From Cyclobacteriaceae bacterium (GTDB taxonomy: Bacteria; Bacteroidota; Bacteroidia; Cytophagales; Cyclobacteriaceae): a stretch of DNA of 64,000 bases. This document shows positions 1-64,000 of the stretch, one piece after another. The notes below the pieces were generated by a model. The model did no database searches. It saw only the letters and a program-made list of their open reading frames with translations, and had not been told where the DNA came from. The stretch spans positions 310,001 to 374,000 of the forward strand of contig BPHC01000002.1 in the NCBI GenBank assembly GCA_026003355.1, read 5' to 3'. Made by a program: the position numbers and the translations under genes. Within the stretch, counting starts at the first letter, position 1; each line of letters starts with the position of its first letter.

Positions 1-2491
1 CCAGCAGGTTTTGCGCCCCGGCATAAACCAGGGCCCTAGATAATCCGATAACACCTTCGCCACGGGTAATTTTGCCCAGGCCCGTCTGGCAGGCAGATAA
101 AGCCACCAGGTTGGCTTTAAGTTGCAGGTTATAAATTTCACCGGTGTACAGGCTTCCGTCTTCGGACCCGGAATGGGGATAGAGATAAATGCACGACAAT
201 TCAGGATTTTCTTCGTTTACCACGCCATGCGTTGCCAGGTGAATGATGCTGTAGTTTTGAAGGTGCTGGTTTTTAAACGTGGCTTCATTGGCCTGACTGC
301 TGAGCAGCACCTGTGTGGATACATTGTTTTGGGCAAAGAGCTTGCTTAGCTGTTCTACTTCCTGTTGTGAGCCGGGTAGTTCAGGCAGGCCCGGCATATC
401 GGGGAAATTTACCGGAGCACAAAGGGCAACCGAATCGGGCGGTGGCACCTGACCTGATTTCTTTTGCAGGATGAGACCGGCGGAGAATTCATAACGTATA
501 TCGAAGCGGGTAATGAGATAAGGAAGCCTGGAGTAAGGCGTATTGTTGCTTTTAACCCGCCCGGCAAGCAAGGGCTCGAACGGAATAATGCTCAATCTTC
601 CGGCAGGCAATATTACCAATGACCGGATTCGGTTGGGTATGGAAGGTATTAACAGGCTGTAGAGCGTTTGGCTAAACCGGACAAACTGCTCCTTATCCAG
701 GTAATACATGCTGTTGCGGTAGCCGGTAATAATCTTGTCAAACGCTGCGGGCAGGGAACGGCTTTTGATAAAAAATGTTTTTGATGTAATTACGTAGATA
801 TATAATTGTTTTCGGTTATTATGATCGTCAATAAAGTAACTTAAAACAGCGGTGTCATCGGATAGTTGCTGCTGTAACCGGCCGATGGAAGGAGCTGTGG
901 TGTTGAATTTAAGGTTAAAGTATTCGGGATATTGCCGTTCGACATTGCTTACAAATTTGCTGTAAGCGAGGTTTAACTCGAAAGCGGTTTCGCGCAGGTA
1001 TTTTTCTTCCGGTTCAGCAGGTTTCTGGGCCAGCTTTTGATAGATGAGGGTAAGTGCGCTTTTCAGGTTTTTTTCTTCTTCCAGGATTTCGGGCGGCAGC
1101 CCGGCAAATGCTTTGGCATTGGCATCGGATATGGCGTCCAGCAAAACAGCCGACTTGCTCTTTTCTGCAAAATAAAAGCTTATTTCCCTGAAATATCTCC
1201 GGTTTCTAAAGGCAACCTGGCTTAGCTCGTAGCCAATTCTTACCCCATCGGCATACACCTCGTTGGCAATGCCGCCCAGGGCAATTTTGTCTGTTTCCAG
1301 ACTGGTTTGCTGGCGCAGCCGGTCAATTAAAGAGTCGCACTGCATGAGTTGCCGCAGGGCTGTTTCCAGGTGGCTCTGGCGCAGGGTTTTTCCATAATAT
1401 TGTGCTTCGAAAGCCTGGGCTTTGCGCATCTGGGCGTAGAGCAACTGGTAGCCGTTGTAAAAGTTTTTACCATCCGGATTAACCACGGGGTTTTCGTTTC
1501 CGAATCCGGATGTATTGGCTATGATGGCCTGCTGATAGCTTTGAAGGGCCTCAGTGTACTTGTTCTGAGATAATTTTATTTGTCCGATAAGAATATAAAT
1601 CCGGGCAATGTCGGGGTGCTTACTGCCGTATACCTGGTTATATATTGCAAGGGCCTGCTCAAAGTATTTAAGGGCTGCCTCAAGGTTGCCGGTGGCGGCT
1701 GCAGTTTCGCCCAGGTTGGAAATAACAAAAGCTTTAGAAGGGTGCGGACGACTGAACACGTTGTTCCATATGTGCAGGGCTTCTTCAAAATTTACGGTGG
1801 CATCGCCATACAGTTGCAATATCCGATAGGCAATACCGGCGTTGGTGAGGGTATTGGCAATTTTAGGGTGCTCGTTGCCATGAAGTAAGTGGTAAATTTC
1901 CAGTGCTTTATCGAAGTAGTTCAATGCTTTTTCCGGGTCGGTAACAGTAGCGGTAAGGCCCAGGTCGTTGTAGGAGGCAGCAATTTCTTCGTGGTTTTCC
2001 GGCAACACCGAAGCCCGAAGGCTTAGCGCAACCTGCAATTGTTCTTCGGCCTGGGCATATTTACCTGTGCTGTTATACAGCTGGCCCAGAAAGGCCAGGG
2101 TACGTGCCCGGAGAAGCGGGCCGGCATTTTCCAGAAGCGATAAGGCCTGTTGCAGTGCCTCCATGGCTTTATCGGTACGCCCCTGGTTTAGGTAAAGAAA
2201 TCCTGAGGTGGCCAGTGTATTGCCACGCTCTTCGGCCGATGCAGTTCTTTGCAATTCTTTCGCAAGCAGTTGCTCAGCTTCGGCATGCTTTTGCAGTAAA
2301 ATCAACGCTTCGGCACGAATGTTTAATACCTTGTTATAGTCTGGTTTATTTTCTGAATAAGATGCCGTTAGCTCCAGAATTTCATCATACCGGGCATCGT
2401 ACAGAAGTTGTTGAAGTTGATGAGCAAACTTTTCTTGCTGTGCCCAGCAATAAGCTGAGATAAGCCAAAAAGATAATATCAGGTGGCGCAT
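1..2491 (-). CDS. Secreted TPR-CHAT domain protein (C-terminus cut by window edge)
   Basis: About 830 residues read without interruption from the ATG at 2491 to the left window edge; the C-terminus lies outside. A hydrophobic N-terminus ending near CWAQ is a probable signal peptide. Tandem TPR-like helical repeats fill the N-terminal half. The C-terminal part carries both CHAT-peptidase signatures: HLATHG around 215-235 (catalytic His) and LSACQTG around 80-105 (catalytic Cys). CHAT proteins are caspase-like cysteine peptidases or scaffolds. The upstream beta-barrel gene ends three bases before this start, so the two are surely co-transcribed. Family assignment is firm; substrate and role are unknown. 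Confidence 0.9.
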   Translation of the reverse strand, partial: MRHLILSFWLISAYCWAQQEKFAHQLQQLLYDARYDEILELTASYSENKPDYNKVLNIRAEALILLQKHAEAEQLLAKELQRTASAEERGNTLATSGFLYLNQGRTDKAMEALQQALSLLENAGPLLRARTLAFLGQLYNSTGKYAQAEEQLQVALSLRASVLPENHEEIAASYNDLGLTATVTDPEKALNYFDKALEIYHLLHGNEHPKIANTLTNAGIAYRILQLYGDATVNFEEALHIWNNVFSRPHPSKAFVISNLGETAAATGNLEAALKYFEQALAIYNQVYGSKHPDIARIYILIGQIKLSQNKYTEALQSYQQAIIANTSGFGNENPVVNPDGKNFYNGYQLLYAQMRKAQAFEAQYYGKTLRQSHLETALRQLMQCDSLIDRLRQQTSLETDKIALGGIANEVYADGVRIGYELSQVAFRNRRYFREISFYFAEKSKSAVLLDAISDANAKAFAGLPPEILEEEKNLKSALTLIYQKLAQKPAEPEEKYLRETAFELNLAYSKFVSNVERQYPEYFNLKFNTTAPSIGRLQQQLSDDTAVLSYFIDDHNNRKQLYIYVITSKTFFIKSRSLPAAFDKIITGYRNSMYYLDKEQFVRFSQTLYSLLIPSIPNRIRSLVILPAGRLSIIPFEPLLAGRVKSNNTPYSRLPYLITRFDIRYEFSAGLILQKKSGQVPPPDSVALCAPVNFPDMPGLPELPGSQQEVEQLSKLFAQNNVSTQVLLSSQANEATFKNQHLQNYSIIHLATHGVVNEENPELSCIYLYPHSGSEDGSLYTGEIYNLQLKANLVALSACQTGLGKITRGEGVIGLSRALVYAGAQNLL

Positions 2492-2494
2492 GTT

Positions 2495-3451
2495 TTAAAA
2501 CCTGTAGTAGTAGCTAAAAGTTGTAACGGTTTCACGGGTTAGTCCGTCGGGATTAACCTCGCGTTGGGTTATCTTTTTACCAATGAGTAAACGTACACCT
2601 GTTTTAACATTAAAATTGTAGCCAGCCGTTACAATACCCGACAGGGCCATGCCGGTGGTTCCTTCTGGGCGGATGCGGTTGCCGCTGCCTGCGGGATCTT
2701 CAATGTCATCGCGGGTTATCCGGAATATGGGCAGCAGCCCTGCGCTGAAGTTAAACCGCGAGAACCGAAAGTTTCGCTCAATGCGCAGCATGACGTCCGT
2801 ACCCCGCCTGAGTTTATAAGCTTTGGCATAGGAGCGGACATATTCGGGCGCGTTACCATCCTGATATACCGGCTCCCATTCGCTCCAGCGAAAAGTGTTG
2901 CCATTGCGGTTAAACGGATGTTGGATTCCGGTGGCCAGCAGCCATTTTCTGTTAATAAATGAAATACCTGCAATGGCATCGTATGTTCCCAGGCTTATTT
3001 GGTAGTACATGGGCAGCGCCAGGCCAAACCGGTCGTCCTTCAAATTCGAGTTATTGGTTGGGATTTTGGCACCCAGCGACACGCTGATATCATATTCTGG
3101 CGTGGACCGCAGGTTTCGTGTCAGGCACAGCGAAATATCGCTCAGGCCCCGGGTTTCACCAAAGTTACCGCTTACGGTCTGGTATGGAAGTTTAAGTTGG
3201 AAGAATGTCTTGCTATCCAGTATGTTAAAACTCATATCGGCAGTGGCTACATAGACAACGGGTGTAAGGGTTGTGGTTCCGCGGTAAAAGCTTATTTCCA
3301 TAGAACGTAGCTTAACGGGTACTTTTTTATTGAAAGGCTGGTCGGGCTTCATGGCGCCCATGGTGCAGAAGCCGGCATCGCTGCATCCCTGGGCCATTAG
3401 TTTGTGATTAACCCAATAAAAAAGAAGTATCCAAACCAAATACCATTTCAT
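2495..3451 (-). CDS. Putative outer-membrane beta-barrel protein
   Basis: 318 residues. The signal peptide probably ends at HKLMAQG. It is followed by a short Cys-containing segment and then alternating amphipathic strands rich in Tyr, Arg and Gly, ending in the aromatic TFSYYYRF, the typical C-terminus of a Gram-negative outer-membrane barrel. No enzyme motif is visible. It sits directly upstream of the TPR-CHAT gene with a three-base gap, suggesting a functional pair at the outer membrane. I do not recognise a named family; the barrel call rests on composition and terminus only. Confidence 0.65.
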   Translation of the reverse strand: MKWYLVWILLFYWVNHKLMAQGCSDAGFCTMGAMKPDQPFNKKVPVKLRSMEISFYRGTTTLTPVVYVATADMSFNILDSKTFFQLKLPYQTVSGNFGETRGLSDISLCLTRNLRSTPEYDISVSLGAKIPTNNSNLKDDRFGLALPMYYQISLGTYDAIAGISFINRKWLLATGIQHPFNRNGNTFRWSEWEPVYQDGNAPEYVRSYAKAYKLRRGTDVMLRIERNFRFSRFNFSAGLLPIFRITRDDIEDPAGSGNRIRPEGTTGMALSGIVTAGYNFNVKTGVRLLIGKKITQREVNPDGLTRETVTTFSYYYRF

Positions 3452-3495
3452 ATGAAGCAGATTTTAAAGATAAATTTAACCAATATTAAGTAATG

Positions 3496-4737
3496 TCAGA
3501 ATTGTTCGAGCCATTTGCGGTAGGTGGCTTTTGTCTTTTCAACACATTTTTTACTGAATTCCTGCAGTTGGCTGGCAGGGGCGTTTTGTTCTATCAGATA
3601 TTTTTCTTCTGAGAGGAATTTATTCTGCAACTCCTGTCTTTCCGGTTCAATTCGGGCCTTGCGCTTTTGGTAGTCCTGCATTATTCGCCTGTGAGCCCTT
3701 TGGGCTGTCCACCATAATCCGTCATCGGGTTTACAGCCAGGCGTTAGGTTAAACGGCTTTCCGGGTAGAAAAAATGGTATAAAAACCGAAAGGCAGGGAT
3801 GAGGGGTACCGGTAAGCCATACGGTATGTGCTTTATTTACCCTGACTTCTGCAACCATGCTGCCGGTGGTTTCGCTTGGGTTAAATATACCGGTTGCGTG
3901 CATGCATATTGATGCCGTGGTGGCCCGAGAAGGCGTAAAGGTTTTTTCCGGCACATGGTGACTTTGCAATACCTGCATACAATGAGCAGGCGTTACCGGC
4001 TGACCAAAAGATGTGATGATATTGCAGGAGTTGGCGGCCCTTTTTACACCGCGGCCCAGCCGGGTATAGAGCCAATCGGAGTAGGCTTTGCTGAAATTAA
4101 AAGGCTGGTCTTTTGGCTGCCAGCCCTTCGATTCGGCAAAGCTTCGGGCATGTGCACTATGTCGTAGAGGTTGCTTAATACTAAGGCAGTTGGAGAGGCT
4201 GCGCACGGCCGTTACGGGTTCAACGGCCCAGTGTTTACCGGCCGTTTCCAGCACAAAGGCTTCCTGTGCATCGGCAATTAAAAAACTGTTGTGATAAAAA
4301 AACCTGCGATTACGGTAGCCGCCACAGGCGTCCTGCCCGTGCTTTTCCAGAAGTTGAACGATTAAATTCAGAGCCTGCGAGGCATTCTGGCTGCTTTCAA
4401 GAGCCAGCCGTATCAGGTCCATGCCGGTTAAGCCGGAGTTGTCTCTTTTGAGCTTTATACGGGTAAACACGGCTTCATTCCCGATTGCCACACCGTGTTC
4501 GTTAATGCCCATTTCTGCGCCGAACATGTGGAGGGGCCGGCAGATTATGCATGCATATGTGGTGGTATGAGGGCGAGGTATGGAGATATAGGTGCAGTTT
4601 ACATTTTCAGGGGGCGCTTCATTACGCGGCAACAGTTCAATAGCCTGGGCTTCATCCGGTTCGCGGTCGGAGTTTTTGGCGAATAGCAAATTTCCGCTCT
4701 GGCTAAAGGCAGGGGGAATATACAGAATATCGCACAT
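3496..4737 (-). CDS. Secernin-like Ntn hydrolase (peptidase C69 family)
   Basis: 413 residues from the ATG at 4737. This start is preferred over a longer frame from 4779 because it yields MCDI, placing Cys at position 2, which in this family becomes the N-terminal nucleophile. Family-typical blocks follow in order: FAKNSDREPDEAQ, CTYISIPR, FGAEMGINEHGVAIGNEA, GMDLIRLALE and VLETAGKHWAVE, closely matching the order seen in animal secernins. The C-terminal third is basic and helical. Secernins have an N-terminal-nucleophile amidase fold, but their bacterial substrates are mostly unknown. No signal peptide, so probably cytoplasmic. It is a separate unit 68 bases downstream of the M23 peptidase gene. 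Confidence 0.85.
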   Translation of the reverse strand: MCDILYIPPAFSQSGNLLFAKNSDREPDEAQAIELLPRNEAPPENVNCTYISIPRPHTTTYACIICRPLHMFGAEMGINEHGVAIGNEAVFTRIKLKRDNSGLTGMDLIRLALESSQNASQALNLIVQLLEKHGQDACGGYRNRRFFYHNSFLIADAQEAFVLETAGKHWAVEPVTAVRSLSNCLSIKQPLRHSAHARSFAESKGWQPKDQPFNFSKAYSDWLYTRLGRGVKRAANSCNIITSFGQPVTPAHCMQVLQSHHVPEKTFTPSRATTASICMHATGIFNPSETTGSMVAEVRVNKAHTVWLTGTPHPCLSVFIPFFLPGKPFNLTPGCKPDDGLWWTAQRAHRRIMQDYQKRKARIEPERQELQNKFLSEEKYLIEQNAPASQLQEFSKKCVEKTKATYRKWLEQF

Positions 4738-4805
4738 GGGCTGCTGTTCTAAAATTACACCCGAACGGCTGTTAATCAAAACAGCAAAGCCTGTCAGGGC
4801 ATTCT

Positions 4806-5783
4806 TTACATTCCCAGCGACTGGTTTTCGATAGAGGCCAGTTCAATAATCTTTTCGTATTCAGCCGGTGTGAGGTCGTTGTAGAAGTAATGCACCGGAT
4901 TGATGAACACACCATGCAGAAGGACTTCGTAGTGAAGATGAGGCGCAGTAGATAACCCCGTATTACCCACATAGCCAATCAGGTCACCCCGTTTTACTTT
5001 TTGTCCTTTGCGTACGGCAAAGTCGTGCAGGTGGGCGTACCGAGTTTCGTAGCCAAAACCATGGTTAAGGGTTATCATTTTACCATAACCGCTGAACTGA
5101 ATGGTTACCTCTTCAACTGTGCCATCGGCCGTTGCATAAACAGGGGTGCCTATGGGTGCGGCAAAATCAATTCCGGTGTGCATTTTCTTTACTTTGTACA
5201 CCGGGTGTATGCGCATACCGAATCCTGAGGCCAGGGCGATGAGTTGTTTGTTGGCTATAGGCTGAATGGCAGGGGTTGCGGCAAACAGCTTTTCTTTGTT
5301 TTCGGCCAATTCAACCACCTCGTCTTGCGACCTGGACTCGATGTACATTTTTCTGCGCAGCAGGTCAATGCGTTTGTGCAGTTCAAGAATAATGTCTTTA
5401 TGCTCAATATTTTTATCCAATATGTCGCTGTATCGTTCTGCTCCTCCAACGCCTGCATCTCTTATCGATTTATCGATGGGCTCGGCTCCCAGCACTACGC
5501 GGTATATGTTGTCGTCACGGTGTTCAAGGGCGGCCATGGTTTTTTCCAGTTCTTCAACCTGTTTTTTCAGGTTGGTATAATAGTATTCCATTTCCCTGAT
5601 TTCGTTTTTCAGGAAGAGCTCCTTGGGCGATTCGAAGTATTTGGTAAAGAGCAGGTGAATACCTACGGCCATGGCCAGGGTAAGGAATAAAATACCAAGG
5701 GCGTTGAGAATAACATCGCTGGTGCGGGTGCGCACCCGTTCGTATTTACAGGTCTCGGTATCGTAGTAGTACTTTATCTTCAT
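4806..5783 (-). CDS. M23 family metallopeptidase (murein endopeptidase-like), membrane anchored
   Basis: 325 residues from the ATG at 5783 (an upstream TTG is possible but less likely). A single transmembrane anchor lies near residues 25-50, followed by a coiled coil with repeated E/K/L heptads, then the LytM/M23 domain. Zn ligands are visible as HTGIDF (HxxxD) and HLHYE (HxH). The domain architecture (anchor, coiled coil, lysostaphin-like peptidase) is that of periplasmic peptidoglycan endopeptidases used in cell elongation or division. The start lies 13 bases after the mogA stop, so it is probably translated from the same transcript as mogA and trhO. Confidence 0.9.
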   Translation of the reverse strand: MKIKYYYDTETCKYERVRTRTSDVILNALGILFLTLAMAVGIHLLFTKYFESPKELFLKNEIREMEYYYTNLKKQVEELEKTMAALEHRDDNIYRVVLGAEPIDKSIRDAGVGGAERYSDILDKNIEHKDIILELHKRIDLLRRKMYIESRSQDEVVELAENKEKLFAATPAIQPIANKQLIALASGFGMRIHPVYKVKKMHTGIDFAAPIGTPVYATADGTVEEVTIQFSGYGKMITLNHGFGYETRYAHLHDFAVRKGQKVKRGDLIGYVGNTGLSTAPHLHYEVLLHGVFINPVHYFYNDLTPAEYEKIIELASIENQSLGM

Positions 5784-5795
5784 AAAAACCTGCAA

Positions 5796-6329
5796 TTATA
5801 CGGCTTTTGGCCTGAAGGCTTTTATTACCGATTCATTGCATTCGATAAACGGTCCTTCCAGCAGGTCAATGCAATAGGGTATGGCCGGAAAGACGGCCTT
5901 CAGGCACTGGCGTATGGCCTGCGGTTTGCCAGGCAGGTTCAAAATTAATGTTTTTCCCCGTATTCCGGCGGTTTGCCTTGAAAGGATGGCTGTGGGCACG
6001 TATTTCAGGCTTTCCTGGCGCATCAGTTCACCGAAACCGGGCAGCATCTTATGGCATACCGCCCTGGTGGCTTCGGGCGTAACATCGCGTTTGGCGGGGC
6101 CCGTGCCCCCGCTGGTAATTACGAGGCAGCAGTTTCGGTTATCGGCCATGTCGATCAGGGTTTGTTCAATTACCGGTTGTTCATCGGGAATCACCCCATA
6201 TTCCTTTTCCCACGGGCTGCTGATGTATTCGGTGAGCACCGCTATGATTTCTTTGCCGGGCAGGTCTTCGTACTCACCCCGGCTGGCCCGGTCGGATATG
6301 TTGACTATGCCTATTCGGATGGCTGTCAT
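5796..6329 (-). CDS. mogA: Molybdopterin adenylyltransferase MogA
   Basis: 177 residues. Activates molybdopterin by adenylylation so that molybdate can be inserted to form molybdenum cofactor. Conserved MogA blocks are present: [11 protein letters not shown] at the N-terminus, [17 protein letters not shown] (substrate-binding loop), [23 protein letters not shown] and [10 protein letters not shown]. Length is slightly below the roughly 195 of E. coli MogA because of a shorter loop before PYCI. The start overlaps the trhO stop by four bases (ATGA), indicating translational coupling. No other Moco genes are in the window. Confidence 0.95.
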
Positions 6330-7372
6330 GATGTTGTGATTTGGCGGGTGGGAATAAGGTGGGCAGCACGTCCTTTTTTAAACACCTTTCTGCCCGGGTT
6401 AAGGCCTTTTCGTATTGCTTTTTGTTGTTCCGGCGGAAGGGCAATTACTTCCATACACTTTTCAGAGCAACAACCCTTATACTTTTCTGCGCATTCCGGG
6501 CATTGAATGAACAAAAGATGGCAGCCGTCATTTTTGCAGTTGGTGTGATCGTCACAGGGGGCACCGCACTGGTGGCAGTGGCTGATGATGTCGGGGGTTA
6601 TGCGTTCGCCCAGGCGCTCATCGAACACAAAATTCTTGCCTATAAATTTGTTTTCCAGGCCCTGCTCCTTTACCTGGCGGGCGTATTCAATAATTCCGCC
6701 ATCCAGCTGAAACACGTTTTTAAAACCTTTGTACTTTAACCAGGCGCTTGCTTTTTCGCAGCGTATACCTCCGGTGCAGTACATCAGCAGGTTTTTGTTT
6801 TTGTGCTGGCTCAGAATGTTTTCGGCTACCTGCAGTTCTTCGCGGAAAGTATCCACATCGGGGCAAATGGCATTTTTAAAACGGCCCACTTCGCTTTCGT
6901 AATGATTGCGCATATCGAGTATTACCGTATTCGGGTCATCAGCCAGACGGTTAAACTCTGCGGCGTTTACTTTAATGCCTGTATCGGCCGGGTTAAACGA
7001 ATTATCGTCCAGCCCGTCGGCAACTATTTTCCGCCTTACCTTTATGGTAAGTTTAAAGAACGATTTTCCATTATCTTCAATGGCGCGGTTCAGGCGAATA
7101 CCATTAAGGAACGGGTAGGCATAAAGGGTTTCGCGGAAGCGTTCCAGGTGGTTATCAGGAACAGAAACCTGGGCATTGATTCCTTCGTGTGCCACATAAA
7201 CCCTGCCCAGCACGCCCAGTTCCAGGAATTTCCGGTAAAGCTCATTTCTGAACTGCACCGGATCGGCCAGATGATGATACTTGTAAAAAGATAGTGTAAT
7301 ACGGTTAAGAAAGGGTGCTGCGCGCAGCTGCTCCCTGAGCAACCGGCCTTCAATGCGGTTATATAAGGGCAT
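6326..7372 (-). CDS. trhO: tRNA uridine(34) hydroxylase TrhO (rhodanese-domain protein, YceA family)
   Basis: 348 residues, close to E. coli TrhO. The family makes 5-hydroxyuridine at position 34 of tRNAs. An N-terminal acylphosphatase-like domain (HEGINAQVS) is followed by a rhodanese domain with LDMRNHYE and the active-site loop [11 protein letters not shown], then a Cys-rich C-terminal zinc-binding-like segment (CHQCGAPC ... [16 protein letters not shown]). First gene of a three-gene run with mogA and the M23 peptidase, with ATGA overlap to mogA. Confidence 0.94.
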
Positions 7373-7464
7373 AGATCAGCGTTTTTTGCAGGAAAACCTG
7401 ATTACGCCTGCAAAAGTAGGCTTTTTTATCCGATTATGAATAACCACATGAAGGTTTGGCGGGG

Positions 7465-8079
7465 TTATTCTTTTGGATTAAACTCACCCCGGATGAGCCG
7501 GTTGTATTGTTCGCAGGTAAGAAAGCCGTGCTTATCGCAGTAGGGGCAGGTGCTGTAATGGTTACCGAAACTGCCGCGCCTGATGAGCACCGTGGTGCCC
7601 TTGCATACCGGGCATATCACCTTTCCTGAAGGACCGCAGTCTATATCATAGTTTGAAGAAAGCACCTGTTTGGCTTTTTCGGCTGCCAGAAGTTGTTCGT
7701 TCCTTACTTCTGTTTCGGCTCTGCGAAGCAGGTCAAGGGCTTCGTCATAGAACCGGCCGGAGGTTCCTTTAAGCTGGAGGTACTTGCTTAGCCAATCAAC
7801 AGCCTGTTTGTATTTTTTGAGGTAGAAAGAATTTTTTCCGAAATAAAAAGTTAGGTCGGATGGTACGCTGCGGATATTGTTCAAAACATACAACATTTTT
7901 GCATCGGCCGTTTCGTAGCGGCCTTCGTTCATCAGGTTTACAGCCGAGTCGAGGGTTCGCAGCAGATCGGCCCTTTTGCGCTGTTCCATAAGCAGCCGGT
8001 ATTCATCGGCCTGTTGATTCTGCCCCAGGGCAAGGAGGGGCAGCAGCCAAAGCGTAAGGATAAATTCTGAATACTTCAT
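7465..8079 (-). CDS. Small exported protein: TPR-like helices plus C-terminal zinc ribbon
   Basis: 204 residues. A signal peptide (hydrophobic LTLWLLPLLALGQ) leads into a helical TPR-like stretch containing SVNLMNEGRYETADAKM and FYLKKYKQAVDWL. The C-terminus carries CPVCKG and CPYCDKHGFLTC, a DnaJ-like Cys-pair pattern suggesting a zinc ribbon. Start overlaps the upstream amidohydrolase stop by four bases, so it is the last gene of the GMC-to-amidohydrolase operon. Function unknown; an exported protein with intact CxxC pairs could be structural or redox active. Confidence 0.7.
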   Translation of the reverse strand: MKYSEFILTLWLLPLLALGQNQQADEYRLLMEQRKRADLLRTLDSAVNLMNEGRYETADAKMLYVLNNIRSVPSDLTFYFGKNSFYLKKYKQAVDWLSKYLQLKGTSGRFYDEALDLLRRAETEVRNEQLLAAEKAKQVLSSNYDIDCGPSGKVICPVCKGTTVLIRRGSFGNHYSTCPYCDKHGFLTCEQYNRLIRGEFNPKE

Positions 8080-9098
8080 ACAGTCTGCTGCGGATTAAAT
8101 TTTTCTTTATTCAGACCCAGCCATTGAAGGGGGGCGTTGCAGAATATGTCTTCCTTCACGGGCCGGGGCAGGTTCATATCTTCAATAAATTTTCCAATTT
8201 CCAGGTCGCCCAGCGGGAAGGGGTAGTCCGATCCGAGGGCCACTCTGGACGACCCCTGCAGCCGCAGAACATATTCCAGCATGAGGGGGTCGTGTGTTAT
8301 GCAATCTACCCAGAATTTGCCCAGATAGTTCCGCGGGTTTACGGGATTGTCGATAGCCACCAGGTCGGGGCGGCACCGGAAGCCGTGCTCTATTCTGCCT
8401 ATAGTGGCAAGAAACGATCCCCCCGCGTGGGCAAAGTTTACGCGCAGTTGGGGTAGGCGTTCGAATATCCCGCCAAAAATCATGGAACAAATGGCACGTG
8501 TGGTTTCGGCCGGCATGCCCACGAGCCAGGGGAGCCAGTAGCGCTGCATACTTTTCTGGCCCATCATGTTCCACGGATGTACCAGTATGGCCATGCTTAA
8601 TTTTTCGCAGGCTTCAAATACCGGGAAAAACCGGTCTTCGTTCAGGTTCAGGTCATTAATGTTGCTGCCGATTTGAATGCCCGCCAGGCCAATTTCTTTG
8701 CACCGCTCCAGTTCCTGTACGGCCAGTTCGGTATCCTGCATGGGCAGGGTACCGAGGCCTACATAGTGTTGGGGATACTGTTGTACAAGGCCGGCAATGT
8801 GGTCGTTCAGAAAACGGGCAATGTCCAGGCCGTCTAATGGTTTGGCCCAGTATGAAAACATAACGGGCACGGTGCACACCACTTGTACCTGGGTGCCAAA
8901 TCGGGAGTATTCTTCAATGCGCAGATCGGGGTTCCAGGCGTTTTCTTTAATCTCGCGGAAGAACTGGCTGCCCCGCATCATCTTGGCAAAACCCTTTTTG
9001 TGATGTTGCAGGTAGATAAAATCTCCGTACCCGAACTTTTCTGTCCAGTTGGGCAGCTTTTTAGGAATAATGTGTGTGTGCGTGTCTATTTTCAGCAT
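8076..9098 (-). CDS. ACMSD-like amidohydrolase (amidohydrolase_2 family)
   Basis: 340 residues. Starts MLKIDTHTHI, giving the HxH metal site of the amidohydrolase superfamily. Further landmarks are QIGSNI, ILVHPWN, NFAHAGGSF and GSDYPFPLG (the catalytic Asp region). The overall pattern matches 2-amino-3-carboxymuconate-6-semialdehyde decarboxylase, a branch-point enzyme of the kynurenine pathway. No other kynurenine genes are nearby, and it is embedded in a sugar-oxidoreductase operon, so a different decarboxylation or hydrolysis is possible. No signal peptide, unlike most of its operon partners. Confidence 0.85.
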   Translation of the reverse strand: MLKIDTHTHIIPKKLPNWTEKFGYGDFIYLQHHKKGFAKMMRGSQFFREIKENAWNPDLRIEEYSRFGTQVQVVCTVPVMFSYWAKPLDGLDIARFLNDHIAGLVQQYPQHYVGLGTLPMQDTELAVQELERCKEIGLAGIQIGSNINDLNLNEDRFFPVFEACEKLSMAILVHPWNMMGQKSMQRYWLPWLVGMPAETTRAICSMIFGGIFERLPQLRVNFAHAGGSFLATIGRIEHGFRCRPDLVAIDNPVNPRNYLGKFWVDCITHDPLMLEYVLRLQGSSRVALGSDYPFPLGDLEIGKFIEDMNLPRPVKEDIFCNAPLQWLGLNKEKFNPQQTV

Positions 9099-9136
9099 GT
9101 AGCACCCGGCCTGGCCTGCAATATCGGTGGTTTACA

Positions 9137-10546
9137 CTAAAGTTGCAGGCTCCACCCGTTGCGGTAGTTGCGCTTTACAAAGGCGTTGGCTTCATCGAAA
9201 TTGGTAATTTTCATGTTTTTCCAATCCCACAACAGCTTTTTACGGCCCGGATAGGTGTTTTGTCCTTTTTGGTTTTTCATGCGCAGGTTGTAGCTGCGTA
9301 TGGCCAGGTTGCCCATAAGGATGGCTTCGGTCATGGGGCCGGCATAATCGAAAGGCGAGCTGAGCTCGGCCTTGCCGTAGCCTTTAAGGCAGGCGTTAAC
9401 CCATTGCAGGTAGTGCCCTTCGGGCACGCGGGGCAGGGTTTCTGGCAGGTTTACCTCTTGCATTTTAGTGGCCGGCAGCAACCGCGGATTTTTGCCGTAA
9501 CCGTCAAACAGCAGCTTTCCTTTTGTTCCAATCATCAACAGGCCGCCATCCCAGTCGCCAAAGGGCTCGTCGGGGAGGAGTTCTTCCGGTCGTTCCGGCA
9601 GCAGGCCGCCATCCATCCAGGTGAGCTTAACATCGGGTTTACCGTTTTTGGCGGGGAATTTAAGATGCACAATGGAGGCCGGCGGGCAGCTTTCGGGGAA
9701 GTATCCTTCCTGGAAGAAGCCTGTCCATACGGCACTGGTGCTGCACTCTACCTCCGAAGGATAGTCAACAGGTAGTATGCGGAAGAAGGGGTCCAGGATG
9801 TGGCACCCCATGTCGCCCAGGGCACCGGTACCGAAGTTCCACCAGCCACGCCAGTTGAAGGGGTGGTAAGCCGGATGGTAGTCGGTGCGGTCGGCCGGTC
9901 CCAGCCACAAGTCCCAGTTGAGTTCAGCGGGCACATCGTGTTTGCCCGACGGGGCCGGGATACCCTGCGGCCATACCGGGCGGTTGGTCCAGGCATAGAC
10001 GTGGGTAACGTCACCAACAAGCCCGGCATCGTACATTTCTTTTCCTTTGCGTACGCCATCGAATGAACCGCCCTGGTTGCCCATTTGGGTTACTACCTTG
10101 TATTTGCGGGCAGCTTCTGCCAGTATACGGGCTTCGTATATACTCCAGGTAAGGGGTTTTTGCACATATACGTGTTTGCCGCGTTGCATGGCGGCCAGGG
10201 CAGCCACGGCATGGGTGTGGTCGGGCGTAGAAACACATACGGCATCAATACCTTTGGCTTCCTTGTCGAGCATTATGCGGAAGTCTTTGTAGTACGGGGC
10301 CTCCGGAAAGTTCTTTCGCGATTGTGCGGCCATCTTATCGTCCACATCGCACAAAAATGCGATGCGTACATTTTTGCTTTTGGCAAACTCGGTGAGGTCG
10401 GAGGTGCCTTTGCCGCCCACGCCAATGCCGGCTATGTACAGCGTGTCGCTGGGGGCAACAAAGCCTTTGCCCAGCACAAAACGGGGCACAATGGTGAAGG
10501 CTGCTGCGGCTCCTGCCTGTTGCAGGAATTTTCTTCGGGTAACCAT
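9137..10546 (-). CDS. Gfo/Idh/MocA family oxidoreductase with Tat signal
   Basis: 469 residues. A twin-arginine signal is clear (TRRKFL followed by AGAAAAF). The nucleotide-binding domain begins with IAGIGVGGKG, followed by FLCDVD, VCVSTPDHTHA and EKP-like VQKPLTW. The C-terminal half contains the glycosidase-like dehydrogenase domain (GDMGCHILDPFF). Exported members typically bind NAD(P) tightly and act on sugars or glycosides. Three bases separate it from the upstream gluconate-dehydrogenase-subunit-3-like gene, which supports a joint envelope sugar-oxidation role. Confidence 0.92.
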   Translation of the reverse strand: MVTRRKFLQQAGAAAAFTIVPRFVLGKGFVAPSDTLYIAGIGVGGKGTSDLTEFAKSKNVRIAFLCDVDDKMAAQSRKNFPEAPYYKDFRIMLDKEAKGIDAVCVSTPDHTHAVAALAAMQRGKHVYVQKPLTWSIYEARILAEAARKYKVVTQMGNQGGSFDGVRKGKEMYDAGLVGDVTHVYAWTNRPVWPQGIPAPSGKHDVPAELNWDLWLGPADRTDYHPAYHPFNWRGWWNFGTGALGDMGCHILDPFFRILPVDYPSEVECSTSAVWTGFFQEGYFPESCPPASIVHLKFPAKNGKPDVKLTWMDGGLLPERPEELLPDEPFGDWDGGLLMIGTKGKLLFDGYGKNPRLLPATKMQEVNLPETLPRVPEGHYLQWVNACLKGYGKAELSSPFDYAGPMTEAILMGNLAIRSYNLRMKNQKGQNTYPGRKKLLWDWKNMKITNFDEANAFVKRNYRNGWSLQL

Positions 10547-10549
10547 ACG

Positions 10550-11206
10550 TCAGGAGTTTTCAAAGGATATTGTTTCGTTTTGTTCGCGTTCGGAGTAAGC
10601 CAGACCGTATTGATTTAGCACGTCATCGGGCACGCCATTCCACCGGTTTGGGCGGTTGCCCATGTAGCCCAGGTCTTTCAGTCCTATTTCGCTGGTGAAG
10701 AACCCGGTTGCCGTAAGATCGCGGAGCAGGTTAAAGAATTTAACACCCTGTTCCATGCCGGGCCTGGCTTCTTCGGGATAGGCAATCTGGTCGATTACTT
10801 CGAGTTGAACCTGCTGGGTGCACTCGCGGAAAATTTTGCCATAGTTTTTAAGGCAGTGGTTGTCCAGCCAATGCAAACCGCCACGCAGGGGTAGCTGGTG
10901 GCGGGGAATATCTTTTACAATGAATTCGATGAACTCATGTACGCCGGCATCGGTGGCACTACCGCTTGTTTCATCGCGGGGAATAATGATATCCACAAGT
11001 ACCCTTATGGTGGCCATTTCATCATCGGTAAAAAAACGTTGCGACATGAGCCTGGTGTCGCGCTCTTTTTCAAAGGGGTGCCTGTCGATTGTGAACTGCG
11101 GTGTCTCTGATTGTTGAGTTTTATTTTCGGTACATGCCTGCTGCAGCAAAACGCCTGTTGATAAGGCCGACAGTGCAATGGCTTTGATAGATTCTCTGCG
11201 TTTCAT
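10550..11206 (-). CDS. Gluconate 2-dehydrogenase subunit 3 family lipoprotein
   Basis: 218 residues. N-terminus MKRRESIKAIAL with lipobox LLQQAC, so a probable (Tat-type) lipoprotein. The body matches the small subunit of membrane FAD-dependent sugar dehydrogenases: RFFTDDEMATIRVLVDIIIPRD, GVHEFIEF and DVLNQYGLAY. In known enzymes this subunit aids maturation and export of the GMC flavoprotein subunit. It lies nine bases downstream of the GMC gene. No cytochrome c subunit, usual in the three-component enzyme, is present in the operon. Confidence 0.88.
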   Translation of the reverse strand: MKRRESIKAIALSALSTGVLLQQACTENKTQQSETPQFTIDRHPFEKERDTRLMSQRFFTDDEMATIRVLVDIIIPRDETSGSATDAGVHEFIEFIVKDIPRHQLPLRGGLHWLDNHCLKNYGKIFRECTQQVQLEVIDQIAYPEEARPGMEQGVKFFNLLRDLTATGFFTSEIGLKDLGYMGNRPNRWNGVPDDVLNQYGLAYSEREQNETISFENS

Positions 11207-11215
11207 GCCGTTGCT

Positions 11216-12955
11216 TTAAATATTTTTTTGTTTGAACTGTTCAATCAGGTATTCTGATGCCCGCCATGACAATGCCAGGATGGTCCAGGTAGGGTTTTTG
11301 TCGGCCTGCGACACGAATGGGCCGCCATCTGTCACAAACAGGTTTTTGCAATCGTGTGCCTGGTTGAATTTGTTCACCACCGATCGTTTCGGGTCGTTAC
11401 CCATGCGGGTTGTTCCTACTTCGTGAATGATGCGACCCGGTGTTTCCAGGCCATAATTGTTTTCCGGGCCGGAAAGGCCCCAGGTTATTACGGCTCCCAT
11501 TTTGTGCATAATTTCCTGGAATGTTTCCTGCATGTGTTTGGCCTGCTTTATTTCGTAATCGCTCCATTTATAATGAAAGCGCAGCACCGGAATGCCGTAT
11601 TTATCAACGGTACCGTTAGGGTCAATTTCGCAGTAATTGCTTTCCAGGGCTATGGCTTCACCGCGGCCGGCCATGCCTACCGATGCGCCCCAGTAAAAGC
11701 GATAGTCGTCTTTAAGCGAAATGCCATACCCGCCGGCTTTTTTGATTTTTCCGTTGCGATCAGGGAAGCGGCCATTAAGATGTTGAATGCCAAACCCGAA
11801 TCCATAGGAGGGCATCCCCATGCCGCCCCAGTATTCAATGTGATAGCCTCTAGGAAAGTCGAGTTTTTTATTGTCGAGCCACCAGGGGGTGTACACGTGC
11901 ATGCCACCCACGCCGTCTTCGTTGTATCGCTTGCGTCCAAATAAGGCAGGCAATACACCACCTATGGCCGATCCGGTGGAGTCGTGCAAATACTTGCCCA
12001 CCAGGTTAGACGAGTTGGCCAGGCCGTTCGGGTGCCGGGTGGATTTGGAGTTTAGCAGCAAGCGGGCCGATTCGCAGGCACTTGCTGCCAGTACAACTGC
12101 ACGGGCTTTTATCTGATATTCCTGCAAGGTAGTGGTTTCAACGTACGAAACACCGGTTGCCAGGCCATTTTCATTGGTAAGTACTTCGCGCACCATGGCG
12201 TTTACAAACACTTCCATGTTTTTGGTTTTCAATGCCGGTTTAATAAGACACGAAGAAGAGCTGAAATCGCCATATACGGTGCATCCCCGGTTGCACTGGG
12301 CACAGTAAAAGCAGGCGCCCCGGTCATCGTTTATTTTTTGGGTAAGAATAGATAGTCTTGACGGGATAACAGGAATGCCAATGGAGGTGGCTGCTTTTTT
12401 AATGAACAATTCGTGCAGGCGTGGTTTTGGCGGAGGCAGAAACTTGCCATCGGGTTCATTGGGTAAACCTTCTTTGCTGCCAAAAACACCGATCAGTTCA
12501 TCTACTTTGTCGTAATAAGGAGCCACATCTTCATAGCCTATGGGCCAGTCTTCACCCAGCCCGTCGTGGCTTTTGCCTTTAAAATCTTTGGGGCCAAACC
12601 GCAGAGAAATTCTTCCCCAGTGGTTGGTTCTTCCGCCCAGCATGCGCGATCTGAACCAGTCGAATTGAGTGCCAGGCACGTGGGTGTAGGGTTCTCCTTC
12701 CAGCTCCCATCCGCCATAGGCGGCATCAAAATCGCCAAAAGGGCGAAAAGCAGTAGAAGCTCCGCGCCTGGGCGACTCCCATGGCCACTTAAGCTGGGTA
12801 ACGTTTTGAGCTGGGTCGTACCATGGGCCTGCTTCCAGTACGGCCACTTTCAGTCCGGCCCGGCTTAACACCCAGGCAGCCATACCACCGCCTGCACCCG
12901 ATCCTACAATGCATACATCGTAAACCTTCGGATGAACTTTAATTTCAAAAGGCAT
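11216..12955 (-). CDS. GMC family oxidoreductase (large subunit of FAD sugar dehydrogenase)
   Basis: 579 residues. The Rossmann FAD motif is VGSGAGGGMAAW near residue 16, followed by LEAGPW. The Cys-rich motif CFYCAQCNRGC resembles the iron-sulphur-binding stretch of bacterial FAD-glucose dehydrogenase alpha subunits. C-terminal GMC landmarks are EVGTTRMGND and NLFVTDGG. It lacks its own signal peptide, consistent with export by hitchhiking on the subunit-3 partner encoded just downstream. Substrate unknown. First gene of the operon. A weak TAnnTTTA box (TACATTTA) lies about 25 bases upstream. Confidence 0.92.
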   Translation of the reverse strand: MPFEIKVHPKVYDVCIVGSGAGGGMAAWVLSRAGLKVAVLEAGPWYDPAQNVTQLKWPWESPRRGASTAFRPFGDFDAAYGGWELEGEPYTHVPGTQFDWFRSRMLGGRTNHWGRISLRFGPKDFKGKSHDGLGEDWPIGYEDVAPYYDKVDELIGVFGSKEGLPNEPDGKFLPPPKPRLHELFIKKAATSIGIPVIPSRLSILTQKINDDRGACFYCAQCNRGCTVYGDFSSSSCLIKPALKTKNMEVFVNAMVREVLTNENGLATGVSYVETTTLQEYQIKARAVVLAASACESARLLLNSKSTRHPNGLANSSNLVGKYLHDSTGSAIGGVLPALFGRKRYNEDGVGGMHVYTPWWLDNKKLDFPRGYHIEYWGGMGMPSYGFGFGIQHLNGRFPDRNGKIKKAGGYGISLKDDYRFYWGASVGMAGRGEAIALESNYCEIDPNGTVDKYGIPVLRFHYKWSDYEIKQAKHMQETFQEIMHKMGAVITWGLSGPENNYGLETPGRIIHEVGTTRMGNDPKRSVVNKFNQAHDCKNLFVTDGGPFVSQADKNPTWTILALSWRASEYLIEQFKQKNI

Positions 12956-13012
12956 AACAGTAAAATCGGAAGGCTAAATGTAGAATATTATTTCAAGCCG
13001 CAAAATGAAGTT

Positions 13013-13020
13013 TATATTTG
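13013..13020 (+). promoter_or_regulatory. Candidate Bacteroidota -7 box (TATATTTG)
   Basis: TATATTTG fits the TAnnTTTG consensus and ends four bases before the ATG at 13024. No clear -33 TTTG is found at the expected spacing, so support is weak. Confidence 0.25.
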
Positions 13021-13023
13021 GTA

Positions 13024-13227
13024 ATGGTAAGAATTTTTATTGTTGCTTTACTTGCGGCCGGATGCATGCGTAAAGGCGGGGCTTACCGCGAAATTGCGCG
13101 GGGCACCACCATTGGCTACAAACGGATATTCATAACAGATGATGTGATTACGGATAAAATCGCAGGGTGTGGATTCTGGATGCGAAGGCTATTCCGGTTC
13201 TTTCTGAGAATCGTTTATACCGGGTGA
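13024..13227 (+). CDS. Possible very small lipoprotein
   Basis: 67 residues in the gap divergent from the GMC gene. The N-terminus [14 protein letters not shown] is a compact signal peptide ending in a plausible lipobox. The remainder has no recognised motif, and its last 39 bases run antisense into the 3' end of yidD. A TAnnTTTG-like box precedes it. Deleting one G from the GGG near 13165 would give a different, shorter C-terminus, so a frameshift cannot be excluded. Could be spurious. Confidence 0.3.
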
Positions 13228-13467
13228 GTCGCTGACTTTTCTTCGGGGTACGGGGTCATAGCCGCTGGTTCCCCACGGGTGGCAACGGGCTATGCGCTTA
13301 ATGCCCAGCCAGGTGCCTTTTACAACACCCCATTCGTTAATGGCTTCGATGGCGTATTGCGAACAGGAGGGTACATGCCGGCAGTGCGCACCCAGCAGGG
13401 GGGAGAGGGCCACCTGATAAAAGCGAATGGGCCATATGAAGATTTTTTTCAACACCATGTAGTGCAT
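13189..13467 (-). CDS. yidD: Membrane protein insertion efficiency factor YidD
   Basis: 92 residues (or 89 if the ATG at 13458 is used). Family core is present: [47 protein letters not shown] and YDPVP, including the invariant Cys residues. YidD is a small membrane-associated protein that aids YidC-mediated insertion. Here it is not beside rpmH/rnpA/yidC but 59 bases downstream of cysS on the same strand. Confidence 0.93.
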
Positions 13468-13526
13468 GGCATGAAGATACTGGAATAATGTTTAAACAGG
13501 TGCGTTTAGTGCATTACGGGCTGTGG

Positions 13527-15029
13527 TTATTCAATGGTCCAGTTTATCTCACCGTCTTTTCCGTCCATAAGCTGGATGCCAATGGCTTTGAGATCATCGC
13601 GGATTTTATCCGACAGTGCAAAATTGCGTTCGGCTCGGGCTTTTTTCCGCAATTCAATCAAAATGCGGATAGTGCCCTCCAGCAACTCATGCCCACGACC
13701 GCTTTCTTCGTGCAGTCCGAGTACATCGAGTATAAATGTCTGAAAAGATTCTTTAAACCGGTTAAAGGCTTCGGCGCCTGCTTCTTTCAGCTTCGATTTG
13801 TCGGTATTAAACTCATTGACTTTAGCCGACATATCGAACAACACGGCCAGGGTTTTTGCTGTGTTAAAATCATCGCTCATGTTTTGGTACAGCTGGTCCA
13901 CAAAGTGGTTCAGGGCTTGGTCCTGGGTTCCCTGCTGCGGAGAGCCGGGGTGTTCCATATTCTTTAATATTTTGAGGCTGCCGAAAAGCCTTTTCATGGC
14001 TTTTTCGGCTGCCTGCAGCGCCTCATTCGAGAAATCGAGGGTACTGCGGTAGTGCGCCTGCAGCATAAAAAACCGGATGGTCATGGGTGAGTATGCCTGG
14101 GCAAGCAGGGGGTGGTTTCCGGTAAAGAATTGTTGCAGGTTGATGAAATTGCCCAATGACTTGGCCATTTTCTGGCCGCCAATGGTTAACATGTTGTTAT
14201 GCATCCAGTACTTTACCGGTTCCTGCCCGAAGGCACCCATGCCCTGGGCAATTTCGCATTCATGGTGCGGGAACTGCAGGTCCATGCCGCCTCCGTGAAT
14301 ATCAAAAGGAACACCGAGGTATTTTGCGCTCATGGCCGTGCATTCAATATGCCAGCCCGGAAAGCCTTCGCCCCACGGAGAGGGCCATCGCATAATATGC
14401 TGGGGCTGGGCTTTTTTCCACAGGGCGAAATCGAGCGGAAAGCGTTTTTCTTCCACACCTTCGGTATCGCGGGTGTTTACCAGCAAATCATCTACCACCT
14501 TGCCGGAAAGTTTTCCGTATTGGCCGGTTTGCAGGTATTTTTTCAGATCGAAATAAACCGAGCCGTTCACTTCGTAGGCCAGTCCCTGCTCCAGAATTTT
14601 TCGGGTTAGTTCAATTTGTTCGATGATGTGCCCGGTGGCGGTGGGTTCAATATCGGGCGGCAGCACATTTAACTGTGCCATGGCCAGCCGGTAGCTGTTG
14701 GTGTATTGCTGAACCACCTGCATGGGTTCGAGTTGCTCAAGGCGGGCTTTTTTCAGGATTTTGTCCTCTCCCTCATCAGCATCGTTTTCCAGGTGGCCAA
14801 CATCGGTAATATTTCGCACATACCGCACCTTGTAACCCAGGTGGCGGAAATAGCGGTTTACAATATCGAACGATATGGCTGAACGCGCATGCCCCAGATG
14901 CGGATCGCCATAAACGGTAGGACCGCAGAGGTAAATGCCCACGTGCCCGGGTGTAAGGGGCTCGAATTTTTCCTTGCTGCGCGACAGTGAATTGGTAAGG
15001 TAAACCGGATACTTTTCGTAAAGCTTCAT
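13527..15029 (-). CDS. cysS: Cysteinyl-tRNA synthetase
   Basis: 500 residues, a class I synthetase charging tRNA-Cys. The HIGH-like motif is HLGH in PHLGHARSA, and the KMSKS loop is present as KMAKSLGN. Zn-binding residues are seen in LCGPTVYG, WHIECTAMS and PHHECEIAQ. The anticodon-binding helical domain occupies the C-terminal quarter and ends IQLMDGKDGEINW. Full length with no odd features. A 15-bp tandem repeat array lies 50-220 bases upstream, between it and the DUF72 gene. Confidence 0.97.
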   Translation of the reverse strand: MKLYEKYPVYLTNSLSRSKEKFEPLTPGHVGIYLCGPTVYGDPHLGHARSAISFDIVNRYFRHLGYKVRYVRNITDVGHLENDADEGEDKILKKARLEQLEPMQVVQQYTNSYRLAMAQLNVLPPDIEPTATGHIIEQIELTRKILEQGLAYEVNGSVYFDLKKYLQTGQYGKLSGKVVDDLLVNTRDTEGVEEKRFPLDFALWKKAQPQHIMRWPSPWGEGFPGWHIECTAMSAKYLGVPFDIHGGGMDLQFPHHECEIAQGMGAFGQEPVKYWMHNNMLTIGGQKMAKSLGNFINLQQFFTGNHPLLAQAYSPMTIRFFMLQAHYRSTLDFSNEALQAAEKAMKRLFGSLKILKNMEHPGSPQQGTQDQALNHFVDQLYQNMSDDFNTAKTLAVLFDMSAKVNEFNTDKSKLKEAGAEAFNRFKESFQTFILDVLGLHEESGRGHELLEGTIRILIELRKKARAERNFALSDKIRDDLKAIGIQLMDGKDGEINWTIE

Positions 15030-15080
15030 AAGTCGGATAAGGGGCGAAGCTAATAAAAATCGGGTAGTTGGTGGTTAAGC

Positions 15081-15245
15081 AGTCCATAGTTCTGTAGTCC
15101 GTAGTTTGATAGTCCATAGTTTGTTAGTCCATTGTTTAATAGTCCATTGTTTAATAGTCCATGGTTTAATAGTCCATGGTTTGATAGTCCATAGTTTGAT
15201 AGTCCATGGTTTAACAGTCCATAGTTTGATAGTCTGTGGTTGGGT
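15081..15245. repeat. 15-bp tandem repeat (11 units, minisatellite)
   Basis: Eleven consecutive 15-base units of consensus AGTCCATAGTTTGAT. Units start at 15081, 15096, 15111 and so on to 15231; the last is degenerate, and degenerate copies trail off on both sides. Variation is concentrated at unit positions 8 and 12-15, and CCATGG occurs in several. The period is a multiple of three, so one minus-strand frame stays open, but the array sits between two genes and is probably non-coding. Confidence 0.93.
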
Positions 15246-15254
15246 GGTTGATGG

Positions 15255-16151
15255 TCAGGTGTTTGTGTTAATGAATTCGGGTACAGGTATGGAGGTTCCG
15301 AGTTGTGTGTTGCACGTAAGTATAAAATAACGGCATAGCTCAGGGGAGTGCAGTTCGTTATGCTGGTGCATGAAAAAGTAAACCGATTCAATTCCGTTGT
15401 TTTTCCAGTGCCTGATGCGTTGTATCCAGTCATCGCATCGCTGATAATCGGTTGGGTGAAGGCTGTTGCCCACAAATCGGATAAACGCCTGGCGTGTGGT
15501 GAGCCGCATGTGCAGGCAATCTCTGCGGCCGGCTGCATCGGTTATCACCATGCCTACATTTTTTTGCTGTAGCCAGGCTGCAAAACCATTAAAAGCGTTC
15601 TCATCGGCAAACCATTGCGGATGCCTGAGCTCGACAAACAAAGATAAATTGCGCGGAAGACTGTCGATAAACGCCATGATAATTTCGGCCGATTTCGGGC
15701 CCATGACCGGATGGGGGAGAAGGAAAACAGGGCCCAGTTTTTTTTCAAACCCCGAAAGGCCTTCCAGAAACCGGTCGGTTAAAGCATGTGTGTTTTTTAA
15801 CCGTTGCAGGTGGGTGATCTGTCCGGTAAACTTTGGGCAAAACCTGAAATCATCGGGTACTTTCCGGCTCCACGAAGCGGTTTGGGTACGGGTGGGAAGG
15901 CGGTAAAAGGTAGCGTTCAGTTCAATACACGAAAACTTACGGGCATAGTGCTCCAGAAAATCGCCTGCCCTTGTTCCTTTCGGATAGATTTTTCCAATCC
16001 AGTCGGGCCGGCCCCATTTGGCGCAGCCTACCCGCAGTTCAAAATGCGAAAAGGGCCTGCCCGATAGCACACCATCGTTCTCAAGCCTGTCGGGCGGGAG
16101 CTTCAAATGAGCCTCTTCCAGTTCGGTGGCAGAAAGACGTCCGAATTCCAT
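15255..16151 (-). CDS. DUF72 family protein (YecE-like)
   Basis: 298 residues. DUF72 hallmarks: RVGCAKWGRPDWIGKIYP near residue 40, FLEHYARKFSCIELNATFYRLP, FRFCPKFTGQITH, FVELRHPQW, ADAAGR-like DAAGRRD and a terminal YFFMHQHNE. The fold is a TIM barrel; the biochemical role of the family is not established. It starts with an N-terminal extension of about 35 residues before the domain. No operon partner is obvious; the minisatellite begins about 10 bases after its stop. Confidence 0.92.
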   Translation of the reverse strand: MEFGRLSATELEEAHLKLPPDRLENDGVLSGRPFSHFELRVGCAKWGRPDWIGKIYPKGTRAGDFLEHYARKFSCIELNATFYRLPTRTQTASWSRKVPDDFRFCPKFTGQITHLQRLKNTHALTDRFLEGLSGFEKKLGPVFLLPHPVMGPKSAEIIMAFIDSLPRNLSLFVELRHPQWFADENAFNGFAAWLQQKNVGMVITDAAGRRDCLHMRLTTRQAFIRFVGNSLHPTDYQRCDDWIQRIRHWKNNGIESVYFFMHQHNELHSPELCRYFILTCNTQLGTSIPVPEFINTNT

Positions 16152-16328
16152 GGGCCGGTATTATTCTGCAAAAGGTAGTTTTTATTCTGAAAGTAATGCA
16201 AACAGAATGGAAAAAACAGAAAACAGGTTCTAAAGCCGGATAAACGGTTTTCTTTCGCCTGTATAAAAAAGTGTTTATCGGCCGGTATCTATGCTTATCT
16301 TTCATCCAGATTCAAAACAATTCCGCTA

Positions 16329-17975
16329 ATGAAGTCACTTGCGATTTCCGTTTTGCTAACCGTTTTTGTTACGCTTTGCCCTGCCCAGCCGGCTGAACAA
16401 CATATCGAAAAGCTTAAAGCCGAAGCAGTAGCTGAAGTAGAAAAACTTGCGCCGCTTGGCCAGCAGATTAACGACATGCTGTTTAGTTTTTCGGAGCTGG
16501 GCTTTCAGGAATTTGAAACGCTGAACTACCTCACTTCGCTGCTCGAAAAGAATGGCTTTAAGGTGCAGCGGGGCATAGCAGGTGTGCCAACGGCCTGGAT
16601 TGCTACCTGGGGTTCGGGTAAACCGGTTATTGCGCTGGGCTCGGATGTGGATTGCATACCCAAGGCTTCGCAAAAGCCGGGTGTGGCCTACCACGATCCG
16701 CTGGTAGAAGGGGCCCCTGGTCATGGCGAAGGGCATAACTCGGGTCAGGCGGTAAATATTCTGGCGGCACTGTCCCTGAAAAAAATTATGGAGCGCGATA
16801 AAATCGCGGGAACGCTCATGTTATGGCCGGGCATAGCCGAAGAGCTGGTGGGTACAAAAGCCTATTATGTGCGTGCCGGTTATTTTAAAGATGTTGACGC
16901 CTGCATATTTACCCATGTGGGTAACAACCTGGGCGTATCGTATGGCGATGCAGGTAACAATGGATTGGTTTCGGTTAAATTTACTTTTGAAGGAGCAGCT
17001 GCTCATGCCGCCGGAGCGCCCTGGCGCGGACGCAGCGCACTGGATGCGGTTGAACTGATGAATATTGGATGGAACTTCAGACGCGAACACCTGCAGCTAA
17101 CACAGCGTTCACATTATGTGATTTCCGACGGAGGCGACCAACCCAATGTAGTGCCCTCAAAAGCTTCAGTATGGTATTATTTCCGTGAGCGCACCTATCC
17201 GGATATAAAAAAACTGTTCGACATAGGCCTGAAAATTGCCGAGGGTGCAGCCCTTATGACCGACACCAGGTTTACTTATGAAATATTGGGTTCGGCATGG
17301 CCCGGACACTTTAACAAACCCCTGGCCGAAGCCATGTACCAAAACATAAGAAAAACAGGTTTACCCCAGTGGTCGCCCGAAGACCAACTGCTGGCCAAAG
17401 CTGTACAACTTGAAATGAAGGCACCCAAAGCAGAAGGCCTGGCCACCAAGCTCGATACCCTTGGTTTGCCAACTCCTGCCGGCGCGGTTAATATTATGGG
17501 AAGGCAGCTTATGGCCATGGGGGGCGGATCTGACGATATTGCCGACATCAGCTGGTCGTTGCCCACCATTGTGCTTCGTTATCCCAGCAACATTCCCGGC
17601 CTGCCGGGACACCACTGGAGCAACGCCATATCCATGGCCACACCCATTGCCCATAAAGGAATTGTATGGGGCGCCAAAGCCGAAGCCATGACGCTGGTGG
17701 ACCTGCTGCTTAACCCTGCAATAATAAAAGAGGCCTGGGATTACTACCGCAATGAGCAAACCAGGGAAATTCAGTACATACCCCTGGTTGGCGAAAAAGA
17801 TCATCCGGCCATTTACCTCAATCAGAAAATTATGGAAGAGTTTAAACCCAAACTCAAGGCTTTTTACTACAACCCGGCCAAATACAAAACCTATCTGGAA
17901 CAACTCGGTGTAAAATATCCTACCTTGCGGCCCGACCAGCTGGAAGCTGTAAGGAACCTGGAACGAAGTAATTAA
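16329..17975 (+). CDS. M20 family amidohydrolase (AbgB-like), exported
   Basis: 548 residues with a signal peptide (SLAISVLLTVFVTLCPAQ). Metallopeptidase M20 features: ALGSDVDCIP (metal-binding Asp), GEGHNSGQA (metal-binding His), GIAEELVG (catalytic and metal Glu pair), and GAAAHAAGAPWRGRSALDAVELM, the dimerisation-domain motif of AbgB/HipO types. AbgB is the p-aminobenzoyl-glutamate hydrolase subunit; exported Bacteroidota homologues may cleave other amides. It is followed by ribE after a single base, so co-transcribed. Confidence 0.9.
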   Translation: MKSLAISVLLTVFVTLCPAQPAEQHIEKLKAEAVAEVEKLAPLGQQINDMLFSFSELGFQEFETLNYLTSLLEKNGFKVQRGIAGVPTAWIATWGSGKPVIALGSDVDCIPKASQKPGVAYHDPLVEGAPGHGEGHNSGQAVNILAALSLKKIMERDKIAGTLMLWPGIAEELVGTKAYYVRAGYFKDVDACIFTHVGNNLGVSYGDAGNNGLVSVKFTFEGAAAHAAGAPWRGRSALDAVELMNIGWNFRREHLQLTQRSHYVISDGGDQPNVVPSKASVWYYFRERTYPDIKKLFDIGLKIAEGAALMTDTRFTYEILGSAWPGHFNKPLAEAMYQNIRKTGLPQWSPEDQLLAKAVQLEMKAPKAEGLATKLDTLGLPTPAGAVNIMGRQLMAMGGGSDDIADISWSLPTIVLRYPSNIPGLPGHHWSNAISMATPIAHKGIVWGAKAEAMTLVDLLLNPAIIKEAWDYYRNEQTREIQYIPLVGEKDHPAIYLNQKIMEEFKPKLKAFYYNPAKYKTYLEQLGVKYPTLRPDQLEAVRNLERSN

Positions 17976-17976
17976 T

Positions 17977-18567
17977 ATGTTTACCGGTATTGTTGAGGCA
18001 TTGGGTAAAATTGTCGAAATACGTGCCGAAGGCAGTAACAGGCACTTTGCGGTAAATAGCCGGCTGGGGCCCGCTTTGCATGCTGACCAGAGTGTAGCCC
18101 ATAATGGCGTGTGCCTTACCATAACGCAGGTTGAAGGCGAAGTACACTGGGTAACAGCAGTTGCCGAAACCCTCAGGCGGTCGGCATTGGCACAGCTAAA
18201 GGTTGGCGACCTGGTAAACCTGGAGCGAAGCATGCCGGCCAACGGGCGGCTGGACGGACATATTGTACAGGGACATGTGGACCAAACCGGATTGTGCCGG
18301 TCGGTTAAAGAGGCAGAAGGCAGCTGGTTGTTTGAATTTTCATACGATCCGGCACCCGCGGCCATACTGGTAGAAAAGGGAAGTATTTGCGTAAACGGCG
18401 TAAGTCTTACCTGCTTTAATGTTTTGCCCGGTTCCTTTTGCGTGGCTGTTATTCCATACACCTATGCCCATACCACATTTCAGTTTTTACAACCCGGGCA
18501 TGTGGTAAACCTGGAATTTGATATTATCGGAAAATACGTGCAACGCCTGGTGCAACCCTATAGCTAA
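17977..18567 (+). CDS. ribE: Riboflavin synthase alpha subunit
   Basis: 196 residues. Catalyses dismutation of two lumazine molecules into riboflavin. The N-terminal MFTGIVEALG signature and two lumazine-binding repeats are visible, with NGVCLTI in the first and NGVSLTCF in the second, plus GHVDQTG. Standard length. It starts one base after the M20 amidohydrolase stop. No FMN riboswitch is seen upstream of the operon in the 177 bases before 16329. Confidence 0.95.
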   Translation: MFTGIVEALGKIVEIRAEGSNRHFAVNSRLGPALHADQSVAHNGVCLTITQVEGEVHWVTAVAETLRRSALAQLKVGDLVNLERSMPANGRLDGHIVQGHVDQTGLCRSVKEAEGSWLFEFSYDPAPAAILVEKGSICVNGVSLTCFNVLPGSFCVAVIPYTYAHTTFQFLQPGHVVNLEFDIIGKYVQRLVQPYS

Positions 18568-18588
18568 AGCCCGCATCTCTATAGCAGT

Positions 18589-19326
18589 ATGCAGCCTAAA
18601 CTTCTTATTTCCTGTTTTTTTGCCTGTTTGTGCTGGGGTAGCCTGCCGGGGCAAACCATAACGCCGGCAAGAAACCTTCCTGACAACATTACTTCCGTTA
18701 CAGTATTTGGTCCTTTTCGTTTAACTATTATACCGGCCGGGGAGAACAGGGTTGCGTTTGATTATGGCACTGTTCATCCTGATGATGTAATTGCTGAAGC
18801 GGAAAAAGGCATACTTATACTGAAGCTGCGCAATCGCAAATACCTGGATGATCTTAAAGAAGACCGCCCGGCCCATTATGTTAAAGTAAGGTTATACATC
18901 AAAGACCTTGAAGAAATTAAAGCCCGTGCAGGTGCTGTTGTCCGGAATGAACCGGAAATGTTTCTGAAATCCAGAAATCTTTTAATAGAAAGTGAGATGG
19001 GTGCCGATGTGCGCCTGCAGTTGCTGGCGAAAAACCTCTATGTTCGCTGCAGTATGGGTTCCAATACTTCGCTTTCAGGAAAGACAACATTGCTTGAGAT
19101 AAAAGCAGGCATGGGCGCAATTTTAAATGCCCGCAACCTCGTTAGCGAAGTTTGTAAGGCAAGGGCCTCAACCGGTGCTGAGCTGGATGTACATGCACGC
19201 GGAAGCCTGGATGTAGATGCTTCGATGGGAGCGGTGGTGTACTATTCCGGTAATCCGAGGCTAACCGATACCACCCTGCTGTTCGGAGCAGAAATTGTAA
19301 AACATAAATCAAATTCAATAAACTGA
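18589..19326 (+). CDS. GIN-domain (DUF2807) exported protein
   Basis: 245 residues. Signal peptide ends near LPGQT. The body is a repetitive beta-structure typical of the putative auto-transporter adhesin head (DUF2807): ITSVTVFGPFRLTIIPAG, then IKDLEEIKARAGAVV and repeated MGA/AGA motifs (EMGADV, GMGAIL, STGAEL, SMGAVV). Such proteins are abundant in Bacteroidota; the function is unknown. It lies 21 bases after ribE and probably ends that transcript. Confidence 0.85.
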   Translation: MQPKLLISCFFACLCWGSLPGQTITPARNLPDNITSVTVFGPFRLTIIPAGENRVAFDYGTVHPDDVIAEAEKGILILKLRNRKYLDDLKEDRPAHYVKVRLYIKDLEEIKARAGAVVRNEPEMFLKSRNLLIESEMGADVRLQLLAKNLYVRCSMGSNTSLSGKTTLLEIKAGMGAILNARNLVSEVCKARASTGAELDVHARGSLDVDASMGAVVYYSGNPRLTDTTLLFGAEIVKHKSNSIN

Positions 19327-19359
19327 GCAGGCCATAACACGCGAATACATCCTTGAATC

Positions 19360-19944
19360 CTATCCTTTAACAGGTTCATCTTCCGTTAAGCGGGTAAGCC
19401 GGGACTTCAGGAAATGGTAAACGGTGGTGGCACATAGTAATCCTGTTACGGCTCCAACCAGTATGTCGCCCGGGTAATGTACACCCAGATACAGGCGCGT
19501 GTAGCTCATAAACAGCGCCCATGCAAACAGCCAGGCCGTTTGCGGAAAAAATTTGTGAAACAGCAACCACAGCAGAAGTGCTACGCCAAAACTGTTGGCT
19601 GCATGGCTGGAGGCAAAACCATATAACCCTCCGGTATAACCATCAACCAGGTGCAGTTTACCGGCTAGCTCGGGATTATGCGAAGGGCGCAGCCGGGCAA
19701 AGTAGGGTTTCATCCATCCGCTGGTAATCCGGTCGGTAAGGGTAAGGGTTACAGCTACCGCAAGCAGGGGTATCCAAAATCTTTTCTTATACACTTTAAT
19801 AACGGCATACAATAGTAGCAGGTACAAAGGCAACCATACAAGGGTTTTGGTTAGCAGCAACATAACAGGGTCCAGCCAGGGGGCATGCCATTTATTAATG
19901 GCCAATAACAGTTCCTGGTCAGCCTCGAGCAGTTTACGGAGCAT
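19360..19944 (-). CDS. PAP2-superfamily membrane phosphatase
   Basis: 194 residues with several membrane segments. The three-part phosphatase signature is present: KPYFARLRP, GFASSHAANSFG (in place of PSGH) and SYTRLYLGVHYPGD with the catalytic His. The family includes undecaprenyl-pyrophosphate and phosphatidylglycerophosphate phosphatases. It is divergent from ctlX with a 40-base gap and convergent with the GIN-domain gene. Substrate not deducible from sequence. Confidence 0.92.
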   Translation of the reverse strand: MLRKLLEADQELLLAINKWHAPWLDPVMLLLTKTLVWLPLYLLLLYAVIKVYKKRFWIPLLAVAVTLTLTDRITSGWMKPYFARLRPSHNPELAGKLHLVDGYTGGLYGFASSHAANSFGVALLLWLLFHKFFPQTAWLFAWALFMSYTRLYLGVHYPGDILVGAVTGLLCATTVYHFLKSRLTRLTEDEPVKG

Positions 19945-19984
19945 TTAAGTTTTTTAAGGTAAAATTAGCCTTAATTTCAGGCCG

Positions 19985-20929
19985 ATGGTAAATAAACAAC
20001 AAAATCAGGCACCCCGTGCGATTTTTATGGTTCGTCCGGTGGCATTTGGTTTTAACCCTGATACAGCGCATACCAATGCTTATCAGCACAGGCCCGTGGA
20101 GCCGGCATTGCAGATAAGCCAGCGCGCTGTTGAAGAATTTGACCGAATGGTTGATTTGCTGCAGGCGCATGATGTGCAGGTACATGTATTTAACGATACA
20201 CCCGAGCCGCCAAAACCCGATGCGGTGTTTCCGAACAACTGGCTTTCATTTCATGATAACGGTACCGTTGTGTTATACCCCATGCAAGCCCATTCGCGAA
20301 GGGCTGAACGAAGGCCTGATTGGATTGCAGAACTGGAGCGGTTTTACCAGATTAACCGGGTTCTGGACTTATCGCATTATGAGCATGAAGGCATGTATCT
20401 GGAGGGTACCGGCAGCCTTGTTTTTGACTATGCCCACCGCGTGGCCTATGCTGCCCGGTCGCCACGTACGCACGAAGAACTTGTACATAAGTTGTGCGAT
20501 AATCTGGAGTTTGAGCCTGTAATTTTCGATGCTTTCGATGAATCGGGCATGCCGGTATATCATACCAACGTAATATTAGCTATAACAAGCCGGCTGGTGC
20601 TTATTTGTCTGGACGCTATACCGCAGTATGGGGGGCAGGATGCTTTGCTTGACCGATTTCGGGTTAGCGGCCGAAAAATTGTAGCCATTAGTCATGCACA
20701 GGTTCGGGCGTTTGCCGGCAACATGATGGAAGTGCAAACCCGGCAGGGACAAACCCTGCTGGTGATGTCGGGTTCGGCTTATCGTGCATTATTGCCCGGA
20801 CAGCTCGATGCCATTACGCAGCATACCGATATGCTGGTAGTTGATGTTCCCACCATTGAGCGGTATGGCGGGGGAAGTGTACGCTGCATGATGGCCGGGA
20901 TTTTTAATTGCCGACTAACAGGGGTTTAA
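19985..20929 (+). CDS. ctlX: Citrulline utilization hydrolase CtlX-type (amidinotransferase fold)
   Basis: 314 residues. The guanidino-modifying fold is shown by MVRPVAFGFNPDTA, PDAVFPNNWLSFH (substrate Asp region), MYLEGTGSLVFD, VYHTNVILAI (catalytic His) and GGGSVRCMMAGIF near the C-terminus (catalytic Cys). CtlX-group proteins are related to arginine deiminase and hydrolyse citrulline-like substrates. Its last 26 bases overlap the 3' end of the histidine kinase gene on the other strand. Confidence 0.88.
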   Translation: MVNKQQNQAPRAIFMVRPVAFGFNPDTAHTNAYQHRPVEPALQISQRAVEEFDRMVDLLQAHDVQVHVFNDTPEPPKPDAVFPNNWLSFHDNGTVVLYPMQAHSRRAERRPDWIAELERFYQINRVLDLSHYEHEGMYLEGTGSLVFDYAHRVAYAARSPRTHEELVHKLCDNLEFEPVIFDAFDESGMPVYHTNVILAITSRLVLICLDAIPQYGGQDALLDRFRVSGRKIVAISHAQVRAFAGNMMEVQTRQGQTLLVMSGSAYRALLPGQLDAITQHTDMLVVDVPTIERYGGGSVRCMMAGIFNCRLTGV

Positions 20930-22871
20930 CGTTTATAAGCGATTCAATCCAGTTTTCAGCTTCGGTTCGGTTGGTAAACAACGCAATAGTTAAGCCCAGG
21001 TGTTGAACGGCTTTTTCTATGTTCGAGACATACCCCGGATTATTAAGGGGATCGTAAATCACGGCTATGTGTGTAAGCCCAAGCTGCCGGGCCTGAGGCA
21101 GTATGGTTTTGGCCATCCAGTTGAAATCTTCAGCTGAAACCTCACCCTGATTCCGAAGGTCGCTAATCCAGAAGGAAGTATGATACAACCGTAATACATT
21201 AATGGCCTGCGTAAACAGATCGCGGTATCCCTGGCTGGTAAGCCTTTTTTTCCAAGTTATTCCGCTGGCGTTCAGCGGTGCATGGAAGTAGAGCGTTCCA
21301 CTTTCGGAATCGGTGCAAATCTGGCCGGCCACGTTGCGGGGTTTATTGAAGTACAAGGTAAAACAAGTGCCGGCGTTAAGGCGGCTTTCCACATTAACCG
21401 AGCCCTCCATGAGCTCCATTTGTGTTTTAACCAGGTATAGCCCCAATCCCCTGCCTTCGGTGTGGGTGTGAAAGCGCTTGTACATGCCAAATAAATTCTT
21501 TCCAAATTCCTGCAGATTAATACCCAGGCCGTTGTCCTTAACTTTTACCGCCACCGTGTTGCCTTCGAGAGCTGATGACAGGGCAATGGTAAGCACCCGG
21601 TTTGGAGAACGATATTTAACCGCGTTACTGATAAGGTTAAATAGGATGCTGTTTACCATGGGGCGAATGGCATACACATAAGGCGCTTTTTCAAAGTCGG
21701 TAGTTATTTGTGCATCGGCAGGGATAGCCTCTTTAAGTACCAGCAGTACGCGCGAGACTTCGTCTATGAGATAAACCTTTTCTTTAATTCTGTACACCTC
21801 ATTCCTTATGTCGACAATTTTGTTCATGTCGCGTATAACATCGTCCAGTTCTGCAGTCGATTCGCTTAGGAGCTTCATATACTGCTTTTGTTCATCGTTC
21901 ATCAGGGCACCGGTTCTTGCCAGAAGGTTGGCAAGGCCAATAACCCGGGCTACGGGTGCACGCAGGTTGTGCGACAGGGTGTAGGAAAACTGCCGGAGTT
22001 CGCTGTTGGTTTTGACCAATTCAGTGTTTGTGTGGATTAACTCCTGTTGCTTCAGGACTACCTGTTTTTCGAGATTTTCATTGTATAAGCTTAGCTCTTC
22101 TTTTTGCTTTTCAATTACCCGTCGGGCCTCTTCCAGTTTTTCCTGGTTGGCACGAAGTTCTTCGGTATTGGCGTGCAGTTCTTCGTTCAAAGCTTTTTGT
22201 TCGGCCAGGGCTTCGGCCAGTTCTTTGTTGGCCGCTTCCAGCGATTTAAGCAGGTGTTCATTCTCTGCCTCCGACTGGTCGGTGTGCCGCTTCATAATTA
22301 AAGCAGACGAGGTAATGGTTATGTACATCAGCGTGAAAACCAAGTTATAGTACACAAACCTTTCGGTATCTGAATACAACGTTACCTCTCTTCCTGACAG
22401 CAGAAGTAAGAAATCGTAACCCAGAACAGATAGTGCACCCATGCCCAGAGAAACAGCCAGCCACTTTTTTTCGCGCAGCGTATCGAACACCATTACCGGA
22501 ACAATGCAGGTAGCCACGGCCAGAAGCCGCGGAACAAAATAGGAGGGTGTATAAACAATAGGACTGTTCTGGCCGGATTGGATAATAAGCCACACAATAA
22601 AAACCGGTACAAAACAACCCGCCAGCACGCGCGCCAGGATGTGATACCCCGCCACCTGAAGCAAAGGGATGATAAGATATACCGGAAGCGCCAGCATAAG
22701 TTTAATAACGCCAGGGGTAAGGCCGCTCAGTATAATGATGTAGCCTATAAAAACCAGCGTTACTGCAAACAGGATTAGCGCCAAGTAATTGGTAATTTTT
22801 ATGCTTCGGTGCAGGTGTTTTCCGGCCCTGTTAGCCCCCACTTCCGAATACCGCCTCAATAGGGTTAACAT
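20904..22871 (-). CDS. Membrane sensor histidine kinase with C-terminal STAS/SpoIIAA-like domain
   Basis: 655 residues. About six membrane spans in the first 200 residues, then a long coiled coil (about 205-290) of E/L/K heptads, an H-box FSYTLSHNLRAPVARV with phospho-acceptor His near residue 300, an N-box NLISNAVKYRS, and G-boxes DNGLGI and GRGLGLYLVK. After the kinase core about 125 residues remain, with HTSFWISDLRNQG and HIAVIYDP, resembling Bacteroidota STAS-like modules. No response regulator gene is adjacent, so it is an orphan kinase. A good TAnnTTTG box sits eight bases upstream of the start. Confidence 0.9.
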   Translation of the reverse strand: MLTLLRRYSEVGANRAGKHLHRSIKITNYLALILFAVTLVFIGYIIILSGLTPGVIKLMLALPVYLIIPLLQVAGYHILARVLAGCFVPVFIVWLIIQSGQNSPIVYTPSYFVPRLLAVATCIVPVMVFDTLREKKWLAVSLGMGALSVLGYDFLLLLSGREVTLYSDTERFVYYNLVFTLMYITITSSALIMKRHTDQSEAENEHLLKSLEAANKELAEALAEQKALNEELHANTEELRANQEKLEEARRVIEKQKEELSLYNENLEKQVVLKQQELIHTNTELVKTNSELRQFSYTLSHNLRAPVARVIGLANLLARTGALMNDEQKQYMKLLSESTAELDDVIRDMNKIVDIRNEVYRIKEKVYLIDEVSRVLLVLKEAIPADAQITTDFEKAPYVYAIRPMVNSILFNLISNAVKYRSPNRVLTIALSSALEGNTVAVKVKDNGLGINLQEFGKNLFGMYKRFHTHTEGRGLGLYLVKTQMELMEGSVNVESRLNAGTCFTLYFNKPRNVAGQICTDSESGTLYFHAPLNASGITWKKRLTSQGYRDLFTQAINVLRLYHTSFWISDLRNQGEVSAEDFNWMAKTILPQARQLGLTHIAVIYDPLNNPGYVSNIEKAVQHLGLTIALFTNRTEAENWIESLINVKPLLVGN

Positions 22872-22878
22872 AACGTTG

Positions 22879-22886
22879 CAAATTTA
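22879..22886 (-). promoter_or_regulatory. Candidate Bacteroidota -7 promoter box for the histidine kinase gene
   Basis: TAAATTTG on the minus strand matches TAnnTTTG exactly and ends eight bases before the kinase ATG, implying a very short or absent 5' leader. No strong -33 TTTG was found. Confidence 0.4.
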
Positions 22887-22943
22887 GGTGTTTTTACGGC
22901 TTTAGCGATTAGTTGTAAATTAAGGCTTCAAACAACCTTGACT

Positions 22944-24428
22944 ATGAAAAAATATGACCTTGCTGTTATCGGTGCCGGGCCCTCAGGCTATGCTGCGGCC
23001 ATGCGGGCGCTGGATTTCCGGAAGAAAGTATTACTGATTGAACGCAACCGGCTGGGAGGCGCCGGTGTTACCAACGGGGCACTTTCGTCAAAAACCTGGT
23101 GGGAGCTATCGCGCGAGGCAGCCAGCTTTCGCAAAAACCTTAGGCGGTACAATATTCAGGTGCCTGAAATTTCATGGAAGGAAATACAGGCCGAAGTCCG
23201 GAAGGCTGTTGCCGAGCGCAAACACCTGCTGGAAGAGCACATGGAGCTTATCCGGCAATCGGATACAGGAAAATACCTCACGTTTAAGGAGGGCAAAGCA
23301 CGCCTTATAGACGATCATGAAATTGAGATTACAAACGGGAGCAACCGCGAAGTGGTACGGGCCGATTACATTATTCTGGCCACCGGAAGCCGGCCCCGTT
23401 ACCTGCCCGAACTGCCGATAGACGAAAAAATTGTAATGACCAGCGATGGCATTGAGAACATGGACGACTTTCCGGAAAGCATGGTTATTGTAGGTGCCGG
23501 GGTAATTGGCTGCGAGTACGCTACCATTTTTTCCGGATTTGGCAAAACGAAGGTTAACCTGATTGACAAGGGTTCGCGCATTTTGCCCTTTGAAGATGAA
23601 GATGTGGTGCGGGTAATTGAACGCAACATGGAAAACAACGGAGTGCTTATTCACCGCAATTCGCACCTGGTGCGCATGGAAATAAAACACGGCCGTGTTG
23701 AGTACGAGCTGGAATATACCGATGGGTCGCGCGAGATTTTTAACGTAGAGAAGGCGCTGGTGTCGGTAGGCCGTACGCCCAACTACGAAGATTTATGGGA
23801 TGAAACAAAAGTGGATATTCACATTTCTAAACGGGGCATTGAAGACAACGACACGCAGACCAATATTCCGCACATTTTTGCCGTTGGCGATATTACGGCT
23901 GACATTTCGCTGGTAAACGTAGGCGAGCTGGAAGGCCGGTATGCCGTTGAAAAGATTTTCGGAAACCCGAGGCGCAGGCTTATATATGAAAATATAAGCA
24001 CCATTATGTTTTTGAATCCCGAAGTAGCCGGTGTAGGACTTAACGAGGTGCAGGCACGCGAAAAGGGAATTGATTATAAAGTGGCCACTGTGGATTACAG
24101 TTGTATTCCCCGCGCCATTGCCAAACGCAACACCCAGGGCTTTATCAAACTGCTGGTTACGCATGACGATGAAATGAAAATTCTGGGCATGAAGGTAGTG
24201 GGCAATCATGCATCCAGTGCCATACAGGCTGTGGCTTTGCTCATTTCCATGAACAAGGGAATTGAAGAGCTGGCCGAGTGCGTGCATCCGCATCCTTCCA
24301 TTACCGAAGGTATTCAGGAATGTGTGCGTATGCTGCTGGGTAAATCATTGTTTAAACCTTCGGCCCTTACCAACCGGTTGTCGTGCCGCACCTGCTCCAG
24401 CGGTGTATATCATGATGTGATATTCTGA
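22944..24428 (+). CDS. SthA-like FAD/NAD(P) pyridine nucleotide oxidoreductase lacking the CxxxxC redox pair
   Basis: 494 residues from the ATG at 22944. Class I flavin disulfide reductase fold: VIGAGPSGYAAA (FAD), ILATGSRPRYLP, VIVGAGVIGCEYATIF (second Rossmann), FAVGDIT, and the C-terminal dimer motif HPHPSITEG. Where lipoamide dehydrogenase has GGTCLNxGCIPSK, this protein reads GGAGVTNGALSSK, so both redox cysteines are missing. E. coli soluble transhydrogenase SthA also lacks the full pair, making NAD(P) transhydrogenase activity the closest guess. A C-terminal CRTC is present, which is unusual. Confidence 0.85.
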   Translation: MKKYDLAVIGAGPSGYAAAMRALDFRKKVLLIERNRLGGAGVTNGALSSKTWWELSREAASFRKNLRRYNIQVPEISWKEIQAEVRKAVAERKHLLEEHMELIRQSDTGKYLTFKEGKARLIDDHEIEITNGSNREVVRADYIILATGSRPRYLPELPIDEKIVMTSDGIENMDDFPESMVIVGAGVIGCEYATIFSGFGKTKVNLIDKGSRILPFEDEDVVRVIERNMENNGVLIHRNSHLVRMEIKHGRVEYELEYTDGSREIFNVEKALVSVGRTPNYEDLWDETKVDIHISKRGIEDNDTQTNIPHIFAVGDITADISLVNVGELEGRYAVEKIFGNPRRRLIYENISTIMFLNPEVAGVGLNEVQAREKGIDYKVATVDYSCIPRAIAKRNTQGFIKLLVTHDDEMKILGMKVVGNHASSAIQAVALLISMNKGIEELAECVHPHPSITEGIQECVRMLLGKSLFKPSALTNRLSCRTCSSGVYHDVIF

Positions 24429-24440
24429 CTGGGCAGAAGG

Positions 24441-25130
24441 TTAGTAATAAACGGCTATTTCCGATAGTTTTTTGCGCGTAAGGTCTGGTACATAGGTTTC
24501 TTCGGCAGCATACCCCACGGGTATAAGCAGAAACGGTCGTTCGTTTTCAGGGCGCTTAAGAATTGCGGTAAGAAAATTCATCGGATTGGGCGTATGCGTA
24601 AGGGCTACGAGGCCGGCATGGTGAATAGCTGCCAGCAGGAAGCCGCAGGCAAGTCCTGTCGATTCGCTTACATAATAGTTATTGCTTTTGGAGCCATCGT
24701 CATTAAGCTCATACAACCGCCTGAATACCACAATGAGGCAGGGGGCCGTTTCCAGGAAGGGTTTATGCCAATCGGTTTGCAAAGGCTTAATTGCGTTAAG
24801 CCACTCTTCGCTCATCCGGCTGGTATAACTTCTATACTCTTCTTCTTCGGCAGCCTTTCGGATTTCTTTTTTAATTCCGGCATCCTCGACCACACAAAAA
24901 GTCCAGGGTTGTTTATGGGCTCCGCTCGGTGCCGTTGAGGCTGTGAGGATAAGGTTGTTGATAACTTCACGCGGTATGGGTTTGTCCGAAAAGTCGCGCA
25001 CACTTCTTCGCTGGTTCATGAACTCATAGAATGCAGCGCTTCTGCTTATTAATTCCTTACTGGCATATTGCGGGCACGTATACCGCACGAAAGGAAAACC
25101 GTTAATCAACCGGGTCTCTGGATTTTTCAT
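24441..25130 (-). CDS. Nitroreductase-fold flavoprotein, iodotyrosine-deiodinase-like
   Basis: 229 residues. FMN-binding nitroreductase signatures: RRSVRDFSDKPIP near 41, ASTAPSGAHKQPWTF near 64 and LIPVGYAAEETYVPDL at the C-terminus. These blocks resemble mammalian iodotyrosine deiodinase more than generic NfsA/NfsB types. The deiodinase substrate triad aligns as Glu98, Tyr102 and Lys123 with the same spacing as in the animal enzyme. Bacterial members can reductively dehalogenate halotyrosines in vitro; the natural role is unclear. It lies 34 bases downstream of hisIE and may ride on the his transcript. Confidence 0.85.
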   Translation of the reverse strand: MKNPETRLINGFPFVRYTCPQYASKELISRSAAFYEFMNQRRSVRDFSDKPIPREVINNLILTASTAPSGAHKQPWTFCVVEDAGIKKEIRKAAEEEEYRSYTSRMSEEWLNAIKPLQTDWHKPFLETAPCLIVVFRRLYELNDDGSKSNNYYVSESTGLACGFLLAAIHHAGLVALTHTPNPMNFLTAILKRPENERPFLLIPVGYAAEETYVPDLTRKKLSEIAVYY

Positions 25131-25164
25131 GCCTGAATATATACATTGATGAGATAAAAAGCTG

Positions 25165-25752
25165 CTACCGGTGCCGTTCTTTCAAAATATGCTCTACCTC
25201 AGCAAGACCTTTGTTGCGGGCGGCAAGCAGTATCAGAAGGTGATATACCAGATCGGCTGCTTCATTTAAAAAGGCTTTGTCGTCAGCCTCTTTCGAGGCA
25301 ATAACCAGTTCAATGGCTTCTTCGCCTACTTTCTGGGCTATGCGGTTAATGCCCTGCCTGAAAAGCGAGGAGGTGTAAGACGCCTCCTTCGGATTGTCTC
25401 TTCGCTGAACAATAATTTCTTCCAGCTGGCTGAGCATGGGTTTGGTATTTTTTTCGCCAAAGCATGTATCGGTGCCCTTGTGGCAAACCGGTCCTGCAGG
25501 TCTTACTTTAATCAATATTGTATCCTTATCGCAATCGGTTTTCATATCGACCCATTCCAGAAAATTGCCCGAGGTTTCGCCTTTGGTCCATAGTCGTTTT
25601 TTTGACCGGCTGTAAAAGGTTACTATTTTTTCAGCACGTGTTTTGCGGTAGGCTTCTTCGTTCATGTAGCCCAGCATCAGTACGTTGCCGGTCTGAACAT
25701 CCTGAACAATGCAGGGCAGGAGGGTATCGGGGTTTTTGAAAGCTACATTCAT
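25165..25752 (-). CDS. hisIE: Bifunctional phosphoribosyl-AMP cyclohydrolase / phosphoribosyl-ATP pyrophosphatase
   Basis: 195 residues; histidine pathway steps 2 and 3. The N-terminal HisI domain shows [30 protein letters not shown] and [14 protein letters not shown] with the metal and Zn ligands. The C-terminal HisE domain shows [12 protein letters not shown] and [13 protein letters not shown]. The start overlaps the hisF stop by four bases. Last his gene of the operon. Confidence 0.97.
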
Positions 25753-26504
25753 AATCGAACGGGTATGTTATGCTGACTTAAAAATTTTTTTAATTCCGGG
25801 ATTTTTATTTTTCCGAAATGAAAAGTGCTGGCTGCGAGGGCGGCATCGGCCCGGCCCAGTACAAAAGCATCGAGAAAATGGCCAGGTACACCGGCACCGC
25901 CCGAAGCGATAACCGGTATATGCAACAGGGTATTCAACTTAAGAAGAGCATCAACGGCAAACCCCTGTTGTGTACCATCATGGTCCATGCTGGTAAACAG
26001 AATTTCACCGGCACCCAGTTCAGCGACCTGGCGCGCCCAGCTATAAAGCTTTTTGCCGGCAGGCCGGCTGCCTCCGTGGGTGTGTACTACCCAGGTGTTA
26101 TTTATTTTGCGGGCATCAATAGCTACCACCACGCACTGCGAGCCAAAGGCTTTTGCGAGCTCTTCAATAAGGCCTGGGTTTAGAACGGCAGCGGTATTAA
26201 TGGTTACTTTATCTGCGCCGGCTTCGAGCAGGGGGGCTACGTCATTTGCCGATTTAATTCCTCCGCCAACGGTAAACGGGATGTTAACCACATGGGCTAC
26301 CTCACGCACCCATTGTGCCATGGTTTTGCGATCTTCCTGCGAGGCCGATATATCGAGAAACACCAGCTCATCAGCTCCCTGTTCGGCATAGGTGGCGGCC
26401 ATTTCAACGGGGTCGCCGGCATCGCGCAGGTTAATGAAGTTGATGCCCTTTACGGTGCGGCCGTTTTTTACATCGAGGCAGGGTATGATGCGTTTGGTAA
26501 GCAT
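25749..26504 (-). CDS. hisF: Imidazole glycerol phosphate synthase subunit HisF
   Basis: 251 residues, TIM-barrel cyclase subunit that uses ammonia delivered by HisH. Begins [20 protein letters not shown], with catalytic Asp in CLDV and later [16 protein letters not shown] and [11 protein letters not shown] phosphate-binding loops. Full length. The start meets the hisA stop with a one-base overlap. Confidence 0.98.
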
Positions 26505-27226
26505 TACAACAGGTTTTTGTTTTTCAGCTCTGCAGGCGTTATTTTTTTTTCATACAGCGCCTTGCCAATAATTACGCCCTCCAGTTTAAGATAATTCAGC
26601 TCAGCTACATCTTCAACGCTGCTTATGCCTCCGCTGGCTATTATGCCCAGGTTCGGAAATTTTGTTTTAAGCTTTTTGTATAGTAAAAGGTTGGGCCCCT
26701 TGAGCATGCCATCCCTGCTAATGTCGGTGCAGGTTACGTGGCGCAACCGGCCGAACCGGGCAATAAGGTCGTACACCAATATACCCGAATCTTCCTGCCA
26801 GCCGGCAATTTGCACTTTATCGTGGTGTACATCTGCGCTGAGAATAAAATTATCGGCTCCGTAAGTATTCATCCATTCAATAAAGGTTTCGGGCTGCTGC
26901 ACAGCCAGGCTGCCTATGTTAATGTATTCAACCCCCAGGCCCATAAGGCGCTCAATTTCGGCTGTGGTTTTAACGCCTCCGCCAAAGTCCATTTTCAAAG
27001 CTGTACTTGCGGCTATACGTTCAATAACCTGCCAGTTTATCACCTTTCCGTGCCGGGCTCCGTCCAGATCGACCAGGTGCAGGTACTCAAAGCCTTCATC
27101 TTCAAATTGTCGGGCTATCTTAACGGGGTCTTCGCTATATATGGTTACTTTTCCATAATTGCCCTGTACCAGGCGTACACATTTGCCCTTTATTAAATCA
27201 ATAGCGGGAATAATTTTCATTTTCAT
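26504..27226 (-). CDS. hisA: HisA: ProFAR isomerase
   Basis: 240 residues, TIM barrel catalysing the ProFAR-to-PRFAR Amadori rearrangement. [17 protein letters not shown] at the N-terminus, [21 protein letters not shown] (second catalytic Asp) and [12 protein letters not shown] are seen. An ATG two codons later is an equally good start. Eight bases separate it from hisH. Confidence 0.98.
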
Positions 27227-27234
27227 CGCTACTG

Positions 27235-27849
27235 TTAAAACGATGTTAAAAAAAACTTCAAAATTTTTTCACCGGCCTTACCCGATTTTTCCGGATGAAA
27301 CTGCACGGCAAGAAAATTATCTTTTTGCATCATGGCGCTGAAGGGCTTTATGTATTCGCAAAATCCTGATGTATGGCTGTTTATGGGAATGTAATAACTG
27401 TGTACAAAATAAAAGTCATCGGTGTGTGCAAATTGTACCCTGTTTAGGTCATCGTTTTCCGGATGGCTATTACGCAGGTTGTATACTACTCTGTTCCAGC
27501 CCATGTGGGGCACTTTGTGTTGCGCATCGGCCTGAAATTTCTTTACCTCTTCGTTAAATATACCAATGCAGGGAGTATTGCCTTCTTCCGAATGGCGGCA
27601 AAGCAGTTGCATGCCCAGGCAAATACCCAGTACAGGCTGGCGAAGGCTCCGGATGAGCAAGTCTAATTTTTTTTCCCTAAGATGTTGCATGGTGGTGTGG
27701 GCCTGACCTACGCCCGGGAATATTACCCGGTCGGATCCGGCAATTTCTTCCGGGTTGTCGGTTACTACATATTCCGCCTGTAGCCTTTCGAGGGCAAAGG
27801 CTACCGACTGAATATTGCCGGCATTGTAACGGATAATGGCTGTTTTCAT
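27235..27849 (-). CDS. hisH: Imidazole glycerol phosphate synthase glutaminase subunit HisH
   Basis: 204 residues from the ATG at 27849; an in-frame extension to 27936 runs into hisB and lacks family similarity. Class I glutamine amidotransferase: catalytic Cys in LGICLGMQLL, catalytic His/Glu in VQFHPEKSG, plus MGWNRV. Supplies ammonia to HisF. Sixteen bases after hisB. Confidence 0.97.
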   Translation of the reverse strand: MKTAIIRYNAGNIQSVAFALERLQAEYVVTDNPEEIAGSDRVIFPGVGQAHTTMQHLREKKLDLLIRSLRQPVLGICLGMQLLCRHSEEGNTPCIGIFNEEVKKFQADAQHKVPHMGWNRVVYNLRNSHPENDDLNRVQFAHTDDFYFVHSYYIPINSHTSGFCEYIKPFSAMMQKDNFLAVQFHPEKSGKAGEKILKFFLTSF

Positions 27850-27865
27850 TATACCTGGTATTAAT

Positions 27866-28981
27866 TTACAAAACACCTTTGGTGCTGGGTAATTCGGTTC
27901 CTTCGCGCTTTGCAGCCTGGTGCAGGCACCGGGCAAAGGCCTTGAATATTGATTCTATTTTATGGTGTTCGTTTTCGCCAACGGCATGGATGTGCAGGGT
28001 GCAGCGGGCTGTGTCGGTAAACGATTTGAAGAAGTGGCTGAACATTTCGGTGGGCATGTCGCCAATTTTTTCGCGGGTAAAAGCCGCTTCCCATTTCAGC
28101 CACGGCCGTCCGCCCAGGTCCAGTGCAACGCTGGCCTGACAATCGTCCATGGGTAAAACAAAGGCGTAGCGGTTAATGCCGCGTTTGTTGCCCAAAGCAG
28201 TCGCAAACGCTTCGCCCAGCGCAAGGGCAGTATCTTCAATGGTATGGTGTTCGTCAACATGCAGGTCGCCCTGGGCTTCAATTTTTAAATCCATACTTCC
28301 ATGGCGGGCCAGCTGCTGGAGCATGTGGTCAAAAAAACCGATTCCGGTATGGATGTCGGCATTTCCACTACCATCCAGGTTTAGTTCGGCGGTTATCCGG
28401 GTTTCGAGGGTATGGCGCTGTATGCGGGCCGTGCGCGGTGGGTTTTTCAGCAATTCATATACTGCTTTCCAGCTACGGGTTATGAGGACGCAGGTTTTGT
28501 CAAGGTTTAGTTTGTGCACTTGTTCCCAAAGCGACTCGTCATTCAGTAACACCGCCCGGCAACCCAGGTTTTGCGCCAGTTTTACGTCGGTTAGCCGGTC
28601 GCCTATTACCCATGAATTTTTCAGGTCGTAGCCGGGCGAAAAATAGTGTTGCAACATGCCGGTGCCCGGCTTGCGGGTGGGCAGGTTTTGGTGAGCAAAC
28701 GAGCGGTCGATGTGTACTGCAGCAAAGTGAATGCCCTGTCCTTCCAGTGTTTGCATGAGTTTGTTATGGGCCGGCCAGAAGGTATGTTCCGGAAAGCGCT
28801 CGGTACCCAGTCCGTCCTGGTTGGTAACCATTACCAGCTCGTAGCTGGTTTCTTCCACCAGCTGACTGAGCCAGCGTAACATGCCGGGGTAAAATTCCAG
28901 TTTCTCCAGGCTGTCTATCTGTTCATCGGGTGGTTCGGTTATCAGGGTTCCGTCGCGGTCAATAAAGAGTAAGCGTTTCAT
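27866..28981 (-). CDS. hisB: Bifunctional histidinol-phosphatase / imidazoleglycerol-phosphate dehydratase
   Basis: 371 residues with both activities fused, as in E. coli. The HAD phosphatase domain starts [13 protein letters not shown] and continues with [14 protein letters not shown] and VIGDRLTDV. The IGPD domain starts near residue 180 with [31 protein letters not shown] and [13 protein letters not shown], which contain the His/Glu Mn-binding motifs. Two bases after hisC. Confidence 0.97.
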
Positions 28982-28983
28982 GT

Positions 28984-30027
28984 TTATGGTTTGAATTGTT
29001 GCAGGGCGCTGATAAGCTTTGTGTTTTCATTGGGCGTGCCAACGGTTATACGCAGGCAGTTGCGCCCATGCAGAACTGCCGAGCGGTCGCGTACAATAAT
29101 GCCGTTCTGCAACAGGTAGTTATAAATCTGGCGGGCATCTTTAAACCGCACCAGCAAAAAATTGGCTTGAGAGGGAAATACCTGTTCAACCACAGCCAGC
29201 GTTTGGAGTTGGTTGGCCAGTCGGTTGCGCTGATTAATAATTTCTTTTATCTGCCTGTTTACCTCATCGGTTTTGCGCAGGCGTTCGAGTGCCAGCGCCT
29301 GTGCGGCGTGGCTAATGTTGTACGGAGGCTTTATGTTGTTCAGCCATTTTATGAGATTTGCCCGGGCAAAGGCCAGCCCCAGGCGCAGACCGGCAAGTCC
29401 GTAGGCTTTTGAAAGCGTTTGCATAATCATGAGATTGGGCCAGTTGTCCAGTTCAGGAAGAAAGCCCTGATCATCCGAAAAGTCAATATAGGCTTCATCT
29501 ACCACCACCAGGCCGTTAAAGCGGGCAAGTATTTCACGAACCTGATTTTTGTCCAGCAGGTTGCCCGACGGGTTGTTGGGCGAGCACAGAAATATAATTT
29601 TTGTACGGGGCCCAACGGCTTTAAGTATATCCCGGGCTTCAAGATTAAAGCTGGAAGTGAGCGGCACTTTTATAATGCCGGCATGGTTTATTTGAGCGCT
29701 AACCTGGTACATGCCATAAGTGGGATCGGGAATAACAATCACATCCTGGCCAGGCTCGCACAAAAGGCGTATAATCAGGTCGATTACTTCATCGCTGCCA
29801 TTTCCGATAAAGATTTTTTCAGGATTTATATTTTTCAGGGCGCTGATTACACCTTTAAGCTCAGCCTGGTGCGGATCGGGGTAGCGGTGCCAGGCAGCAG
29901 GGTAGGGGTTTTCGTTGGCGTCCAGAAATACTTCGGCTTTCCCTCTGTACTCATCGCGTGCGGTGCTGTACGGAGTTATTTTAAGAAGGTGCGGCCTGAT
30001 TAATGACTCTATATTAAAAGTTGTCAT
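28984..30027 (-). CDS. hisC: Histidinol-phosphate aminotransferase
   Basis: 347 residues, PLP-dependent fold type [49 protein letters not shown] and [14 protein letters not shown], the last containing the Schiff-base Lys. C-terminal [15 protein letters not shown] is typical. Three bases after hisD. Confidence 0.97.
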
Positions 30028-30030
30028 GGG

Positions 30031-31308
30031 TTAAAAGGTTAATCGTACCGATATGGCTGTAGCGTGTGCCTCCAGTTGTTCGGCGCGCGCCATTTCCATT
30101 ACGGTTTCTCCCAAACGCATCAGACCTTGCTGGGTAATGTGCTGAAAGGTAATATACTTCATAAAGCTTTCGACCGATACGCCACCGTACAGCCTGGCAT
30201 AGCCGTTGGTAGGCAGGGTATGGTTGGTTCCTGAGGCGTAATCGCCTGCGGCTTCGGGCGAATAATTTCCCAGAAATACCGATCCGGCGTTTTTTATTTC
30301 TTCGGCCATTTGCGCAGCATTGCCCGTATTGATAATTAAATGCTCGGGTGCGTAGGTGTTGATGAAGGCAAGGGCATCAGCCGAACGGCTGAACACTATA
30401 GCCCGGCTGTTTTTAAGTGCTTGTTCGGCAATGCTTTTTCTGGGCAGGTTTTGCAGTTGTTTGTGCAGTTCGTTTATAACTGCCAGGGCCGTGTTTTCGG
30501 TATTGCAAACCAGTATTACCTGGCTGTCGGTTCCGTGCTCGGCCTGCGACAGCAGGTCGGCTGCCACAAACATAGGGTTAGCCTGTTCATCGGCCCATAC
30601 CAGCAGTTCGCTGGGGCCTGCGGGCAGATCGATGGCCAGGCCTTCGCGGGCCACCATCTCCTTGGCTTTGGTTACATATTGGTTACCGGGCCCGAAAATT
30701 TTCTGCACTGCCGGAATCGAAGGTGTGCCGTAAGCCATGGCACCTATGGCCTGTGCACCTCCTGCTTTAAATATGCGCCGCACCCCGGCATGGGAAGCTG
30801 CAAAGAGTATGGCCGGGTGAATACTGCCGTCTTTGGCGGGCGGGGTGCAGAGTACGGTTTCTGTACAGCCGGCTATGCGTGCGGGTATGGCCAGCATAAG
30901 CACTGTTGAAAACAGTGGGGCCGTTCCGCCGGGCACATAAATACCTACGCGTTCAAGGGGTACGGCTTTGCGCCAGCAGGTTACGCCGGGCTGTGTTTCG
31001 ATTTTGGTTACCGGCTGAAGCTGGCTTCGATGGAACTTTTCAACATTGGCCGAAGCCGTTTCGATGGCCTTTTTAAGCGCAGGCGGAATCAGGCCGGCGG
31101 CTGCCTGTATTTCTGGGATGGTTACCTCAAGGTTTTCGGTTTCTGCGCCGTCATACAGCCGGTTAAACTCTTTTAATGCTGCATCGCCACCCTGCTTTAC
31201 TCTTAGCAATATGTTTCGTACGGTGCCCTCGAGAAAGTCAAGTTCAAGTTGTGGCCGCGCGCATAGTTCAGGCCATTGAGAAGATTGAGGCTCGATAAAA
31301 ATGTTCAT
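30031..31308 (-). CDS. hisD: Histidinol dehydrogenase
   Basis: 425 residues from the ATG at 31308 (a TTG two codons earlier is possible). Oxidises histidinol to histidine in two NAD-dependent steps. Zn-site and signature blocks are present: PGGTAPLFSTVLMLAIPA, GGAQAIGAMAYG, FGPGNQYVTKAKE, DLPAGPSE, DLLSQAEHGTDSQV and NHTLPTNGYARLYGG. Full length and uninterrupted. Confidence 0.97.
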   Translation of the reverse strand: MNIFIEPQSSQWPELCARPQLELDFLEGTVRNILLRVKQGGDAALKEFNRLYDGAETENLEVTIPEIQAAAGLIPPALKKAIETASANVEKFHRSQLQPVTKIETQPGVTCWRKAVPLERVGIYVPGGTAPLFSTVLMLAIPARIAGCTETVLCTPPAKDGSIHPAILFAASHAGVRRIFKAGGAQAIGAMAYGTPSIPAVQKIFGPGNQYVTKAKEMVAREGLAIDLPAGPSELLVWADEQANPMFVAADLLSQAEHGTDSQVILVCNTENTALAVINELHKQLQNLPRKSIAEQALKNSRAIVFSRSADALAFINTYAPEHLIINTGNAAQMAEEIKNAGSVFLGNYSPEAAGDYASGTNHTLPTNGYARLYGGVSVESFMKYITFQHITQQGLMRLGETVMEMARAEQLEAHATAISVRLTF

Positions 31309-31319
31309 AGACAATTTCT

Positions 31320-32172
31320 TTACACAATCATTTTTTCAATGGGTATAACAAGAATACCCTGTGCGCCCAGTTTTTTCAGCTGCCCGATTTTTTCCCAAAA
31401 GTCGTCTTCATTTACAACAGAATGCAACGAACTCCATCCGGGCATGGCCAGCGGAAGCACGGTAGGGCTTTTCATGCCTGGTAAAATCCGGGTTATGGCC
31501 TCTATGGCATGGTTGGGGCAATTCAGCAGGATATACTTGCTTTGTTGTGCTTTTTGTACGGCTTCAAACCGGAATACCAGTTGTTCGAGCAAGTCCTTTT
31601 TTTGATCCGACAGGTTTTTGTGGGCAACCAGTACGGCTTCGGAATGTAATATGGTTTCTACCTCTTTCAGTCCGTTACTTAACAAGGTGCTTCCTGAACT
31701 TACCAGATCGCATATAGCATCGGCCAGACCAATACCCGGGGCAATTTCTACCGAGCCGCTTATTTCGTGAATACCGGCCGAGATGTTGTGTTGGAGCAGA
31801 AATTTTTTTACCAGGTTCGGGTACGATGTAGCTATGTTTTTTCCGTTAAGCCAGCTTATGCCCGTATAGTATTCGCTGCGGGGGTACTGCCACCGATAGC
31901 CGGCAACGCGAAAAACCCAGCCTTTTTACTATTTCGCCCGCCTTTTGCTTTTCCAGAAAGATATTCTCTCCCACAATGCCGGCATCGGCCACGCCATCTT
32001 CTACATACTGCGGGATGTCGTCATCTCTGAGAAACAGTAATTCCACCGGAAAATTTAAAGCCGTGGCTTTAAGCTGGTCTTTTCCGTTACTGAAAATCAG
32101 GCCGCTTTCCTTTAACAAATTCATGGAGCCTTCCTGCAGGCGTCCGGATTTCTGAATGGCCAGTCGCAACAT
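31320..32172 (-). CDS. hisG: ATP phosphoribosyltransferase HisG, frameshifted in this sequence
   Basis: First enzyme of histidine synthesis and the usual feedback target. Starts MLRLAIQKSGRLQEGS at 32172; the catalytic core includes DGVADAGIVGENIF. The frame closes early at 31846 because of the G5 run at 31880-31884. Removing one G restores VAVPRSEYYTG and continues to ILVIPIEKMIV with stop at 31320. The span is 853 bases, one more than a multiple of three, giving 283 residues, right for the long HisG form with the C-terminal regulatory domain. All other his genes are intact, so I favour a sequencing error over a true mutation. Confidence 0.9.
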
Positions 32173-32190
32173 AAATTTTTCGATAAGGTT

Positions 32191-32229
32191 ATAAAACAAA
32201 AAAGGCCTGCCGGTGCGTGGCAAGCCTTT
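32191..32229 (-). terminator. his attenuator terminator hairpin
   Basis: On the minus strand an 11-bp stem (AAAGGCTTGCC with GGCAGGCCTTT, one G-U) encloses a 7-base loop and is followed by a T-rich tract TTTGTTTTAT. The arms are at 32219-32229 and 32201-32211. It lies between the leader peptide stop and the hisG start, where an intrinsic attenuator should be. Confidence 0.85.
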
Positions 32230-32276
32230 TTCAGGTTTCTTTGTTTGGTTTGTCAAATCAAAAACCAGCCACGCAC
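32213..32276 (-). promoter_or_regulatory. his attenuator antiterminator pairing
   Basis: The minus-strand segment GTGCGTGGC (32268-32276) inside the leader peptide gene is perfectly complementary to GCCACGCAC (32213-32221), which forms the loop and part of the 5' arm of the terminator. The two structures are mutually exclusive. A ribosome stalled on the upstream His codons would leave the first segment free and permit readthrough; one at the leader stop would cover it and allow termination. Confidence 0.8.
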
Positions 32277-32330
32277 TGTTTGGTTTAACAGATGGTGGTG
32301 ATGATGGTTTATGATCTGGCAAAAATTCAT
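32253..32330 (-). CDS. hisL: his operon leader peptide with five consecutive His codons
   Basis: 25 residues: starts MNFCQIIN, then five His codons (CAT CAT CAC CAC CAT, 32292-32306), then LLNQTVRGWFLI and TGA at 32253-32255. The run of control codons, the overlap with an antiterminator arm and the terminator 24 bases beyond the stop make a classical ribosome-mediated attenuation leader. The ATG is 24 bases downstream of the stop of the DUF3592-like gene. No convincing promoter was resolved, so the transcript may start inside that upstream gene. Confidence 0.85.
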   Translation of the reverse strand: MNFCQIINHHHHHLLNQTVRGWFLI

Positions 32331-32354
32331 ACGGCAAATAAAAGCGAAAGCTGC

Positions 32355-32984
32355 TTACTTTCCAAAAGCTTTTTTAAGTTTTCTGCGTATAAAGCCAATG
32401 GTTAGTGAAACAGCTAACAGAAATGCGCCAATAATTACAAATCCTAAGCTTACTGAAAATTGTTCTCTGAAGCTGTCAATGGTGGCTTTTTCGGGGTCGG
32501 TTGCCGAAACCAGCATCACTACTTCATCATTCACCTCATAGTCAGGCGGATGACTGTAGTTGTTGCTGTAATAAGTAAACAGCCTGCCGTTGTACCGGTA
32601 GGCAACCACAGGAGCCACTGCCGGGCCGGCACTGTTTTCGGGCACCAATTCAATAACCTTGCCCTTTAGGCGAATGGCCTGTTGGGCAAATTGCTGTGCC
32701 GAGTACCAGAAATAGGCAGCCCCTGCCAGGCACAACAGGGCCATCATTCCGATAATGATTGAAGCGGAGCGCAGCACCAGTATCGCACAGCCAGCCAGGC
32801 CGGCAACAGACTGCAGGGGGCGAGCAGCGGAGGTTGTAATTTCATCTTCCAGCACGCTGATAAGCTTTTCTGCGTCGGCAGTGCTGATGGTAAATTGCTG
32901 TCGGAGGTAGGTCACGGCCTGTTGCCGCTTTCCGGCAGCCAGCAGGCGGATAAGTTGAAGTTTAAGGTCTGATGGGATATTCAC
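32355..32984 (-). CDS. DUF3592-like membrane protein
   Basis: 209 residues. An N-terminal helical segment (about 1-50) resembles a small ribosomal-L7/L12-like helical fold (LIRLLAAGKRQQAVTYLRQQF). Two membrane helices follow near 73-95 and 175-195, flanking an extracytoplasmic beta domain with GKVIELVPEN, VVAYRYNGRLFTYYSN and VNDEVVMLVSATDPEKATID, the pattern of DUF3592. The C-terminus is basic (IRRKLKKAFGK). Function unknown. Lies just upstream of the his leader. Confidence 0.75.
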   Translation of the reverse strand: MNIPSDLKLQLIRLLAAGKRQQAVTYLRQQFTISTADAEKLISVLEDEITTSAARPLQSVAGLAGCAILVLRSASIIIGMMALLCLAGAAYFWYSAQQFAQQAIRLKGKVIELVPENSAGPAVAPVVAYRYNGRLFTYYSNNYSHPPDYEVNDEVVMLVSATDPEKATIDSFREQFSVSLGFVIIGAFLLAVSLTIGFIRRKLKKAFGK

Positions 32985-33012
32985 AACAAATTATACAGCT
33001 AACTTAGCGAAA

Positions 33013-34023
33013 ATGAACCAAAAAAAATCAATCTGGATATTTGTTGCGGTTACCGGTTTGCTGGGAGCCTGCGAAACGCCCGAAATACGCAAGCAGCGCC
33101 TGCTTTTGCGGGGTAACGAAGCGCTGGAACATCAAAGTTATGCTGAAGCCATACGGCTTTACGCAGCTGCGCTTGATATTGACAGTTGTTATGCCGAGGC
33201 GCTGAATAACTGGGGTACAACCCTGCACCGGCAAAAAGACTACGCCCAGGCGGCAGAAAAGTATTCCAGGGCATTGATGTGTAAACCGGATTACGTAAAC
33301 GCCTGGTTGAATCGGGCCAATACGTGGTTTGAGATGAAGCAATACGAACGGTCGTTGCACGACGCACAGGCCGTACTGAAGTTAGCCGATACGGTTCCGG
33401 CTTATTTTATCAGCGGCATAGCCTGTGCTGCCATGGGGCGGCATGAAGAGGCAAAACAGTGGTTCAGGCGGGTGCTGATGCGGCAGCAAGAAAATGCAGA
33501 GGCAGCTGTTAACCTGGCTATTGCCATGTACTACCGGATGGAATACGATAGTGCCGAACAGGTGCTTGCCGCGTTGTTACAACAACAACCGGATGAAGCC
33601 GAAGCCTGGAATACACGGGGCATGGTAGCCTTGGCAATGGCTGCGTGGGATGACGCTATTGGATATTTCAATACCGCCCTGCGCCTGAAGGACAACGCAT
33701 GGTACCTGAATAACAGGGGCTATGCATGGCTGATGAAAGGTAATTATAACCTGGCGCTAAGCGACATTAACGAAAGCCTGGCCCGCGATCCGCAGAACGC
33801 CTGGGCCTACCGGAACAAAGGCATTTATTACCTGCTTACCGGTGAACCGGCATCGGCTGTTCGCTTGCTGGAACAGGCTGCTGCGATGGACGAGAGGGTT
33901 GAAGACGTGTATGCCTGGTTGGCTGAGGCGCACGCAAAGGCCGGTAACATTACCGAAGCCTGCCGGTATGCGCGGTTATCGGCTGAACGGGGCGAGCGGA
34001 AAAAGGCTATGGCTGATTGTTGA
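33013..34023 (+). CDS. TPR-repeat lipoprotein
   Basis: 336 residues. Lipobox LLGAC at the end of the signal peptide. Around eight TPR motifs follow, e.g. SYAEAIRLYAAALDIDSCYAEALNNWG, DYAQAAEKYSRALMCKPDYVNAWLNRA and NYNLALSDINESLARDPQNAWAYRNKG. TPR lipoproteins usually scaffold envelope complexes. Monocistronic, divergent from the DUF3592-like gene and followed by a strong terminator. Confidence 0.9.
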   Translation: MNQKKSIWIFVAVTGLLGACETPEIRKQRLLLRGNEALEHQSYAEAIRLYAAALDIDSCYAEALNNWGTTLHRQKDYAQAAEKYSRALMCKPDYVNAWLNRANTWFEMKQYERSLHDAQAVLKLADTVPAYFISGIACAAMGRHEEAKQWFRRVLMRQQENAEAAVNLAIAMYYRMEYDSAEQVLAALLQQQPDEAEAWNTRGMVALAMAAWDDAIGYFNTALRLKDNAWYLNNRGYAWLMKGNYNLALSDINESLARDPQNAWAYRNKGIYYLLTGEPASAVRLLEQAAAMDERVEDVYAWLAEAHAKAGNITEACRYARLSAERGERKKAMADC

Positions 34024-34034
34024 AGTTGGAAAAT

Positions 34035-34062
34035 AAAAAGGGAGCTCAGTAGCTCCCTTTTT
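34035..34062. terminator. Bidirectional intrinsic terminator
   Basis: Perfect 12-bp stem AAAAAGGGAGCT / AGCTCCCTTTTT with the 4-base loop CAGT, between the TPR lipoprotein (plus) and the lipoprotein gene ending at 34086 (minus). A-rich and T-rich flanks allow function in both directions. Confidence 0.9.
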
Positions 34063-34085
34063 AAGCCAGATAACTTAAATGTTAA

Positions 34086-35628
34086 TTAATAAACTACATC
34101 AGCAATAAATGTCTTAGCAATTCTAATTTTTTCGGACCCGTTTGTTGGTACGACATCAAAGGATATTCTGATGGCCATATTATTTAATCCTACGTTGGAA
34201 GGAAGTTTAAAATATGTAGGATTTGCGATTATATTTTGGGTTGAATTTAAAATTGCTTCAATTTGTCCATTATGCTCTAATATAGGTATACTGCCTGGGT
34301 TTAGTAAAATTATTTCCCTTTTAATATTCTGGATAGAGGCAATTTGCACATATCCATTACCTCCAACTACTGCTGGATTGAATTCCAGTTGAAATGAATT
34401 TAAATCAATGATAGGATAATGCCAGTATGTGGTCCCAAATCCGCCACCAAAACCACCCGAGGTCCTAACTTTAGTTACTTTTATTTTGGGCTTTGCCGAT
34501 ATATAGAAAACACCTAAAGGTTCATTATATGATGGTGCATATCCCGCTGTATTGTTTTGATTATAGCCAGGCCATGCAAAACTAGGAGTTACGACAGCAA
34601 AGTCATCTGAAAGAGTACCATTTAATTTGATTTGGGTATTCATTTGTAAATTTATTTTTTGAATATTAGTTGCTTCACCCGCGCCAAACACACCAGCAAA
34701 TAATTGTTTTATAAAGCCGGCTTTTGCGCCAGATATTATACCTTTAATAGCTGAGAATACTTGTGCACCAAATTTTGATGCATCTGATTCTCCTTTAATG
34801 ATTGATGCGGCATATTCTGTAGTTGCAAAACCGATCTTTACTGCACCATCTGCTGTGGGGCTTACAAGGAAATCAAACTTACTTTTGGTAATACTTTGGA
34901 ATTGATGTTCCAGACAATGTTCCAGTTTGAGTTCCTGAAAGCTGAAGATCAATTATATTGAATGACTTGATCTTCCAAGTAAAAAAGGAACTTAAATAGG
35001 ATTGATTCTTTATGTTTTTATCGTAAGCTAATTCATGTTCAAATAAGTACCATGTCCCAGGGGCAACTTGGGCATTCTCTATTATAGATGTAAATGTTAA
35101 GTTCTGTCCAAAATTTATTGGGTCATTAGTGGTAAAGTTTAAAATAGGCGAATTGACTGCGTATGGCTTTTCGTTGTATAAAGTGTGTGCAATGTTATCT
35201 GAGTTAATAAAGTTCCTTGTGTTCGGAATGTAGTAATACATTCTAATCAGACCTCTATATTTATTATACAAAACAAAATACAGCTGATCTGGTAGTCGCT
35301 CTGTACTAAAAGTGTTATATAGTAGTACCCAGCCATCACTTTTTCTATAATCATGAATAACGTCTGGAGATATTTCCCGGATGGCTCCTGAAGCCCAAGG
35401 TGCAGGAACTAAGTTAGTACTTTGAGGGGTAGGTAAAAAATCGTGGTGCATTTCCCCTTCATCCCAGTAAAGTTCGGGAGTTGCCACAGCATTAAGAATA
35501 GGATCACTCAATTTGCTTGATGACTTTACTGATGTTAAATCTCTTTTTGCTAAAGGCACAATGTAGTCAGTATTACAGGATACTACACACATTGTTGAGA
35601 GTAATAAAAGTATGAAATTTGTTTTCAT
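34086..35628 (-). CDS. Large lipoprotein of unknown function, apparently frameshifted
   Basis: Two overlapping frames (34879-35628 and 34086-34952) read as one protein. The first has a lipoprotein signal (CVVSC) and stops shortly after LSGTQTGTLSGTSI; the second continues with SITKSKFDFLVSPTADGAV. Deleting one base of the doublet near 34898-34899 gives LSGTSIQSITKSKF and a 513-residue lipoprotein; the span is 1543 bases, one over a multiple of three. A Gly/Ala-rich middle (about residues 285-320) could be hydrophobic. No known family recognised. The stretch is visibly AT-richer than its neighbours, suggesting acquisition. Two separate genes remain possible. Confidence 0.6.
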
Positions 35629-35697
35629 ATGAATTAGTATTTAAGACTTATTTAAAGCTAAATAGAATTTTAGAATTTTCAAAGTCTCTATAAAAAT

Positions 35698-36339
35698 ATG
35701 CCACGACATGTTGATTATCAATACATTAAGCTATGCCTTCTAGGTAATCGCTTACCCGGCGCACGGGCTCACGAACCCCTGCGTGCAAAGCCAATAGGGC
35801 AGGAAGTTCCCAGATTTAACCATTCCATACCACCCCGAAAGGGTAGTGTGCTGTTGTTGCTGTGTCCGGAATCAGACAACTTCCGCTTTCCGCTCATCAA
35901 AAGGCCGGAATATGCAGGCATGCATTCCGGTCAAATCAGCCTGCCGGGGGGCAAGGCCGAACCGGGTGAAACGCCTGTGCAGACAGCCCTGCGCGAAGCG
36001 AATGAGGAAATAGGGGTGGACCCCGGAGCAGTTAAGGTAGTGGGTTGCCTGTCGGACTTTTACGTTATTCCGAGCAATATTCTGGTAACCCCTGTTGTGG
36101 GAATTCTCAGCAGCCGGCAGGTTTTCAGGCCTGATAAACAGGAGGTGGTGCGCATTATTGAAGGAAGGCTCAGCGAGTTGTTACGGGATGATGCCGTGAA
36201 AGAAAAGGAGATTGAAGTGGCCGGACGCTACCGCATGTGGGCGCCCCACTTCGAAATAGAAGGCGAGGTGGTATGGGGGGCCACCGCCATGATGCTAAAC
36301 GAGTTCAGGGTTTTGCTGCGGGAATCGCTCGCAAACTAA
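35698..36339 (+). CDS. CoA pyrophosphatase (Nudix hydrolase, NudL-like)
   Basis: 213 residues. The Nudix box GGKAEPGETPVQTALREANEEIG matches GX5EX7REUXEEXGU. Just upstream is the CoA-specific motif LIKRPEYAGMHSGQISLPGG. Hydrolyses CoA to phosphopantetheine and 3',5'-ADP in the known family. The stop overlaps the convergent ferritin gene by four bases. Confidence 0.92.
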   Translation: MPRHVDYQYIKLCLLGNRLPGARAHEPLRAKPIGQEVPRFNHSIPPRKGSVLLLLCPESDNFRFPLIKRPEYAGMHSGQISLPGGKAEPGETPVQTALREANEEIGVDPGAVKVVGCLSDFYVIPSNILVTPVVGILSSRQVFRPDKQEVVRIIEGRLSELLRDDAVKEKEIEVAGRYRMWAPHFEIEGEVVWGATAMMLNEFRVLLRESLAN

Positions 36340-36890
36340 GCTCCGCTCTTCCCGGAAGCCCGTTCGGCATAAGCCTCCAGTTTTCCTATTTCCTGATCAA
36401 TCAGCCAAAGCCCAACACCCTCTTCACCAATAAGATTAAACAGCTCCACTGCCCTGCGCGCCAAGGTTTCTTCTTCCCTCTGCTCCATTACATACCACTG
36501 CAGAAAATTAAAGGTCGCAAAATCCTTTATCGAAAAACAATGATCAACTATCCGGTTAATGGATTTGGTAACCTCAAGCTCATGATCGAGCACAGTTTCA
36601 AATACTTCGCGTAGGCTCTTAAATGTATGTTTAATACCGGTAATCTCCGGCTGAAGCCCATGCCCCCCGGCGGTGTTAACGTAATGAATAAGTTTAAGCA
36701 TGTGCATACGCTCCTCTTCCGAGTGCTTGAACAGAAAAGCAGCCGAGGTATCGTACCCCTTGGTTTCGCACCACGAGGCCATAGACAGGTAAGCCGCAGA
36801 CGATTTGCCTTCCATGACAATCTGGTTGTTTAGCAACTCTTCGGTTTCCCGGGTGATAGACCGGGCCGGGGTAATGATTTGCTTTTTCAT
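36336..36890 (-). CDS. ftnA: Ferritin (non-haem)
   Basis: 184 residues, slightly longer than E. coli FtnA (165) because of extra residues at both ends. Iron-site residues sit in NQIVMEGKSSAAYLSMASW, HSEEERMHMLKLIHYV and FNFLQWYVMEQREEET, the last nearly identical to FtnA. Stores iron as a 24-mer cage with ferroxidase centres. Fifteen bases after the aconitase stop, so possibly co-transcribed with an abundant Fe-S enzyme. Confidence 0.93.
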   Translation of the reverse strand: MKKQIITPARSITRETEELLNNQIVMEGKSSAAYLSMASWCETKGYDTSAAFLFKHSEEERMHMLKLIHYVNTAGGHGLQPEITGIKHTFKSLREVFETVLDHELEVTKSINRIVDHCFSIKDFATFNFLQWYVMEQREEETLARRAVELFNLIGEEGVGLWLIDQEIGKLEAYAERASGKSGA

Positions 36891-36905
36891 TTTTTGCTGA
36901 TGATT

Positions 36906-39353
36906 TTATTTTTTCCTTCGGGTTGATTTTTTGGCTGCCTTCTTTTTTACGGCCTTTGCAATTTTTCCGGCGGCTTTCTTTGCCACCTTCTTTGCACTTT
37001 TCTTAGCTGCCTTTTTTGATACTTTTTTAGCAGCAGTTTTGGCAGCTTTTGCCGGTGCCTTTTTCCGGGCAGGTTTACCTTTGCCGCCTTTATTGAGCAT
37101 ACGAGCCATGAGGTTAAGGGCCGAGCCGGCCTTAAACCACTCAATCTGGTTGGCATTGTAGCTGTGGTTGGCTTTAATAGTGTCGGTGGTGCCGTCTTTA
37201 TGATGCAGTACCAGAGTCAGGGGCTTGCCGGGGGCGAATTCGGTCAGGTCAATAATGTCAATAACATCGTCTTCCTGAATTTTGTCGTAGTCGGCTTCAT
37301 TGGCAAAGGTAAGTGCCAGCATTCCCTGTTTTTTAAGGTTGGTTTCGTGAATGCGGGCAAACGATTTTACCAGTATAACCTTAATACCCAGATGGCGGGG
37401 CTGCATGGCCGCATGTTCGCGCGATGAACCTTCACCATAGTTATGGTCGCCCACCACAATGGTGGGAATACCCGCGGCTTTATAAGCCCGCTGGGTGGCG
37501 GGTACGGGACCGTACTCGCCTGTAAGCTGGTTTTTAACCAGGTCGGTTTTGTCGTTAAAATAGTTTACTGCACCGGTAAGGGTGTTGTTGGATATGTTAT
37601 CCAGGTGGCCACGGAAGCGCAGCCACGGACCAGCCATTGAAATATGGTCGGTAGTACACTTGCCTTTAACCTTAATGAGCAGGCGCATGCCGGTTATGTT
37701 TTTGCCATCCCATGGTTCGAAGGGTTTAAGAGCCTGCAGCCGGTTTGAGTTGGGATCAATTTTTACTTTTATTTTGCTTCCGTCTTTTGCGGGAGGTATG
37801 TATCCCGGGTCTTTTACATCAAAGCCTTTAGGCGGAAATTCCACACCCCTGGGTTCCTGAAGTTTTACAGGTTGTCCCTCCTCGTTAATCAGGGTGTCGG
37901 TAAGGGGGTTAAAGGTGAGGTCGCCTGCAATGGCATAGGCGGTTACGATTTCGGGCGAGGCAACAAATGCGTGGGTGTTGGGGTTGCCGTCGTTGCGCTT
38001 GGCGAAGTTTCGGTTAAACGAGGTTATAATGGAGTTTTTGCGGTTGGGGTCGTTGCTGTGGCGTGCCCACTGGCCTATGCAGGGACCACAGGCGTTGGCC
38101 AGCACCACGCCGCCCATCTTTTCAAATATGCCCAGATAGCCATCGCGCTCAACGGTGTACCGCACCTGTTCCGAACCCGGTGTTATGGTGAATTCGGCTT
38201 TTGCCTTCAGTTTTTTATCTACTGCCTGCCTGGCTATGGAAGCTGCACGGGTTATGTCTTCGTACGAAGAGTTGGTGCAGGAGCCAATAAGCCCTACTTC
38301 AAGCTTTTGCGGCCATCCGTTTTTGCGCACTTCATCGGGAAATTTCGAAACAGGTATGGCGCGGTCGGGCGTAAAAGGTCCGTTAATGTGCGGTTCCAGG
38401 GTAGAAAGGTCAATATCGATAATCTGATCAAAGTATTTTTCGGGGTTGGCATACACTTCCGGGTCGGCCGTAAGGTGTTCTTTTATCTTATCGGCCAGGT
38501 CGGCAACAGCTTTGCGTTTTGTGCCCCGGAGGTACTGGGCCATTTTTTCATCGTAGCCGAAGGTGGAGGTGGTGGCGCCAATTTCAGCGCCCATGTTACA
38601 AATGGTTCCTTTGCCGGTACATGATAGCGACAGGGCGCCTGGCCCGAAGTACTCCAGTATAGCACCTGTGCCACCTTTAACGGTAAGTATGCCCGCCACT
38701 TTAAGAATTACGTCTTTGGGCGAGGTCCATCCGCTTAGCTTTCCGGTAAGGCGTACCCCTATTAGTTTAGGCCATTTCAGTTCCCAGGGCATGCCGGCCA
38801 TTACATCAACGGCATCGGCACCGCCCACGCCTATGGCAATCATGCCCAAACCTCCGGCGTTTACGGTATGCGAGTCGGTGCCGATCATCATGCCGCCCGG
38901 AAAGGCATAGTTTTCCAGCACTACCTGGTGAATAATTCCGGCACCGGGTTTCCAGAAGCCTATACCGAATTTTTTCGATACCGATTCGAGGAAGTTGAAC
39001 ACTTCACCACTGGCGGTAAGCGATTCTTTCAAATCCTGCCGGGCTCCGTTTTTAGCCAGAATAAGGTGGTCGCAATGAACGGTTGAAGGAACACGCACCT
39101 TGGGTATGCCGGCCGACATGAACTGCAACAGGGCCATTTGGGCGGTAGCATCCTGCATGGCTACCCGGTCGGGAGCGAAGTTTACGTACGATTTGCCCCT
39201 CTCAAAATCTTCAATTTTCTGTTCTTCGTGCAGGTGGGCAAAAAGAATTTTTTCGGTAAGGGTTAAAGGGCGCTTAATTACTTTGCGGGTTCTGGCAATG
39301 CGTGCAGGAAGCTCTTTATAGACCTTCCGTATCATGTCGAGATCGAATACCAT
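36906..39353 (-). CDS. acn: Aconitate hydratase with histone-H1-like Lys/Ala-rich tail
   Basis: 815 residues from the ATG at 39353. TCA-cycle citrate/isocitrate isomerase of the mitochondrial type. Fe-S ligands are in [10 protein letters not shown] and [11 protein letters not shown]; other landmarks are [24 protein letters not shown] and [11 protein letters not shown]. The catalytic domains end near residue 755. The last 55 or so residues are almost only Lys and Ala with PAKAAK, KKAAKK and STRRKK repeats, like the C-terminal tail of histone H1 or bacterial AlgP-like proteins. Mitochondrial-type aconitases of Bacteroidota normally end without this. The tail continues in frame to the stop, with no frameshift sign. 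Confidence 0.96.
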
Positions 39354-39467
39354 ATGTATTGAAGTTTTGAAACTCCAAAGTAACAAAAAAATAACCGTGA
39401 ATGGAATGGAATACCTTTAATATTCGGCAATTGGGTACAAACCGAAAAAAATTTTTAAAAAGGCTGC

Positions 39468-40173
39468 TTACCGGCTGTTAATGTAATTAAGGAATTCCCT
39501 CCTGATGTTTTCATCGTTAAACTTTCCGTTAAAGTAAGCCGTTCCGGTTCGGCTGTTGGTATCGCCCACGCCCCTTGAGGCCACACACAGGTGGGTGGCG
39601 TCTATTACCACACCCACATCGGGGGGTGTTGAGTATGCGCATCATTTCGCGGGCAATTTGCACGGTAAGTCTTTCCTGCACCTGGGGGCGTTTGGCAAAG
39701 TACTGTACAATACGGTTTATTTTGGACAGCCCTATTACTTTGCCGGTTGAAAAGTAGGCTACATGCACTTTGCCGAATATGGGCACAAAGTGGTGTTCGC
39801 AGTGCGAGTAAAAGGTAATGTCTTTTTCCACCAGCATCTGGTCGTAGCGGTATTTGTTTTCGAACAGGCGCGCATGCGGCCGGTTTTTGGGGTTTAGTCC
39901 GCTGAAAGCCTCTTTTACGTACATTTTGGCTACGCGCCGGGGTGTGCCCTGAAGGCTGTCATCAGTAAGGTCAAGCCCCAGCACATGCATAATCTCACGA
40001 AAGTGGTATTCTATGCGGTCAATCTTCTCCTCGTCCGACATTTGGAAGGCATCTTCCCGCAGGGGGGTATTGTAATTGGAAGGGGCCAGATGCTCCTCTG
40101 CAGCGTCATCAGCTGCATCAGGGGCCTGAGGGTTAATCGGCCGGATATTCAACGAAATTTCTTTCGGTCTCAT
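39468..40173 (-). CDS. folE: GTP cyclohydrolase I, frameshifted in this sequence
   Basis: Makes dihydroneopterin triphosphate for folate and tetrahydrobiopterin. An N-terminal leader precedes MSDEEKIDRIEYHFREIM; the active-site SHCEHHFVPIFG and FAKRPQVQERLT are intact. After MMRILNTP the frame is lost at the G6 run 39621-39626. Removing one G restores DVGVVIDATHLCVASRG (with the second Zn Cys) through REFLNYINSR and a stop at 39468. The span is then 706 bases, one over a multiple of three, giving 234 residues. ATG at 40173 is chosen over a TTG at 40194. It overlaps the 3' end of the PTPS gene by 41 bases. Confidence 0.9.
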
Positions 40174-40543
40174 ACAGGGTAATTTTAAGGTCAAGTTCTG
40201 CTTTAATATGCGGACGAAGGATATCCCAGATTACACGGGCAATATTTTCGGCCGTAGGATTAAGATGTTTGAAATGCGGGAGGTCAAGGTTCAGGTTTTT
40301 ATGGTCGAAAAGATCAATAATTTCCCTGCGTACCAGGTCGCTGAGTATTTTCGTATCCATAACATAACCGGTGCCGTCATCGGGCGTGCCGGTAACGCTT
40401 ACCACCAACTCGTAATTATGACCGTGGTAATTGGGGTTGGCGCACTTGCCAAACACTTCGCGGTTTTTCTGGTCGGGCCACGCCGGATTATACAGCCGGT
40501 GGGCTGCGTTAAAGTGCTCTTTTCTGGATACCCTTACCTTCAT
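40133..40543 (-). CDS. 6-pyruvoyl-tetrahydropterin synthase / QueD family (PTPS-II type)
   Basis: 136 residues. Zn ligands: HFNAAHRL and YHGHNY. The catalytic Cys lies in GKCANPNYHGH, i.e. Cys-x5-HGH, the spacing of PTPS-II (tetrahydrobiopterin) enzymes, rather than Cys-x3-HGH of QueD. Also DHKNLNLD, PTAENIA and YETERNFVEY, strongly resembling the human PTPS layout. Directly upstream of folE and overlapping it, so the pair most likely makes a biopterin-type cofactor. No sepiapterin reductase or preQ0 genes are nearby. Confidence 0.9.
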   Translation of the reverse strand: MKVRVSRKEHFNAAHRLYNPAWPDQKNREVFGKCANPNYHGHNYELVVSVTGTPDDGTGYVMDTKILSDLVRREIIDLFDHKNLNLDLPHFKHLNPTAENIARVIWDILRPHIKAELDLKITLYETERNFVEYPAD

Positions 40544-40590
40544 TTGAAATCTCTCAATTAAACAGTTTACAAGCTAAAAGGTTCGGTTGT

Positions 40591-41301
40591 ATGCCCGGTG
40601 CAAGCAAAGTTTTTTTATTTTGGCGGCAAATGACTGTTGAGGGCATTCGCGATCAAATATATCAATATCAGGCCAAAGGGCTGCGACTTTTTACCAGCTC
40701 TTCTTTTCAGTCGCATAGCCTGGTGCTGCTTCATATTCTTAGCCGCATTGACCGTACCATTCCGGTTTACTTTATCAATACAGGCTATCATTTCCCTGAA
40801 ACATTGCAGTTTCGCGACTATGTAACCGAGCTTTTCGGTTTGAATACCGTTGACCTGAAACCCGAAGTACCCCGGTTTATGCAGCGCGATGCTTCCGGCA
40901 ACCTGCTGTTTACCTCCGACCCGGACCATTGCTGTTATCTGAACAAAACCCAGCCCATGGACGCCGTATTGCGCGAATACGATGTTTGGATTAACGGGGT
41001 GCGGGCCGACCAAAGTGCGGTGCGCGCAGCCATGAAAACCGAGCAGCCCGCACCCTATGGTACCATACGGTTTCACCCTATGCTCGACTGGACTGCCAAA
41101 ATGATATGGCAGTACCGAAAAGAATACAACCTGCCCACACATCCGCTGGAAGAGAAAGGTTATGTAAGCATAGGATGTGAACCTTGTACCCGCCGCCTTG
41201 ACCCCGATATGCAGGAACGTGAGGCCCGGTGGTACGGACTGAAAAAGGTAGAGTGCGGACTGCACACCGAGCTGATAGTAAACGAAAGCAAAACACCATG
41301 A
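40591..41301 (+). CDS. cysH: Phosphoadenylyl/adenylyl-sulfate reductase
   Basis: 236 residues (223 if the ATG at 40630 is used). The PP-loop-like nucleotide site begins FTSSSFQSHSLV. Cys pairs in PDHCCYLNK and GCEPCTRR are the [4Fe-4S] ligands of the APS-reducing type, and the C-terminal catalytic motif is ECGLH. Assimilatory sulfate reduction to sulfite. No other cys genes are adjacent, and the stop overlaps the epimerase start by four bases. Confidence 0.94.
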   Translation: MPGASKVFLFWRQMTVEGIRDQIYQYQAKGLRLFTSSSFQSHSLVLLHILSRIDRTIPVYFINTGYHFPETLQFRDYVTELFGLNTVDLKPEVPRFMQRDASGNLLFTSDPDHCCYLNKTQPMDAVLREYDVWINGVRADQSAVRAAMKTEQPAPYGTIRFHPMLDWTAKMIWQYRKEYNLPTHPLEEKGYVSIGCEPCTRRLDPDMQEREARWYGLKKVECGLHTELIVNESKTP

Positions 41302-42218
41302 AAATTCTGGTTACCGGCGGTGCTGGTTACATAGGTACCGAGCTGGTATCGAGGCTGGCCCAAATGCCCGAAGTAAAAAAGATTGTTGTTTACGACAACC
41401 TGAGCCGGCCCAACTACAACCTGTTTTTGGGAGGTAAACTGGCCGGGCACGAAAAGATAAAATTCATTAAAGGTGAACTGCTGGACAGCCGCGGGCTTAG
41501 GCTGGCCCTAAAAGATATTGATGTGGTGTACCATCTGGCCGCCCGTGTAACCACTCCGCTGGCCCACACCGATGGGCATCTGTACGAACAAATAAACCAC
41601 TGGGGAACAGCCGAACTGGTTTATGCAGTTGAAGAAAGCACCGTTAAGCGATTTATCTATACCAGCAGCGCAGGCGTTTACGGTGCCACCACAGAACCCG
41701 CCGACGAAAACACACCGCCTAACCCCACAACATTTTATGCCGTATCGAAGCTGCGGGGCGAGGATCACGTGCGCAGGCTGGCACCCCGCATTGAAACGTT
41801 TATCTTCCGATGCGGCAACGTGTACGGATACAGCCGCAGCATGCGGTTCGATGCCGTGATAAACCGGTTTGCTTTCGAGGCCAACTTCCTTAAACGAATT
41901 ACCATTCATGGTACGGGCAGCCAATTGCGCTCATTCATCCATATTGATTCGATAACCAGAGCGCTTGCTGGCGTATTACAAGCCCCCCTAAACGGCGGAA
42001 CCTACAACCTGGTTACACGAACAATAAGCGTAATGGATGTTGTGGATGAGCTGAAGCAACTTGTACCCGACCTGGAATTTATACTGATTAATCAGCACAT
42101 GAGGTTTAGCCATCTGATGGTGAAATCAAATGAGTTTATAAATAAACAGCTTAACATACATAATTCATGTAGTTTTAGAGAGGACCTTCAGAATTTTCTA
42201 TCCCGTCTTTCGTTTTGA
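41298..42218 (+). CDS. NAD-dependent epimerase/dehydratase (SDR family)
   Basis: 306 residues from the ATG at 41298, which overlaps the cysH stop (ATGA). Extended SDR: VTGGAGYIGTEL (NAD), YHLAARVT, TSSAGVYG and catalytic Tyr-x3-Lys in YAVSKLRGED. Acts on a nucleotide sugar or related substrate; no specificity can be assigned. The coupling to cysH is unusual. Confidence 0.92.
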   Translation: MKILVTGGAGYIGTELVSRLAQMPEVKKIVVYDNLSRPNYNLFLGGKLAGHEKIKFIKGELLDSRGLRLALKDIDVVYHLAARVTTPLAHTDGHLYEQINHWGTAELVYAVEESTVKRFIYTSSAGVYGATTEPADENTPPNPTTFYAVSKLRGEDHVRRLAPRIETFIFRCGNVYGYSRSMRFDAVINRFAFEANFLKRITIHGTGSQLRSFIHIDSITRALAGVLQAPLNGGTYNLVTRTISVMDVVDELKQLVPDLEFILINQHMRFSHLMVKSNEFINKQLNIHNSCSFREDLQNFLSRLSF

Positions 42219-42317
42219 ATCTCTATCAGGAATAAAGAGTTGCAGTGGTTTAAAATTTAACCTTCGGGCAGAGGATAGAGCCGGCAGGACCGGGTTCTTA
42301 TCAGTAATTTATAGTTT

Positions 42318-43662
42318 TTAAAACATCTGTTTCCTTATGTTTACATTTAATAAATCGAAGTTTTTGCGTTTGCCTGAGGGTTCGGAAATTATCTTTACAT
42401 TTTGCAGGCTCAGGTTATCTATGTATCCTAAAGTTACATGCGCCGGCACTGAAGAACGATCGATGCTTTCTGCCAGTTTGGGGAAGTTTTTATTTCCCCG
42501 GGGTTTACTGGCTTCCGAAAAATCTGTTTCCTGAATTACAGTAAACTGGATATTTGAGATATCGAGGTTTTGAATGGGTTTTTCCGGCCTTCCGGTTATA
42601 AGTATTTTTCCGCCAGAATGTATCAGCAGGTTATTAAAAGTTATGTTGTTAATATGGCCATATTGGTCGGTTGGTTTTTTCTTATCTATGTCAATAAAAA
42701 TGGGATACTCATATTTGTGGCGTGAACCTTTTGTGATAATGATATTTGAAAATGCACTCATTTCAAATACGCCACCCTCCAGCATAAATAAACTAATACC
42801 ATAACGACTGTTAGATATATTTATATTGTTGAAACTGCAAAAGCGGGGTAATTCCGGCGGAACCGGTTCCGAATTTGATTGCCGCGTCATCGCTTTGAAT
42901 AATGCAATTGTTTACCACAACATGCTCAGTTATACCATCAGGATTGGTTTTAAGGCATATGGCATCATCGCCTGTTGAGATGAAGCTGTTGGAAATAGAT
43001 ACATTCCTGGAATCAACCAGGTCAATCCCATCGGTATTGGGGCTTTGTGGGTGATTAAAAATTTTAATACCATCAATTACTATTTGATTTGATTTTTCGA
43101 ACCGAATAACATGACTTGGTGAATTCTGAAAAGTTAATTCCCGGATGGTAATATTTTTTGCCTGGCGGAAGGAAATCCAGGGCATAGGCCTTTCCAAAGG
43201 AGTGTATTCGTCATCCCTGAAAAAATTCCCGTTTCCATCAATAATTCCCTGGCCGGTGAATGAAACGTTGGTTACACCTGTTCCGTCTAACAGAACCCGC
43301 AGGGTTTCCTGTTTCTGATTTTGCGCAATTAGCAAAATATTATTATCTCCTTCCGGGGAAATGTAATCTTCAATCCTTGCACTCCCTATCAGGTAAGACC
43401 CGGCTTGAAAATGGTATTCAATATTGCTCTTTAAAATAATTGTGCCGGTAGTAAACTTACCAGAAGGAAACAGAACAACACCTCCGCCGGCTTTACTGCA
43501 TGCATCGATTGCCTGTTGAATAGCCTGTGTATTCAGGGTAATGCTATCGTCTTTTGCTCCAAAATCCTTGATGTTAAAAATATTATTGTTTTTTCGATTA
43601 TAGCATGACACAGTTGCTGCCAGGCTAATTATACAAAGTGCCGATTTTATGAAATATTTCAT
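42318..43662 (-). CDS. Glycoside hydrolase family 28 (polygalacturonase), frameshifted in this sequence
   Basis: Signal peptide with possible lipobox (AATVSC). Right-handed beta-helix typical of pectin hydrolases: FNIKDFGAKDD, GGGVVLFPSGKFTTG, HPQSPNTDGIDLVDSRNVSI (catalytic NTDG), STGDDAICLKT (catalytic DD) and SDDAAIKFGTGSAG. The frame is broken at the G4 run 42845-42848; removing one G gives ITRFCSFNNINISNSRYGISLFMLEGG and a 447-residue protein ending near 42318 (1345 bases, one over a multiple of three). Ten bases after uxuA. Expected to release galacturonate from homogalacturonan in the periplasm or at the surface. Confidence 0.88.
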
Positions 43663-43671
43663 GGTTATATA

Positions 43672-44853
43672 TTAAGAGGCTTGTATATTCATTATGCTGC
43701 TAATTCCCAGTTCAACACCTCTTAGTTCTGCAAGTCCTCGTAGTCTGCCGATGGCGGAATAGCCCGGATTTGTTTTTTTGTTCAGATCGTCCAGCATCTG
43801 ATGACCGTGATCCGGCCGGAATGGTATGGGCTCAGTGCGCAACTGGTTTTCTAGAATTAATTCTTTTATTACAAGGGGCATATTTACATCACCTTCCAGG
43901 TGGTGCGCTTCAAAAAAACTGTGGCTATCGTATTTTTTAACGTTTCTTAAGTGAACAAAATTTATTCGCCTGGCAAGACGTTTTGTTATGAGCTGTAAGT
44001 CATTATCTTCTCTTGCTCCCAGTGAACCGGTACAAAGGCAAATACCGTTAAAGGGGGAGTCATATACATCCACTACATGATTGAGGTCGGCCTCTGTACT
44101 GACCACGCGGGGTAAGCCTAAAATAGTAAAGGGAGGATCATCCGGGTGAATTGCTAATCTAACTCCTGCTTCTTCTGCTGCCGGGGCCACACAAGCTATA
44201 AATTCACGCAAATGTTTTCGGTACTTTTTTTCGTCTATGTCTTTGTATGCATCTAATGATTCACGGAACGTTTCGAGGTTATAGGTTTCGGTCGATCCCG
44301 GAAGTCCGGCAAGAATATTTCTTTTAAGTTTTTCAATTTCTGTTCCAGTTGCCTGCTGAAGAAACTTTTCAGCTGCCTTTACCTGATCAGCCTGGTATGA
44401 TTCTTCAGCCCTGTGTCGCTTTAATAAAAAAACATCGAATGCTGCCAGTTGGACAATGTCAAAGCGCAAGGCTCTGGATCCGTCCTGGTCTTCGTAATCC
44501 AGGTCAGTTCGTGTCCAGTCCAGCACCGGCATGAAGTTGTAACAGACTGTGGTTATTCCACATTTAGCCAGGTTAAGCACGGTTTCCTGCCACGCATTGA
44601 TGTACCGTTTATAGCCGGGATTCTGCAGCTTAATATCCTCATGAACGGGGATGCTTTCAACCACACTCCAGCGTAGTCCGGCATTTTCAATTTCTTGTTT
44701 TCTTTTCTGGATTTCTTCCACGGTCCATACAGATCCAGTAGGGATATGATGAAGCGATGTAACGATACCTGCAGCCCCTGTTTGCTTAATGTGCTCAAGT
44801 GTAACGGTATCATCAGGGCCAAACCATCGCCAGGTCTGTTTCAATTTTTTCAT
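43672..44853 (-). CDS. uxuA: Mannonate dehydratase
   Basis: 393 residues. Converts mannonate to 2-keto-3-deoxygluconate in uronate catabolism. TWRWFGPDDTVTL, GIVTSLHHIPTGSVW, HPDDPPF, CTGSLGAR, FVHLRNVK, HHLEGDVNM and PFRPDHGHQM are characteristic, with the metal-binding Cys and His. Starts only 17 bases downstream of the terminator hairpin at 44871-44900, so expression may depend on readthrough or an unseen promoter. Followed closely by GH28. Confidence 0.96.
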   Translation of the reverse strand: MKKLKQTWRWFGPDDTVTLEHIKQTGAAGIVTSLHHIPTGSVWTVEEIQKRKQEIENAGLRWSVVESIPVHEDIKLQNPGYKRYINAWQETVLNLAKCGITTVCYNFMPVLDWTRTDLDYEDQDGSRALRFDIVQLAAFDVFLLKRHRAEESYQADQVKAAEKFLQQATGTEIEKLKRNILAGLPGSTETYNLETFRESLDAYKDIDEKKYRKHLREFIACVAPAAEEAGVRLAIHPDDPPFTILGLPRVVSTEADLNHVVDVYDSPFNGICLCTGSLGAREDNDLQLITKRLARRINFVHLRNVKKYDSHSFFEAHHLEGDVNMPLVIKELILENQLRTEPIPFRPDHGHQMLDDLNKKTNPGYSAIGRLRGLAELRGVELGISSIMNIQAS

Positions 44854-44870
44854 ATTATCTTATTTGAAAA

Positions 44871-44900
44871 AAGCAATCCCGTTTTTAAACGGGATTGCTT
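44871..44900 (-). terminator. Intrinsic terminator within the pectin locus
   Basis: Perfect 14-bp inverted repeat AAGCAATCCCGTTT / AAACGGGATTGCTT with a 2-base centre, followed on the minus strand by TTTTCAAATA. It lies downstream of the beta-helix lipoprotein gene and immediately upstream of uxuA, separating the importer half of the operon from the catabolic half. Confidence 0.8.
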
Positions 44901-44928
44901 GCGAACTAAACTGCTTGGAATTTGGAAA

Positions 44929-46506
44929 TTAATTCCTTATGGTACCATCTGCATTTTTAGCCCATCCGCCCGTAGTCCAATCGGAGGTTCCGATGGCACC
45001 TACGTATTGGAATGCCTGAAAGGTGAAGATTGCATCGTTTAAGGTGGTTGGGTTGAAAGTTGAAGTTTGTACAGTATTTGGAGTAAAGTCATTCACCCCA
45101 ATACCTGCTATAATGGTGGTTGTTGGATTTATATTGTTGTTATACGAAGGATCTGCAAATTGCACGGCGTTTTCGCGCAAGGCGGTAGAATTACCAAGCG
45201 ACGGTATACCCGTGGGGTCGGTTCCCCCAATTTTGAAAAAGTATGAATATTCAATTCTGCTTTCGGGAACGTTGTTGGAAAGCCTTATACCATCTTCTGG
45301 AAATTCGGCAACAATTGTGTTGTAAATTAAAACTTTACCGCTTCGGGATTCAGCACGCATTCCATCTGCAGTTGATGGACTTCCATCAGGAGCTGTAAAG
45401 GATACACCGGGACCCAGTAAGGTTACATTGGCGGCTGTTAAAGTATTGCCATTAAATCCTGATGGGGGGTTGGACATCAATATGTCGCGGGAGTCCTTAT
45501 TTACGGTGGAATTATGCGATATGAAGCGCTGCAGATAAAGATTAGTATGAACCACGTTTCCTTCACCAGAAGTTCCGGTGTGTCGTATATTTAAATTAGA
45601 TTTAATGTTTTCGGTTGAAATGCAGTTGGTTAAGGCTATGGTTGAGCCTTCAATTCTAAATCCTTCTCCAAGGCTCTTGAAAACCTGAACATAATCAACT
45701 TTGGTCGACATACCTGCGTTGACTATAGTTAATGCGCCCTTGTCGGAAGCTGGGTTGCTTTCATCACCACCACCATATTCAATGCGTACATATTTTAAAG
45801 ATCCGGCATTGTGATTGGCCGATAAGGGGTCGCCCTTCATTACAATCCCTCTCCACATACCTGGCATCGGTGAGCTGGCGTTCACGGTAAACACAATTGG
45901 CTTATTGGGCTCGCCCTCTGCAATTAGCTTCCCGCTAGGCTCAATGTACAAAGCAACTATCGATTTAGTGGGATCCTGAACGGGTTTGCCATCATCTACT
46001 GCCTGAATGGTAACGCCTTTTTCAACGGTAAGGGTAGCATTCTCTACTTTTATGGTATTATTGAGAATATAAACATTTCCTTCTTCCCAGGTGGTATTGG
46101 TGGTTATGTCATTAGTTACCTCAATGGTAGAACCAATAACATTGATGGTGAAGGTGGCTGTTGCTGTTCTGCCCTGCTGGTCTTCTAATACAAACTCTAT
46201 TGCCAGCGGACCCAGATTGGCAGTAACAGGAACTGTAAAGTTAAACGTAATTTGCTGGGTTACGGCTCCCACAGTAATGCCGCTCACTGCAACCCCATTT
46301 GCTGTTAATGATTGAATTTTTCCTTGTGCAGTAAGGTTTAATACAATTTCAACAGATTGACCGCGTTCTGCTGTCGCATTATTTCCGCCGGTAAATGAAA
46401 GGGTTGGCGGAAGTGTTTCAGGGTCTTCGTCTTTGCTGCAGGAATAAAAGCCGGTGATCAGCGAAGCAACCAGCAACAGATTTAACAGACTTTTGATCGG
46501 TTTCAT
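44929..46506 (-). CDS. Surface lipoprotein with right-handed beta-helix
   Basis: 525 residues from the ATG at 46506. Lipobox in GFYSC, followed by SKDED, an acidic stretch like a Bacteroidota surface-export signal. Next an Ig-like domain (about 30-130) and a parallel beta-helix with VENATLTVEKGVTIQA, IEPSGKLIAEGEPNKPIVF and KGALTIVNAGMSTKVDYV. No catalytic residues recognised. Proteins of this type sit in glycan loci as putative binding proteins. Encoded 47 bases after a small lipoprotein gene. Confidence 0.75.
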   Translation of the reverse strand: MKPIKSLLNLLLVASLITGFYSCSKDEDPETLPPTLSFTGGNNATAERGQSVEIVLNLTAQGKIQSLTANGVAVSGITVGAVTQQITFNFTVPVTANLGPLAIEFVLEDQQGRTATATFTINVIGSTIEVTNDITTNTTWEEGNVYILNNTIKVENATLTVEKGVTIQAVDDGKPVQDPTKSIVALYIEPSGKLIAEGEPNKPIVFTVNASSPMPGMWRGIVMKGDPLSANHNAGSLKYVRIEYGGGDESNPASDKGALTIVNAGMSTKVDYVQVFKSLGEGFRIEGSTIALTNCISTENIKSNLNIRHTGTSGEGNVVHTNLYLQRFISHNSTVNKDSRDILMSNPPSGFNGNTLTAANVTLLGPGVSFTAPDGSPSTADGMRAESRSGKVLIYNTIVAEFPEDGIRLSNNVPESRIEYSYFFKIGGTDPTGIPSLGNSTALRENAVQFADPSYNNNINPTTTIIAGIGVNDFTPNTVQTSTFNPTTLNDAIFTFQAFQYVGAIGTSDWTTGGWAKNADGTIRN

Positions 46507-46553
46507 ATGAGTGAAAGTTATAATATATAGACGAAACAAGAATGAATTTACCC

Positions 46554-47006
46554 TTAATCGTATGGATATTTAGGCAGCAGAAATATTCTGTAGTTGCCTG
46601 ATATTGATTTATTTCTGCCCTGTATGGGTGTATCGTTGCTTTTTTCGAAGACAAGTTCCAGGGTGAGTCCCTGAGGATTTAATTTTAGTTGCATGTTGAT
46701 TCCTGAAAACTGAATTTCTGTAAAAGTTTCATTGGTAAACTGCCATGTACCATTAGGCCCAAAAAGATCTCCTCCGTTCAGGGCTGTCCAGGTATTGTTT
46801 CTTTCAAAGCGCAATTCCAGATTCTGATATCCGAAATCTGTAATGTCTACCCCGTCTAACTGTATATTTCCCGGAACCCAGGTTTTATTCAGCAGAATAA
46901 GTACTTTTTCTTCATCGGTGAGGCTTGAATTATCTTCCGAGCATGAAGAAAACAAGACCACCACGGAAACTAAAATAAACTTAAATTTCACTTTTGCAGA
47001 AAGCAT
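46554..47006 (-). CDS. Small lipoprotein, lipocalin-like
   Basis: 150 residues. Lipobox LFSSC followed by SEDNSS. The body contains LLNKTWVPGNIQLDG, LELRFERNNTW, GTWQFTNETF and SGNYRIFLL, alternating strands like the Bacteroidota lipocalin-like (DUF5004 and similar) lipoproteins. Lies between two beta-helix protein genes in the operon. Exact family is uncertain; possibly a glycan-binding accessory. Confidence 0.7.
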   Translation of the reverse strand: MLSAKVKFKFILVSVVVLFSSCSEDNSSLTDEEKVLILLNKTWVPGNIQLDGVDITDFGYQNLELRFERNNTWTALNGGDLFGPNGTWQFTNETFTEIQFSGINMQLKLNPQGLTLELVFEKSNDTPIQGRNKSISGNYRIFLLPKYPYD

Positions 47007-47020
47007 CTTTTCTGAATTTA

Positions 47021-48736
47021 TTATTGCTTAACAATTTTTTTTGTAACGATTTGTTTATTGGACAGGATGAATTTAAATACGAGTACACCCGGAGTATAAT
47101 TGAGTAATTCCACAACGCATACTCCTCGTGAAAGTTTTTTTGAGGTTAATACAACCCCGTCTAAATTGAGAACATCGACCGATAGTAGCTTGCCATCTAT
47201 ATTGTTTATATAAATGTAATCGGAAGAAGGATTTGGGAACAGATGAATTTCATTTTCGGCTAACGTTTCAATGCCTGTAACTATTAAACTTGATTTTGCA
47301 TTTTGAATTGCCTGTTTAAGATCGTTGAAGGCAGATGCAGTTTGCGATCGGTTTGTTGCTGGATTGTCGGCCGTGGCCTGGGCCAGCGATATTTCATTTT
47401 CCAGTTGTGTAATGGCAGCCGGATTTACTGCTATAATTCCATCATTTTCCATTAATTCCTGCAACAAATTGCTGGCATCTTTGATTAACTCTTTAAGGTT
47501 CCATAGGATTTCGAACCCGTTAAACCATCGCAGGTCGCCAAGCGGTTCATTGGAAGAGGACCCTGAATAGGAATTTGTTAAGGAACTGTAACCAAAATTA
47601 TGATACGCATCTGCGACAAGATCCCATGGAAGTTCACTGGTTGCAGAGGTCCAATCCCAATCCGGAACGTTGGTGCTTTCACCTAATTCAGACTCAATTA
47701 TGATGTCGGATGGGTCGTCAGGTCCGTTAATGAAATTTAATTGTTCTTCAATCAGGCCTGAGGCATTATTTATGTAGATTTCATTTGAAGGCGCAACAAA
47801 TGGAGGTCTGATAACCGGTGTAGATTGCTGTGAAGAAATATAACTCCATGCATTAATTACAGCATCTGTGTAGTATATGTTGTTATAGTCCAGGTTAATT
47901 ACCGGACTTTCGCCCACCAAATTAAATTCCAAAGACACTGTGCCTGAAGTGGGTGAGTTACCGTAAAAGCGGGGATTTACTACAATATTGTTGTTAAAAT
48001 AGAATTTATTTATACCTCCAATTGCAGCAAATCGCTGTCCGATGTTAACAAAAGTATTTTGATTAAATCTGGCATAGTTAATATCACCACCGCCGTCTCG
48101 TACAACTCTTGAGGTAACGTTGTACCAGGTATTGTTCTCGACTACCAAAGAATCAATCAAATTGCCCCGGTCGTCAATAACTCGTCCATTGTCCGGGTTA
48201 CTGGGTCTTCCCATACGGCTTACAGTACAGTTTCTCATAAAAATTTTACTGCCGCCTGAATTAAGCCGGATGAATGTTTGTCCTGATCGGTCAATTAGGC
48301 AATCCGAAAATTCCAGGCGTGCATTGGGTCCGTCCACACTAATAACCCTGGCTATATAGGTGTTAAATTCGTTTACATTGGTAATGTGCAGGGACTTCAT
48401 TTTGAGGTTGTTAAAAACCTTAAATGATTCTTCTACCTGCGTGGCTCCGGTTAAAAATCCCATGATAATGAAGGGTCGTGGTCCAGATCCTTCCTCAGCT
48501 TCTATGTTCAAATCAAATCCGCTGGCCAGGATGGTTCCGCTTAATACGTATACACCTCCTCGTTTGAGTATGTACACTGTATTAGGATCTTTTCTTTGTC
48601 CGTTAGCAAGGGTATCGTTCCGGATTATTTCATTAAGCGTACCATAACCCTGTGGAACGCGCACTTTTCTTTGCTGTCCGAGAACAAATGAAAATACCGT
48701 TATTTGAACAAAGAGTATAATAGTGGCAGTTTTCAT
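47021..48736 (-). CDS. T9SS-secreted beta-helix protein, pectate-lyase-like
   Basis: 571 residues from the ATG at 48736. Signal peptide (FSFVLGQ). A beta-helix (chondroitinase-B/pectate-lyase type) spans about 40-330: VEESFKVFNNLKMKSLHITNV, LEFSDCLIDRSGQTFIRLNSG and GGGDINYARFNQNTFVNIG. A helical segment like FIVAR modules (AITQLENEISLAQ ... AFNDLKQAIQNAKSSL) is followed by a type IX sorting tail LFPNPSSDYIYI to KKIVKQ. Predicted to be secreted to the cell surface. Seven bases after the TonB receptor gene. Lyase activity is unproven. Confidence 0.8.
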   Translation of the reverse strand: MKTATIILFVQITVFSFVLGQQRKVRVPQGYGTLNEIIRNDTLANGQRKDPNTVYILKRGGVYVLSGTILASGFDLNIEAEEGSGPRPFIIMGFLTGATQVEESFKVFNNLKMKSLHITNVNEFNTYIARVISVDGPNARLEFSDCLIDRSGQTFIRLNSGGSKIFMRNCTVSRMGRPSNPDNGRVIDDRGNLIDSLVVENNTWYNVTSRVVRDGGGDINYARFNQNTFVNIGQRFAAIGGINKFYFNNNIVVNPRFYGNSPTSGTVSLEFNLVGESPVINLDYNNIYYTDAVINAWSYISSQQSTPVIRPPFVAPSNEIYINNASGLIEEQLNFINGPDDPSDIIIESELGESTNVPDWDWTSATSELPWDLVADAYHNFGYSSLTNSYSGSSSNEPLGDLRWFNGFEILWNLKELIKDASNLLQELMENDGIIAVNPAAITQLENEISLAQATADNPATNRSQTASAFNDLKQAIQNAKSSLIVTGIETLAENEIHLFPNPSSDYIYINNIDGKLLSVDVLNLDGVVLTSKKLSRGVCVVELLNYTPGVLVFKFILSNKQIVTKKIVKQ

Positions 48737-48743
48737 CAATAAT

Positions 48744-51626
48744 TCAAAATTTGTATTGCAGACCCAAATCGGCTGTAAATCCGTAATACGATTCCTCGGT
48801 AGTACGTGAACTATTTCCGAGAAATGCCAGTTCGGGGGCATTGGTTAAGTTGTTCCAGTTAAAGTAGATACTTAAGTTCTTCCTAAGTTTTTGTTTTAAT
48901 GTCATGTCGAAGCGGGTGTTTCCGCCGGTATAAGAATCTAATGCTGGAACGGGTCCAACTACAGCCAGCGTATTCCCCTGATGCACCATGGATATTCTTC
49001 CTGAAAATCCTTTATACTCGTATCCGATTGAAATATTGCTGATTAGATTGGCCTGACGAGGTGCCCTGCCGGCTCTGAAAGCATCGAGTACTGCAAATGG
49101 GGTATAGGGTGGCTCAGTTAGGCGTTGGGGAGCTGGAATAAAAGGATAGAATGTTTCTGAGCGCAGCAATGTAAGGTTGGCAGCTATTATGAAGTTTGAG
49201 AATGGTTTGGGAAGAAATCGCAAATTTGCCTGCAGGTCAATTTCTCCGCCGTAAATTTTAGTGTTTTGGGTTGAGTTAACCGGGCTGGAAATTTCATAAC
49301 CTACAAAGGGGTCATCAACAGGAAGAATTTTTGTAAATACCCGGTTGTAATCTATATTTTTTAAAAGTTTATAGAATCCGCTAATGGTTAAAAGTCCATA
49401 TTTATTGTAAGCATAAAAACTCAGGTCGTAGTTCCATGCAGTGGTGTGCAGCAGTTGCGGATCGGCCTGACGGATAGTTTGATCGTTGTTGTTAATTCTT
49501 CTTAAAGGTATTAAATTGGTAAAATCAGGTCTTGCTAAGGTGCGGGTAGCCGCACCCCGCAGGTCAAACCAGTCGTTAACTTTGTATCTAAAATGAATCA
49601 TGGGCAGGAACTCAGTATATGTTCTTCCGCCTGTGCTGTCTTTTGTTAAGCTTTCAAATGCTCCGCCGTCATCATAATCAAAACCTGATAACATGAAATT
49701 GCCCCTGTAAGTAGTTTTGGTTTGTTCTATGCGTACGCCAGCCAGTATAGTTAATGATGTAGTCAGGTTCAGCTCGGTCATGGCATAACCCGAAGTAATT
49801 GTTTCGGTTGATTTATAGTCGTCAATGTCTGCCAGAAAATCTTTGGCTAAATAGTTAAGCGAGTTAAGGTTTCTGATAAAGCCCGAAGTTTGATTTCGGT
49901 TAAGTCCGGGTCCGTTGGTTTCGCCTGCTCCAGGACCCAGGTAATAGTTTCCGCCAAGAAAATTATCTGCATAAAAGCCGCTTAAAAAATTGGTTATGGC
50001 AATGCCTCCTGAACTGGTAAGCTGGTAAAGACCGGGAAAGTCGTTTATGAAGTAAGCCAACTCGCGCGATTGCGAAGAGAAATAATTTCCTACAAGGGAA
50101 TTTCGTTCACGAATTCGTTCGTTATCTCTGAATTTTAAGCCTGCCTTAAAGAAGCCATTTACTGAATGGATATTTAAAGGTATTTTGTAATCAATCTGAA
50201 GCGTAATCATTCTGTCATCTGTCTTTTCGTTATCCAGAAAGACCTGATTTAAAAAGGTTTCATTTACATTGTTCACGGCCAGTTTTGTTAAGCTATCCAG
50301 CGGTTGTCCGGTTAAATTAATACCGGTTGAATTAAAGGCTGACACTTCCCTGAACCGAGACGTGAAACTTTCGGGCAAGTTCTGGGTACTATTCGAATAA
50401 CTTGCTGACCACAGCAATTCAGACCCACCTTTAAATTTATGATCTCCGCGTAGTGCAGAGTTCAATAAACCTACTTTAATTATTCGGTCTCTTATTTCAA
50501 ATTCCTGCCTTTGTTCTGACCACCGGTAACGTCTTCTTCTTCGAACTTCATCCCTATCGGTATAACTAAACATGTTGTCCCAAATAATTATGTGATTTTG
50601 ATTTATTGTAAAGTCCGTTGTTATATTTCCTCCGTATCGTTTCCTTATCTCCACAATATCGGACAGCTCTAGCTCTGCCGGTTGAATAAGATTCTGCCCG
50701 AAAACATCTTCTCCAAGAAACTGATAATCTCCTCTTAGCTGATCTGAGCTGCGATTGGCCCTTTGGTAATTTCCGGTTATATAAACCCCAATTTTGTTTT
50801 TCATGTATCTTTTACCGTAGCTTAAATCTACCTTATATTGACCAAATTCACGCTCCTGGCTGTTATAACCGGTTTGCAAGCTAGTCCATAGTTCGGGTTC
50901 TTCTGTTGCTTTTTTAAAGCTGAAATTCACTGTTCCTCCAATGGCGTCGCCGTCCTGATCGGGTCGCGCTGCTTTATACACTTCAATGCCCGATAACATG
51001 GCAGGCGATATCATACTCAGATCGACAGACCGGTCGTTAGCATCAGTTGAAGGAATACGCTGGCCGTTTATTGTTATGTTATTAAATCTGGGTGCAAGGC
51101 CCCGAACCACAACTTTTTGCCCTTCTCCCGCGTCTCGTTGAACGTATATACCCGATATCCTACCAACTGTTTCAGCCGCATTTTGGTCCGGCAATTCCCG
51201 AATGCGTTCTTTGGAAACAACGTTAACAATGGTACTGGCGTTAATTTGTTGATTAATAGCACCGGCCTGGCCCAGGGCCTGTGAGGTTATCACGATTTCA
51301 TCTATTACTGTTGCATCCAATTCAAGCCCTATAATAACATCTGTTACTGTTCCCGCTTCAATCATAATTTCCAGCTGTTGGGAGCGGTACCCAATGTACC
51401 GCACCTCGAGCCGGACGGTTCCGGGTTTAAGGCCTAGCAGCAGAAAATTACCTGCAACGTCAGTAACTTCACCTCTGGAGGATCCGGAGATACTTACTGT
51501 AGCACCCGGCAGGCCTTCTTTGGTTGTTTTATCGAAGACCCTTCCGGATATTCCACCCGTTTGCGCAAATGTAAACGAGGCAGAGATAAATAGTAAAGGT
51601 GAAAATCTGAGCAGCAGGTTCATCAT
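48744..51626 (-). CDS. TonB-dependent receptor with carboxypeptidase-like N-terminal domain
   Basis: 960 residues, uninterrupted. Signal peptide, then a carboxypeptidase-D-like regulatory domain (SGRVFDKTTKEGLPGATVSI ... VRYIGYRSQ), then a plug with VVSKERIRELPDQNAAETVGRISGI and VVRGLAPRFNNITINGQRIPS, typical of the Caulobacter/Xanthomonas-type TonB receptors rather than SusC. The C-terminal barrel ends GLQYKF. No SusD is encoded beside it. Probable importer of oligogalacturonides, inferred from flanking GH28 and uronate genes. Confidence 0.92.
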   Translation of the reverse strand: MMNLLLRFSPLLFISASFTFAQTGGISGRVFDKTTKEGLPGATVSISGSSRGEVTDVAGNFLLLGLKPGTVRLEVRYIGYRSQQLEIMIEAGTVTDVIIGLELDATVIDEIVITSQALGQAGAINQQINASTIVNVVSKERIRELPDQNAAETVGRISGIYVQRDAGEGQKVVVRGLAPRFNNITINGQRIPSTDANDRSVDLSMISPAMLSGIEVYKAARPDQDGDAIGGTVNFSFKKATEEPELWTSLQTGYNSQEREFGQYKVDLSYGKRYMKNKIGVYITGNYQRANRSSDQLRGDYQFLGEDVFGQNLIQPAELELSDIVEIRKRYGGNITTDFTINQNHIIIWDNMFSYTDRDEVRRRRRYRWSEQRQEFEIRDRIIKVGLLNSALRGDHKFKGGSELLWSASYSNSTQNLPESFTSRFREVSAFNSTGINLTGQPLDSLTKLAVNNVNETFLNQVFLDNEKTDDRMITLQIDYKIPLNIHSVNGFFKAGLKFRDNERIRERNSLVGNYFSSQSRELAYFINDFPGLYQLTSSGGIAITNFLSGFYADNFLGGNYYLGPGAGETNGPGLNRNQTSGFIRNLNSLNYLAKDFLADIDDYKSTETITSGYAMTELNLTTSLTILAGVRIEQTKTTYRGNFMLSGFDYDDGGAFESLTKDSTGGRTYTEFLPMIHFRYKVNDWFDLRGAATRTLARPDFTNLIPLRRINNNDQTIRQADPQLLHTTAWNYDLSFYAYNKYGLLTISGFYKLLKNIDYNRVFTKILPVDDPFVGYEISSPVNSTQNTKIYGGEIDLQANLRFLPKPFSNFIIAANLTLLRSETFYPFIPAPQRLTEPPYTPFAVLDAFRAGRAPRQANLISNISIGYEYKGFSGRISMVHQGNTLAVVGPVPALDSYTGGNTRFDMTLKQKLRKNLSIYFNWNNLTNAPELAFLGNSSRTTEESYYGFTADLGLQYKF

Positions 51627-51739
51627 ATATCTAACTATCTTCCTTATTGGTCAAGTCATTTTGTTGTAAAATTTAGCGACTGAATTGAACAACTCTTTGG
51701 CGGGGGAGTAGATCTTCGTGTCGCAGAGATGACTCATGT

Positions 51740-52300
51740 TTAGTTCCTTAAGCGATGAGTGGCCAAAACAGTTTGACGTAAATGCTTTAAAGCCCGCCCC
51801 ATATGCGTTTCAACGGTTTTAACGCTGATGTTTAGCTTTTCAGCTATTTCCCTGTACTTCATACCGTATTCGCGGTTTAAAATAAAAACCTGCCTGCATT
51901 GCTGTGGCAGTTCATAAATGGCTATATTAATTGATGTTGCAAATTTTTCGTAGTCAATCCGATCTTCAGCATTTTCTTCCGGACATGCTATGTGAGAGGC
52001 ATGAGAAAGATCGACCTTTTTTTCACGCTTTAATTTCCGGAAGTAATCAAGCGCCCTGTTCCTTGCACTGGTTATGATGTAGGCCTTAAGCGAGGATTCA
52101 ATTTTGATTTGTTTACGGTTGCGCCACAGGTTACAAAACACATCGCAAACTATTTCATCGGCTAGCTCCCGAGAGGACACTATGGGAAGGCAGAGGGCAA
52201 AAAGCTGGCGGCTCATTAAATTAAATAATGTACCTAAAGCTTGCTGATCATCTTCGTAAACAATCCGCTCAAACAAAATTTCGAGCTGATTTGACTTCAT
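51740..52300 (-). CDS. ECF-type RNA polymerase sigma-70 factor
   Basis: 186 residues from the ATG at 52300 (longer starts at 52336 or TTG 52369 are possible). Sigma-2: LFALCLPIVSSRELADEIVCDVFCNLWRNRKQI; sigma-4: CRQVFILNREYGMKYREIAEKLNISVKTVETHMGRALKHLR. It matches the Bacteroidota ECF group near polysaccharide loci. It precedes the TonB receptor gene by 113 bases. The usual FecR-type anti-sigma gene is absent between them or elsewhere in the window. Confidence 0.92.
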   Translation of the reverse strand: MKSNQLEILFERIVYEDDQQALGTLFNLMSRQLFALCLPIVSSRELADEIVCDVFCNLWRNRKQIKIESSLKAYIITSARNRALDYFRKLKREKKVDLSHASHIACPEENAEDRIDYEKFATSINIAIYELPQQCRQVFILNREYGMKYREIAEKLNISVKTVETHMGRALKHLRQTVLATHRLRN

Positions 52301-52430
52301 GCTTGTGGTGGCAACTATTCCCATTCCAGAACTCATCTTTGCAATCGTTTGAATTATACTCTTGGACAATTTTAATTTTTTTCTTTAAAAAAAATCAACA
52401 AATGCTTGACTAATTGAAAAAAATTTTTAT

Positions 52431-52454
52431 GGGAACGTTCCCGGGAAGGTTCCC
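52431..52454. promoter_or_regulatory. Two abutting palindromic LacI-type operators
   Basis: GGGAACGTTCCC (52431-52442, perfect palindrome with a central CG typical of LacI sites) is followed without gap by GGGAAGGTTCCC (52443-52454, one centre mismatch). They lie 36 bases upstream of the LacI-family gene and 130 bases upstream of the sigma gene, so could control both divergent units. Confidence 0.7.
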
Positions 52455-52465
52455 GGTTTTTTTTT

Positions 52466-52473
52466 TATATTTA
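52466..52473 (+). promoter_or_regulatory. Candidate -7 box of the LacI-family regulator
   Basis: TATATTTA, close to TAnnTTTG, 17 bases upstream of the ATG. The -33 region would fall within the operators at 52431-52454, consistent with autorepression. Confidence 0.35.
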
Positions 52474-52490
52474 CCTGAGAAGCTGTATTC

Positions 52491-53513
52491 ATGAGCCGTT
52501 CTGCTATCACCATTATTGAAATTGCCCGTATGCTGGGGCTCTCAAAGTCTACCGTATCACGTGCTCTGGCTGGTCATAGAGATGTGAATGAAGATACCCG
52601 CAAAAAGGTTCTTGAATTAGCCCAGAAGCTAGATTATCAGCCCAATGTGGTGGCCCTGCACTTACGGCAACAGCGAACCCGTACACTGGGGGTAATCATT
52701 CCTGAAACAATGAACCGGTTTTTTGCAAAAGCCATAGGTGGAATGCAGCAAGTGGCCAGCCAGGCAGGTTATAATGTAATTATTTGTCAGTCAAATGAGT
52801 CACTGGCAACTGAAAAAATGAACGTACGTACTTTATTATCCAATCGGGTAGACGGCCTGATTGTTTCAGTTTCGGGCGAAACGGACCGCTATGATCATTT
52901 TGATCTTGTCAGTAAAAAAAATATACCGATTGTCTTTTTTGATCGGGTGGCTGAATCCATCCCCTCATCAAAAGTAATAAGCAATAATTATGAAATATCG
53001 AAAGAGGCCACGTTGCATCTTATTAAGCAAGGGTGTAAACGAATTGCCGTTATGGCAGGTCCGCAATATTTATATAACAGCCGAAACCGGCTGAGGGGTT
53101 ATATAGATGCAATTCATGAATCGGGCCTGGAATGCAAGGAAAAATATATTTTGCAAACCGATTTTAAATTAAAGAGAATGGATGAGCTGGTGCGGTATCT
53201 GGTTAATATGAAAGAAAAACCCGACGCAATTTTTGCCATTAATGACATGGCCGCACTGGAAATGATTCACGTGCTTAAAAATATGGGTTACCGGATTCCT
53301 GAGGACATTGCAGTGATGGGTTTTAATAACGAGCCGATATGCAAATTTGTAGACCCTCCGTTAACCAGCATTGATCACCCCGCCGATGAAATGGGTCGTT
53401 CGGCAGCCGCTCTTTTAATCAACCATTTGGAAACGGGAAATGCAACTGTGGTTGAACGGTGTATTAAAAGCCAGCTCATAATCAGGGGTTCAACTCACCG
53501 CATAAAGAAATAA
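52491..53513 (+). CDS. LacI-family transcriptional regulator
   Basis: 340 residues. N-terminal HTH: IIEIARMLGLSKSTVSRALAGHRDVNEDTRKKV with the hinge LDYQPN. Periplasmic-binding-protein-like effector domain: LGVIIPETMNRFF, NVIICQSNES, VDGLIVSVSGE, PIVFFDRVAE and DAIFAINDMAALEMI. Probable repressor of the pectin/uronate locus, with the two operators just upstream. Convergent with uxaB with a six-base gap. Confidence 0.95.
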   Translation: MSRSAITIIEIARMLGLSKSTVSRALAGHRDVNEDTRKKVLELAQKLDYQPNVVALHLRQQRTRTLGVIIPETMNRFFAKAIGGMQQVASQAGYNVIICQSNESLATEKMNVRTLLSNRVDGLIVSVSGETDRYDHFDLVSKKNIPIVFFDRVAESIPSSKVISNNYEISKEATLHLIKQGCKRIAVMAGPQYLYNSRNRLRGYIDAIHESGLECKEKYILQTDFKLKRMDELVRYLVNMKEKPDAIFAINDMAALEMIHVLKNMGYRIPEDIAVMGFNNEPICKFVDPPLTSIDHPADEMGRSAAALLINHLETGNATVVERCIKSQLIIRGSTHRIKK

Positions 53514-53519
53514 CAGTTG

Positions 53520-54992
53520 TTAGGATGTTACTTTAGAAAAATCAGTTATTTCTCTTTGAGCTTTATTTAAAGCTTCAATTATGCCATATTGGTCAATCCA
53601 GTAAAGGTACAATGCAGTTTTCTCTGAAAATTTTTTACTTACAGCAAATTCGTTGTTCCATATAAATTTATCTTTTAAAACAGTTTCTACAAGTTGTTGA
53701 AGGCCAACTTCTGTATATTGCGTTTTACCCCAAAGTGTCTTCATAATTTCGATGAGCCGGGGGTTATCCTGCAACGGTATTTCCTCTCCGTCTTTAATTC
53801 CCCGGTACAAAAGGATTAAAGCTGCCAATGACAAAGCAATGCCTGTGGGCGGATATCCATAATGCTTTTCAAATGAGGTTAATGAGGGAAATAGCCTTAC
53901 TTTAAACTTCGAAAAACTGTAAAGAGTAATGTCAATAAGGTTGTGGTTAATTGCCGGATTCAGAAATCGCCGGATTACTTCCTGGCTATACAAATTATTG
54001 ATTTTCCTGTCGCCCGGTAAAAACGGAAGGATCTCTTTTTTCAAAACCAATTTTATAAAACTACCAATTGTATTGTGGTTCATTACATCCTTTACTGACT
54101 GCAGGCCGGCCAAATATCCAATCGGGGCCATTAATGTATGCATTCCGTTAAGTATTCTTACCTTGCGATTGCGATAGGGTTCAAGGTTGTTGGTGTAAAT
54201 GACATTTAAGCCGGCCTTGTCGAGCGGAAAAGCTTTCTGCACCCAGGGCGAAGCTTCAATTACCCAAAGATAATAAGGCTCGCACGTAACTATTGCGTTA
54301 TCTTCATAACCCAAATCATTCTGAAGCCGGCTGATATTTTCGGGAGTACCTGTAACGATTCGGTCTACCAGGGTATGGCAGAAATGAATTTTATTCTGTA
54401 TATAATCCTCAAACTTTAACCCCAGGTTCCAGTGCCTGGAATACTTAATTACACACTCTTTTAATACACTACCGTTTTTTTCGATTAATTCGCATGGTAT
54501 TATGGCAACATTTTTTTCAGGATAAACACGATAGCGCTTAAACAACACCTGAGTGAGTTTACCTGGAAAAGTTTTGGAGATTGTACTTGCAGAGGTATCT
54601 GATGGATCAAATGTGATACCCGTTTCGGTTGTATTGGAAATTATGATTTCCAGATTGGGATTTGCGGCCTCTTTTTCCAAATCTGCTAAAATGTTACCGT
54701 TAACAATTCGCTGTATGGCGTCAACCTTATCTGCAATACTTATAGTGCGGCTGTTTTTATAACCGCGTATGTTTACTGTAAATGACCCATTTTGCCTTGC
54801 GAGCGTGGTATTTTTTGATATAGATTGAACTACGGCCACACCCGTGTTAAATCCTATTCTATCATTCGCTTTTTGAATAATCCAGTCGGCAAATGCCCGC
54901 AGAAAATTGCCCGAGCCGAATTGCAGGACCCTAACCGGATATTCTTTCTTGGGAAGGTCAGAAATAGAAGGAAGTTTCTTACGATCACTCAT
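53520..54992 (-). CDS. uxaB: Tagaturonate reductase (altronate oxidoreductase)
   Basis: 490 residues from the ATG at 54992. NAD-dependent step of galacturonate catabolism. Mannitol-dehydrogenase family: VRVLQFGSGNFLRAFADWIIQ (NAD and family motif), ISNTTETGITFD, LVDRIVTGTP, YLWVIEAS, KVRILNGMHTLMAPIGYLAG and RRFLNPAINHNLIDI. Residue order matches E. coli UxaB more than UxuB. The partner altronate dehydratase uxaA and isomerase uxaC are not in this window. Confidence 0.95.
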   Translation of the reverse strand: MSDRKKLPSISDLPKKEYPVRVLQFGSGNFLRAFADWIIQKANDRIGFNTGVAVVQSISKNTTLARQNGSFTVNIRGYKNSRTISIADKVDAIQRIVNGNILADLEKEAANPNLEIIISNTTETGITFDPSDTSASTISKTFPGKLTQVLFKRYRVYPEKNVAIIPCELIEKNGSVLKECVIKYSRHWNLGLKFEDYIQNKIHFCHTLVDRIVTGTPENISRLQNDLGYEDNAIVTCEPYYLWVIEASPWVQKAFPLDKAGLNVIYTNNLEPYRNRKVRILNGMHTLMAPIGYLAGLQSVKDVMNHNTIGSFIKLVLKKEILPFLPGDRKINNLYSQEVIRRFLNPAINHNLIDITLYSFSKFKVRLFPSLTSFEKHYGYPPTGIALSLAALILLYRGIKDGEEIPLQDNPRLIEIMKTLWGKTQYTEVGLQQLVETVLKDKFIWNNEFAVSKKFSEKTALYLYWIDQYGIIEALNKAQREITDFSKVTS

Positions 54993-55013
54993 ACTTTTAA
55001 TGACGCAACACAC

Positions 55014-55316
55014 TTAATAAACCCTGAATTCTGATTTCAGAACGCAGGCAGATATTTTAACCGGTCTTAAGGCCAAAAGCTATTTGGTCTGCTTTACGCG
55101 GGATATTAATTAAAAGAGTGAAAGCAAAAAATAACCTGAGAAATTTTCCAAAAGAGATGAATGCTTTTTAAAAATGCAAACAGACCCCTATTGGGGTGAG
55201 AGTTAACTGGGATGTTTAATTTAGCATAAAAATGCATTATTGTTCATGGAAAGGTGAAGAAAAATCGTCTCTTTTATAAAACCATTCAACCAATATATTG
55301 TTGAACAGTGATTACG
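55014..55316. other. Divergent intergenic region, uxaB / enolase-family gene
   Basis: Three hundred and three AT-rich bases between divergent starts. A small hairpin (ACCCC, loop TATT, GGGGT at 55184-55197) lies in the middle. No copy of the GGGAACGTTCCC operator and no tRNA were seen; promoters for both genes presumably lie here. Confidence 0.5.
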
Positions 55317-56492
55317 ATGAAGCGAAGAAGGTTTTTTAAAATAGCAGGGGGTGCCGCTGCTGCAATTTTTCTGTGGCCAAGGCAAATTTGGAGTGCGGCT
55401 AACAAAGCAATTATTAAAGATATTCAACTGCTTAAATGGAGGGATCAGCATTTTGTGGTAGTGACCTCATCAGATGAAGTTCAAGGCGTTACACTTGCCA
55501 ATTCGCGTATTGAGCATTTGTATGGAATATTTAATGGGCTGGTAAAACCCTATTTTATCAGCAAAGACGCCAGCAATTTGGAAATGCTGATTGACGGGGT
55601 TTACCGCAGTGACCGCAACTATAAATTCAGTGGCATGCCGTTCTGGAATTGTGTGGGCCACATTGAAGTGGCCATTTGGGATCTGCTCGGCAAAACTTAT
55701 AATAAGCCTGTGCACCAACTACTGGGAAAACAGCTTCGCACGGAAGTACCGGTGTATCTATCCAGCCTTACACGCGAAAATGAACCGGAAAAGGAGGTGG
55801 AAGAAATAAAGGAGAAACTTACTCTCAGCGGTTGCAAGGCAGTAAAAATTAAAGTGGGGGGACGCATGGGTACCGATGCAAAAGCCGAATTACGCAGCTA
55901 TAAAATTGTGGAGTTGCTGCGGAAGTATTCTGATTCATTAACGATCTATGCCGATGCCAACAGTTCATTTGATGTGGAGCAAGGAATAGAAATGGGAAAA
56001 TTTCTGGAAGATCACGGAGTGGATATTTACGAGGAGCCCTGCCCCTGGGAAGATTTTGAGAGCAATAGGAAAGTAGCCGATGCTTTGAAAAAGGTAAAAG
56101 TGGCTGGTGGAGAACAAGACACGAGCTATCACCGCTTTGAATGGTATTGTCAAAACAATGGGTTGGATGTTTTGCAGCCCGATGTGTTTTACAACGGTGG
56201 TCTTTTGCGCTGCCTGGCCGTGAACAAGCTTTGCGAGCAACACAAAAAAGGGTTTGCTCCGCACTCTCCAAAGTCCGATCCGCTGCAAGCTCCTTTCCTT
56301 CATCTTGCAGCTGTAAGTTCCGCGTTGTATGGATTCCAGGAGTTTCCGTTAAATGCTGTGGGGCGCAAATCGGGCGATTGGTTCAGTCCGCACTTTATTC
56401 CGGTAAACGGCATGTTGCCCATTTCCAACGAGCCGGGTTTGGGAATCAATTACGATAATGCGATATGGAACGAAGCCAGGTTAATAGAATGA
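55317..56492 (+). CDS. Enolase-superfamily (MR/MLE) protein with Tat signal
   Basis: 391 residues from the ATG at 55317. Twin-arginine signal RRRFFKIAGG and hydrophobic AAAAIFLWP. Mandelate-racemase-type barrel: KIKVGG (Lys-x-Lys general base), metal ligands in YADANSS, YEEPCPW and AGGEQD, and FAPHSPKSD with a possible acid/base His. Sugar-acid dehydratases and racemases use this set. Exported placement is uncommon. First of three spaced same-strand genes with the ADP-ribosylglycohydrolase-like and second enolase-like genes. Confidence 0.88.
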   Translation: MKRRRFFKIAGGAAAAIFLWPRQIWSAANKAIIKDIQLLKWRDQHFVVVTSSDEVQGVTLANSRIEHLYGIFNGLVKPYFISKDASNLEMLIDGVYRSDRNYKFSGMPFWNCVGHIEVAIWDLLGKTYNKPVHQLLGKQLRTEVPVYLSSLTRENEPEKEVEEIKEKLTLSGCKAVKIKVGGRMGTDAKAELRSYKIVELLRKYSDSLTIYADANSSFDVEQGIEMGKFLEDHGVDIYEEPCPWEDFESNRKVADALKKVKVAGGEQDTSYHRFEWYCQNNGLDVLQPDVFYNGGLLRCLAVNKLCEQHKKGFAPHSPKSDPLQAPFLHLAAVSSALYGFQEFPLNAVGRKSGDWFSPHFIPVNGMLPISNEPGLGINYDNAIWNEARLIE

Positions 56493-56573
56493 TGAAATCA
56501 GTTTTCGGTATGGCGGGCCGACCACGCTGCCCGGTTTGGTTCTGTCATTAAAACAAAAGGTAACTTAATAAAA

Positions 56574-57836
56574 ATGATATCGCGGAATACTTTTCTGAAA
56601 AAGTTAATCTGGAGCTCTGCCATTCCACTTTTTGGTAAAAATGCACTTCAATCACATCCATTAATTGCCGGTACCAGCAACAAGCCAATGTTGTTATCGA
56701 AGCTAACGGAGTCCGTTTATGCCTTTGTTGTGGCCGATGAAATGGGTGGAAGCATCGAAAATTTTTTACCGGAGCAGGTGTTCGAAAAGTATGGCGATTG
56801 GGATTTCAACAACTTTTTACCGCCTACCAACAAAAAAGATATTGAAACCGGAAAAGGCAAAGGAAATGGGCGTACCACCGATGACAGCATTAACTTTGAG
56901 GCGCTCATTAATATTTACATTCAGTATAAAAATCATTTGGATGCCTATAGCTATGCCGAACTATTAATTAACGAGCACAATAAAAAAATTTTTATTGCCG
57001 AGCGTGGTGAAGAGATGAGGCCCATAGACCGGCCGCTGTGGTGGCCGGAGCGCTACATTTACCAGCGGTTGGCCATTAACAATATTGAGCCCCGCTACGC
57101 AGGCATGGGCAACTACATCAACGAAGGATTTCAGGGTATTGTATTGCCAGTAGGTGCCGTAAATGTGGGCGACCCCTGGCGTGCATACACGGAATGTGTA
57201 AGTATTGGCATGGTACATTCAGAAAGTTTTGGTATTGAAGCAGCTGCGGTAAACGCTGCCGCCTATGCCGTTGCCTTTCAAAAAAACAGTTCGATAAAAA
57301 ATGTCATCGAAGTAGCCACTGCCTATGCAAAAGATGGCACCGGGATGGCGCTGAAAGAAGTGCTGGCGGTAACCAATCCGAAAGATGATCTTAAAACATT
57401 TATAAACAAAGTCAGAAAGGCAGTGCTTCCTTATTTGCAGCTATCGCCCGAAAACGAAAACAAAGAAAATGTTGTAACGCCTAAACTGGCGCACAAAAAC
57501 AGCAATATTGCGCGCCCAAGCCGCATTGCCGTTGTTGAAAATTTTCCCATTGCGCTCGCCTGCCTCGTGTATGGGGGTGGTGATTATTTTAAAACCTTAA
57601 AGGCCAGTTTGTTTTACGGACGTGATGGCGAAACCATAGCAGCTGTGAGTACCAGTCTGTTAGCCGCCATAAAAAGTGAAAGCATCGTACCCAAAAAATT
57701 AAAAAAAGAGGTGGATGCAGTAAACAAACGGAACTATACGCAACTGGCAACCGAACTGATGGCCGCCATTACTGCGATTTATGAGAAAGATAAAATTTGT
57801 CTCGACAACCGCAAGGATGTAATGAACATAAATTGA
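56574..57836 (+). CDS. ADP-ribosylglycohydrolase family protein, probably exported
   Basis: 420 residues. N-terminus SRNTFLKKLIWSSAIPLFG resembles a degenerate Tat or Sec signal. The metal-binding Asp cluster is in GNGRTTDDS, and the C-terminal counterpart is GRDGETIAAVSTSLLAA, where the usual GGDTDTIA reads with Glu for one Asp. NYINEGFQGIVLPVG and AVNAAAYAVAF match the all-helical fold. In other bacteria the family removes ADP-ribose from protein or processes ADP-ribosyl compounds; its presence between sugar-acid enzymes suggests an altered substrate. Eighty-one bases after the first enolase gene. Confidence 0.8.
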   Translation: MISRNTFLKKLIWSSAIPLFGKNALQSHPLIAGTSNKPMLLSKLTESVYAFVVADEMGGSIENFLPEQVFEKYGDWDFNNFLPPTNKKDIETGKGKGNGRTTDDSINFEALINIYIQYKNHLDAYSYAELLINEHNKKIFIAERGEEMRPIDRPLWWPERYIYQRLAINNIEPRYAGMGNYINEGFQGIVLPVGAVNVGDPWRAYTECVSIGMVHSESFGIEAAAVNAAAYAVAFQKNSSIKNVIEVATAYAKDGTGMALKEVLAVTNPKDDLKTFINKVRKAVLPYLQLSPENENKENVVTPKLAHKNSNIARPSRIAVVENFPIALACLVYGGGDYFKTLKASLFYGRDGETIAAVSTSLLAAIKSESIVPKKLKKEVDAVNKRNYTQLATELMAAITAIYEKDKICLDNRKDVMNIN

Positions 57837-57907
57837 TGATTGTACGAAACACGTCAGCCAATAGAACGTTGACAGAGCCACTTCATCCAACCAAAAATTC
57901 ATAGCAG

Positions 57908-59128
57908 ATGAAAAACTTTACACGCAAAGCTTTCCTTAAAACTGCCGCTGCCACATCGCTGGGTGTAGCACTACCGTGGTCAGATACCATAGCCATAACA
58001 AAGAATGAAGAAAAGCAGGCAAAACCCTCCGGTGTAAAAATTACCGATGTAAAAGCCTACGCTCCCGGCAGTGCCACGTACATAAAAATTGAAACCGATG
58101 CAGGTATAAACGGCTGGGGCGAGGGCGACCACGAGTCACCCCGTATTAATGCCATGATTGTAAAAGAGTTGTTGCGACCTGTGCTAATCGGGCAGGATCC
58201 ATTTGACAGTGGCTACCTCTGGCACAACATGTTTTTCGAAGGATTTGAAGGCGGCAGCACCGGCTTTGTGCCGGGTGCCGTGGCCGGAGTGGATAATGCC
58301 CTGTGGGATTTGAAAGGAAGGCTGCTGAACATGCCTGTATCCAGGTTATTGGGAGGAAGTAAGTTGGAGAAGGTAGCTGTGTACGGCAGTTATGGCCGCA
58401 AAAAAGGAAACGGATACAAAACAATTGATGAAATGGTGAAAGAGGGGATGGCCTTTGTTGAACAAGGATACAAGACCATTAAAGCCCGCATGCAGTTGTA
58501 TGATCGCGGTCGCAACCCTGAAGGAAACTACACCTACGAATGCATTAAGGCTCTCCGCAAGGCTGTTGGCGATAACGTTGATTTATTTGTTGATTTCAAC
58601 AATGGCTACACCGCAGGCAAAGCCATTGAATTAGGATTGCGCTTGTATGAGGAGTTTAACATAAAAGTAATAGAGGAGCCTGTCAGCAGCATGGATTATC
58701 CCGGATTACGTCAGGTGGTGGAAGCATTGCCCTGCGATGTCAATGCCGGTGAGCATGAATACAACAAATGGCAGTTCCGGGACTTGATTACCATTGGCAA
58801 TCCCGATTGTCTTAACCTTGACGTAATTAAGTGCGCAGGTATTACCGAATGTTACAAAGTAGCAGCTATGGCCCACGCGTTCGAAAAAGAAGTAATGGTG
58901 CACAACACGCGGCCCACGTTGGCCACTGCAGCCAGTTTGAATTTGCTGGGCTCTATCCCCAACGCAGCAAAAGTTCAGGAGTTTAGCGGCATGCGGCCCG
59001 AGTTAAACCTCACTCAGTTTTTTCATAACTCCCTCAAATTTGAAAACGGGTTTCTGTATATACCCACAACCCCAGGGTTGGGGTTGGAGGTGAATGAAAA
59101 GACGATGGAAAAATTTCTGGTAAAGTAA
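57908..59128 (+). CDS. Enolase-superfamily (MR/MLE) protein, galactonate-dehydratase-like
   Basis: 406 residues. Signal resembles Tat but with Arg-Lys (TRKAFLKTAAAT). Capping domain plus barrel: WGEGDHESPR, NALWDLKGR, metal ligands in DLFVDFNNGY, VIEEPVSSMDY and VNAGEHEY, and HNTRPTLATAASL. It is closest in layout to DgoD-like sugar-acid dehydratases. The base motif reads KARMQL, a Lys-x-Arg variant. Same strand as its two upstream partners. Confidence 0.85.
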   Translation: MKNFTRKAFLKTAAATSLGVALPWSDTIAITKNEEKQAKPSGVKITDVKAYAPGSATYIKIETDAGINGWGEGDHESPRINAMIVKELLRPVLIGQDPFDSGYLWHNMFFEGFEGGSTGFVPGAVAGVDNALWDLKGRLLNMPVSRLLGGSKLEKVAVYGSYGRKKGNGYKTIDEMVKEGMAFVEQGYKTIKARMQLYDRGRNPEGNYTYECIKALRKAVGDNVDLFVDFNNGYTAGKAIELGLRLYEEFNIKVIEEPVSSMDYPGLRQVVEALPCDVNAGEHEYNKWQFRDLITIGNPDCLNLDVIKCAGITECYKVAAMAHAFEKEVMVHNTRPTLATAASLNLLGSIPNAAKVQEFSGMRPELNLTQFFHNSLKFENGFLYIPTTPGLGLEVNEKTMEKFLVK

Positions 59129-59157
59129 TAATTAGGAAATACCGGAAGACTATTAAA

Positions 59158-59595
59158 CTAATTGAATAGTCCTTCTTCGGACGGATCGGCCGGTGCAATG
59201 CGGACGTCCCATTCAGATTCGGGCATGTCTACAATTTCAATGGGCATAAGATGTTCCAAGCGAAACCCGGCTATGTTTCCTTCGGGCCAAAAATGCCGAA
59301 ACACCTCCGTCAGTACCGGCTTTATCTCCTGCGCTGTAAAGGGAATTGAGTGTACGGAAATCAAATTCCGATGCAGGTAACCTGGATTTTGGTACAAATA
59401 CGCTAAAGCAACCTGAAAATAGTACAAGGCATGCGGATTGCCTCCAATAAAGTCTGTTAGCTTTTGCAGACCTTTTTTAAATAGATAAGGATCGGCCTGG
59501 TGGTTATCGGTTGAGGGGTTATAGTGAAAAATGACGTTATCAAAAACATAGCCCATTGCTTCCCTCATGAAATCGCGACTTATTCTCATGATCAT
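59158..59595 (-). CDS. Hypothetical protein
   Basis: 145 residues from the ATG at 59595 (two codons later is equally possible). No signal peptide. Contains HYNPSTDNHQADPYLF, FIGGNPHALYYFQVALAYLY and GNIAGFRLEHLMPIEIVDMP. Acidic C-terminus. No recognised family. Divergent from the next hypothetical gene with an 88-base gap. Confidence 0.55.
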   Translation of the reverse strand: MIMRISRDFMREAMGYVFDNVIFHYNPSTDNHQADPYLFKKGLQKLTDFIGGNPHALYYFQVALAYLYQNPGYLHRNLISVHSIPFTAQEIKPVLTEVFRHFWPEGNIAGFRLEHLMPIEIVDMPESEWDVRIAPADPSEEGLFN

Positions 59596-59683
59596 TAAAT
59601 AACTTATTTCAAGTTGCAATAAATTTTTAACTTGGCAAAATGCTTTTCAGTTAATTTCTGTTTAGTTTACTTAAACTTTATAT

Positions 59684-60193
59684 ATGTCACAAGTCTTTGA
59701 TTTTCTTTATGCCGGCATTAGTTTTGGCAGCTACGAAAGTGGCACCTATGGTGGCTCGGTTCACAAGCGCATTCATCCAAACGTATATCAGTACTGGTAT
59801 CTGCATGCGGGTCACTTATCCGACAAAGGCCTGCGTTACGAGTTTGAGAAGAAGTTTGCCGAGTTTCTGAATTCCACCACCGTAAACCAATCTGTTTCAT
59901 TAATCAATTTCCTTTCGTTAATTGAAGCCAATGATTCGGGTAAGCTTTCGGCTGTGTATGCAAAATATAAGGACCGGGTGGAAGTAGGAAGCCATATCCA
60001 GCCTCTCTCCGTTCTCATTTTCAGAAAAAACGAAGCCGATGCTCCCATCGAATTAGATCCTAATCAATGTCAGCTTACAGGGCCGCAGACGCATGCTTTT
60101 TTTGAGTGGGTGCGCCAGCACGGCAAGCATGTTAAGTCGGAGGTGCCCGATATGTTTATGCATCAGTACTATAAGCGGTTTATTGTTGACTAA
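59684..60193 (+). CDS. Hypothetical protein
   Basis: 169 residues, no signal peptide or membrane segment. Gly/Tyr-rich start (YAGISFGSYESGTYGGSVHKR), then helices with EFEKKFAEFLN and SLINFLSLIEAND. No family recognised. Codon use looks coding. Function unknown, in the middle of the uronate locus. Confidence 0.55.
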   Translation: MSQVFDFLYAGISFGSYESGTYGGSVHKRIHPNVYQYWYLHAGHLSDKGLRYEFEKKFAEFLNSTTVNQSVSLINFLSLIEANDSGKLSAVYAKYKDRVEVGSHIQPLSVLIFRKNEADAPIELDPNQCQLTGPQTHAFFEWVRQHGKHVKSEVPDMFMHQYYKRFIVD

Positions 60194-60355
60194 AGCCATT
60201 TCCGGCAGGGCGGTTCACCTTGTAATCCGTTTTGGCCAGGCCGATGCACGTGTCGGATGCTGCTGGGGATGGGGAAACAAATAATACGTGCAGGCTAAAG
60301 TCTCTTCGTAATCAATGCGGTCAGGGCTTCCGCCATTTTTAACGTCATACTAGTT

Positions 60356-63002
60356 ATGAAAGGTTTCTTCTTTACCTCCATTTTTGTTATCCTTATATTA
60401 CCCGTTACAGCCCAACAGCTTATTCAGGGCGGCCTTCAGGGAGACAAGCCATTGCTGCTCACCCCATCGGTCGAAGAAAATAAAAAGATTGCAGGACAAC
60501 CGGTGTATAAAGTTGAATACTTCGGCTTTAAAGAAACCGGGCGCAGCTTTCAATTTACACCTACGCTTCGCGAAGGATGGAACTGGCTGGCCGTTTTCAA
60601 TGCCCCGCTTAAAGGCAAAAAGGTTAATACATTTTTTTATGACAGTTGGGTGGCGACTGATCAACCCGGAGTAATTACCAACGGACGCAGGCGCAATTTT
60701 GAACAGGATATTACCAAAAAAATTCGTTCCAACGCCTATCACATCGGTTTCCAGCGCAGGCAGGCGGTGGAGAATGAAATCTTTCTGCTTATTGTAAGTC
60801 CTGCCAAACAAAAAGTTGTTTTGGAATTGGATGAAGAAACCATAGGCATTAAACGCAGATTTGCGTATGACATGGAAGCCAACGAGGCGAAATTTGTACA
60901 TATTATCATTCCGCCCCGGGAATATACCGTTGTAATGTGGAAACCCGAACAAACGCAACGTGAAGTGCTGGACATCAGCGAGGGATGGAAATTTTTTAAA
61001 GGAGACGTTCCTAACGCACAATCAGATAGTTTTAATGATGATGGATGGCAGACAGTCAATATTCCGCATACCTGGAATAACGATGAGTTGTATGACTACC
61101 GAAACTACCGCGATACGATTGATGTAACCCAGATGATTTACCGGGGTATTGGCTGGTACCGAAAAAAATTTACAGTCGATGCGTCATGGAAAGGTAAGTA
61201 TATCAGGGTAAATTTTCTGGGTGCCAATCAGGTTACCGAGGTGTATTTAAACGGGCAGTATCTGGGTAAGCACGTTGGCGGATACATGGAGTTTCACTTT
61301 GGGCAGCCCTTCATGAAGCATGTGCGATTTGACCGGCCCAATGTACTGGCTGTAAAAGTGGACAACCGGTTCAGCTATGACATTCCACCTCACACGGCTG
61401 ATTACAACATGCTGGGTGGTATTTACCGCGAGGTGCAACTAATTGCCACTGACCATGCTTTTGTTAAGGAGGCAAGAATCTTTACCCCAAAAGTTTCTCC
61501 CGAAGAAGCCACAGTGGAAGCAAATATTATTTTACGAAACATGGCCGATCAGGATCGTACCGTTAAGTTGATTACGAACATCATTTCGCCTTTTAACGAA
61601 ATAATCGCTTCCGATGTGCGCACGGTTGTCATCAAGGCCGGTGATAAGCCATCTCACAAAATTACTTTCAAGGTTCTGAATCCGCTATTGTGGTCGCCCG
61701 AATATCCAAACCTGTATCGTGTGTCAGCGGCCATTTACGAACCATCCGATTGGCAGCGAAACGGCCTCTGCCTCGACCAGCAATTTTTTCCGCTTGGCTT
61801 CCGCACCCTTTCGTTCGATGCGAACAAAGGCGTAACACTGAATGGCCGGCCCATAAAGTTAAAGGGCGTAAATGTGCATCAGGATTTTATGCACAAGGGC
61901 TGGGCGGTGGACCAAAATCAGAAGAGGAAGGATTTTATTCTTATCAAAAAAATGGGTGCCAACTTTGTACGTCTATCGCACTACCCGCATCACCCGTACG
62001 TAATGCACTTATGCGACAGTTTGGGTTTGATGGTTTGGTCGGAAATACCCGTGGTGAATACTGTTGGCCGTGAAAAGTTTATTGAAAACGCGGTGAAAAT
62101 GATGGAGGAACTGATCACCCGTGACATTAACCACCCCAGTATTGTTATGTGGGGCGTGGGCAACGAATACTACCGCAATTTTTTCTCAAAAGAAGATGCC
62201 GAATATGCCCTGAAATGCACCCAGGCTGTTGCCAATAAAGCGAAGGAACTGGATCCCTACCGGCCTACGGTGCAGGCTCAGAATGACCTTATTGACAAGC
62301 GCATTTTGTCGCTCACCGACATTCAGGGGCGCAACCGCTACTTTGGCTGGTATGAGAAAACCTATGCCGACTTTGACCATGAAATGAAGGAAGAGCATAC
62401 AAAACATCCTGAATGGAAGTTGCTTGTAAGTGAATATGGATGCGAAGGAAAATATGGCTATCATGTCAATAACCCTGTTCTGTTTGACCACAGCGAAACT
62501 TACCAGGTAGCTTTCCATAAATCATATTGGACTTCTATTCGGGATAATGACTTCATTCTTGGAGGGATTATATGGAACATGTTCGATTTTGCCAGTTTTG
62601 CCAAGGTAGGCAACATACCACATGTTAATCAAAAAGGCATGATGACATACGACCGAAAACCCAAGTCGGTTTATTATTACTACCAAAGCCAATGGTCAGA
62701 TGAGCCGATGGTATACATTTATTCGCATACGTGGTCTCATCGCAATGGTAATGAGGGCAGGAGGGGTGGAAGTTTTCAGTAACTGCGACGAGGTGGAATT
62801 ATTTGTAGATGGAAAATCGCATGGTAAACTGAAAAAAAACACCGGCTATGTTTGGTCAGTGGATTTTACCGATGGAATGCATGAGTTACGTGCTGTTGGT
62901 ATTAAGCAGGGAAAAATCGTTACCGATCAACAGCAAATTTATTATCAGCAGAAGGAGTTTCATCAACAGAAGGCAAACATTAAACCCAAAGGTGATGGTT
63001 AA
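60356..63002 (+). CDS. Glycoside hydrolase family 2 (beta-galactosidase-like), frameshifted in this sequence
   Basis: Signal peptide ends near PVTAQQ. An N-terminal extension (about 25-205) precedes the GH2 sandwich (GWKFFKGDVPNAQ, VNIPHTWN, GIGWYRKKF), the Ig-like domain and the TIM barrel with acid/base Glu in WGVGNEYY and nucleophile Glu in LLVSEYGCEG. The frame breaks at the G4 run 62763-62766; removing one G joins HRNGNEGRR to VEVFSNCDEVELFVDGKS and extends to 63002 (2647 bases, one over a multiple of three; 881 residues). Probably trims side-chain galactose or glucuronate of pectic or hemicellulosic glycans. Confidence 0.88.
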
Positions 63003-63057
63003 TTTATTTTGAATTTATTTATGTTCACCCTATGTTTAATTTCGTTATTTGACTGTT

Positions 63058-64000
63058 ATGCAGGGTGCCGCCCATTTATTTTTGCTGGCAATAACCATTG
63101 GCCTCATAATATTCTCAGGAAGTTATCTAAGATGGCATCCGCTGTTAAGTTTATTTGTTGCTACTCTTGGATTTGGTCTGATATCACAGTTACATCCTAT
63201 GCAGCTAATAGCGGCTGTCACCTCCGGTTTTGGTTCAATAATGGGCTCCGCAGGCCTTATCATCGTTCTGGGTAGTGTACTGGGTATTATCCTGGAAGAA
63301 ACCGGATGCATCTATCATTTAGGTAATGCCATCCAAAATCAATTCAGGGCTAATCCTTCATTGGGTATTGCTTTTCTAGGGTATGATTTTGGGCATTCCT
63401 GTTTTCTGCGATGCAGGATTTATAGTTCTGGTGAGCCTTGCAAAATCTGTTTCAATTGCATCAAAAATTCCGCTTCCCGCTATGACATTAAGTTTATCAG
63501 GTGGCTTGTACACCACACATACGCTGGTGCCGCCAACACCCGGACCTGTGGCGGCAGCCGCTAATATGGGAGCAAGTTCGTCACTGGGATTGATCATTTT
63601 GTTAGGTATGGTGGTGTCCGTTCCTGTTGTAATTGTTGCTTTTATTTATGCAAACCGAATAGCACGTACATTAGAGGTTATGGTTGTACCAGAAAAGCAG
63701 GAATTAATGCATCATACACCATCGCTTTTTAAGTCGTTGCTTTTAATCGGCATGCCTGTTTTACTTATTGCCACAGCATCAATAATTGACCTTTTTTATG
63801 ATGTTTCGAACACGTTTACAGCGGTAATCGGGTTTACAGTGTAGTCCTATCATGGCTTTGATGTTAACTGTTTCATTGGGGCTTAATTTTTTTTCGATCA
63901 CAATCAAAATCCACATATTGGATTGAAAAAGGCATCCGGCAGGCAGGGCCCATATTGGTATTAACCGGCTTTGGAGGCGCGTTGGGTGCAGTAATCAAGG
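63058..64000 (+). CDS. GntP-family gluconate/sugar-acid permease, frameshifted, cut by window edge
   Basis: Starts MQGAAHLFLLAITIG at 63058. GntP landmarks: GSIMGSAGLIIVLGSVLG, ILGIPVFCDAGFIVLVSL, GLYTTHTLVPPTPGPVAAAANMGA and AGPILVLTGFGGALGAVIK at the edge. Three frame breaks: GGG at 63379-63381, GGG near 63830-63832 and T8 at 63887-63894. Removing one base at each gives a continuous multi-membrane protein. Likely imports gluconate-like or aldonate products. The C-terminal third lies outside the window. Confidence 0.78.

Follow-up and report, generated by a model that had tools for sequence, protein, structure and literature searches.

The window analysed here, a stretch of 64,000 nucleotides from a Cyclobacteriaceae bacterium (contig BPHC01000002.1, forward-strand positions 310,001 to 374,000), carries a his operon on its minus strand; all coordinates below are positions in this window. 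The first gene, hisG (31320..32172, ATG at 32172), is present in the assembly as two overlapping frames, with matches to TIGR00070 at 31873-32169 and 31623-31883 and the HisG C-terminal domain found in 31323-31685; the frameshift near 31873-31883 is either an assembly error or real. It is followed on the same strand by hisD, hisC, hisB, hisH, hisA, hisF, and hisIE (25165..31314), every one of which scores above its NCBIfam curated cut-off. A gene of the nitroreductase family (PF00881, 24441-25130) lies close behind hisIE and may be a member of the operon. The gene upstream of hisG (32355-32984, stop codon at 32357-32355) is oriented like the his operon, and its product has a sub-threshold match to DUF3592 (21.3 bits against a cut-off of 25.3).

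Ahead of hisG, at 32330-32198 on the minus strand, lie a 25-codon ORF, an antiterminator, and an intrinsic terminator. The ORF (MNFCQIINHHHHHLLNQTVRGWFLI, 32253..32330) runs from an ATG at 32330-32328 to a TGA stop at 32255-32253 and contains five consecutive His codons (32292..32306), the putative stall site. Strand a of the antiterminator (GTGCGTGGC, 32268..32276) is located within the ORF, 15 nt past the last His codon, and is complementary to strand b (GCCACGCAC, 32213..32221), which is common to the 5' arm and loop of the terminator. The terminator and its T-tract (32198..32231) comprise arms at 32231-32219 and 32211-32199, a loop at 32218-32212, and a T-tract ending at about 32198. A possible protector (1:2) hairpin (32249..32323) covers most of the leader ORF, with the His-codon region paired to strand a. 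These elements are far removed from random expectation: the fold of the terminator segment reaches -20.4 kcal/mol (z -4.60), the whole leader fold has a z of -5.95, and the a-b duplex has a z of -5.1, with none of 200 shuffles performing as well in each case. A preliminary description of this DNA had proposed a leader of 25 codons, five of them consecutive His codons, together with a 9-bp antiterminator pairing and a terminator, in the right order and spacing ahead of hisG, the mutually exclusive pairs overlapping and the leader starting less than 25 bases past the upstream stop. The minus-strand sequence bears this out, the distance from stop to ATG being 24 nt. The 11-bp terminator with T-tract described at that stage stands as a feature, and its length was conservative, as a terminator-finding tool counts 15 pairs (6 G-C) around a loop of 7. 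A distant-mode search of a plasmid collection returned no match to the leader.

HisG matches were found in 93 of 98 genomes of the family, 43 of 59 of the order, 56 of 119 of the class, and 70 of 80 of the phylum. Upstream regions were taken from 71 family genomes (31 loci and 40 regions), 29 further loci from the order search, 30 from the class search, and 80 named records, giving 210 hisG upstream regions of which 203 are distinct; they represent the best HisG matches first rather than a random sample, with 22 matching family genomes left out. A leader was scored as His-rich if an ATG-initiated ORF contained at least three His within nine codons. Such a leader is present in 160 of the 203 distinct regions and absent from 43, compared to 67 hits in 2030 dinucleotide shuffles, counts in which related sequences are not independent of one another. 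Conservation of the His run in relatives, a test set beforehand, is thus evident. An automatic classifier divided the 160 leaders into 90 of terminator type and 70 others, and the reassignment of one leader (L034) by eye yields 89 and 71; this leader was already absent from the 89 used in the tests below. Leaders combining a His-rich ORF with a terminator before hisG occur in Cyclobacteriaceae, Chitinophaga, Bacteroidales, and genomes outside the class of the window. The 70 matching genomes of the phylum search yielded 26 new loci for inspection, with the same His criterion applied and ATG, GTG, or TTG starts allowed; a His-rich leader occurs in 21 (doubtfully in one, L264) and is missing from five. 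Outside the class of the window, a leader is found in 16 of 21 new loci, the other five of the 26 lying within the class.

This distribution bears on whether the hairpin is merely the terminator of the upstream gene, with a short His ORF lying beside it incidentally. In favor of such an explanation, the leader begins 24 nt after the upstream stop codon, and a strong terminator at this place would end the upstream transcript as well. However, a His leader with a terminator recurs ahead of hisG in many lineages, the antiterminator pairs preferentially with its own partner, and promoter boxes adjoin the leader (both described below), and we consider this explanation highly improbable.

The antiterminator pairing is maintained well beyond the window. 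Across the 89 terminator-type leaders the pairing has a mean z of -2.6, and 61 of the 89 rank at or below 0.05 against shuffled sequences. Because alignment A2 placed strand a wrongly in at least four short rows (L003, L004, L019, and L026) and lost the register at loop gaps, the pairing was tested by permuting partners: summed over all leaders, pairing with the own terminator amounts to -1280 kcal/mol, compared to -941 (sd 25) with permuted partners, and none of 5000 permutations reached the observed value. The same result, none of 5000, was obtained within the 23 leaders from the window's own family. The expectation that complementarity would be kept in relatives is therefore upheld, and it is kept in different letters, with pairs of the TGCATGGCAGG/CTTGCCATG, GGTAAGC/GCTTACC, and CTCAGGCG/CGTCTGAG types. 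When strand b was anchored in one register (63 leaders), own partners formed 7.16 and swapped partners 6.72 of 9 pairs, a weak result. Strand a begins a median of 11 nt past the last His codon of the run in the 89 leaders, and in 83 of them this start falls inside the ORF or its stop codon. The protector hairpin was also considered as a general feature and was rejected: it is present in the window, but over the 89 leaders its mean z is -0.39 and only 12 rank at or below 0.05.

The behavior of the leader was modelled by folding the RNA up to the end of strand b, with a ribosome of fixed edges placed on the codon that opens the His run, at the stop codon, or absent, and with strand b taken as sequestered when at least seven of its bases were paired upstream. 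In this model strand b is sequestered in 84 of 89 leaders when the ribosome is stalled at His, in 42 without a ribosome, and in 8 when the ribosome occupies the stop codon. The untranslated state is therefore not uniformly off, and it differs between leaders, as seen from the window, where strand b has 11 paired bases in the stalled state and none in the untranslated and at-stop states, and from a leader of the same genus (L029), for which the corresponding counts are 14, 14, and 6. In the entirely free window leader, strand a is taken up by pairing with the His-codon region and strand b stays largely open, so that the untranslated window leader should terminate according to the model. With strand a free and the 3' arm of the terminator not yet made, the antiterminator is the minimum-energy fold (z -4.33). 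In the complete window leader, the terminator is the minimum-energy fold even with strand a free; since it is the more stable structure once its 3' arm exists, the choice must fall during transcription, as a kinetic switch.

Comparable leaders were identified ahead of other amino acid operons. In the window's own genome, a Trp leader (WWW; MLFATNNMAWWWHIQETEL) precedes a strong terminator-like hairpin upstream of trpE (L224), with an antiterminator z of -3.3, and a Phe-rich leader (MHVGNKWFYFYYFFFHPRPGWNEEALCC) precedes a strong terminator-like hairpin upstream of pheA (L247); from their sequences these are probably Trp and Phe attenuators. Of 30 trpE-family loci, the 20 full-length matches (L212-L231) were inspected, and 16 of the 20 carry a WW or WCW leader with a terminator-like hairpin; the antiterminators of these 16 have a mean z of -2.09, with several near zero. 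Inspection by eye of 16 of 17 pheA-family loci (L258 omitted) found a Phe-rich leader with a terminator-like hairpin in nine, the window's own genome included. Searches of 20 trp and phe loci against Rfam at the gathering score yielded no match.

These leaders, together with the searches of the window, are informative about the possibility that a metabolite- or protein-binding riboswitch or a T-box controls the operon and that the peptide is never translated. A terminator and antiterminator within a structured 5' element would by themselves look alike, and the available parts of a transcriptome study list a 5' element of Flavobacterium hisG among original elements of unknown mechanism (PMC9723704). 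Nevertheless, no Rfam family matches anywhere within the window at gathering score, the part of the his leader that is conserved is the His codon run in the ORF, and the trpE and pheA leaders carry Trp and Phe codons in turn; we regard control of this kind as very unlikely.

Promoter-like boxes adjoin the leader. A -7-like box (TTTATTTG, 32335..32342) with one mismatch to TAnnTTTG ends 4 nt before the leader ATG, and a -33-like TTTG (32363..32366) is located 20 nt from it within the last codons of the upstream gene, both on the minus strand. In Flavobacterium psychrophilum, the primary -7 box TAnnTTTG is placed at -12 to -5 in the available parts of the transcriptome report (PMC9723704). By this promoter geometry, the predicted transcript start in the window is 32330, the A of the leader ATG. 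To extend the prediction to relatives, candidate boxes had to end in TTG and agree with two or more of the three remaining fixed letters, and the first ATG in the leader frame was taken as the start codon. A predicted 5' UTR of 0-9 nt is found for 94 of 160 leaders but for only 15 of 243 controls, which were genes with unoccupied space upstream (Fisher p 4e-32), and by automatic class for 40 of 90 terminator-type leaders and 54 of 70 others. Among the 94 near-leaderless leaders, 68 have a TTG 18-20 nt upstream of the box, whereas no other spacing between 10 and 31 accounts for more than four. The predicted start falls outside 0-9 nt in the remaining 66 of 160 leaders, 17 of which have no box within 60 nt. 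A box giving 0-10 nt is present in 10 of the 16 trp leaders and is absent from those of the window's own genome and of its genus relative. The leader start codon is thus predicted to sit at or near the RNA 5' end. This would be unusual for these bacteria, as leaderless messages make up only 5.5% of the F. psychrophilum mRNAs examined (PMC9723704) and 5' UTRs shorter than 10 nt only about 3.7% in Bacteroides thetaiotaomicron (PMC7366714), going by the available parts of both sources.

An ordinary leadered attenuator is a competing account of the start site only, and one compatible with attenuation: transcription would start further upstream and the TTTATTTG box by the ATG would be a chance match. 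The -7 box of the window is imperfect, and among the 90 leaders classed automatically as terminator-type, 24 have their best box ending 14-29 nt ahead of the ATG, 16 have it 30-59 nt ahead, and 10 lack one. The excess of short predicted UTRs over the control genes argues against this account, as does the clustering of -33 boxes at a spacing into which the 20 nt of the window falls, and we judge it unlikely, albeit with an appreciable chance of being correct.

We conclude that the feature is, with high probability, a ribosome-mediated transcription attenuator of the his operon. The support consists of the sequence itself, the complementarity of its strands, conservation, own-partner pairing, and modelled folding logic, from which we infer where the transcript begins and where its 3' end lies, that the ORF is translated, and that the ribosome stalls. 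RNA polymerase would start at or next to the leader ATG, allowing a ribosome to load on the 5' end immediately. With charged tRNA-His plentiful, the ribosome would reach the stop codon and cover strand a, leaving strand b free; the terminator would then form and transcription would end at about 32198, giving an RNA of about 130 nt. Under His shortage, the ribosome would stall on the five His codons with strand a exposed, and the free strand a would pair with strand b before the 3' arm of the terminator is made, permitting the polymerase to enter hisG.

A second class of 71 His-rich leaders has no recognised terminator. Many of these leaders end in HHSS-stop, and many bear a hairpin at the stop codon, e.g., ATTCCTCC-GGAGGAAT. 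The fold around the stop has a mean z of -1.64 in the 71 terminator-less leaders compared to -0.05 in the 89 of terminator type. The stems vary (ATTCCTC/GAGGAAT, TGTGC/GCACA, ATTGCT/AGCAAT, TGGCTCTCT/AGAGAGCCA), and a good stem at the stop is lacking in 15 of the 71. Five members (L114, L127, L156, L188, and L200) carry terminator-like hairpins and are probably missed terminator-type leaders; they were excluded from the composition test only and are retained in the counts of 71 and 70. In that test, the mean excess of C over G past the leader is 0.079 in terminator-less leaders (n 64), against 0.016 in terminator-type leaders (n 89; p 6e-10) and 0.020 in regions with no leader (n 42; p 5e-6). 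Rho was found in 14 of 14 genomes tested, in which both classes are represented. As RNAalifold detected no consensus over 37 terminator-less leaders, we claim no common fold for their 3' part. In several of them (L027, L059, L060, L072, and others), inspection by eye also reveals a ATATCGCCC stretch about 10-13 nt past the stop hairpin; in leaders of this kind the stretch is followed by a second hairpin (GGCTGT/ACAGCC types) and by a TATATTGCATACATG-like sequence at the start of hisG that might be an internal promoter.

On a tree of 161 HisG proteins, from which the window's split HisG and the 700-base regions were excluded, four leader labels are clustered (33 changes versus 72.8 when shuffled). 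The backbone of this tree is unresolved, and no single origin is therefore claimed for the terminator-less class. One branch from the phylum search (f89) contributes seven loci with GTG-start His-rich leaders and no strong terminator hairpin; a perfect TAnnTTTG lies 4 nt before the GTG in four of them, two of which are near-identical. A G-poor stretch ahead of hisG can be seen by eye in five f89 loci (L259, L270, L272, L273, and L275), and four of these five carry the perfect TAnnTTTG, ending 4 nt before the GTG.

The sequence features of the terminator-less leaders suggest that they perhaps operate by Rho-dependent attenuation, with the run of CAY codons as part of a rut site. Stalling on His would keep the Rho loading site masked by the ribosome, and the site would become exposed on release of a ribosome at the stop codon, over which a hairpin often forms; the role of the stop hairpin itself falls outside this proposal. 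The class would then be a natural experiment in which the intrinsic terminator has been replaced by another stop signal.

The tightness of transcription-translation coupling in Bacteroidota is an open question. An attenuator spread across much of the phylum, with its strands matched genome by genome, implies that the ribosome must track the polymerase closely at these loci, and a start codon at the RNA 5' end would explain how a ribosome could load in time. The window's own genome appears to use the attenuator device for his, trp, and phe. While the attenuator mechanism is very likely, it is as such of a known kind, and what is new lies in the predicted near-leaderless start and in the terminator-less sister class. 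The joint proposition, that Bacteroidota attenuators are built on leaderless leader peptides and that a terminator-less his class carries a C-rich, G-poor Rho loading site, is advanced tentatively, as possible rather than probable. If it is true, a leaderless leader peptide allows a first ribosome to engage with no need for a Shine-Dalgarno sequence and makes the protector hairpin dispensable, and the Rho site is formed by the His codon run, C-rich and G-poor, together with the stretch beyond it. Shine-Dalgarno sequences are absent from Bacteroidota, as is described for Flavobacterium in the available parts of the transcriptome study (PMC9723704). Neither the near-leaderless geometry nor a terminator-less his leader in Bacteroidota was found in a search of titles and abstract openings, a scope outside of which most subscription journals fall.

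Attenuators in Bacteroidota are not new. A comparative study by Vitreschak and others from 2004 reportedly predicted them in Bacteroidetes/Chlorobi. The preliminary description had presented attenuation as noteworthy in this phylum on the grounds that it is mainly known from gamma-proteobacteria, an emphasis that has to be toned down given the prior Bacteroid-trp motif and Flavobacterium clues. Bacteroid-trp (Rfam RF01692), reported as a Bacteroidete trp leader in the parts of that work available (Weinberg 2010, PMC2864571), is like the window element a leader peptide RNA of a Bacteroidetes amino acid operon; unlike it, Bacteroid-trp is concerned with Trp rather than His, and the window scores only 21.5 bits against its gathering score of 49. 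A weak match to Thr_leader (RF00506; 36.3 bits, E 1.8e-5 with 251 bases searched) extends over the whole window leader, as a shared attenuator shape would give; this match does not reach the gathering score of 55 and belongs to a Thr operon family, and no homology is claimed. None of the 10 Rfam matches up to E 10 is a his-leader family.

The available parts of the F. psychrophilum transcriptome study provide clues to leader-peptide attenuation in amino acid operons and describe a conserved 5' element ahead of hisG with no Rfam match (PMC9723704). This element resembles that of the window in being a structured hisG 5' region, in Flavobacteriaceae, from an organism where attenuation has been suggested for such operons, a likeness by description only, as the source gives in these parts no sequence, peptide, or start geometry. 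In B. thetaiotaomicron, sORFs reminiscent of attenuation leaders have been noted (PMC7366714, in part).

A further known counterpart of the window element is hisL of E. coli and Salmonella, in which tandem His codons and mutually exclusive antiterminator and terminator structures precede an operon with hisG first. The window has the same tandem His leader, exclusive antiterminator and terminator, and hisG-first operon. In contrast to hisL, its start codon is predicted to lie at the RNA 5' end by promoter boxes of the Bacteroidota type, and the protector hairpin is unconserved among its relatives. A survey of his genes that takes in this superphylum places attenuation upstream of hisG in the E. 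coli/Salmonella operon and, in the text available, names it only for S. enterica and E. coli (PMC8305728). Leaderless Cys-rich ORFs of mycobacteria are candidate attenuating elements (PMC4633059, in part), and a mycobacterial leaderless Cys ORF is credited with translation attenuation (Canestrari 2020, as cited in the available part of PMC13236596). As far as these sources extend, the mycobacterial ORFs and the window share a candidate attenuating leader ORF, placed at the 5' end of a leaderless mRNA in the former and predicted to be so in the latter. They differ in that the mycobacterial ORFs are Cys-rich and, where cited, linked to translation attenuation, while the target in the window is an intrinsic terminator.
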